Notes: generated by a model not told the origin, from the letters alone. A stretch of DNA of 32,659 nt from Bacteroidales bacterium (GCA_021740045.1 JAIPAP010000047.1:1-32659); one strand, 5' to 3'. Positions 1-32,659 are shown, counted from the stretch's first letter. Numbers and translations: made by a program.

Positions 1-459
1 GATCACATCGGAATAGATCAACTGTGTATTGCGAAAAGTAGTGGGCTTAACGCCACACCCCTCCTCCAGTTTATTGCTGTGGCCCGTTACCTGCCGCACA
101 AATTCCTCGCGGCTTACCAATGAAGAAAGTGAATGGGCATAAGTCTCCGATAAGATCTCAACCGAACCGGTATCGACCAATTCTTTAAAGCTGTCGATCA
201 CATCGGGGGCATAATTCTCAAACTGCTCCAGCGCCAATCCCGAAATGGAATAGCTGATCCTGAAATCCTTGCCGTATTTTTTGATGTGATCAAGCATGAT
301 CTTGTTGGCCGGCAAATAGCTTTTTTCGGCTACCCGCCGCATGATATGACGATTGAGGTAATCATCATAGTAATAATGATTTTCACCGATGTCGAAAAAC
401 CGGTAGGTCCTGAGGCGAAACGGTTGATGAACCTGGAAATAAAAACAAATTGATCTCAT
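1..459 (-). CDS. Glycoside hydrolase family 57 protein (alpha-amylase type), partial
   Basis: Only the N-terminal 153 codons are present; the reading frame runs off the window edge at position 1. The protein begins MRSICFYFQVHQPFRL. The HQP at residues 11-13 matches the first conserved block of GH57 retaining alpha-glucan hydrolases and 4-alpha-glucanotransferases. The following sequence (DHIKKYGKDFRISYSISG, then a stretch on evaluating a 'gaze' segment EILSETYAHSLSSL) also fits GH57. GH57 enzymes act on alpha-1,4-glucans, usually in the cytoplasm, and no signal peptide is visible. The ATG lies only 9 bp after the stop of the upstream glycosyltransferase gene, so it is the third gene of a glycogen operon. 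Exact specificity (amylase, transferase or branching enzyme) cannot be judged without the C-terminal half. Confidence 0.85.
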   Translation of the reverse strand, partial: MRSICFYFQVHQPFRLRTYRFFDIGENHYYYDDYLNRHIMRRVAEKSYLPANKIMLDHIKKYGKDFRISYSISGLALEQFENYAPDVIDSFKELVDTGSVEILSETYAHSLSSLVSREEFVRQVTGHSNKLEEGCGVKPTTFRNTQLIYSDVI

Positions 460-468
460 ACCCAATAC

Positions 469-1776
469 TTATTTCGAAATTTCTTTTTGTTGCAATACTT
501 TTTTATAAACCTCTAACGTATTTTTAGCTGCCTTTTCCCATTGCAGCTTTTCAACTTCATCCTTGCCGTAGCGGAGGAACATTTTAGTCATAGCATCATA
601 ATGGAGCACGCCATAGATGGAATCGGCCAGGGCATCGATATCCCAAAAATCCACTTTAAGCGCATGTTTCAATATCTCGGCCACACCCGATTGTTTGGAT
701 ATAACCACCGGCACATTGGAACGCAGTGCCTCCAACGGTGAAATCCCAAACGGTTCCGATACCGAGGGCATCACATACACATCACTCATACCGAACATGC
801 GGTCAACATCAGGGAGGTTGAGAAAGCCCGTAAAATGAAACCGTGTGCCCATGCGCAATTGTGCCACCCGCTTAACAATAGTATTCAGCATATCGCCCTT
901 ACCGGCCATCACAAAGCGTACATTTTCGTCCTTTTGCAGGACTTTGTATGCCGCTTCCACAAAATATTCAGGACCTTTCTGGAAAGTGATCCTCCCCAGG
1001 AAAGTCACCACCTTTTCCTTTACGTTCCGCTGGATGGCATGAACATGTGATTTATCCTTTGGCATGACTCCATTATAAACGGTAACCACTTTATCAGGAT
1101 CGATTCCATAGCGTTCAATAACGATCTTACGGGTAAGGTTACTTACCGTGATCACCATATCGGCAGCTTCCATCCCGCTTTTTTCAATATCGAATACCTG
1201 CCGGTTGATGTTGTGCTCACCCGACCGGTCAAATTCCGTGGCATGCATATGCAGCACCAGGGGTTTGCCCGACACCTCCTTGGCGGCAATGCCTGCTGCA
1301 TAGGTAAGCCAGTCATGAGCATGGATAACATCATAATCATATTGACGGGCAATGTTGGCTGCCACCAAGGCATAGCGTGAAACTTCCTCCATCAGGTTAA
1401 TTCCGTAGCTACCCGAAAATTCATAATGCGGGCCAAGAATGGAATGCTTGGTTATGGTGGTTTCCGTTTTTTTCGATTCGCTTACCTGCCGTTCAAACTC
1501 CACCGGATCGAGGTATGGTACCAGGTTGGAACCAATTTCCATGTAAGTGAGATGTTTCCAATGTTCCGCCATTTCGGTGTCCTGTACATCAATATGCACA
1601 TCACTGGCATTAACCAACCGGACAGCCTGCTGGTCTTCATCACCATAGGCCTTGGGAACCACAAAAAGGATATCAACATCCTGCTTCATCAGGCCTTTGG
1701 TAAGACCATAACAGGCTGTGCCTAATCCCCCGGTTATATGCGGCGGAAACTCCCAGCCAAACATTAAAACTTTCAT
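469..1776 (-). CDS. GT4-type glycosyltransferase, glycogen synthase-like
   Basis: This 435-residue protein is a GT-B fold transferase that probably extends alpha-1,4-glucan from a nucleotide-sugar donor in the cytoplasm. Visible signatures are the N-terminal KVLMFGWEFPPHITGGLGT with the glycine-rich GGLG loop at 16-19, HAHDW at 152-156, the hinge into the second Rossmann domain at VTFLGRITFQKGPE (257-270), and the donor-site EX7E motif EPFGISPLE (E341 and E349). The N-terminal segment resembles bacterial starch/glycogen synthases, while the C-terminal half looks like the broad GT4 class. It lies 22 bp downstream of the debranching enzyme gene and 9 bp upstream of the GH57 gene, so the three are very likely one transcript. 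A purely cell-envelope glycosyltransferase is less likely given these neighbours. Confidence 0.88.
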   Translation of the reverse strand: MKVLMFGWEFPPHITGGLGTACYGLTKGLMKQDVDILFVVPKAYGDEDQQAVRLVNASDVHIDVQDTEMAEHWKHLTYMEIGSNLVPYLDPVEFERQVSESKKTETTITKHSILGPHYEFSGSYGINLMEEVSRYALVAANIARQYDYDVIHAHDWLTYAAGIAAKEVSGKPLVLHMHATEFDRSGEHNINRQVFDIEKSGMEAADMVITVSNLTRKIVIERYGIDPDKVVTVYNGVMPKDKSHVHAIQRNVKEKVVTFLGRITFQKGPEYFVEAAYKVLQKDENVRFVMAGKGDMLNTIVKRVAQLRMGTRFHFTGFLNLPDVDRMFGMSDVYVMPSVSEPFGISPLEALRSNVPVVISKQSGVAEILKHALKVDFWDIDALADSIYGVLHYDAMTKMFLRYGKDEVEKLQWEKAAKNTLEVYKKVLQQKEISK

Positions 1777-1798
1777 CTATGCTAATCTTTTTTGTAAA

Positions 1799-3760
1799 TT
1801 ATTCTTCTTCATTTTCATACTTACCGATCATTTCATTCACACTGAGCAGCCCGGCAACACTCCAGGCTTGCGAAATTGCTCCACCCGGCTTGTGAGGGGG
1901 ATCACCGTCATAAACTTCCGAGATGGTGCCTATGCCCGCTTCGGTCATTTCATTTTCAAAATCGTTAAAAATTGGCTTGATAACATGCAAGCCACGTTTT
2001 CCGTATAACCTCAAGTAGGCTTCGGCAAAATGCCCGAACAGCCAGGGCCAAACCGTTCCCTGGTGATAAGCCCGGTCGCGTTCTTCCTGCGTGCCTTTAT
2101 AATTGCCTTTATAATCGGGATTTTTGGGCGAAAGCGTGCGTAAGCCACGGGGAGTCAATAACTCCTGCTTAATGGTTTCCAGCACGCTGTATTGAATATC
2201 TTCGTTTACTACCGGGTATGGCAATGAAACTGCAAACAACTGGTTGGGGCGAACCGCCCAGTCCTTTTCATCACCATTCACCACATCGGCGAGGTAGCCC
2301 TTTTCCGCATCCCAAAAGGTATTCTTAAATGACTCGGGAATCATTTTGGCAATGGGTTCCCATTCTTCCACAAAAGCATCATCGGCGCCCAGTGAAGCCA
2401 CATCGAGGCTGAACATTATGGCATTGTACCATAACGCATTCACTTCAACCGGCATTCCGATGCGTGGCGTAACCGGCTCATTATCGACGATGGCGTCCAT
2501 CCAGGTAAGGGCTTTACCCTCAATACCGGCAGCGATCAAGCCGTTATCCTGCATCTTAATATTGAATAAGGTGCCTTCGCGATAGCCCTTAAGGATCATT
2601 TTTAACTTATCGCCGTATTGCTTCCAAATCAAGTGCTTCCGGGTGGTTCGTTCAGCATATTGTTTTATGGCCCAGAAAAACCACAGCGAGGTATCTACCG
2701 AGTTATAGGCCTTTACTTTTTTCGTGCCGATATTTGGGAATAGTGGGCCTTTCAAATCAGCCAGCAAGGTTTCGAGCACCGATTTGGCCATCGAAGAATT
2801 CCCGGTGGAAAGCAATAATCCCGGCAATGAAATGAAGGTATCGCGGCCCCAGGTCCCGAACCAGGGGAAACCGGCAATGATAGAGGTGCGGTCATCCCTT
2901 CTTACAATAAACTGCTCGGCCGAATTGCGAAGGCAATTTTCGAAATTATTGCGTGGAATGCGGCGTTTCACTTCATTATTAAACAAACGCCGCAAGGTAG
3001 TGGGGTTAATTTCCCGCAAGGCGGCCGTAAATAAAATACTTTCTCCTTTTTTGATCGGCATCTCAAAAAACCCGGGGACCATTAAATCCTCCTGGTAATC
3101 ATAGCCCCGTTCATGTTCCCTGATGTATTCGATGTTGTAATACCAATCAGGGACATGGGTGTATTCATTGGCTTTTGAAAACTGCATGTACAAGGGTGAA
3201 TAGCCATCGTACAAGCGGCATTTGATGCCGTTGCCGATAGCCTCATATTTGGTATCGGCATAAATATTGGCCCGTACCACCTGGTGGGCATTGCGGAATG
3301 CCAGGAAAGGCTTAAACCTCAATAAGGTTTCCGAGTGGGCTTCCACCAGTGTATATTTAATGATCATCCGGTCATCGCGTTGCGAAAGGATCAATTCCTT
3401 GGTAAGTACCACACCACCAACGCGGAAGGTGATCTTTGGGATCGGCTCTGCTTCAAAATCACGAATGTATTTATGGCCACGGGGGTTATAATTATCGCCC
3501 GGGTATTTGTGAATGCCCAGGTTGAATTCCGCATCGTGTTGTACAACCGTTTCATCAAGCGATGATAAAAGCACATGATTATTATTATCCAAAGCAGGTT
3601 GAGGCGTTACTAACAAACCATGATATTTACGGGTATTGCAACTGATAATGGTGGTACTGGCATATGAGCCGGCGCGATTGGAACGAAGCAATTCCTTTGA
3701 TAAAGAGTACTCCAGGTTAACCAATTGATTCTTATCAAAATTTATATAGCTCATTTTCAA
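1799..3760 (-). CDS. Glycogen debranching enzyme (amylo-alpha-1,6-glucosidase family, GH133-like)
   Basis: This 653-residue cytoplasmic protein is predicted to hydrolyse alpha-1,6 branch stubs of glycogen. The N-terminal part (about 1-260) fits the bacterial GDE_N beta-sandwich domain, including LLRSNRAGSYASTTI and NTRKYHGLLV near residues 25-51. The C-terminal part (about 275-645) is an (alpha/alpha)6 barrel with family blocks GFPWFGTWGRDTF (297-309), NSVDTSLWFFWA, TWMDAIVDNEPVTPR and HQGTVWPWLFGHFAEA. Full family length is present. Two starts are possible (MKM, residues 1 and 3); both lie about 40 bp after the predicted -7 box. It heads the operon with the glycosyltransferase and GH57 genes, so the cluster covers debranching, chain extension and chain remodelling. 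Confidence 0.93.
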   Translation of the reverse strand: MKMSYINFDKNQLVNLEYSLSKELLRSNRAGSYASTTIISCNTRKYHGLLVTPQPALDNNNHVLLSSLDETVVQHDAEFNLGIHKYPGDNYNPRGHKYIRDFEAEPIPKITFRVGGVVLTKELILSQRDDRMIIKYTLVEAHSETLLRFKPFLAFRNAHQVVRANIYADTKYEAIGNGIKCRLYDGYSPLYMQFSKANEYTHVPDWYYNIEYIREHERGYDYQEDLMVPGFFEMPIKKGESILFTAALREINPTTLRRLFNNEVKRRIPRNNFENCLRNSAEQFIVRRDDRTSIIAGFPWFGTWGRDTFISLPGLLLSTGNSSMAKSVLETLLADLKGPLFPNIGTKKVKAYNSVDTSLWFFWAIKQYAERTTRKHLIWKQYGDKLKMILKGYREGTLFNIKMQDNGLIAAGIEGKALTWMDAIVDNEPVTPRIGMPVEVNALWYNAIMFSLDVASLGADDAFVEEWEPIAKMIPESFKNTFWDAEKGYLADVVNGDEKDWAVRPNQLFAVSLPYPVVNEDIQYSVLETIKQELLTPRGLRTLSPKNPDYKGNYKGTQEERDRAYHQGTVWPWLFGHFAEAYLRLYGKRGLHVIKPIFNDFENEMTEAGIGTISEVYDGDPPHKPGGAISQAWSVAGLLSVNEMIGKYENEEE

Positions 3761-3798
3761 CAGTTTTTAAAGGGAACCTTGATTTTAATACAAGCGTG

Positions 3799-3830
3799 CA
3801 AAAATAGTCTAAATTCAAATTGGTTGTCAA
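3799..3830 (-). promoter_or_regulatory. Predicted promoter of the glycogen operon
   Basis: On the minus strand TTGA (3827-3830) is followed after 20 bp by TATTTTTG (3799-3806), a perfect TAnnTTTG -7 box of the Bacteroidota type. The leader to the debranching-enzyme start at 3760 would be about 30 nt. Confidence 0.5.
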
Positions 3831-3867
3831 TAATATTTAACATATAACTAAAAGTTAACATGAGGTT

Positions 3868-3899
3868 TTTGATACGTTTTCCTTATTATTTTCTCTTTG
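3868..3899 (+). promoter_or_regulatory. Possible promoter of the S9 peptidase gene
   Basis: TTTG (3868-3871) is followed after 20 bp by TCTCTTTG (3892-3899), which has one mismatch to TAnnTTTG. The leader would be about 75-80 nt. A second weaker candidate is TATCTTTA at 3959-3966, without a good -33 element. This divergent region also carries the glycogen operon promoter. Confidence 0.3.
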
Positions 3900-3983
3900 T
3901 ATATCCGCCTGTTTCATTTCCTTCCGGGCATGGCAGTATAAAAATTAATGAATTATTATATCTTTATGCCTCAAAAACAATAA

Positions 3984-6821
3984 ATGAAGATGGTTATGAA
4001 TAAGATTATCAATGCATTAGTAGCACTCGCATTCCTATTCCCTATTCTCACAAATGCACAAGACAACGGAAAAAAAGCCTTGGATCAATCGGTGTACGAG
4101 GATTGGAAAAGGTTGCAGCATCCCGGTATTTCAAACGATGGTGAATGGATCGTTTATGAGATCAATCCCCAAAAGGGCGATGGCATGCTACACATTAAAA
4201 GCTCCGACGGTAGTTTTCATGATTCCATACCCCGCGGATATCAAGCTGAATTTAGTCCGGCAAGCAATTATGTAACTTTCAAGATCAAGCCTCAACATGA
4301 TACGGTTCGGCAGGCTAAGCTGGATAAAGTGAAAAAGGAAAAAAGGCCCAAAGATTCCCTGGGTATTTATATGCTTGAAGATAAACAGCTCACTAAATAT
4401 AAAAGGGTTAAATCGTTTAAGGTAGCAGAGGAAGAATCGGATTGGATGGTAATAAAATTCTATAAAGACCTTCCCGCACAGGCCGATACCACCCAAACAG
4501 AAGAGGATAGCGAAGAAGAGGAAGAAGAAAAGAAAGAGGAAGCAGAAATTGATTCGGATGGTACCCGGTTGATGGTGATGAATCCGGTAAGCGGCGAAAA
4601 ACATGAGTTTGAACACGTGGTAGAGTATACCTTTTCGAAAAACGGACAATTGGCCGGATTCATTTCAGCTACTAAAGATTCGGTGGGGGATTCTACGGCA
4701 GTGCATACTTTCAACACCCGAAAGCAAGACCACCAGGTAGCCCTGGCAAGCATGGGTAAAGCCGATGGTGTAAGCGCTGATGAACAAGGCGAAAAACTTG
4801 GCTTTATGTATACCTCCGATACTACCGAAGCTAAGATATACAACCTATACTACTGGAATGATCCCAAATCGACGGTAAGCCTGATAGTTGACACTATGGA
4901 CCGTGCTATGCCAAACGGATGGAGTGTTAGCAAACATGGCCGTCTCGGTTTCTCCAAATCGGGCGATCGTTTATTTTTCGGAATAGCGCCCAAGCCGGAG
5001 CCGGAGCCGGAAGACACCCTGCTAAAAGAAGAGAAAGCCCGCCTGGATGTGTGGAACTGGAAAGATGACCTGATCCAGCCTCATCAGCTCGAGCGGCTCG
5101 AAAAGGAGAAAAAGCGCAACTACAAAGCCGTGTATTATTTCAATCAAGCCAAAATGGTACAACTGGGCGATGAGTTGGTCCGCAACGTAATAACCCAACC
5201 CGAGGGAGAAGGCGACATTGCCCTGGGAACAACCCGCGTTCCATACATAAAGCTGTTGTCATGGGAAGCTTCCCGCTACCGTGATGTTTACCTGATCGAT
5301 ATGCAAACCGGCAAAAAGAAAAAGATACTGGAAAAAGTGCAGTCCTATACCAGGCTTTCACCGGAAGGGGATTATGTAGTATGGTATGCAGCTTCCGACA
5401 GTAGCTGGAATGCTTATTCCATCGAAGAAGGAACAAAGCGCAAGCTCACCGAAGGACTCAATGTGAAGTTCTACAATGTGGAACATGACATGCCGAATGA
5501 GGCCGGACCCTATGGCTATGGCGGTTTTACCAAAAACGACAAACGAGTGCTGATCTATGACCGCTGGGACATCTGGAAATTCGATCCGCGTGGTAAGAAA
5601 GATCCGGTAAACCTTACTGCCGGCTATGGCCGCGAACATCAAATCAGGTTCCGCCATATCGACCTTTTCCCCGAGCAACACTATGTGGGAGACAACACCC
5701 TGCTTTATGCCTTTGATGAAAAGACCAAAGCCTCAGGGTACTGGCGTATGGATGTTGATAAATCAAGGGTGCCTGAACGGTTATTGATGCAGGATTACCG
5801 TTTTAACCGTCCTGAAAAAGCCAAAGATGCCGCTAAGGTCATCTGGCGGAAAGAAAGTTTCCGGCAATATCCCGAGCTATGGATGAGCAACCTGGGATTT
5901 GAAGACCCGCAAAAGCAAACGGTTACGAATCCACAGCAGGACAAATACCGCTGGGGGACCGTTGAGCTGGTACATTGGACTTCTTTTAAAGGAGAAGAGC
6001 TGGAAGGCATGCTTTACCGCCCCGAAAACCTGGACAAGAGCAAGAAGCACCCTATGCTGGTTTATTTTTACGAAAAAAGCTCCGACCGGCTTAACAGTCA
6101 TCGTATCCCTTCACCCAGCCGTTCCATCATCAACCCATCCTATTGTGTAAGCAACGGTTACATGGTGTTTGTGCCCAACATTACTTACGAAACAGGCTAC
6201 CCCGGACAAAGCGCCTATAATGCCATTGTAAGCGGCACCATGGCCATGACCGAGCGCTATGATTATATCGATAAAAACAAGATGGGATTGCAAGGACAAA
6301 GCTGGGGCGGTTACCAAATTGCTTACCTGGTGACCCAAACCGATTTGTATGCCGCTGCTATGGCCGGGGCACCCGTAAGTAATATGACCAGTGCTTATGG
6401 TGGCATTCGATGGGGATCGGGCATGAGCCGCATGTTCCAGTACGAAGAAAGCCAAAGCCGCATTGGTGGAACCCTGTGGGAAAAGCCTTTGCGTTACATT
6501 GAGAACAGCCCCATTTTCCATGTACCCGAAATTGAAACCCCGCTCCTCATCATGCACAACGATGACGACGGCGCTGTTCCATGGTACCAGGGTATAGAAT
6601 TGTTTGTAGCCATGCGCCGCCTGAATAAACCGGCCTGGATGCTTCAATACAACGACGAGGCACACAACCTGCGTCGCTGGCCCAACCGCATGGACCTCGA
6701 TAAACGTATGATGCAATTCTTCGACCACTTCCTTAAAGATCAACCCGCACCGGTTTGGCTTGAGAAAGGCCTCCCGGCGATTAAAAAAGGGAAAACCAAG
6801 GGATTTGAGCTGGTTGATTAG
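3984..6821 (+). CDS. Secreted S9 (prolyl oligopeptidase) family peptidase
   Basis: This 945-residue protein has an N-terminal signal peptide ending near ILTNAQ, so it should work in the periplasm or outside the cell. Three in-frame ATGs (3984, 3990, 3996) are possible starts. The long middle part, with many short beta-strand repeats, fits the beta-propeller that gates S9 peptidases. The C-terminal alpha/beta-hydrolase domain carries the nucleophile in GQSWGG (S773), the acid in HNDDDGAVPW (the D861/D862 pair) and the histidine in DEAHNL (H894), in the family order and spacing. It probably removes peptides from protein fragments for nutrition. A highly acidic segment around residues 172-188 interrupts the propeller and is poorly conserved-looking. 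The gene stands alone, divergent from the glycogen operon. Dipeptidyl-peptidase versus oligopeptidase activity cannot be told from the sequence. Confidence 0.92.
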   Translation: MKMVMNKIINALVALAFLFPILTNAQDNGKKALDQSVYEDWKRLQHPGISNDGEWIVYEINPQKGDGMLHIKSSDGSFHDSIPRGYQAEFSPASNYVTFKIKPQHDTVRQAKLDKVKKEKRPKDSLGIYMLEDKQLTKYKRVKSFKVAEEESDWMVIKFYKDLPAQADTTQTEEDSEEEEEEKKEEAEIDSDGTRLMVMNPVSGEKHEFEHVVEYTFSKNGQLAGFISATKDSVGDSTAVHTFNTRKQDHQVALASMGKADGVSADEQGEKLGFMYTSDTTEAKIYNLYYWNDPKSTVSLIVDTMDRAMPNGWSVSKHGRLGFSKSGDRLFFGIAPKPEPEPEDTLLKEEKARLDVWNWKDDLIQPHQLERLEKEKKRNYKAVYYFNQAKMVQLGDELVRNVITQPEGEGDIALGTTRVPYIKLLSWEASRYRDVYLIDMQTGKKKKILEKVQSYTRLSPEGDYVVWYAASDSSWNAYSIEEGTKRKLTEGLNVKFYNVEHDMPNEAGPYGYGGFTKNDKRVLIYDRWDIWKFDPRGKKDPVNLTAGYGREHQIRFRHIDLFPEQHYVGDNTLLYAFDEKTKASGYWRMDVDKSRVPERLLMQDYRFNRPEKAKDAAKVIWRKESFRQYPELWMSNLGFEDPQKQTVTNPQQDKYRWGTVELVHWTSFKGEELEGMLYRPENLDKSKKHPMLVYFYEKSSDRLNSHRIPSPSRSIINPSYCVSNGYMVFVPNITYETGYPGQSAYNAIVSGTMAMTERYDYIDKNKMGLQGQSWGGYQIAYLVTQTDLYAAAMAGAPVSNMTSAYGGIRWGSGMSRMFQYEESQSRIGGTLWEKPLRYIENSPIFHVPEIETPLLIMHNDDDGAVPWYQGIELFVAMRRLNKPAWMLQYNDEAHNLRRWPNRMDLDKRMMQFFDHFLKDQPAPVWLEKGLPAIKKGKTKGFELVD

Positions 6822-7279
6822 TTTCTTAACTCAGTAACCGAAGAGACTTAAAGAGTTTTAAAGTCTGAACTTTTGGTTCTGAATTTGATAGCCGGGTAGC
6901 AATTACTTAACTGGTTTCGCTTTCCGATCCGTGGCATAATTCCATTAGCTTAGATATTCTCTGGTTTATATTACTGAGATGGAATGCAGGTAAATAAATG
7001 ACTTGCTTTCCGGGATTAAAGCGAAAGGAATGAGTTTCATACTGCAATTGTTTTCGCAGGCTAACCATTGTTTGTCACCAAAATCCACTAACCTTCTTTT
7101 ACAGGATTATTCTCCTTTAATAAATAATCAGCCTTAGATATGTAGATATTTTATTTAGGTTTTGATTATCAATTTTCAATAATAATTTGTTAAAAAAATC
7201 ACAAAAAAGAAGCTTTTCATTTCAAAGTTTATTCTACTTTTAACATAGATAAAACCAACTAACTCTAAAAACGTAAAAC
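6822..7279. other. Gene-poor spacer with one doubtful 53-codon ORF
   Basis: No convincing gene is seen in these 458 bp. The best candidate is a minus-strand ORF at 6907-7068 (53 codons plus stop) that begins MVSLRKQLQYETHSF. Its composition is protein-like, but it has no clear ribosome binding site and I do not recognise it. The same strand just upstream holds a short open stretch broken by a TAG. The segment could be a decayed gene. The right end, directly upstream of the symporter operon, is A/T-rich and should contain its promoter; TACTTTTA at 7235-7242 is only a weak -7 match. Confidence 0.3.
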
Positions 7280-8032
7280 ATGGAAGAAAACAGAAATGAT
7301 TACCACATTAGTTTCTTCAAACCGACTACACCCAGGGCTTTGGCAAACCGGAACATGGTTATATGGCTGGTTTCCATTTGGGTGGTAGCCATCTTTGGAT
7401 TTCAAATTGCGCTCAGGCTCCTGGAGAAACCCACTCCGGAAGCAGCTTATAAAAGCTTTGAATCCTCCTGGCCAAGCGTTAAATCCAACACGGCAAACCA
7501 GGAAGAATTAAAAGATTTTGCCGGCGCAACACTATCGGTTTTAGGAAAAGTTTTTATTGATGCCGGTGACAAAGCGGTCCTCGATAATGCCTTCAACCGG
7601 GCTGTATACCAAATCCTTGATGAGGGTCAAAAAGAGGCTTTGATACCGGAAATCAAAAATTTTGAAGCCTTGAAGGCAGAGATAAAAGTGGTTACAGAAC
7701 CCGACTATGTTAAAGCCAAGAAGGAACTTATGACCAAGGCTGCTCCCCTATTGGGAATACCTGAAAATAACGTCCTGCGCGACATCCTTCCGCTGGAGCT
7801 CAATACCGCTGAGATGAACACCGTTCGTCCCGAAACAATGAAACAGCTACCCGGGATTATGGAGAAATATTTGGTTCATAATCAATCGGTGCTTACCAAT
7901 TTTAAATTCCTGGGATTTCCGTTCCATTATTTTTATACGGCAGTGCTTCTGCTCATTCTCTTTGTATTCTTATGCTGGTTGTATTGCATAAGCGCCGACC
8001 GGCTAAATAAGAAATTCGACATCAGTGATTAA
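7280..8032 (+). CDS. DUF4212-like symporter small subunit with a large extracytoplasmic insertion
   Basis: The 250-residue protein has two transmembrane helices, about 26-48 (MVIWLVSIWVVAIFGFQIAL) and about 214-238. The first helix region and the C-terminal segment (FLGFPFHYFYTAVLLL, then a helix ending in ISADRLNKKFD) resemble the DUF4212 small subunit of bacterial sodium:solute symporters. Those subunits are normally about 80-110 residues. Here about 150 extra residues (roughly 55-205), rich in charged helices, sit between the helices and by positive-inside reasoning face the periplasm. The gene is first in the operon, directly before the SSS-family symporter, exactly where DUF4212 subunits usually lie. 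Its role is inferred as a symporter partner; the inserted domain is not recognised. Confidence 0.7.
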   Translation: MEENRNDYHISFFKPTTPRALANRNMVIWLVSIWVVAIFGFQIALRLLEKPTPEAAYKSFESSWPSVKSNTANQEELKDFAGATLSVLGKVFIDAGDKAVLDNAFNRAVYQILDEGQKEALIPEIKNFEALKAEIKVVTEPDYVKAKKELMTKAAPLLGIPENNVLRDILPLELNTAEMNTVRPETMKQLPGIMEKYLVHNQSVLTNFKFLGFPFHYFYTAVLLLILFVFLCWLYCISADRLNKKFDISD

Positions 8033-8118
8033 ATGAATTTTCACTGGCCTTTCATTTTCATCAATCAAATTACATCATATTAAAAACTGATTATCAACTA
8101 ATAAAAAATGCAAGCAAT

Positions 8119-9780
8119 ATGAAAAAAGCCATATTACTTTTCACAGGGCTAACTTCCACTCACTTGCTACAAGCGGCAACGGCTGCAACTGAACTCGAGG
8201 GAAGCTTTAAAATAGGTCCTGCTATTATCCTTATTGCTATTTTATTAACCTTTATCCTGGTTGGAATTTATTTCAGGGCAAAAGATACAACCGATTACTA
8301 TGCTGCCGGGAGGGGGATTTCCAAGGTTGGCTCCGGAATGGCTATTGCCTCCAATTGGATGAGCGCCGCCTCGTTTCTGGGCATGGCCGCTTTGATGTAC
8401 GGATATGGATATCATGGCCTTGCCTATGTTGTTGGATGGACGGGCGGTTATGTGCTGCTGCTCATCCTTATGGCCGGGCAGATCAGAAAATACGGTAAAT
8501 ATACGGCAGCCGACTTTATTGGTGACCGCTATTACTCACGGGCTCTGAGGGCGCTAGGCGCGGTTATTGCCATTTTGATCTCCATAGCCTATTGCGTGGG
8601 GCAATTTGGCGGTATCGGTCTTATGTTTAAATGGATCATGGGAATCGATTATGCCCTGGCAGTTATCATCGGGGGTGCAGTGGTTCTCACCTATACCCTG
8701 ATATCCGGTATGTTAGGGGTTACCAAAAATATGCAGATCCAATATGTGATCATTATCATCTCATTTCTTATTCCTTTGTTTATCCTAACCTATAAATTCG
8801 ATTACTTCTGGCTCATTCCCCAAATTGGTTATGGATCGGCCGTAAGTGACATCGTCTCAGGAATTCCCCTGGCCGAAACACAGCAGTTATACAATTCGCT
8901 GGGCCATCATTTTGCCATTGCTCCTTCGCCCGAGTATGCCATGCCCTGGGATACAGCCTCAGGACAATCGTTTTTTCAATGGATCGCCATTGCCTTTTCG
9001 CTTATGATAGGAACGGCCGGGCTACCCCACGTGATCCAACGGTTCTATGTTGTTCCAAAGGCACGTGACGCCCGCTGGTCGGTGGTATGGGGCTTGTTCT
9101 TTATTTGTATCCTCTATTGGAGTGCTCCGGCTTATTCGGCTTTTGGCAAAATTCTATCGGCCAACCCCGAAGTGGGCAAACTGGCTAAAGATGCTATTGT
9201 AGTTTATACCGCCCAGTTGGGCAACGTAAACCCGTTGATTGTAGGTCTCCTTGCAGCAGGCGGTGTATCGGCGGCCTTCTCCACGGTGTCCGGGTTGCTG
9301 GTGGCAGGCTCGTCAGCATTTGCACACGACTTATATGTTAAAAGCTTCAGACCCGATTCTTCACCCCGCCGGCAATTACTCGTTGCGCGTATCGGTACTG
9401 TGATTATGGCCATTATCGTTACCCTGCTGGCATTACCCCAATGGGCACTGATCGGGCAGTTGGTGGCAATTGCCTTTTCACTGGCCGGTTGTACCATCTT
9501 CCCCTTGTTTTTACTGGGAATTTGGTGGAGCGGTTCCAACCGTCAGGGTGCAGTGGCCGGTGTGATAGTGGGCTTGCTCGTTTCGGCGGTGTCACTCACC
9601 TATTCATTGGTTGGTGATTCTCTCCCCTATTACGACTTCGTTAGCTACTGGCTGGGAGCCTGGTATTTTGCATGGATAGGAGCACCCCTGGCGATTATTG
9701 CCAACATCATCGTATCCAAGCTAACCACACCAACACCCCTTGAAATCAGAAAGTTCTTAATCGAAAATGTACATTCTTAA
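8119..9780 (+). CDS. Sodium:solute symporter, ActP/VC_2705-like (SSS family)
   Basis: This 553-residue polytopic inner-membrane protein should import a small organic acid, most likely acetate or a similar short-chain carboxylate, with a sodium ion. It starts with a signal-like segment (MKKAILLFTGLTSTHLLQAA), as ActP proteins do. Family hallmarks include DYYAAGRGISKVGSGMAIAS after the first core helix, NWMSAASFLGMAALMY, then GRYT-like GKYTAADFIGDRYYS, TYTLISGMLGVTKNMQIQYV and GTAGLPHVIQRFY. About 13 membrane segments can be counted. The gene follows the DUF4212-like gene by 86 bp and overlaps the next gene by one base (TAATG), so they are co-translated. Substrate assignment rests on similarity and context only; pyruvate or propionate would also fit. 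Confidence 0.87.
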   Translation: MKKAILLFTGLTSTHLLQAATAATELEGSFKIGPAIILIAILLTFILVGIYFRAKDTTDYYAAGRGISKVGSGMAIASNWMSAASFLGMAALMYGYGYHGLAYVVGWTGGYVLLLILMAGQIRKYGKYTAADFIGDRYYSRALRALGAVIAILISIAYCVGQFGGIGLMFKWIMGIDYALAVIIGGAVVLTYTLISGMLGVTKNMQIQYVIIIISFLIPLFILTYKFDYFWLIPQIGYGSAVSDIVSGIPLAETQQLYNSLGHHFAIAPSPEYAMPWDTASGQSFFQWIAIAFSLMIGTAGLPHVIQRFYVVPKARDARWSVVWGLFFICILYWSAPAYSAFGKILSANPEVGKLAKDAIVVYTAQLGNVNPLIVGLLAAGGVSAAFSTVSGLLVAGSSAFAHDLYVKSFRPDSSPRRQLLVARIGTVIMAIIVTLLALPQWALIGQLVAIAFSLAGCTIFPLFLLGIWWSGSNRQGAVAGVIVGLLVSAVSLTYSLVGDSLPYYDFVSYWLGAWYFAWIGAPLAIIANIIVSKLTTPTPLEIRKFLIENVHS

Positions 9781-10571
9781 TGAATTTATTCCATAACAAA
9801 TCAACAAGGGTGTTCATCCTGGCGATGATTGCCCTTGTTGCTTCAGGTTTTTTTGTATCACATCTGTATTATGACCGGGAAAACAGTGCGATTGATCCCA
9901 GGGTAACCGGTATCAGGAAAGCATACGGGCAATTTGACCGGTATGCCGGCAGTAACGATTTTATCAGGGTCTTCAGGCTGCTGGATTCCATTGAGGGGGC
10001 ATACAACAACATCAAGCATTACCGTAAATCATTTGAGAAGGGCGTTTTGTATAACAACCGGGCGGCCGCCTATCTGACGTTAGCCTTGCATAGAGACAGC
10101 CTTCACCTGCCGGCCGATAATGTGCTTTACCGTATTTATACAAAGGACAGCCTTTTACAACTGGCTAACCACAATGTTGACAAAAGCCTGGAGATATACC
10201 ATAACTGGATAGACCGCTTTGAAAATAAAGATCCGGCCCGGGTCAGAACCATGATACGTAAAGATTTTTTATCGGGCTTAACCGCATATGAAGATCAGGA
10301 ACAAGAAAAATTCCTGGAAAAACGGATTGAGGAAATTACCGACGCCCAATTTGAAACCGCGCGAAGACTGTCGGTCAGTTATACCAACCGCGGTATTATT
10401 CAGCGTCATCAAAAGTTGTATAAGGAGGCAATACGGTCTTATCAAAAAGCGATTGAGCTCTGGGACCGCAACCTGACAGCCGAAAACAACCTAAACATCT
10501 TATTGGGTAAGCCCATCAAAAAACGAAATTTCATTCAAAAAATGTTTCCACCAAAAAAAGATAAAAAATAA
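9780..10571 (+). CDS. Membrane-anchored TPR-like protein of the symporter operon
   Basis: The 263-residue protein has one N-terminal membrane anchor (about residues 10-30) and an otherwise soluble, helical body that should face the periplasm. The segment around residues 196-245 (SYTNRGIIQRHQKLYKEAIR and QKAIELWDRNL) reads as at least one good tetratricopeptide repeat. A second helical pair may lie around 75-135. The C-terminus is very basic. The ATG overlaps the symporter stop codon (TAATG), which implies translational coupling, and the porin-like gene follows after 11 bp. I do not recognise a specific family. A scaffold or adaptor linking inner-membrane symporter and outer-membrane barrel is a guess from position and topology. 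Confidence 0.75.
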   Translation: MNLFHNKSTRVFILAMIALVASGFFVSHLYYDRENSAIDPRVTGIRKAYGQFDRYAGSNDFIRVFRLLDSIEGAYNNIKHYRKSFEKGVLYNNRAAAYLTLALHRDSLHLPADNVLYRIYTKDSLLQLANHNVDKSLEIYHNWIDRFENKDPARVRTMIRKDFLSGLTAYEDQEQEKFLEKRIEEITDAQFETARRLSVSYTNRGIIQRHQKLYKEAIRSYQKAIELWDRNLTAENNLNILLGKPIKKRNFIQKMFPPKKDKK

Positions 10572-10582
10572 AACATGGGATT

Positions 10583-11839
10583 ATGAGAAAACTGATTTTA
10601 GTACAACTCGGATTGATCATTTCGTGTAGTCTTTTCGCACAGGATAAAGCCCCTGACTTTGGGATTAAATTCAGCGGCTTTGTAAAAAATGATTTTTTCT
10701 ATGACACCCGGCAAACGGTAAATGCACGGGAAGGGCACTTTTTGCTCTGGCCGGCAGCGGAGTCGTTGGATAAAAACGGAGATGATATTAATGCAGAAGC
10801 CAGTTTTAACTTTTTATCCATCCAATCGAGGCTAACCGGAAAAATTACCGGTCCCGATGCTTTTGGCGCCAAAACATCCGGGGTGATCGAGGGAGCCTTT
10901 TTCGGTCATACCAATCCAGATATTAACGGCTTTAGGCTGCGGCATGCATTTGTTAAATTAAAGTGGGAAAAATCGGAATTACTTATGGGGCAATACTGGC
11001 ATCCGATGTTTGTTCCGGCCTGTTTCCCGGGCGTGGTATCATTCAATACCGGTTCGGGCATTCAGCCTTTTTCACGCAATCCACAAATTCGATTCACACA
11101 GCACTTCGGCAACTGGAAACTCTTTGGCGTGGCCTTTTCCGAACGCGATTTCGCCAGCCGCTGGACCGATCCCACCGGGAATACGATGGTAAGCAGTCAG
11201 TTTATAAGAAATGCCGGGATGCCATCCTTGCATGCGCAACTGCAATATACCAATAAAAATGAGGATGGCACCGGATTTACAGCCGGTGCGGGGGTGGGAT
11301 ACCTGGCTATACAACCCCGGCTGGTAACGGATTCGAACCTGGTAACGGATAAACTGGTTAGCGGGATTTCGGCCCTGGCCTATGCCAAATGGACAACCAG
11401 CCCCGTAACGGTTAAACTGGAAGCAGTTTATGGTGAGAATATGGCTAATGTACTGTTTTTTGGAGGCTATGCAGTTTCCGATATCAATGTGGCCACCAAC
11501 GAATACGAGTATACGCCCTTTTCCAACCTGGCGTTCTGGACCGATATACATACCAATGGAAAAAAGGTTCAGGTGGGCTTGTTTGCCGGCATGAATATGA
11601 ACAACGGCACTGCCAATCCCATTGTTGGCCAGGTTTACGGACTGGCGCCCAATATTTCCGGCGTAACCCGGGTAAGCCCCAGGATTATGTTTAACTCAGG
11701 TAAATTCAGGTTCTCAACCGAATTTGAATATACATCAGCAGAATATGGCGATGGTACTTATGATTCGGATGGTATACCCCAAAACACCTATACCGTCGAT
11801 AACATCAGGGTGCTTTTGGCCACATATTATTTCTTTTAA
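10583..11839 (+). CDS. Porin-like outer-membrane beta-barrel protein
   Basis: The 418-residue protein has a signal peptide ending in SLFAQ (about residue 20). The rest has alternating, aromatic- and glycine-rich strands typical of a beta-barrel, and it ends in LLATYYFF with a C-terminal phenylalanine, as outer-membrane barrels do. Segments such as DFGIKFSGFVKNDFFYDTRQ and LMGQYWHPMFVP resemble DcaP-like or related porins. It probably lets the substrate of the upstream symporter cross the outer membrane. It is the fourth gene of the operon, 11 bp after the TPR gene, and a hairpin terminator follows the stop codon by about 20 bp. The exact porin family was not established. Confidence 0.78.
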   Translation: MRKLILVQLGLIISCSLFAQDKAPDFGIKFSGFVKNDFFYDTRQTVNAREGHFLLWPAAESLDKNGDDINAEASFNFLSIQSRLTGKITGPDAFGAKTSGVIEGAFFGHTNPDINGFRLRHAFVKLKWEKSELLMGQYWHPMFVPACFPGVVSFNTGSGIQPFSRNPQIRFTQHFGNWKLFGVAFSERDFASRWTDPTGNTMVSSQFIRNAGMPSLHAQLQYTNKNEDGTGFTAGAGVGYLAIQPRLVTDSNLVTDKLVSGISALAYAKWTTSPVTVKLEAVYGENMANVLFFGGYAVSDINVATNEYEYTPFSNLAFWTDIHTNGKKVQVGLFAGMNMNNGTANPIVGQVYGLAPNISGVTRVSPRIMFNSGKFRFSTEFEYTSAEYGDGTYDSDGIPQNTYTVDNIRVLLATYYFF

Positions 11840-11859
11840 AAATCATAATTATCAAATAA

Positions 11860-11896
11860 TGCCGGCTTCGCATGATTGCAGGCCGGCACATTTTTT
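11860..11896 (+). terminator. Rho-independent terminator after the porin gene
   Basis: TGCCGGC (11860-11866) can pair with GCCGGCA (11882-11888) around a 15-nt loop, followed by a run of six T (11891-11896). It separates the symporter/porin genes from the phosphoesterase gene, or acts as a partial attenuator between them. It covers the upstream alternative start of the next gene at 11872. Confidence 0.65.
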
Positions 11897-11901
11897 CACC
11901 C

Positions 11902-12648
11902 ATGCGAATTGCCGTAATATCCGACATACACGAAGACATAGTGAGCCTCCAACTGGCTTTGAAGAAGATCGACAAAGCCGGATGCGATGAGGTGGTTTGC
12001 CTTGGTGATATTGCGGGGTTCAGCATTGCACATTACAATTATCACCATCATCGCAATGGTCATGAATGCATGAAATTGCTGCGCAAGCATTGCAAGATTA
12101 TCATTCCTGGAAATCACGATCTGGCGGCGGTTAAACGAATCCCTTCCGTTACACGCCATTTCCAGTTCCCTGATGATTGGCATGATATGGCCTATGTTGA
12201 AAAGAAATTCCTGGCCGAAGGAAAAGTATGGTTACATGAGGAAAATGAGTTGCAGCCCTTGTTTTCAAAGAAAGATATCGATTTTATCAACACTTTGCCC
12301 GAATACCGGATAATGACTGTTGATGATCACCATATATTGTTTTCGCATTACCTTTATCCGAACATTACGGGAATGGAGATACATTTTGTGGAAACCCCGG
12401 AAGCCATGCAGGCTCATTTTGATTTTATGGAACAACAGCAATGCACCATCAGTTTTACCGGCCATGCTCATCAACCGGGAATATTTATGGCCAGCCGCGG
12501 GAAAATAATCAAACCAGGATTTGGAAAGAAAAAAATAACAGCGAATCCTATTTGCATTGCTAGCCCTGCTATTGCAAACGGAAGAAATAGCAATGGATTT
12601 CTTATCTTTGACAGTGAAAAGCAACAAGTGGATTTTAAACGCTTATAG
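11902..12648 (+). CDS. Calcineurin-like metallophosphoesterase
   Basis: The protein is a cytoplasmic two-metal phosphoesterase of the YfcE/MJ0936-like group, with no signal peptide. Counting from the chosen start, metal ligands are D8 and H10 (SDIHED), D36 (LGDIAGF), N71 with catalytic H72 (PGNHDL), H149 (FSHYLYP) and the pair H188/H190 (TGHAHQPG); all five family motifs are present. An ATG 30 bp upstream (11872) is in frame, but it lies inside the terminator hairpin and adds ten residues ahead of the beta-1 strand, so 11902 is preferred. The gene sits 17 bp before the DUF294 sensor gene, suggesting that the two are co-expressed. It could hydrolyse a cyclic nucleotide or another phosphodiester; the substrate is unknown. 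Confidence 0.88.
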   Translation: MRIAVISDIHEDIVSLQLALKKIDKAGCDEVVCLGDIAGFSIAHYNYHHHRNGHECMKLLRKHCKIIIPGNHDLAAVKRIPSVTRHFQFPDDWHDMAYVEKKFLAEGKVWLHEENELQPLFSKKDIDFINTLPEYRIMTVDDHHILFSHYLYPNITGMEIHFVETPEAMQAHFDFMEQQQCTISFTGHAHQPGIFMASRGKIIKPGFGKKKITANPICIASPAIANGRNSNGFLIFDSEKQQVDFKRL

Positions 12649-12665
12649 CATTTTATTTTGAAATA

Positions 12666-15167
12666 ATGATGAACACAAAAATCTTCCGTAAATTCTTTAT
12701 GAGTATAGTCCTGCCTTCTATACTCACCATTGTTTTGTTCATCATTTCAATTTACCTGATCATTATTCCGGTTTTTGAAAAAAACCTGATGGATAGTAAA
12801 AAGGAAATGCTCAGTGAACTGACCAACACGGCCTGGAGCCTAATTGAGGAATACCACCGGGATTATGTCGATTCGGTTTACACCCTTAAAGAAGCAAAGC
12901 AATTGGCAGCCTCCAGGATAGAACTTATGCGGTATGGCGAAAACGGGAAAGACTATTTTTGGATCACCAATATGCATCCCCGTATGATCATGCATCCTTA
13001 TCGTCCTGAGCTTAACGGTGAGGACCTTACGGATTACACCGACCCGGAGGGCACTCGCCTGTTTGTTAAGGCCGTAAACAAGGTTAAAGAAAAAGGCAAA
13101 GGCTTTATTAACTACATGTGGCAATGGAAAGACGATTCAACACGCATTGTTCCCAAACTTTCCTATGTTAAAGGTTTTCCTGAATGGAACTGGATCGTGG
13201 GCACCGGAATTTACCTGGATGATGTACAACAGGAATTGCGGGCACTGCGCGGCCGCCTGCTGCGAATTTCATCGGTGATCACCTTGGTGATTGCTGCTTT
13301 GCTGTTTCTTATAGTGAAACAAAGCCTGCGAATTGACAAAAGACGCAATGAAGCTGAGAAAAGCCTCAAGGCATCCAGGGAAAAGTACCGCTCCCTGGTG
13401 GAAGCATCAACCGAAGGGACCTTAATGTTGCATAATGATGAGATTATTTTCTCCAACCAGAAATTCAATTATATGGCGGGTTGCAGCGGGCCAGACATTA
13501 AGCAAAAAGCCATTGGCGAATTATTCGACATCGATTGGCAAGAGGTGAAAAACAAGTTAAACGACTCGGGCATCTCGGTTTCGGTAGATACTGTGATCAA
13601 ATGCAACCTCCGGGAAAAGCCGGAGGTGGTTTTATCAGTCTCGAAGGTGAAACTTGGCGGAGAAGACAATTATGTGATTGTTTGTAAAGAAATGCCCCGC
13701 CACGTGAAACTGATACGTGAAACCGAGCACCTTGCCAGTGAATTGCAAACCTCCCTCCTGCTGATGAACCAACCGGTTCGTAATTATATCCAGGATATTC
13801 TTACCTGCAAAATGACCGATACCGTAGGTGAAGTAGCTAAATTGATGACCCGTAAGAACAAGAATGTGATTTTTGTTATGCTGGGTAAGGCATTGGTTGG
13901 TGTAGTAAATGACAGTGACCTTAAGAAAAGGGTTTTATCGCAGGGACTCGCCTCCGGCACCCCGGTTATGGAGATCATGTCGGCCCCGGTAAACACTGTT
14001 ACTGATACAACGTTGATCTATGAAGCAGCCCTGTTTTTTAATAATAAAAATATTTCCCACCTGGCCGTAAAAAATGCTACAGGTGAAATTATTGGCATCA
14101 TTGGCAAGGACGATATGCTTAACATGCAGCATAATGCATTGAGTTTCGTGGTAAAGGAAATTGAACAGGCAGAAGATATTTCGGGTATTAAGCGGGTTCA
14201 CGGACGAATTCCGGTTATTGTTCAATCGCTGCTCGACAGCGGTGCCCATACCTGGAATATCACCCGCATTGTCACCTCGCTTACCGATGCCATAACCAAT
14301 CGCGTGATCGAGCTGACCCTTGAAGAGATCGGAAAACCGCCTTGTGATTTCGCCTTTATTGTAATGGGCAGCGAGGGTCGCAAAGAGCAAAGCCTTGCCA
14401 CCGACCAGGATAACGGGATTATCCTTGCAGATCATACTGGGGGTGATGAAGAAAAGCGCAATGACTATTTTGAAAATCTCTCTAAACGCATCAATAAACA
14501 CCTTGATGACATTGGCATTCAATATTGCAAGGGCGATGTAATGGCACAAAACCCTAAATGGCGGCAAAAGCTTGGGGTGTGGAAACAATACTTTTCCGAT
14601 TGGATCAACGATGGTAATCCGCAAAGCCTGCTGGAAGTCAACATTTTCTTCGATTTCAGGTATATCTACGGGAATTCCGATTTGGTGGATGAATTAAGAG
14701 AGCATGTAAATTCCAGGTCGAAAGGCAAAGCAGTGTTCCTGCAGCATCTGGCCCAGAATGTGATAAAGATCAAATTACCCGGCATGCAAGGTGGTATCCT
14801 TGGTAGTAGCCCGGATGAAGATAGCTTCGACATTAAAAAGGTGATCATGCCCATAAGCGGTTTTGCCCGTATTTATGCCCTTCAGCATCAATTAACTGAG
14901 ACCAATACCCTGGAGCGACTGCATACGCTGAAGGAAATGGCGGTTTTGAACACATCGCTTTATGAGGAACTGGTACAGGCCTATGATCATCTGATGGCTC
15001 AGCGGTTTAAGGCACAAACGGCAAAAATTTCATCCAATGAGCCGGTGAATAATGAAATTGATATTAATAAACTCACCGAACTTGAAATATCCATCCTGAA
15101 AAAGATCTTTTCTCAAATCTCCGACATCCAAACCAAGCTGAGTTTTGATTTTAAAGGGACGGCGTAA
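12666..15167 (+). CDS. Membrane Cache-PAS-CBS-DUF294 signalling protein (putative nucleotidyltransferase)
   Basis: This 833-residue protein has a transmembrane helix at about 12-35, a periplasmic single Cache domain at about 40-195 (YGENGKDYFWITN, HPYRPELNGEDLTDYTDPEG, SYVKGFPEWNWIVGTGIY), and a second helix at about 200-218. The cytoplasmic part has a PAS-like domain (about 235-350), a CBS pair (about 375-490) and a DUF294 nucleotidyltransferase-like domain. The last has the GlnD-type signature GSEGRKEQSLATDQDN (568-583) with the metal-binding aspartates at 580 and 582. A helical DUF294 C-terminal region ends the protein. CBS-DUF294 proteins are known neighbours of ActP-type symporters, but here the module is joined to an extracellular small-molecule sensor. 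The inferred role is sensing a carboxylate and modifying a target protein by nucleotidyl transfer. ATG at 12669 is an alternative start. Confidence 0.85.
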   Translation: MMNTKIFRKFFMSIVLPSILTIVLFIISIYLIIIPVFEKNLMDSKKEMLSELTNTAWSLIEEYHRDYVDSVYTLKEAKQLAASRIELMRYGENGKDYFWITNMHPRMIMHPYRPELNGEDLTDYTDPEGTRLFVKAVNKVKEKGKGFINYMWQWKDDSTRIVPKLSYVKGFPEWNWIVGTGIYLDDVQQELRALRGRLLRISSVITLVIAALLFLIVKQSLRIDKRRNEAEKSLKASREKYRSLVEASTEGTLMLHNDEIIFSNQKFNYMAGCSGPDIKQKAIGELFDIDWQEVKNKLNDSGISVSVDTVIKCNLREKPEVVLSVSKVKLGGEDNYVIVCKEMPRHVKLIRETEHLASELQTSLLLMNQPVRNYIQDILTCKMTDTVGEVAKLMTRKNKNVIFVMLGKALVGVVNDSDLKKRVLSQGLASGTPVMEIMSAPVNTVTDTTLIYEAALFFNNKNISHLAVKNATGEIIGIIGKDDMLNMQHNALSFVVKEIEQAEDISGIKRVHGRIPVIVQSLLDSGAHTWNITRIVTSLTDAITNRVIELTLEEIGKPPCDFAFIVMGSEGRKEQSLATDQDNGIILADHTGGDEEKRNDYFENLSKRINKHLDDIGIQYCKGDVMAQNPKWRQKLGVWKQYFSDWINDGNPQSLLEVNIFFDFRYIYGNSDLVDELREHVNSRSKGKAVFLQHLAQNVIKIKLPGMQGGILGSSPDEDSFDIKKVIMPISGFARIYALQHQLTETNTLERLHTLKEMAVLNTSLYEELVQAYDHLMAQRFKAQTAKISSNEPVNNEIDINKLTELEISILKKIFSQISDIQTKLSFDFKGTA

Positions 15168-15498
15168 TAAATATGCTCCCGGGCATTGATTAGCGGTTTC
15201 ACTCGCATTATCCTCAATGCATGACGCTAGCATGTTTCACCGGCAAATGCTATTTTCCGGTAAGTTTAATATTTCAATATAAAATCATATCACAGAAAAT
15301 TTAACAATGGACTTCCAGATGATTGTATTTTTTAAAATAATTTCACCACCTTGCTCAAAGCAATCGCTTATCAGCATAACAGGCCTAAAAAGCCAAGCGG
15401 GTGAAAGGACAGGGAAATAAGCGGGTTGAAGCGTTGATCGAAAACAATATTTCTGCCGGTATGACGTATTTTATTACTGACAAACAAAAACAATATTC
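15168..15498. other. Spacer without a recognisable gene
   Basis: These 331 bp lie between two plus-strand genes. A 5-bp stem (ACCGG at 15239-15243 with CCGGT at 15257-15261) is too weak and lacks a proper T-tract to be called a terminator. No clear TAnnTTTG promoter box was found before the lipoprotein gene. The overlapping minus-strand ORFs are shadows. Confidence 0.4.
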
Positions 15499-16950
15499 AT
15501 GAATAGCCGGTTTTCTCTGCCTGTTACAAGTGCCTTGGTCATTATCATTCTTGCAATTGCAATAAGCTTTTCTTCTTGCCGTAAGGATGAGGTCATCAAT
15601 ACCAACCCTTCGGTGAAACTGGAATTTTCGACCGATACGGTATTCTTTGATACGGTGTTTACCACCATAGGCACGGTTACCAAGCAATTGCATGTGTATA
15701 ACCCTTCGGATGAAAAGGTGCGTGTTTCCAACATCAGTATTGCACGGGGTACTACTTCGCCCTTTAGCATTAATGTCGACGGTGAGCCGGCTAGTTCCGT
15801 CAACGATATTGAGATACCGGGCAACGACAGCATTTTTGTTTTTGTGCGTGCCACCATCGACCCCACCAATAAAAACAGTCCCCTTATCGAAACCGATTCC
15901 ATTATGTTCGAGACCAATGGCAACCTGCAGGATGTGGACCTGGTAGCCTGGGGACAGGATGCTTATTTTTACCGCAATGCCATACTGGGAAGCGATTACG
16001 TGCTGAGCAATGATAAGCCTCATGTGATCTATGGCTTCTTTGCCGATACCACCGGATACAACTTAACGGTAGAAGCCGGAGCCCGGGTGCATTTTCATAA
16101 AAATGCCTTTTTGTACATCAGCAAAGGCACACTAAAGGTGAATGGCACCATCAACGATTCGGTGGTCTTTTCCGGCGACCGGCTGGATATGGCCTACCGC
16201 AATGTGCCCGGACAATGGCGGGGGATCATTCTTACGGTAGGTAGCAAGGAAAACGAGATCAATTATGCCAATATCCGCAATGCCGATGTGGCCATACAGG
16301 TAGACACACTGGGTGATTCAGGGCAGCCCACGCTTACCCTGAACAATACCGTTATTGAAAATGCCCGTGGAATCGGGCTGCTGGCACAGGGGTCTTATGT
16401 ACAAGCCACCAACTCCGTTTTCCGCAATTGCGGCTATTATGCCATTTCGCTTTCCATAGGCGGTGAATATGACTTCAGGCATTGTACGGTGAGTAATTTC
16501 TGGGGCTATAATGCCCGTCAAACACCTTCGGTGCTGTTAAATAATTATTATGAAGATACGGCGGGTACCATCCATACCCGCGCCCTGGAAAAAGCTTATT
16601 TTGGTAATTGTACCGTCATCGGCAGCCATGATGAAGAAATTTTGCTGGACAAATCGGAACAAGGCGGGGTGTTTAATTACACCTTTGAGAATTGCCTGCT
16701 GCAAACCCAGCAAAACCTTTCGGATGATCCCTATATCAACTCCTTTAAACCGGAAGAATCCTACAGTGCACTACCCATGGACACCGTCCTTCCCGTTGCC
16801 CGCAATGCCGGCAGCATGGAAGTGATCAATTCAGCGCCTGTAAATCCCAAATATATCATTGAGCAAGATATTCGCGGCAACAGCCGCATCAATGACGAAG
16901 GCCCGGACGTAGGCGCCTATGAATTTGTTGGCGAAGAAGGCGGAGAGTGA
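15499..16950 (+). CDS. Lipoprotein with right-handed beta-helix domain
   Basis: The 483-residue protein has a lipoprotein signal ending ISFSSC, with the lipidated cysteine at residue 27. It is followed by RKDEV, a lysine-acidic pattern like the surface-export signal described for some Bacteroidota lipoproteins, so a cell-surface location is possible. Residues about 40-155 look like a beta-sandwich (repeated FSTDTVFFDTVF-type strands, a pattern also seen in DUF1573-like domains). Residues about 175-400 form short repeated strands (GTLKVNGTINDSVVFSG, NVPGQWRGIIL, NNTVIENARGIGLLAQG) typical of a parallel beta-helix, a fold of polysaccharide-binding proteins and lyases. The C-terminus ends DIRGNSRINDEGPDVGAYEF, a sequence common at the end of such proteins. 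No catalytic residues are recognised. Confidence 0.82.
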   Translation: MNSRFSLPVTSALVIIILAIAISFSSCRKDEVINTNPSVKLEFSTDTVFFDTVFTTIGTVTKQLHVYNPSDEKVRVSNISIARGTTSPFSINVDGEPASSVNDIEIPGNDSIFVFVRATIDPTNKNSPLIETDSIMFETNGNLQDVDLVAWGQDAYFYRNAILGSDYVLSNDKPHVIYGFFADTTGYNLTVEAGARVHFHKNAFLYISKGTLKVNGTINDSVVFSGDRLDMAYRNVPGQWRGIILTVGSKENEINYANIRNADVAIQVDTLGDSGQPTLTLNNTVIENARGIGLLAQGSYVQATNSVFRNCGYYAISLSIGGEYDFRHCTVSNFWGYNARQTPSVLLNNYYEDTAGTIHTRALEKAYFGNCTVIGSHDEEILLDKSEQGGVFNYTFENCLLQTQQNLSDDPYINSFKPEESYSALPMDTVLPVARNAGSMEVINSAPVNPKYIIEQDIRGNSRINDEGPDVGAYEFVGEEGGE

Positions 16951-17207
16951 CTGGTTTTTTGACGAAGAGACTGAAAAGCAAAGCGGTGAGTGATTTTAGA
17001 ATGGGGATTGTGGATTGGAGATTGCAGAATGGTGAGTGTTTAAGCTTCTTTGCCTTGTGACAAGACACTTATAATTATGAATTTAGAAATTAAGCTTTCG
17101 GAATTTGAAATATTGTGCCGTTACCCGCATCCCCAACTTTAAACTTTAAACTTTAAACTTTAGACTTTAGACTTTAGACTTTAAACTTTAGACCTTATAC
17201 CTTAGTC
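16951..17207. other. Convergent intergenic spacer with low-complexity sequence
   Basis: Both flanking genes end here. The left half has degenerate purine-rich motifs (around 17000-17035, GGATTGTGGATTGGAGATTG). The right half is the heptamer array listed separately. No ORF or RNA gene is seen. Confidence 0.5.
17135..17204. repeat. Tandem heptamer array, ten copies
   Basis: Ten head-to-tail 7-bp units run over 70 bp: four AACTTTA, three GACTTTA, one AACTTTA, then the decayed GACCTTA and TACCTTA. The array ends 3 bp before the stop codon of the minus-strand T9SS gene. Exact repeats on the left and decayed copies on the right suggest replication slippage with drift. Confidence 0.95.
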
Positions 17208-18395
17208 TCAAAAATTATGATCTATTATCAGTTTTTTAGTCGTTATAACCTTGTTATTCAAATCTTTTAATACCAGTATATAAATCCCTTCCGGATAGCT
17301 TATCGTGTTTAGTTTTTGGGATTGATTGATTGTTCTCCTTTGGAGCACTGCGCCTGCATAATTGATAAGTTCCATCCTGATTTCCTTTGAATTCAATTGC
17401 CGTCCCGGTTCAATAAACACGGCTCCTGAACAAGGATTCGGATAGATCATAACATCGGTTTTGGGCGAGTTCTCTTTCATATTGGTCGGAAGCATAATAA
17501 CCAGTGTATCGATTAGTATATCGGTAATGTATCCGATATCCCCATTATAAATAAGTGCCGCAAAACTATCCGAACCAGTATCTGCCGGCATCCCGTAGAT
17601 AGTGCCGGTGGTTCGATCAAAAGAGAAACCTGCCGGAATACTGTATTCATACCAGTATACAGAATCGATATTGGTGGTATCCGATAATTCAAGCTGGAAT
17701 TCGTAGTAAGTATCCATGTATGCTGTGTCAACATCTTCGGTGATGATCTTGGGGTAAAAATCATCATAGTAGCATGAATCAAACTTCGGACTTTGGTATA
17801 TCAGTTCATTATCCTGGTAATGACACAATAATTCGGAAACACCTCCTACAAGCTGGGCAGCAACGTAGCCACTATTCAACACCCCGAATTCGCTACCTAT
17901 TCCTTCAATCCAGGTTTCAACAATTTCGTCGGAACCAAAGCCGGGGGTGAAATGGTACCGTTGCCTGAGGCTACCATTGATGCTAATCGTATCGATGCTG
18001 TCGCAGATCATAAGCACATCGCTAAAATCCAAATAATAATTGGAGATATAAACACTATCCCCTTCCACCAAGTTAAAATCATAGAGCATCCCATCTTCAT
18101 TCGTTCCGAAATAGACTTTCCCGGTCGTTGTGTCTTCCCGGATATACCCAATATTCACCCATTCGCTTTGTAATGAGTCTGTGGCTTCCCATACTTTCAG
18201 GTAGGTATGTTCGCCCATTTGGACTTCATCATGAAATTGGTAACCGGCGGTACTACAGTGAGCCACCATAAATGCCCAAAATCCCACATAAACCGTACTC
18301 CATTGCTTGGTAGAATCTACGATCTGATAAGGATTTTGACTATAGGATAGAAAGGATGAAAATAAAACCAGGATAGTTACAATAAGGGTTTTCAT
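17208..18395 (-). CDS. Secreted protein with T9SS C-terminal sorting domain
   Basis: This 395-residue protein begins with a signal peptide (MKTLIVTILVLFSSFLSYSQ) and ends with a type A T9SS sorting domain of about 75 residues, recognised by VMIYPNPCSGAVFIEP, ELINYAGAVLQ and PEGIYILVLKD with the final KKLIIDHN. It should cross the outer membrane through the type IX system and be attached or released. Residues about 215-295 (VDTAYMDTYYEFQLELS, IPAGFSFDRTTGTIYGMP) read as an Ig-like putative adhesion domain of the He_PIG kind. The first 200 residues are not recognised. Its leader and start (CAGGCATATG) are almost identical to those of the receptor gene starting at 29749. Confidence 0.85.
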   Translation of the reverse strand: MKTLIVTILVLFSSFLSYSQNPYQIVDSTKQWSTVYVGFWAFMVAHCSTAGYQFHDEVQMGEHTYLKVWEATDSLQSEWVNIGYIREDTTTGKVYFGTNEDGMLYDFNLVEGDSVYISNYYLDFSDVLMICDSIDTISINGSLRQRYHFTPGFGSDEIVETWIEGIGSEFGVLNSGYVAAQLVGGVSELLCHYQDNELIYQSPKFDSCYYDDFYPKIITEDVDTAYMDTYYEFQLELSDTTNIDSVYWYEYSIPAGFSFDRTTGTIYGMPADTGSDSFAALIYNGDIGYITDILIDTLVIMLPTNMKENSPKTDVMIYPNPCSGAVFIEPGRQLNSKEIRMELINYAGAVLQRRTINQSQKLNTISYPEGIYILVLKDLNNKVITTKKLIIDHNF

Positions 18396-18409
18396 ATGCC
18401 TGAGTTTTG
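18392..18409 (-). promoter_or_regulatory. Leader/start motif shared with the gene starting at 29749
   Basis: On the minus strand the leader reads CAAAACTCAGGCATATGA, with the gene's ATG inside it. The same 18 bp with one change occurs at 29746-29763. The AGG three bases before the ATG is too close for a classical ribosome binding site. Confidence 0.5.
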
Positions 18410-18492
18410 GTTTCTATTTAATGATCATTTTCATTGCTAAAGATTGGCTGAAAAACACTGTAAATATAACGACAAATTTTAATCAAATCAAC

Positions 18493-18500
18493 TATTTTTG
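18493..18500 (+). promoter_or_regulatory. Possible -7 box of the lipoprotein hydrolase gene
   Basis: TATTTTTG is a perfect TAnnTTTG match, 33 bp before the ATG at 18534. No TTTG or TTG element is seen 19-21 bp upstream, so the call rests on the -7 box alone. Confidence 0.35.
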
Positions 18501-18533
18501 TCGCCGCCAAAGATTTTTAACAACTACTGAAAC

Positions 18534-19499
18534 ATGAAAAAACAACAAGTTCTCTTGTATTTTGCGCTGATAATGCTGTTTGCATTTTCGGGATGCCGTG
18601 AAAATATAAACGGCGAGTTGGTTACTATTAACGCCAACCCTGAAAAGGGTTTTCATTATCCGTACTTTTTATTTCTGCCTGATAATATGTCCGGCGCTGT
18701 AGAAGTCCACCTTATTGTTGAACCCAATAATTCGGGTTTTGTGGACGATGATCTTCAAAAGCATCTGGAAAAAGCCAGGCGAACTGCCACAAAAGACTAC
18801 TATATCGGGAATTATGTAGCCCGGGAACTAAAATATCCCCTGCTGGTCCCGGTATTTCCACGCTCCAGAACCAACTGGAAAACCTACACCCATTCCCTGG
18901 ACCGGGATGTGATGCTGGAAAAGGGAACCAATCTTGAACGTATCGACCTGCAATTGCTTGCCATGGTAAAAGATGCTTCTCAAATCCTGAAGGATAAAGG
19001 TTTTACAGTGAATGATAAGTTACTGATGACAGGCTTTTCAGCCTCGGGGACCTTCGCCAACCGGTTTAGCCTTATTCATCCTGAACATCTGCAAGCGGTC
19101 GCAGCAGGCGGACTTAATGGTTTACTGATGTTGCCGGCAGATGAATTAAATGGAGTTGCGCTGAATTATCCGGTCGGGATTATGGATTTCGATTCCCTGT
19201 GTGGAAAAAAATTCAATATTGATGCTTTTAAGAAATTGCCACAATTTCTATTTGCCGGAGAATTGGACGATAACGATGCCATCCCATATGATGATGCCTT
19301 TGATGAAAGCGAACGCAAAGTGATCTTTGAAGTGCTTGGAAAGGAAATGTTTCCCAAGCGCTGGAATAAATGCCGGGAGCTTTACCATAAATTTCAGATC
19401 AATGCGGAAATAAAATCTTATCCCGGTGTTGGACATGAACACCCGGAAGCAGTTAAAAAAGAAGTTGTGGATTTCTTCACATCTCATTTGAAGAAATAA
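18534..19499 (+). CDS. Alpha/beta-hydrolase lipoprotein
   Basis: The 321-residue protein has a lipoprotein signal (MKKQQVLLYFALIMLFAFSGC, cysteine at 21) and is therefore anchored in the envelope. The rest is an alpha/beta-hydrolase fold: the nucleophile elbow GFSASGTFANRFSL carries the serine, GELDDNDAIPYDDA is the likely acid region, and GVGHEHPEAV supplies the histidine near the end. The order serine-aspartate-histidine is canonical, and FPRSRTNWKTYTHSLDRDVM precedes the elbow as in esterase/PHB-depolymerase-like proteins. It is probably an esterase or a peptidase-like hydrolase; the substrate is unknown. The gene stands alone, with the T9SS gene diverging on its left. Confidence 0.83.
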   Translation: MKKQQVLLYFALIMLFAFSGCRENINGELVTINANPEKGFHYPYFLFLPDNMSGAVEVHLIVEPNNSGFVDDDLQKHLEKARRTATKDYYIGNYVARELKYPLLVPVFPRSRTNWKTYTHSLDRDVMLEKGTNLERIDLQLLAMVKDASQILKDKGFTVNDKLLMTGFSASGTFANRFSLIHPEHLQAVAAGGLNGLLMLPADELNGVALNYPVGIMDFDSLCGKKFNIDAFKKLPQFLFAGELDDNDAIPYDDAFDESERKVIFEVLGKEMFPKRWNKCRELYHKFQINAEIKSYPGVGHEHPEAVKKEVVDFFTSHLKK

Positions 19500-19748
19500 G
19501 GTTAGTATTACTAATTAATGTAAACTGCATGATCATTAATTGTAAATACAAGCACAATGTACAAATAAATCTACTAACCCCGAATCAATGTCATTTAATT
19601 AACGCTGTCAAGTCTTTAGACGATGACAGCTTAGCAGTATTGCAGACTTGTCAGCGTGCGAAGCTCCCGACAACGTCGAACAAATGTAAATGACAAAAGT
19701 TACTTAACTAAGCGACATGCAATCCCGAATGGTGAAAAGGCATCTGTT
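19500..19748. other. Convergent intergenic spacer with competing hairpins
   Basis: This region follows the 3' ends of both neighbours. GCTGTCA (19604-19610) pairs perfectly with TGACAGC (19624-19630), and the inner GTCT/AGAC (19612-19615, 19617-19620) can extend the stem. The 13-mer at 19603-19615 can instead pair with 19644-19656 with one mismatch. No T-tract follows on either strand. No ORF is seen. Confidence 0.55.
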
Positions 19749-22316
19749 TTACCGCCCTATCAGCACAATCCCACTCCAGTCGAGGGGCAGTTCACCTTTT
19801 TCGATCATTTCCAGCTTGGCTTGCCGCAGGGCATCGGAATAGCTATCTCCTTTAAGCAGATGGCTATAGAATGCGGTGATCAAGTCCTTGGTCTTTTCAT
19901 CATGAACCTTCCATAAAGAGGCAATCAGGTTGGGTACACCGGCAAAAATAAATCCGCGCGGAAGGGCAAACACCCCCTCTCCTTCCAGGATTTTACCGGT
20001 TCCACTTTTACAAGCACTTAATACCACCAGGTCGGTATTTAGTTGCATGGAAAAAAGTTCATTCACAAACAAAAATCCGTCTTTGTCATGCTGTTTTGAA
20101 ACCTTTTCGGGTTGACTGAAAAACAAACCCGAAAAAGCAGGATTGTCTTTTGAAGAAACCCCATGAGTGGCTACATGCAAGATGCGTGAAGAAGGCAACT
20201 GCCTGAAATTTTCCTCAGTGGCTTCAGCACCGGTTATCATCTGCGTTTTAAAACCATTGATCCCAAACATTTCATCAATGGCCTCAACTTCGTGTATTGA
20301 ATGAGGTAAGGAAACCAATTCCCATTCATTCAAATTAATAATACCTTCCTCGGCCAGCACTTCCAGGCTTCGGTAGGTATTGTTCCCGGCCAGTTCGGCG
20401 TATTCTTCCTTCATAAAGCCCGGTGCAAAGAGGGTAACCGCCAACTCCTCCCGTTCCTCTACGTTGCGCCTCGAATCGGCCCACAGCCGTGCTGAATAAT
20501 GATAGGTAATGGCATGATCATTTATCATTTCCCGGTTTTCCCCGGGAATGTTCAAGGCTTCAAAAGGTATGTTGTGCAGTATATTGTCGGGGATAATGAT
20601 CAGATTTTGCTTATGGGCCAATTGGTTATAAATGGGCTCAACAAGATATTGGGTGAGCTTGTATTTCATTTTGGTTGATCCCGTTTTTATACCCCTGAGA
20701 AAATCGCGATAAGCCGAATTAAAATCTTCATCCTTTTCAATTCTTTTAACAACAGTTTCCGAGGCGGTACTGCAAAAAATATTGAGGTATTCACCGGCTT
20801 CGGTATATTCGATGAGGGCCTCATGTTCGTTCAGATTTTTCCTGATCTCTTCCAGGCTAATATTGAAGCGATTAAGATCCACACCGGCCCCTTGTTCCGA
20901 TTGGCTTTTGATGGTATTTTTAATCCCTATTAATTTTGTCTTTTTAGCCAGCATAAGAAGCTCCAGTGAATCTTTATCACTACCGGAAGTGACCTGTGCC
21001 TGGTTTTGTATTTCCCGCAACTCTTTCTCGAGCTCTGTCTCCATTGAGTTTGCCTCTCTCAAGCTGTTTGATGATTTCGTCTTATGCATTTGGTAGCTTA
21101 ATAACCATCCCTTGGTAGCGCTGGCAAAGTCATAAATTTCATTACGATAATCATAGGTGGAATCAATCTGTTTTAATTGCCAGGCCAGCTTAATAGCTTC
21201 TTCATATCCGGCCTTGTTAATTGCCATCAGGCGGGGCAGGTTTTCTTCCGTCTGGCTTTGCTGCAGTATGTTAACCAAGGTATCCATTGCTTTGTAATGA
21301 TTTAAAGCCAGCTTCAACCAAGTGGCGTCTTTATTTTGTGCAAACAAGATTTCGAAAAAATCTATCTTGAGCATTAATGGCTGCAATACACCGCTGGTGT
21401 TGGTATGATTTCCCAAATTGGGCGGAAGGTAATGGTAATCATGGTCGAGACCCTCATCCGGGAAATTGGTGAGCATGCATTTTTCAACGTAATTCAGTCC
21501 CTTTTCAGCCTCACCTTTCATAAAATACAAATTCCCTAAGTAATAATAGGATGTAGCGGTTTTATGCGCCTTGGGACCAAATAGTTCCTTATTAATTTCC
21601 AAAGACTTCTGTCTAAGCATAATGGCTGAATCAATCTTTCCCTTCAGGGCAAGGGCCCTGGAAAAGTTACCGTAATTCGAGGCTTCACCTTCAGGATTAT
21701 TGCTTGTGTCCTTTAAAACTGTTTTTAGGGCTAAGCGACTGTATTTCAATGCTGAGTCGGCATTTTGCAAAAAGTTGTAGCTCATGGCCAGATTCGAATA
21801 AGCCTTTTGGAGCAACATAGCATTTAACGGTTCAGCCTCAAGGGTATATTTCAGGCTTTTTGTATATGGGTTGATAGCTTTGTCAAAAGCACCTTCGGCC
21901 AGGTAGGTAAATCCAAGTGCATCCAGAATAGCTGCGTTCAGGTGATCAAACTCTTTCCCGTTTTCCCGTAGCATATGCCATGCTCTTTCTGCCAACTGCC
22001 GGGCCAGGAAGGTGTGCGTTAAAGCCATCGATTTGGACATTGTCAGCATCAACGATGTCTTTTCCTTTGTAGTAAGTTGTTCCCCATATTGGGTAATAAC
22101 CCGGTGAAACAGTTCATGAGCCTTATTGGGTTTCGTTTTTAAATAGTGCTTTATCGAGTCCGTAAGCTTTAATGCTGCTTGTCTTTCGGTGCTTATACGA
22201 TCCGAAACAGTAAGATGATGATCACCTGTGGTTTGCGCGTATGAAAATGACAATATGAAACAGAAAATGGCTGATATAAGGGTTGCTCTCATCCCCAATG
22301 AGCTGATCAAATACAT
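19749..22316 (-). CDS. Secreted TPR-CHAT protein (caspase-like protease domain)
   Basis: This 855-residue protein has a cleavable signal (ISAIFCFILSFSYAQ); ATG at 22292 (residue 9, MRATLIS) is an equally good or better start. Residues about 60-330 hold helical tetratricopeptide repeats (for example DALGFTYLAEGAFDKAINPY, TATSYYYLGNLYFMKGEAEK). A coiled-coil-rich linker covers about 400-500. The C-terminal CHAT domain (about 540-855) keeps the caspase-like dyad: histidine in HVATHG (H718) and cysteine in LSACKSGTG (C769). Many CHAT proteins are cytoplasmic and act in cell-death or cleavage systems; here the protein is exported, which is common in Bacteroidota but of unknown function. No partner gene is adjacent. 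The C-terminal LIASLWKVHDEKT is also family-typical. Confidence 0.9.
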   Translation of the reverse strand: MYLISSLGMRATLISAIFCFILSFSYAQTTGDHHLTVSDRISTERQAALKLTDSIKHYLKTKPNKAHELFHRVITQYGEQLTTKEKTSLMLTMSKSMALTHTFLARQLAERAWHMLRENGKEFDHLNAAILDALGFTYLAEGAFDKAINPYTKSLKYTLEAEPLNAMLLQKAYSNLAMSYNFLQNADSALKYSRLALKTVLKDTSNNPEGEASNYGNFSRALALKGKIDSAIMLRQKSLEINKELFGPKAHKTATSYYYLGNLYFMKGEAEKGLNYVEKCMLTNFPDEGLDHDYHYLPPNLGNHTNTSGVLQPLMLKIDFFEILFAQNKDATWLKLALNHYKAMDTLVNILQQSQTEENLPRLMAINKAGYEEAIKLAWQLKQIDSTYDYRNEIYDFASATKGWLLSYQMHKTKSSNSLREANSMETELEKELREIQNQAQVTSGSDKDSLELLMLAKKTKLIGIKNTIKSQSEQGAGVDLNRFNISLEEIRKNLNEHEALIEYTEAGEYLNIFCSTASETVVKRIEKDEDFNSAYRDFLRGIKTGSTKMKYKLTQYLVEPIYNQLAHKQNLIIIPDNILHNIPFEALNIPGENREMINDHAITYHYSARLWADSRRNVEEREELAVTLFAPGFMKEEYAELAGNNTYRSLEVLAEEGIINLNEWELVSLPHSIHEVEAIDEMFGINGFKTQMITGAEATEENFRQLPSSRILHVATHGVSSKDNPAFSGLFFSQPEKVSKQHDKDGFLFVNELFSMQLNTDLVVLSACKSGTGKILEGEGVFALPRGFIFAGVPNLIASLWKVHDEKTKDLITAFYSHLLKGDSYSDALRQAKLEMIEKGELPLDWSGIVLIGR

Positions 22317-22350
22317 GTTAGTTAGTCTTTAGTTAGTTTATGTCCCGGAT

Positions 22351-22358
22351 CAAAAATA
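22351..22358 (-). promoter_or_regulatory. Possible -7 box of the TPR-CHAT gene
   Basis: TATTTTTG on the minus strand is a perfect TAnnTTTG box, 34 bp before the first possible ATG (22316). No clear -33 element. The leader then contains a direct repeat, ACTAACTAA twice, at 22318-22337. Confidence 0.4.
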
Positions 22359-22505
22359 GAAAAAACGGAAATGCTGTTTGTTAATAGAATATTAGGTTTT
22401 ATATTACCGAATACATAGTATTATTTTTCAATTATTTATATAGTTCACATGTGATAATTCATATATAATCTAAATAAATAGAAATTTATTTCAGATAAAA
22501 GCATG

Positions 22506-22613
22506 TTATAATCCAACTCTAAGAAAGGCCTTATAGAAAAAATAAATAACCAATACAACAGCTAAAATGCTTAGCAAAAAGGTAATGATATCGTATTGAT
22601 TTATGTTATTAAT
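22506..22613 (-). CDS. Possible 35-residue single-span membrane peptide with a non-ATG start
   Basis: This frame overlaps the end of the PepSY-like gene by a few bases and stops at 22506. It encodes a short hydrophilic start (NINQYD), then one clear hydrophobic helix (IITFLLSILAVVLVIYFF) and a basic end (YKAFLRVGL), as in small bitopic membrane proteins. There is no ATG; ATT at 22611-22613, just after a purine-rich AGGAAG, or the ATA at 22602-22604, would have to serve. The amino-acid pattern is strikingly membrane-like for chance, but the start problem keeps confidence low. Confidence 0.28.
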   Translation of the reverse strand: MNNINQYDIITFLLSILAVVLVIYFFYKAFLRVGL

Positions 22614-23130
22614 CTTCCTCTATTCCCAAAAATTCACCCCTGGCATCATACATAAGCTCAATGATCTGGTTATTATGCTTGATTTCCACATCATAAGTGA
22701 TGGCTCCATCCGGATGGGTGATTTCATCGGCTTCGAGCATTTTAGCGTCTGGATATCTGTTCTGAATATCACTTTTAATAACCTGGGGTAGCTCATTGGG
22801 GTCAATCTCGCGCTCGTTTTCGTCATTGTCATCGCCATGTTCATTTTCACCTTCTTCATCATCGTCTTCACCTTCCTCACTTTCAATTTCGGTAAAAATC
22901 TGGTTCCCGTCCTTATCATAAACCACTTCCTTTTCCTTACCGTTCACCTCAAATTCGGCAATATAATAACCATCTTCTCTTTCCCATTCCACATCACTGT
23001 ATTCGGGGTTTTGGGATTTAAAGCTGTTAATAATGCTTTCCGGGACATCATCCGAAGGGACTGTTTTTGATTGATCATTGCTGCAGGCAGCAAGAAAAGC
23101 CATCATTATTAAAATCATCAATATTTTCAT
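22609..23130 (-). CDS. Lipoprotein with two PepSY-like domains
   Basis: The 173-residue protein has a lipobox at LAAC (cysteine 16), so it is anchored to a membrane facing the periplasm. Two similar units follow, about 28-80 (PESIINSFKSQNPEYSDVEW, EFEVNGKEKEVVYDKDGNQIF) and about 112-170 (PQVIKSDIQNRYPDAKMLEA, VEIKHNNQIIELMYDARGEF). Each has the helix-then-sheet pattern of PepSY-like (beta-lactamase-inhibitor-like) domains. The linker is very acidic (around 82-110, nearly all D and E). Such proteins often lie next to two-component systems in Bacteroidota; the histidine kinase gene is just upstream on the same strand, 96 bp away. A ligand- or metal-binding periplasmic role is an inference. Confidence 0.85.
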   Translation of the reverse strand: MKILMILIMMAFLAACSNDQSKTVPSDDVPESIINSFKSQNPEYSDVEWEREDGYYIAEFEVNGKEKEVVYDKDGNQIFTEIESEEGEDDDEEGENEHGDDNDENEREIDPNELPQVIKSDIQNRYPDAKMLEADEITHPDGAITYDVEIKHNNQIIELMYDARGEFLGIEED

Positions 23131-23157
23131 AAGGATCTGTTTTTAATTAGTATTGAA

Positions 23158-23165
23158 CAAAAATA
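23158..23165 (-). promoter_or_regulatory. Possible -7 box of the PepSY-like gene
   Basis: TATTTTTG on the minus strand, 27 bp before the ATG at 23130 and within the 96-bp gap after the kinase gene. It suggests that the lipoprotein can be transcribed separately, perhaps as a target of the adjacent response regulator. No good -33 element. Confidence 0.38.
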
Positions 23166-23226
23166 ATACAGGATTCTGAAGAAATTCTGTGGATATAATG
23201 CTATCTGAAATATTTGGGGATTGTTT

Positions 23227-24489
23227 TTATTCTTTAAAATACCCAAACAAAATCCGTATTTCATGCCATTCATTATACAAGTTATAGCTGATTTTCCAAC
23301 CTTTGATTTCACATATTTTTTTTGCTATAGCCAATCCCAATCCCAATGATCGGGATGATGGCACCCCTTTCACAAAGCGCTCAAACATTTTATCCGGCGG
23401 GGAATTCAAAGTTGGGCCGGTATTGCCTATTTTTAGCATATTGTTATTAAGTTCAATTCTGATCTTTCCATTGCTAACATTATGTTTGATCGCATTACCT
23501 ATTAGATTGGAAAGTAGCGTATTAACTAATAATGGATCTGTTGTAACAAGCACCCTGTTTTCAAGGGATTTTTCTATAGTAATATTTTTAGTTGCCGTTA
23601 AATCTTCAAAAAGTTTCAGCGTATTAGTGAGAGCTTCAGCCATATCGATTTCCGCAGCTTGAGAAAATTGCCGGTTTTCAATCTTGGCCAAAAGCAATAA
23701 AGAATGATTAAGGCGTGATAATTGCCTTGCAGCCACAAGCGCTTTGTTGATCTGCTTAAGCTGATCTTCACTTAACTCCGGATGCTGTATTGTTTCCTCT
23801 AATTTTGTATGCAAAACAGATAATGGGGATTGCATTTCATGTGAAGCATTTTCTGTAAATTCCTTTAATGTTTGATAGTCAGTCTTGATCTTTTCAGTAA
23901 GCTTACAAATGGCCTGATTCAATTCTTTAAACTCAGTGATACCGGAATCTTTAAGTTGGATGGGCTGCTCTTTCTCCAATGAGTATGATTTTAGTATTTC
24001 GAGGTTTTGGTAAAAAGGCTTCCAGGTGTTTTTGGAAATGTAGTGGTTAATAAGGTACAAACCCATAAACAGGAGAGCAAGCACGCCCCCCAAAGTTAAA
24101 CCAATATTTCCGATGTAATCATGAGGCTCAAGTACCATCTGCCTGAGAGTGATGCGATACGTTTCCCCGTTTATGTTTTCTATTGATATTAGTTCCTTAA
24201 ACAATTCCGATTCCTTTTCAATAGGATCATACAAGGTGGTATCATTTATTATTAACTTACTTGCATGGTTTCCTGATAAGATCTCAATTTTCATCACCGG
24301 AGGGAGGTTTGTGATTTTTTCTCCATTAGCCAACTTTTGACTGATACGTTGCTTGTTTATGTACAATTTCTCTGTTATTTCATCTTCGAAGAAGGCCGTC
24401 ATCAGGCAATATAGTGACAGGCCGGCTAGAATTAGAATTGCGCTGGACATCACCAAATAAATACGACTTGTCTTTTGCAACAATTTCAT
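23227..24489 (-). CDS. Sensor histidine kinase
   Basis: The 420-residue protein has two membrane helices (about 10-32 and about 130-152, IGLTLGGVLALLFMGLYLI) flanking a periplasmic sensor segment of about 100 residues. Then come the HisKA dimerisation domain with the phospho-accepting H217 in ENASHEMQSPLSVL and a HATPase_c domain with N-box NLIGNAIKHN, an F-box MFERFVKG and G2 box SLGLGLAIAKKI. The G1 box reads KIGNTGPTL: the usual aspartate of DxGxG is an asparagine, a form often seen in this Bacteroidota subgroup. Its ATG overlaps the response-regulator stop by 4 bp (ATGA), so the two are co-translated. The signal it detects is unknown; the neighbouring PepSY lipoprotein may take part. Confidence 0.93.
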   Translation of the reverse strand: MKLLQKTSRIYLVMSSAILILAGLSLYCLMTAFFEDEITEKLYINKQRISQKLANGEKITNLPPVMKIEILSGNHASKLIINDTTLYDPIEKESELFKELISIENINGETYRITLRQMVLEPHDYIGNIGLTLGGVLALLFMGLYLINHYISKNTWKPFYQNLEILKSYSLEKEQPIQLKDSGITEFKELNQAICKLTEKIKTDYQTLKEFTENASHEMQSPLSVLHTKLEETIQHPELSEDQLKQINKALVAARQLSRLNHSLLLLAKIENRQFSQAAEIDMAEALTNTLKLFEDLTATKNITIEKSLENRVLVTTDPLLVNTLLSNLIGNAIKHNVSNGKIRIELNNNMLKIGNTGPTLNSPPDKMFERFVKGVPSSRSLGLGLAIAKKICEIKGWKISYNLYNEWHEIRILFGYFKE

Positions 24490-25163
24490 TTTTCGGTAAA
24501 TTTATATCCCATACCATAAACTGTTTTTAAATAATCTTCACCACCCTTTTCCCTGATTTTTCGTCTCAGGTTCTTAATATGAGTGTATATAAAGTCATAA
24601 TTGTCAACAAAATCAATTTGATCACCCCAAAGGTGTTCTGCAACAGCCTCACGGGTAATTACACGGTTTTTGTTAATGATCAAGTAAAGCAAAAGCTCAT
24701 ATTCTTTTTTAGTTAAATCCATTTCTTCCCCCTTAACATACACTTGTTTTGCCGAGGTAACAATTTCGATCTCATGAAAGGTGAGCCTTTCCTTCCCCTG
24801 CAAATTTCTTCTCCGGTTGATGGCATTGATCCTGGAGTTTAGCTCAGCTAAATGAAAGGGTTTAGTAATGTAATCATCAGCTCCAAAATCAAGACCTTTG
24901 AGTTTATCGTCGAGTGAATTTTTCGCCGAAATGATCAATATGCCAGTTTGTGTATGAAGATTTTTGATGTTTTTAATTAACTCCAATCCATTTCCATCCG
25001 GAAGCGTTATATCGAGAATAACAAGGTCGTATTCATGAACCGCCAGTTTATCTTCGGCAGTTAAATAATCAGGGGCCTGTTCGCATAAAAATCCCTCCCC
25101 TTTAAGGTAGCTAACAATGGAATCGAGCAAATCCCTTTCATCTTCAATAATTAAGATCTTCAT
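24486..25163 (-). CDS. OmpR-family response regulator
   Basis: The 225-residue protein has an N-terminal receiver domain with acidic pair E7/D8, phospho-acceptor D51 (LVILDITLPDG), switch serine around 79 and conserved K101 (DYITKPFHLAEL). The C-terminal winged-helix DNA-binding domain runs from about 125 to 225 (LTKKEYELLLYLIINKNRVI, EHLWGDQ, TVYGMGYKF). It is a cytoplasmic transcription factor, partner of the kinase encoded just downstream with a 4-bp overlap. The predicted -7 box ends 4 bp before the ATG, so the message may be leaderless. Likely targets are its own operon and the PepSY-like gene. Confidence 0.95.
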   Translation of the reverse strand: MKILIIEDERDLLDSIVSYLKGEGFLCEQAPDYLTAEDKLAVHEYDLVILDITLPDGNGLELIKNIKNLHTQTGILIISAKNSLDDKLKGLDFGADDYITKPFHLAELNSRINAINRRRNLQGKERLTFHEIEIVTSAKQVYVKGEEMDLTKKEYELLLYLIINKNRVITREAVAEHLWGDQIDFVDNYDFIYTHIKNLRRKIREKGGEDYLKTVYGMGYKFTEK

Positions 25164-25167
25164 TTTA

Positions 25168-25198
25168 CAAAATTATAATTATGCAAGATAAGGGTCAA
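25168..25198 (-). promoter_or_regulatory. Predicted promoter of the two-component system
   Basis: On the minus strand TTGA (25195-25198), 19 bp, TAATTTTG (25168-25175). The -7 box ends only 4 bp before the regulator ATG at 25163, so the transcript would start at or next to the start codon. Confidence 0.45.
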
Positions 25199-25218
25199 CT
25201 TTGAAGGAAAATTGAAGA

Positions 25219-26928
25219 TTAATACCCCGCAGCCTGCCCGTCCTTACGTGATTCGGAAGCCCCGTAGTAAACCTTGTGTTCAGCATCCCACATAATGGCC
25301 TGGTAACCGCCATAACCTCCTATGTTGTATTTCACGGCATGCCCCTTACGCATCAGGGTGCGAATGGTTTCATAATCAAAGCCCGATTCCAGGTTTACCT
25401 CTCCCCCATCGGTCATTTGCCCGCCGGTGGGCTGTGATGAACCGCCATGACGAATACGGGGTGCATCGCCGGCTTCCTGAAGGTTCATTCCAAAATCGAT
25501 CAGGTTCATCACCACCTGCGCATGACCCTGGGGTTGCATAGAACCACCCATCACGCCAAAACTGATATAAGGTTTGCCGTCTTTGGTAATGAAGGCCGGA
25601 ATGATGGTATGGAAAGGCCGTTTACCTGGCTCATACACATTGTAATGCCCTTCTTCCAGTGAAAACAGCTCACCTCTGTCCTGAAGCATAAACCCCAGTT
25701 TGGGCGGTACCATGCCCGATCCCATACCGCGGTAATTGCTTTGGATTAGGGAGACCATATTCCCGTGCTTATCGGCCACGGTAAGGTAAATGGTTTCGCC
25801 TTGTTCGAGTTTACCGGCATCGTAGTTTCTGGCTGCCCGGTCGGGATTGATGAGTTCGCGGCGCTTCTCTGCATATTCTTTGGAGATTAATTCTTCCACC
25901 GGGATATCGTTAAACTCAGGATCAGCGTAATATTTGGCGCGGTCTTCAAAAGCCAGCTTTTTAGCTTCCACAAAATGATGAATATATTTGGCGCTACCAA
26001 AACCCATTTCAGCTACATTATAGCCTTCCATGATATTCAGAATCTGGAGGGCCGCAATACCCTGTCCGTTTGGCGGTAATTCCCACACATCATAACCGCG
26101 GTAATGGGCCGAAACAGGTTCCACCCATTGCGATTTATGGTTGGCGAGGTCTTCTTCACTCAAAAATCCGCCCTGCGATTGAATGAAACCGGCAATGGTT
26201 TTGGCCATTTCTCCTTTGTAAAAAGCATCCCGGCCGCCTTTGGCAATCTTTTCATAGGTGTCGGCAAGGTAGGGATTTTTGAAAACATCACCTTTCCGCA
26301 AGGGTTCTCCATCAGGCATATAAATCTCCTCAAAATTGGGGTATTGCTTAAAATGATAGGCCGACCTATGCAGGTAATGTCCGATCACTTCGGTCACCGG
26401 AAAACCATTACGGGCATAATCGATAGCCGGGGCCAAAATATCCGTCATGGATTTGCTGCCGAATTTCTTATGCAACTCAAACCAACCGTCCACGCATCCG
26501 GGAACTGTTACCGGCAAAGGCCCGTATGCCGGGATCTTTTTCATTTCATTTTCCTTGAAATATTGCAGGCTAAGCTTTTCGGGCGAACGGCCACTGGCAT
26601 TCAATCCGTAAAGCTTTTCATCCCGGGCGCTCCAGACAATGGCAAAGAGATCACCACCGATCCCGCTACCGGTCGGTTCCATCAATCCCAGGGATGCATT
26701 GGCGGCAATGGCTACGTCAATGGCATTGCCACCTTGCTTTAGAATATCCACGCCAATTTGGGTAGCCAAGGGGTGACTGGTGGCCACCATACCGTTTTGT
26801 GCCATCACCTCGGAGCGGGTGGCGAAATTATGCCCTGTAATCCTATCCTGACCATCTGCATTCATAAAGCTCAGCATTAAAAACAATAAAGCAATACTAA
26901 TTATTTGCAAGTATTTCATAATATTCAT
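25219..26928 (-). CDS. ggt: Gamma-glutamyltransferase
   Basis: The 569-residue precursor has a signal peptide (MKYLQIISIALLFLMLSFMNADGQ after a possible MNI extension) and should be periplasmic or extracellular. It belongs to the N-terminal-nucleophile family that self-cleaves and transfers or hydrolyses gamma-glutamyl groups, for example from glutathione. The large-subunit part has NAIDVAIAANASLGLMEP and GSGIGGDLFAIVW near residues 52-86. The self-cleavage site is at T379 in GETIYLTVADKHGNMVS, where the threonine becomes the nucleophile. The small subunit shows SNYRGMGSGM, GKRPFHTIIPAF and FGVMGGSMQPQGH. The variant TIYLT instead of the classical TTHxS places it near the YwrD-like branch. 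The gene follows the decayed toxin gene and precedes the two-component system by 55 bp. Confidence 0.93.
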   Translation of the reverse strand: MNIMKYLQIISIALLFLMLSFMNADGQDRITGHNFATRSEVMAQNGMVATSHPLATQIGVDILKQGGNAIDVAIAANASLGLMEPTGSGIGGDLFAIVWSARDEKLYGLNASGRSPEKLSLQYFKENEMKKIPAYGPLPVTVPGCVDGWFELHKKFGSKSMTDILAPAIDYARNGFPVTEVIGHYLHRSAYHFKQYPNFEEIYMPDGEPLRKGDVFKNPYLADTYEKIAKGGRDAFYKGEMAKTIAGFIQSQGGFLSEEDLANHKSQWVEPVSAHYRGYDVWELPPNGQGIAALQILNIMEGYNVAEMGFGSAKYIHHFVEAKKLAFEDRAKYYADPEFNDIPVEELISKEYAEKRRELINPDRAARNYDAGKLEQGETIYLTVADKHGNMVSLIQSNYRGMGSGMVPPKLGFMLQDRGELFSLEEGHYNVYEPGKRPFHTIIPAFITKDGKPYISFGVMGGSMQPQGHAQVVMNLIDFGMNLQEAGDAPRIRHGGSSQPTGGQMTDGGEVNLESGFDYETIRTLMRKGHAVKYNIGGYGGYQAIMWDAEHKVYYGASESRKDGQAAGY

Positions 26929-26950
26929 TTTAGGTTCTATTCCAATGTTC

Positions 26951-26986
26951 CCGGTAAAAACATCATTGCCTTTAAGTTTTTCCCGG
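26951..26986. repeat. Imperfect inverted repeat upstream of the gamma-glutamyltransferase gene
   Basis: CCGGTAAAAAC (26951-26961) pairs with GTTTTTCCCGG (26976-26986) with one mismatch and a 14-nt loop. There is no T-tract, so it is not a clear terminator. It may be an operator or part of the decay of the toxin gene. Confidence 0.5.
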
Positions 26987-27010
26987 TATTTGGAGGATAA
27001 AACTACAAAA

Positions 27011-27073
27011 TTATGGGAAGTGGATTTGAGGATTCAAATCAGCAATCCAAATCTCAAATTGGTTAATCCTCAT
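27011..27073 (-). pseudogene. N-terminal remnant of a PemK/MazF-type toxin gene
   Basis: The ORF begins at an ATG that overlaps the last 11 bases of the antitoxin gene, the usual antitoxin-toxin arrangement. Its first 16 codons read MRINQFEIWIADLNPQ, which closely matches the start of PemK/MazF endoribonucleases (pattern QxEIWxADLNP, then a GTEPGKTRPV-type loop). After this come four unrelated codons and a TAA, so the toxin is cut to 20 residues instead of about 110. Homology ends exactly on an 18-bp palindrome (27023-27040). PGKT appears in frame further on (26975-26986) but after the stop and inside an inverted repeat, so it may be chance. The remaining toxin body is absent; the next gene starts at 26928. 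Confidence 0.72.
27023..27040. repeat. Perfect 18-bp palindrome at the toxin break point
   Basis: GATTTGA (27023-27029), GGAT loop, TCAAATC (27034-27040). It falls across codons 12-17 of the toxin remnant, right where similarity to PemK ends. Confidence 0.6.
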
Positions 27074-27293
27074 ATCCCAGGTTTTCAAATTCTTTCAGTA
27101 CTTCCATTGAATCATCTTTTACCATTTCTGATTCCTTTTGCAGTTTTTTTTCAAGTGCATTACGTTTATGCAATCGATTGTAATGTTCTATGGCTTCGTT
27201 AATATACCTGTTTCTGGATTTGTTAAGCATTAACCTGATGCTCTCAGTTTCTCTAAAAAAAGTTTCTTCTATTTTAAGTGATATTGTTTTCAT
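27063..27293 (-). CDS. Ribbon-helix-helix antitoxin, now without an intact toxin
   Basis: With the chosen start the protein has 76 residues. The N-terminal MKTISLKIEETFFRE is the DNA-contacting beta strand, and NKSRNRYINEAIEHYNRL is the second helix pair of a CopG/MetJ-type ribbon-helix-helix fold. The charged C-terminal tail (MVKDDSMEVLKEFENLGYED) is where such antitoxins bind and block the toxin. An ATG at 27314 is in frame, but it lies inside the predicted -7 box (27312-27319), so 27293 is the better start. The toxin gene that overlaps its 3' end is reduced to a fragment. The antitoxin is intact and may still autoregulate or neutralise related toxins elsewhere. Confidence 0.82.
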   Translation of the reverse strand: MKTISLKIEETFFRETESIRLMLNKSRNRYINEAIEHYNRLHKRNALEKKLQKESEMVKDDSMEVLKEFENLGYED

Positions 27294-27311
27294 ATTCTTT
27301 GCTTCTTTCTC

Positions 27312-27342
27312 CAAAGGTATATTATCAAAGCATAGTTTTCAA
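27312..27342 (-). promoter_or_regulatory. Predicted promoter of the antitoxin gene
   Basis: On the minus strand TTGA (27339-27342), 19 bp, TACCTTTG (27312-27319). The leader to ATG 27293 is about 12 nt. This placement rules out the ATG at 27314. Confidence 0.5.
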
Positions 27343-27370
27343 GTATTATTTAACCACTTCATATTTCCAA

Positions 27371-29749
27371 TCAAAACCCCTTTTTAGGTGTATCATAAAT
27401 TCCTTCGGGCTTGTGTTGATTTGGCTTAAGCTTCTTTCCAAGGCTAAATTGATATTTCAATTGGAACCATACCGGAAAAGGCGACATCTGTATTTTGCCT
27501 TCCTCTTTATGGTAAAAATCGTCACTTTGGCTTTCCTTTCCCCGGTAAACAAAAGAACCGGCAAAGGGAAGGGCAGCTTTAATGCCTATCTTCAGATCTT
27601 TCATGATCATTTTATCAACTTTCAGGAAATAGATGGCATCTTCGTAAATTCTGCATTGCATTAGAGGCTGGGGGCTGTTATAGCTAAATATGGCAGAAAC
27701 GGAAAAATCATGTTTAAAGCTCATCATTGCCGAAAGCCCGGATTCGTATGCCCAGCCGCTTTTATCATCCAAACCTTTTTCCATTGCAGCTTGGTTCATG
27801 CTTACATTATACCGGTAGCCTTTCAAATAGGGATTAAGGGTAATTTGCCCGGTCAGTTTCAGACTTCCTATAAGTTGCAGGCCATACTGACGCATAGTCC
27901 CCATATTGGCTGTTTCTATTTGGAGTTGTTGCTTATTATTGATAAAACTCATTCGATCAATCACATTTGAAGTATTTTCCCAAAACAAAGTTGCCGCCAG
28001 GTAATTATTGTTGGGCCGTAAGCTATACTCCAATGCCAACTTATTTTGAATGGCCGGTTTTAAAGCCGGATTGCCTTGTTGCATCATAAAGGGATTGATC
28101 ACGCTAAGGGTGGGATTCAATTCATAAAGACCGGGGCGCTCCAACGAACGGCGATAGGAGAAGCTGATATCCTGTATCTTGCCAAGCTTAAAAATCAGGT
28201 TTGCGTGAGGCAATAAAGCTAATTTCGAGCGGTTGAATTCTCCTGTCAGTTCCTGCTCCAGGTATTCTGCCCGCATTCCGGCCTTGAACCTGAAATCATC
28301 TAAATTAGAATGCACCGAAGCGTAAACGGAATGAAGCATTTCCTCATAACGGAATGCTGCATCTTGCTTATTCAATAAGGTCTTCATCACACTTTTTCCG
28401 CCTGCCTCCAGGCCGGTCTTTTTGCCCAACTGACAATTGTATTCTACTCGGAGAATGCCTCTTTCTTCATAGGGTTCATTTTGATTGATCAGTTCAGGCT
28501 GAAAATCATTTCCCACTCCTGTATAATTATACGTGGTTTTATTAAAAGCATTAAGCGTGAAATAACTCAGGTCAACAGCTAGGGTTTTTCCGTTTTCATC
28601 AAAATCATGCTGATAATGCAGGGAATAATAGTGCTTATGATTGCGGTCGGTATCTTCCCGTTGCCCGTTTATTTTTTCCGCAGTAGTTTGCCCTTCTTCT
28701 ATTTTCATCGTAAGGCTCCCGTCATGTTCCCACGACCAGGGATTATAAAAACCGTAAAACTGCAAGCTATTCTTTTTATTCAGGCGATATTCAATTCCGT
28801 AATGCATGTGATGTGACCAGTTTTTCTGCCTGAATTGGGATTCCGTATAAAAATCAATCGGAGCGTGCTGATTCCCAATTTGCAGCTCTCGCTTTTTATG
28901 AATATCAAAATAACTGAATTCTCCATCACAGGAAGCGAAAATGCTGAGGTCTTTATAGCCATAATTCAATCCGGCTGAAGGGAATAGATAGATCTCATCT
29001 TTTGAACCTGGAATTTCGGCGAAAACATGTCCCTTTAAACCGGAATCCTTTTTCTTTAAAACCACATTCAGCACACCGTTAACCTCGGCCGGATATTTGG
29101 CTCCGGGTGAATGGATCACCTCCACTTTATCGATCTGTTCGGAATTAAGCTGTTTTATGTAATGCATATCCCGCTCCCGGCCATTAACAAGAATAAGTAT
29201 ATTGGACTTGCCCGCCAGTGAAATATTCTGCCTGAAATCGAACTGGATTCCGGGAATATGCTTCAAGACATCCATACCGGTATTGGAGACCTTATGCATT
29301 TTTCGGTTCATAAAGAAGGTAGTTTTCCCGTTGGATGTTTTCGCCTTAATCCGTTCGGCCGACACCACCGTTTCGGCTATGTTCACGGCTTTTTCTGTCA
29401 GCGGTATATTTCCTGTGTCATACTTCTCACCTTGTTTAAGATCAAGGGATAAAATAGCCGTTTGATATCCTACAAAGCTTACTTTAAGGTAATACTTGCC
29501 CGCCGGGACCAATTGGATTAAAAACCATCCATCTTCTTTACTGATCACACCATCAACCAGTGAAGAATCGGGTGAGTGGTATAATGCGACAGTTGCAAAT
29601 GAGATGGGATCATCATCCGCTTGATTAATTATACGTCCGCTGACCGATGCCGGTTTTTGTCCGTAAGTTGCTGCTGCTATTAGTAAAAATGCCATTATTA
29701 ATGCCATTAATACAGTTTTTCCGTTTGGGTTGAATGCTGTGTTTGTCAT
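27371..29749 (-). CDS. Outer-membrane beta-barrel receptor, CarboxypepD_reg-like/TonB-dependent type
   Basis: The start chosen (MTNTAFNPNGKTVLM) gives a 792-residue protein with a signal peptide ending AAATYGQ. An upstream ATG at 29800 adds 17 residues without a better signal, and the leader motif shared with 18392-18409 also marks 29749. After the signal comes a carboxypeptidase-regulatory-like domain (PASVSGRIINQADDDPISFA, VSFVGYQTAIL). Next is a plug-like domain (GMDVLKHIPGIQFDFRQNIS, ILVNGRERDMHYIKQL, VEVIHSPGAKYPAEVNGVLN) and a barrel of the OMP_b-brl_3 type (LERPGLYELNPTLSVINPFM, QQGNPALKPAIQNKLALEYS). No TonB box is obvious. It may import a large nutrient or act in surface assembly. 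The adjacent LytTR gene lies upstream on the same strand. Confidence 0.85.
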   Translation of the reverse strand: MTNTAFNPNGKTVLMALIMAFLLIAAATYGQKPASVSGRIINQADDDPISFATVALYHSPDSSLVDGVISKEDGWFLIQLVPAGKYYLKVSFVGYQTAILSLDLKQGEKYDTGNIPLTEKAVNIAETVVSAERIKAKTSNGKTTFFMNRKMHKVSNTGMDVLKHIPGIQFDFRQNISLAGKSNILILVNGRERDMHYIKQLNSEQIDKVEVIHSPGAKYPAEVNGVLNVVLKKKDSGLKGHVFAEIPGSKDEIYLFPSAGLNYGYKDLSIFASCDGEFSYFDIHKKRELQIGNQHAPIDFYTESQFRQKNWSHHMHYGIEYRLNKKNSLQFYGFYNPWSWEHDGSLTMKIEEGQTTAEKINGQREDTDRNHKHYYSLHYQHDFDENGKTLAVDLSYFTLNAFNKTTYNYTGVGNDFQPELINQNEPYEERGILRVEYNCQLGKKTGLEAGGKSVMKTLLNKQDAAFRYEEMLHSVYASVHSNLDDFRFKAGMRAEYLEQELTGEFNRSKLALLPHANLIFKLGKIQDISFSYRRSLERPGLYELNPTLSVINPFMMQQGNPALKPAIQNKLALEYSLRPNNNYLAATLFWENTSNVIDRMSFINNKQQLQIETANMGTMRQYGLQLIGSLKLTGQITLNPYLKGYRYNVSMNQAAMEKGLDDKSGWAYESGLSAMMSFKHDFSVSAIFSYNSPQPLMQCRIYEDAIYFLKVDKMIMKDLKIGIKAALPFAGSFVYRGKESQSDDFYHKEEGKIQMSPFPVWFQLKYQFSLGKKLKPNQHKPEGIYDTPKKGF

Positions 29750-29763
29750 ATGCCTGGGTTTTG
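29746..29763 (-). promoter_or_regulatory. Leader/start motif shared with the gene starting at 18395
   Basis: CAAAACCCAGGCATATGA on the minus strand, with the receptor ATG at 29747-29749. It differs at one base from 18392-18409. A weak -7 box, TGTATTTG, lies about 20 bp further upstream. Confidence 0.5.
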
Positions 29764-29800
29764 TATTTTCATGCAAATACAACAAACAATAAGATACCAT

Positions 29801-29904
29801 GCAACTTTTTGGGATATACTGTAGCTTTTTGTGATGTTTGGTAAACCTCTTGTCAGTAAGCTATAGAAAGTTGTGACAAAAAGCAGTTTTTTGGGATGAA
29901 CGGT
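29801..29904 (-). promoter_or_regulatory. Three LytTR-type direct repeats upstream of the receptor gene
   Basis: Three 22-bp direct repeats lie at 29801-29822, 29821-29842 and 29883-29904, all in the same direction. Each has the core CTTTTTGGGAT or a close variant on the plus strand. On the minus strand their ends read ACCGTTCAT, ACCAAACAT and ACAGTATAT. The first fits the known LytTR consensus [TA][AC][CA]GTTN[AG][TG] exactly, the third with one change. Starts are 20 and 62 bp apart, close to whole helical turns. A fourth, inverted half-copy (TTGTGACAAAAAGC) is at 29871-29884. The site nearest the gene ends about 50 bp before its ATG. Confidence 0.68.
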
Positions 29905-29926
29905 AAAAAACGTTTACTTTAGTTTC

Positions 29927-30790
29927 TCACGTGAAGCTGTCGAAGTCACTGGTATTTTTTCTTGAAACAGGCACTTCTTCATCAATATTTAGCAGTTTGA
30001 GGCGATAACCCGAAGAAATACTGCCCCGTTTTTTAACAACTTTCTTTACATTCACAATGAAGGCACGATGCGTTCGCATAACTTGCGGAATGGCTGACAA
30101 TTGCTTTTCCACATTGCTAATGGAATTTCTGATCACCTTACGGCTTACCTGTCCTTCTTCCTGCAAGTAAAACACCACATAATTCCCATCCGATTCAGCA
30201 TAAATGAACTGATCGGAATAAAATTCGAGCTTTTCTTTTTTAAGGGTAGAATCGATACAGATGCTTTCCCGCTTCGGTGCAGCATTTTGATTTGTTGTGA
30301 CTAACTCCTCCACATCGGCTGGCTCCTTACTGATCAGGTAAGCATAATTCACCAGTGTAAAAAGGGAAACCGGAATAATGCCTATAAGGAAAGCCGAAAA
30401 CACTGAATCGAAAAAGGTGGGGAAATTCCATCTTGCAGCCGGGGGCTCAATAAAGAAGCCCATTAAATAGGTACCAATACCGAAAACGAGTAAGATGAAG
30501 ATAATAGAAAGCGTCTCTTTTAAAAAAGTCCATTTCTTTCTCCGGGAGAAAAAGGATGTAGTATTTAGAAGCTTAACGCCAAGGATCACAAAAACGGAAG
30601 CTCCCAGGCTATAGAGCAAGATGGTTTGAAAGTAATTAAAAGGTGGTGCAGGCTTAGCATCCAGCGGACGGTATAGAAGCATGAATAACAAACAAAATCC
30701 GGCAATGATCAGGGTGCCAAAATGCGGATGCCTGATAATGTAATTACGCGGATATTTGGTTTCCAGCTTTTTTAAAAGTTCATTCTTCAT
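29927..30790 (-). CDS. Membrane-bound LytTR-family transcription regulator
   Basis: The 287-residue protein has four predicted membrane helices in its first half (about 26-45, 55-75, 90-112, 128-155) and a C-terminal LytTR DNA-binding domain (about 190-285). The LytTR domain shows FIYAESDGNYVVFYL, KVIRNSISNVEKQL, MRTHRAFIVNVKKVVK and VPVSRKN, all typical. It lacks a receiver domain, so it is not a standard response regulator; the membrane part may sense the signal. It lies directly upstream of the receptor gene on the same strand, with the LytTR-type repeats in between. This strongly suggests that it controls the receptor gene. Confidence 0.9.
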   Translation of the reverse strand: MKNELLKKLETKYPRNYIIRHPHFGTLIIAGFCLLFMLLYRPLDAKPAPPFNYFQTILLYSLGASVFVILGVKLLNTTSFFSRRKKWTFLKETLSIIFILLVFGIGTYLMGFFIEPPAARWNFPTFFDSVFSAFLIGIIPVSLFTLVNYAYLISKEPADVEELVTTNQNAAPKRESICIDSTLKKEKLEFYSDQFIYAESDGNYVVFYLQEEGQVSRKVIRNSISNVEKQLSAIPQVMRTHRAFIVNVKKVVKKRGSISSGYRLKLLNIDEEVPVSRKNTSDFDSFT

Positions 30791-30835
30791 TGCCGCCTTT
30801 TCTGCTATATGGTTGCTGCCCTGCCTTTATTCCGG

Positions 30836-30843
30836 CAAAACTA
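30836..30843 (-). promoter_or_regulatory. Possible -7 box of the LytTR regulator gene
   Basis: TAGTTTTG on the minus strand is a full TAnnTTTG match, 45 bp before the ATG at 30790. No good -33 element is seen. Confidence 0.33.
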
Positions 30844-30908
30844 CACAATTCCGGATTATTTGATGGTGCTACAGAAATTATAAAGCGTTCCGCTAATTTA
30901 TTCGAAAT

Positions 30909-30923
30909 ACCCGCGAATTTCCC
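30909..30923. repeat. Dispersed 15-bp element, first copy
   Basis: TACCCGCGAATTTCC here is repeated exactly at 32525-32539. Both copies are intergenic. Confidence 0.5.
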
Positions 30924-30994
30924 CTGTTGATTATCCTGAAGAAATTTTCCCAATTAACTTTAAGGTAATTATTCAGTAAATTCAAAATTATTCC

Positions 30995-31027
30995 AAAAAA
31001 TAAACCCTGGTGAGATAACCAGGGTTT
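30995..31027 (-). terminator. Rho-independent terminator of the DUF302 gene
   Basis: AAACCCTGG (31002-31010) and CCAGGGTTT (31019-31027) form a perfect 9-bp stem with an 8-nt loop. On the minus strand the hairpin is followed by TATTTTTT. It lies 24 bp after the stop codon at 31051. Confidence 0.88.
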
Positions 31028-31050
31028 ACGGGAATAAGTTCCTAAATGAT

Positions 31051-31437
31051 CTATAGTTTGTTAATTACATTCTGAACCCGCTGATTTACTTCACCGGCCA
31101 CCTTCTCCAAATCTTTGTTCTCGATGGCCTGCATAGATGCCATAGGGTCAACACCGGCTACCTCTATTTTTCCATCACCGGTTTCCTGTACAACAAAATT
31201 ACAGGGTAGCATGGTACCTATCTTGTCTTCTGCTTGCAGGGCCTGATGGGCCATTTGTGGAATGCAACCTCCCAATATGCGGTACTTCCTGAAGTCTACA
31301 TCCAACTTCTTCTTTAGGGTTTCATTGACGTTAATTTCGGTTAACACTCCAAACCCCTCGGATTTCATGGCTTCGGTGGTTTTTTCCAAAGCATCGTCAA
31401 ATCCGGTATCCAACTTCTTACTAAAATAGTATTTCAT
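31051..31437 (-). CDS. DUF302-domain protein
   Basis: The 128-residue cytoplasmic protein fits the DUF302 family over its whole length: YYFSKKLDTGFDDALEKTTE, then EGFGVLTEINVNETLKKKLD, YRILGGCIPQMAHQALQ, and GTMLPCNFVVQETGDGKIEV. Family members are small alpha/beta proteins of unknown or loosely defined role, some linked to redox, metal or sulfur stress. Two cysteines (around 58 and 79) are conserved in the family. It is a single-gene unit ended by a strong terminator. No functional partner is adjacent. Confidence 0.9.
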   Translation of the reverse strand: MKYYFSKKLDTGFDDALEKTTEAMKSEGFGVLTEINVNETLKKKLDVDFRKYRILGGCIPQMAHQALQAEDKIGTMLPCNFVVQETGDGKIEVAGVDPMASMQAIENKDLEKVAGEVNQRVQNVINKL

Positions 31438-31543
31438 ATCACATCAATTCTTTTAAAACTACACTTTTTTTATCTTATCAGTTTTAAAACAGTGCGATTA
31501 AAACAAATGTTCATTCACATAAATATCTGAATTATAAATACAT

Positions 31544-32458
31544 CTATGCATGACCTTTTCTTCTCTTGAATAATTCTTGAATTGATGCAGCATAGCGCTG
31601 GAGGATAATTCCCCCGATAATAAAAACCAGTCCAACCATAGTGGAGACCAGAATATCTTCACCTACTGTAAAATGGACAAATACAAGCGAAAGAAAAGGT
31701 GCAACATAGATCAGGTTGGTTACCTTGGCCGTGGTTGTTGAAAGGCGTAAAGCCATAAGCCATACCACAAAAGTGATCCCCATTTCAAACAGGCCAATGT
31801 AAGTCACCCCCAGCCAGGCATAGCCGTCGGTCATAACCGGCGAGGATATCAACAGGGTTAAAATCAAAACATATAATCCACCGAAAAGAAAATTCGCAAA
31901 CAGTTTGATCACCGGCTCCTTCTTGCTCTTTACGTTATAGATCCAATACAGGGCCCAAACAATGGAGCTACCCAAAGCAAGACCCACTCCCAGGGGATCG
32001 GTGAAATTTAGCTCACTAAAATTGCCCCGGAGGATAATGATAACGGTACCGAAAAAACTTATCAATACTGCAAGCACGCTTATCCACCCGATTTTCTGCT
32101 TTAAAATGGGAATGGAAAGCAGGGTAAGCGTAACCGGCCAAATGTAGTTCAGGGCTACTGCTTCCTGGGCTTGCAAGAGATCATAGGCTTTGATCAGCAC
32201 CACATAATAAGCAAAGGGATTTAAAAAACCCATTAGTGCCGAGTGCCACCACTCCCTGCCGGTAAAATGGCTGAGTTCTCTCAGGCGGCCCTGTATCAAT
32301 AAAACGAGGAATAAAAAGACAATGGAAACAAGCGAGGAATACAACACCAACTGCAAAAAGTCCGTATAGCGTAAGGTGATCTTAAAGGCCGAACCTATGG
32401 TCCCCCAAAAAAGCACCACCAGCGAAGCAAGTAAATAAGCTTTGTTTTGTTGTTTCAT
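31544..32458 (-). CDS. DMT-superfamily (EamA) transporter
   Basis: The 304-residue protein has about ten membrane helices arranged as two EamA repeats. The first covers roughly 8-140 (LASLVVLFWGTIGSAFKIT, PFAYYVVLIKAYDLLQAQEA, NYIWPVTLTLLSIPILKQKI). The second covers roughly 153-290 (GVGLALGSSIVWALYWIY, LSTTTAKVTNLIYVAPFLSL, FVHFTVGEDILVSTMVGLVF). This family exports metabolites or amino acids across the inner membrane. The C-terminus is basic and cytoplasmic. It is a lone gene and its substrate cannot be inferred. Confidence 0.92.
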   Translation of the reverse strand: MKQQNKAYLLASLVVLFWGTIGSAFKITLRYTDFLQLVLYSSLVSIVFLFLVLLIQGRLRELSHFTGREWWHSALMGFLNPFAYYVVLIKAYDLLQAQEAVALNYIWPVTLTLLSIPILKQKIGWISVLAVLISFFGTVIIILRGNFSELNFTDPLGVGLALGSSIVWALYWIYNVKSKKEPVIKLFANFLFGGLYVLILTLLISSPVMTDGYAWLGVTYIGLFEMGITFVVWLMALRLSTTTAKVTNLIYVAPFLSLVFVHFTVGEDILVSTMVGLVFIIGGIILQRYAASIQELFKRRKGHA

Positions 32459-32524
32459 GAAGATGATTCTCTTGCTATGGAATGCGAAAATAGTGAAAAA
32501 TAATATCCGCTAATCCCCGCGAAT

Positions 32525-32539
32525 TACCCGCGAATTTCC
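32525..32539. repeat. Dispersed 15-bp element, second copy
   Basis: Exact copy of 30909-30923. It is preceded by a partial copy, CCCCGCGAATTACC, at 32515-32528. Confidence 0.5.
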
Positions 32540-32587
32540 GCAAAGCGCTATAAACGTTTATTCCTGTTGGATAGCCGCCATCTTGCT

Positions 32588-32641
32588 TGAGCGGATTTGT
32601 AATCCGCTCACGGGTTTATGGCATGGATTACAAATCCACGC
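32588..32641. repeat. REP-like pair of inverted palindromes
   Basis: The first unit (32588-32610) is a perfect palindrome, a 10-bp stem TGAGCGGATT/AATCCGCTCA around TGT. The second (32621-32641) has TGGATT/AATCCA around ACA, with outer GC pairs after one mismatch. Their cores, GGATTTGTAATCC and GGATTACAAATCC, are reverse complements, so the units are head-to-head, like REP pairs mobilised by IS200-like transposases. No transposase lies in the window. Confidence 0.65.
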
Positions 32642-32659
32642 CAGCTCGACACTTAACGG

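Follow-up and report, generated by a model that had tools for sequence, protein, structure and literature searches.

Six genes transcribed in one direction at positions 7280-15167 of a 32,659-nucleotide stretch of DNA from Bacteroidales bacterium (GCA_021740045.1 JAIPAP010000047.1:1-32659; hereafter, the window) probably form, as judged from their sequences, a conserved module for taking up and sensing a short-chain monocarboxylate such as acetate, propionate, pyruvate or a similar acid. The grouping of these genes is not due to chance: the set stays together in many uncultured relatives among the Bacteroidales. It is built of two layers, namely an almost invariable core (small symporter subunit, symporter and TPR protein) that is usually followed by a porin, and a movable cassette that consists of a metallophosphoesterase and a Cache-DUF294 sensor. 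The new features, compared to the best-known importer relatives, are the enlarged small subunit and the extra anchored partner protein. The support computed here comes from the genes present, their conservation and neighbours, the conserved pocket and motifs, and predicted folds and topology. Sodium:solute symporters (SSS) are usually viewed as one or two proteins, and a conserved third component with an enlarged periplasmic subunit would, if true, be a new SSS architecture. A carboxylate-type Cache sensor that is joined to DUF294, paired with a phosphoesterase and moved among acid transporters would be a concrete test bed for DUF294 function, and the module as a whole would reveal the route by which poorly known Bacteroidales of sediments and the sea acquire the short-chain acids that are key currencies of anaerobic food webs.

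Gene content of the window

The earlier note had claimed six genes in the same direction, and all six ORFs are indeed present on the + strand at the coordinates listed below, the phosphoesterase ORF being open from either 11872 or 11902. The junctions are as it described: the symporter and TPR genes overlap by one base (TAATG) at 9780, the TPR and porin genes are separated by an 11-bp gap ahead of 10583, and the phosphoesterase and Cache-DUF294 genes by a 17-bp gap ahead of 12666. Assignment of the proteins to families by Pfam and NCBIfam profiles with curated cut-offs agrees with the note for DUF4212, symporter, TPR, metallophosphoesterase, sCache_2, CBS and DUF294, but the PAS domain that it named is below the Pfam cut-off in the window sensor and weak in most homologues. 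No Rfam families or tRNA were found across the window. The features are as follows.

7280..8032, +, small symporter subunit of DUF4212/TIGR03647 type, 250 aa, two membrane helices (Pfam/NCBIfam, AlphaFold2)
7427..7885, +, helical insert within the small subunit (aa 50-202, about 150 residues), predicted to be periplasmic (homologue alignments, control loci)
8119..9780, +, sodium:solute symporter large subunit, TIGR03648/ActP-related, with N-terminal extension (TIGR03648 profile; own clade)
9780..10571, +, membrane-anchored TPR protein, predicted N-in/C-out, overlapping the symporter gene (Pfam TPR_1, topology, neighbourhood)
10583..11839, +, DcaP-like putative outer-membrane porin with signal peptide (AlphaFold2, Foldseek, VIA-align)
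11860..11894, +, intrinsic terminator, hairpin 11860-11888 followed by a T run (folding energy)
11902..12648, +, metallophosphoesterase, metal motifs DxH, GD, GNHD and GHxH all intact (Pfam; start by homology)
12666..15167, +, membrane sensor, Cache-PAS-CBS-CBS-DUF294-DUF294_C, 833 aa (Pfam)
12786..13238, +, sCache_2 periplasmic ligand-binding domain with PscD-type carboxylate pocket (PDB matches, pocket residues)
13797..14123, +, cytoplasmic CBS domain pair (Pfam CBS, two stretches)
14205..15152, +, DUF294 nucleotidyltransferase-like domain and DUF294_C (Pfam, 5.1e-48 and 1.4e-31)

Conservation of the neighbourhood

GTDB representative contigs were scanned with an alignment of seven TPR sequences, which gave 80 loci. 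Clustering of the neighbours at these loci recovered the TPR protein 80 times, the symporter 74, the small subunit 68, the porin 60, the Cache-DUF294 protein 38 and the phosphoesterase 32 times, counts that are not independent of those in the order sample below, since some loci of the two sets share a source genome (for example L030 and L054, both 27,624-bp contigs). The next commonest family occurred seven times (one member is a Crp-like regulator), so only the six window families recur, and a chance grouping was rejected. The earlier note would have abandoned the module if homologues of the TPR, porin and Cache-DUF294 genes were rarely next to the symporter in related genomes; there, homologues of all three adjoin it. 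The TPR gene is directly 3' of the symporter gene in 76 of the 77 loci uncut by a contig end (74 in one count, to which L071 and L093 are added, as they are also adjacent but have over-long predicted starts), with a spacing usually of -1 to 50 bp. The symporter gene is preceded by that of the long small subunit in 68 loci, with 11 cut by contig ends. Among 198 evenly sampled genomes of the order, 19 have a window-type symporter, 19 have a full-length TPR homologue and 18 have both (18:1:1:178 for both, the first only, the second only and neither; p 2e-23, Fisher, relatedness ignored). The sole symporter of this sample without a TPR gene (G170) is uninformative on TPR absence because its contig stops 176 bp past the symporter match.

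Small subunit and symporter

The small subunit scores above the cut-offs of both DUF4212 (43.8 bits; Pfam cut-off 30) and TIGR03647 (36.4; cut-off 26.05). Subunits of this type are approximately 80-100 residues long, their two helices joined by a short loop, and those recognised at ordinary TIGR03648 loci of other Bacteroidota families have 82-103 aa (with one outlier of at least 121 aa, in G445), whereas the window protein has 250 aa, about 150 of which make up an insert that separates its two membrane helices. The insert is kept in 55 homologues (alignments of 15 and 55) and is predicted to be periplasmic because the N- and C-termini of the subunit are positively charged. The AlphaFold2 model of the subunit (pLDDT 88) had no match among PDB chains at E <= 0.001 when searched whole with Foldseek, and its best VIA-align score (Z 7.1) is within the range of generic helical bundles, a result compatible with a new as well as with a known fold. 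A literature search for DUF4212 found no paper. The earlier reading of this DNA had overlooked the insert.

The symporter belongs to the VC_2705 family by its score against TIGR03648 (501.3 bits; cut-off 320.75), and is far below the equivalog cut-offs of ActP (TIGR02711, 184.2 against 1099.25) and MctC (NF058657, 203 against 670). VC_2705-family symporters and their DUF4212 subunits (TIGR03647) are of the same families in the same order as the window pair, which differs from them by the insert, a clade of its own, Asn79, the extra TPR gene and the N-terminal extension. ActP-YjcH and MctC likewise pair an SSS protein with a small partner of two helices, and the same sensor cassette is found beside such symporters in the order, but their partner is DUF485 rather than DUF4212 and no TPR gene was seen at ActP/MctC-like loci. 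In a quick tree of which the root is unsure, the window-type symporters form one clade (SH-aLRT 99) that is divided by a long branch from ordinary TIGR03648 proteins. Residue 79, which belongs to a motif conserved in the first core helix, is Asn in 77 of 77 members of this clade; of 16 symporters outside it, 15 have Asp there. This position presumably corresponds to Asp55 of PutP, needed for use of Na+, and to Asn64 of vSGLT; for that reason, Asn79 may mean that ions or substrate are handled differently, and not that Na+ coupling is lost.

TPR protein

The TPR protein has a single repeat above the Pfam cut-off (TPR_1, 2.7e-8; 33.7 with a cut-off of 27.8), and the remainder of its sequence has no family assignment. 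It is predicted to be periplasmic, because it has one N-terminal membrane helix (aa 8-31) and the positive-inside rule is satisfied by 57 of 61 homologues. No TPR gene of this family was found at ordinary TIGR03648 loci of other Bacteroidota families, or in five genomes (one of them 74% complete) that were searched in the f135/f180 lineage, which retains the symporter, the small subunit with its insert and, where they can be seen, the porin and sensor. The TPR protein is thus not obligatory, and the proposition that the insert requires it was rejected. Since f135/f180 is nested within the symporter clade and TPR-bearing lineages fall outside f135/f180, it is simpler to suppose that this lineage lost the TPR gene, provided that the root is placed correctly.

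Instead of being a working subunit or a linker to the porin, the TPR protein might help the inner-membrane symporter to assemble or to remain stable, a role to which we give a minor share of the probability. The strict position of its gene beside that of the symporter, with translational overlap, its loss from one lineage that kept the symporter, and the 14 uncut loci that have a TPR gene and no porin nearby would all fit such a role. Its retention by nearly all lineages argues against that role, as does the insert of the small subunit, a plausible docking partner of which the length correlates with that of the TPR protein (rho 0.60; 61 loci including one mismeasured row, relatedness ignored).

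Porin

Neither the window porin nor five of its relatives has a Pfam match, but the porin-like barrel of the earlier note was recovered by an AlphaFold2 model built from 44 homologues (pLDDT 88.7, pTM 0.84), which shows a signal peptide followed by a barrel. The model matches the structure of the DcaP channel (6eus) with E 1.3e-19 in Foldseek, where malate-bound Omp32 is second, and with Z 31.1 in VIA-align (rmsd 2.7, 326 residues aligned), clearly above all other porins (next best Z 24.9). By its predicted fold, the barrel is a DcaP-like porin; its identity to DcaP is 18% and its function is putative. It had been proposed that the porin was added specifically to this system, and that view does not hold, as 115 of the 198 sampled genomes of the order carry the family, and in other Bacteroidota its members also lie ahead of ordinary symporters with a short DUF4212 subunit (L138, L140, L144).

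Phosphoesterase and Cache-DUF294 sensor

The phosphoesterase scores 57.0 bits against Metallophos_2 (Pfam cut-off 27), and its metal motifs are intact in 29-30 of 30 full-length relatives. Its start is most likely 11902 (MRIAVISDIHED) rather than 11872, because homologues align from 11902 and 11872 falls within the terminator hairpin.

The sensor has membrane helices at aa 6-42 and 196-223. Its sCache_2 domain (146.7 bits; Pfam cut-off 25) matches PDB entries 4k08 and 5g4y, and six of the seven ligand residues of the PscD pocket are identical (Y90, W92, H103, Y143, W145, K156) and invariant across all homologues aligned at those positions. A crystal structure has defined the PscD pocket, of which the tightest ligands are glycolate (23 uM) and acetate (31 uM), followed by propionate and pyruvate (PMC5062169). 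As a domain above the Pfam cut-off that carries the hydrogen-bonding residues of PscD, the window domain is assigned by sequence to the C2/C3-carboxylate type of Cache pocket. The sole varying position is M129 of PscD (A, F, S or L). The single-Cache chemoreceptor domains of PscD and Adeh_3718 share this pocket, but where they have a chemotaxis signalling domain, the window domain is joined to PAS-CBS-DUF294. Against the MctS sensor kinase profile (NF052443), the sensor scores 102.7 with a cut-off of 700, the Cache part alone being matched.

It is possible, though we think it on the unlikely side, that another carboxylate (lactate, glycolate or a C4 acid) is transported or sensed, or that the acids of sensor and transporter differ. 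The A or F at the M129 position, the deep split of the symporter clade from ordinary TIGR03648 proteins and the invariant Asn of that clade could reflect such a difference, but all four hydrogen-bonding residues and both Trp of the PscD pocket are unchanged, which argues against it.

The DUF294 domain (162.9 bits in Pfam) is nucleotidyltransferase-like and has the motif G-S-x-x-R-x-E...D-x-D in 43 of 43 homologues; its predicted activity and that of the phosphoesterase are based on motifs. A literature search on DUF294 returned nearly nothing on its function. At the ordinary locus L141 (and at L143, by size and position), a cNMP-CBS-DUF294 protein and an RNase_T exonuclease are beside a TIGR03648 symporter, so that a DUF294 nucleotidyltransferase-like protein again has a nuclease or phosphoesterase partner next to a symporter; the window differs in having Cache-PAS in place of the cyclic-nucleotide domain and a metallophosphoesterase in place of the exonuclease.

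Movement of the sensor cassette

The terminator that the earlier note placed in the middle of the module is real and strong: the hairpin at 11860-11888 (-20.1 kcal/mol, z -3.83) is followed by T6 and divides the four transport genes of the window from the two sensor genes. Similar hairpins are found in 5 of 18 relatives at the porin-phosphoesterase junction, compared to 1 of 56 at the TPR-porin junction. The phosphoesterase/Cache-DUF294 pair may be 3' of the core on the same strand, convergent with it, or elsewhere in the genome, and at many loci it is unlinked or absent. In the order sample, the members of the pair co-occur (25:9:6:158 for Cache-DUF294 and phosphoesterase; p 8e-19, Fisher, relatedness ignored). 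The description of the system as self-contained fits the window but is not general, because the pair forms a cassette of its own that is often elsewhere or beside ActP/MctC-like symporters.

In genomes without the window symporter, the cassette or the Cache-DUF294 gene often adjoins DUF485 and an ActP/MctC-like symporter (L157, L158, L159, L161; families profile-tested in L158 and assigned by clustering in the other three), which independently ties the sensor to monocarboxylate transport. In L154 and L156, also from genomes without that symporter, the Cache-DUF294 gene or the pair adjoins an ActP/MctC-like symporter alone. In two genomes that have the core elsewhere, it adjoins a citrate-transporter-family protein (L172) or an Asp-Al exchanger-family protein (L170). 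That the sensor follows more than one kind of acid transporter supports a functional link and disfavours a sensor specific to the window symporter.

The two halves could also be separate devices that are often neighbours, namely a transport operon (small subunit, symporter, TPR protein and porin) and a general carboxylate/energy sensor (phosphoesterase and Cache-DUF294 protein) that regulates central metabolism and not the transporter. We consider this arrangement possible but less likely than not. The terminator between the halves, the occurrence of the cassette alone or beside other transporters, and the 20 TPR loci that have no nearby Cache-DUF294 gene on contigs long enough to show one speak for separate devices. 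On the other side, the cassette away from the window symporter repeatedly adjoins another monocarboxylate-type SSS, and Cache-DUF294 genes are present in 14 of 19 genomes with the symporter versus 20 of 179 without it, unlinked cases included (14:5:20:159; p 9e-9, Fisher, relatedness ignored).

Proposed mechanism

In the preferred reading, that of an uptake-and-sensing module, the anion would be admitted through the outer membrane by the DcaP-like porin, and the symporter and small subunit, with its periplasmic helical domain, would carry the acid across the inner membrane. In most lineages, the inner-membrane-anchored periplasmic TPR protein would join symporter and small subunit in one complex. 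The membrane sensor, with its PscD-type Cache pocket, would detect acid of that kind on the periplasmic side; in the cytoplasm, its PAS, CBS and DUF294 domains would act as a ligand- and adenylate-controlled nucleotidyltransferase with the transporter or carboxylate metabolism as its target, and the phosphoesterase would remove the mark set by the DUF294 part. The complex, substrate, coupling ion and write/erase output are those that we infer; the output is proposed because the DUF294 and phosphoesterase motifs are intact and L141 pairs a DUF294 protein with a hydrolytic partner. To our knowledge, a nucleotidylation output has not been described for Cache sensors. The most detailed version of this model, in which a three-subunit Na+/carboxylate symporter has a platform of insert and TPR protein that possibly reaches the porin, and the sensor reversibly nucleotidylates a target that the phosphoesterase resets, is speculative and more likely wrong than right. 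Of the module first proposed by the earlier note, the adjacency of homologues to the symporter, the PscD-type pocket and the DcaP-like porin stand; the porin is not specific to it, the cassette is movable, a terminator parts transport from sensor genes in the window, and the TPR protein is not obligatory. That protein may still be a linker, and the sensor may tune transport, as the note proposed.

A related short-DUF4212 locus (L140) adjoins genes for acetyl-CoA synthetase and DUF294. In the genome of the window, acetate kinase is present and the N-terminal domain of AcsA (ACAS_N) was not detected, so the tie to acetate use is indirect; this organism may activate acetate via acetate kinase or use another acid.

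A neighbourhood due to chance or mere co-inheritance is extremely improbable: some loci do share ancestry, and nothing else was found in its favour, but the same six families recur while other neighbours change at loci that span many families of the order, and the module is also in metagenome-assembled genomes labelled Cloacimonadota, Delongbacteria, Spirochaetaceae and Alphaproteobacteria (contamination being possible for short contigs). Convergent ORFs of 908-1152 aa in L031, L034 and L046, considered as a neighbouring Cache-histidine-kinase output, were rejected as UvrA-like proteins or DNA polymerase III; the convergent ORF in L045 is another Cache-DUF294.

Variation and exceptions in the core genes

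Residue 79 of the symporter (window 8119-9780) is Asn in 77 of 77 members of the module clade and Asp in 15 of 16 ordinary relatives, which are TIGR03648 symporters outside that clade. The shortest small-subunit insert (approximately 86 residues) and the shortest TPR protein (208 amino acids) occur in the same locus (L128:7738-10618). Among TPR-bearing genomes, the only uncut symporter without an adjoining TPR gene is that of genome G180, in which the TPR gene and the symporter/small-subunit pair are split over two contigs (L043 and L049). One TPR homologue is an orphan:

L047:9300-10019 (genome G166), reported with one in-frame TAG

G166 lacks the module symporter, and the homologue is probably a relic.

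Neighbours of the module and of DUF294 genes

Pairs of Cache-DUF294 and phosphoesterase genes were located beside transporters of other families, and DUF294 proteins of another architecture near ordinary short-DUF4212 symporters:

L170:5154-6743, pair beside an Asp-Al exchanger-family protein
L172:4119-5888, pair beside a citrate-transporter-family protein
L141:8212-10791 and L143:1789-4388, cNMP-CBS-DUF294 protein adjoining an RNase_T-type exonuclease

The first two placements suggest that the cassette joins further acid transporters. The last arrangement, with families tested in L141 and assigned in L143 by the same sizes, looks like another nucleotidyltransferase/nuclease pair.

In neighbour clustering, the next most frequent cluster after the six module families is a Crp-like regulator, which adjoins module or Cache-DUF294/ActP loci:

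L095:5074-5760
L157:8725-9411
L158:5205-5894

The two tested (L095, L158) have a cNMP-binding domain and HTH_Crp_2.

Other genes of the window

19749-22316 (-), 855-amino-acid protein carrying TPR repeats and, at its C-terminus, a caspase-like CHAT domain, without a link to the six-gene module
22609-26928 (-), row of genes encoding a PepSY-like protein, histidine kinase, response regulator and gamma-glutamyltranspeptidase
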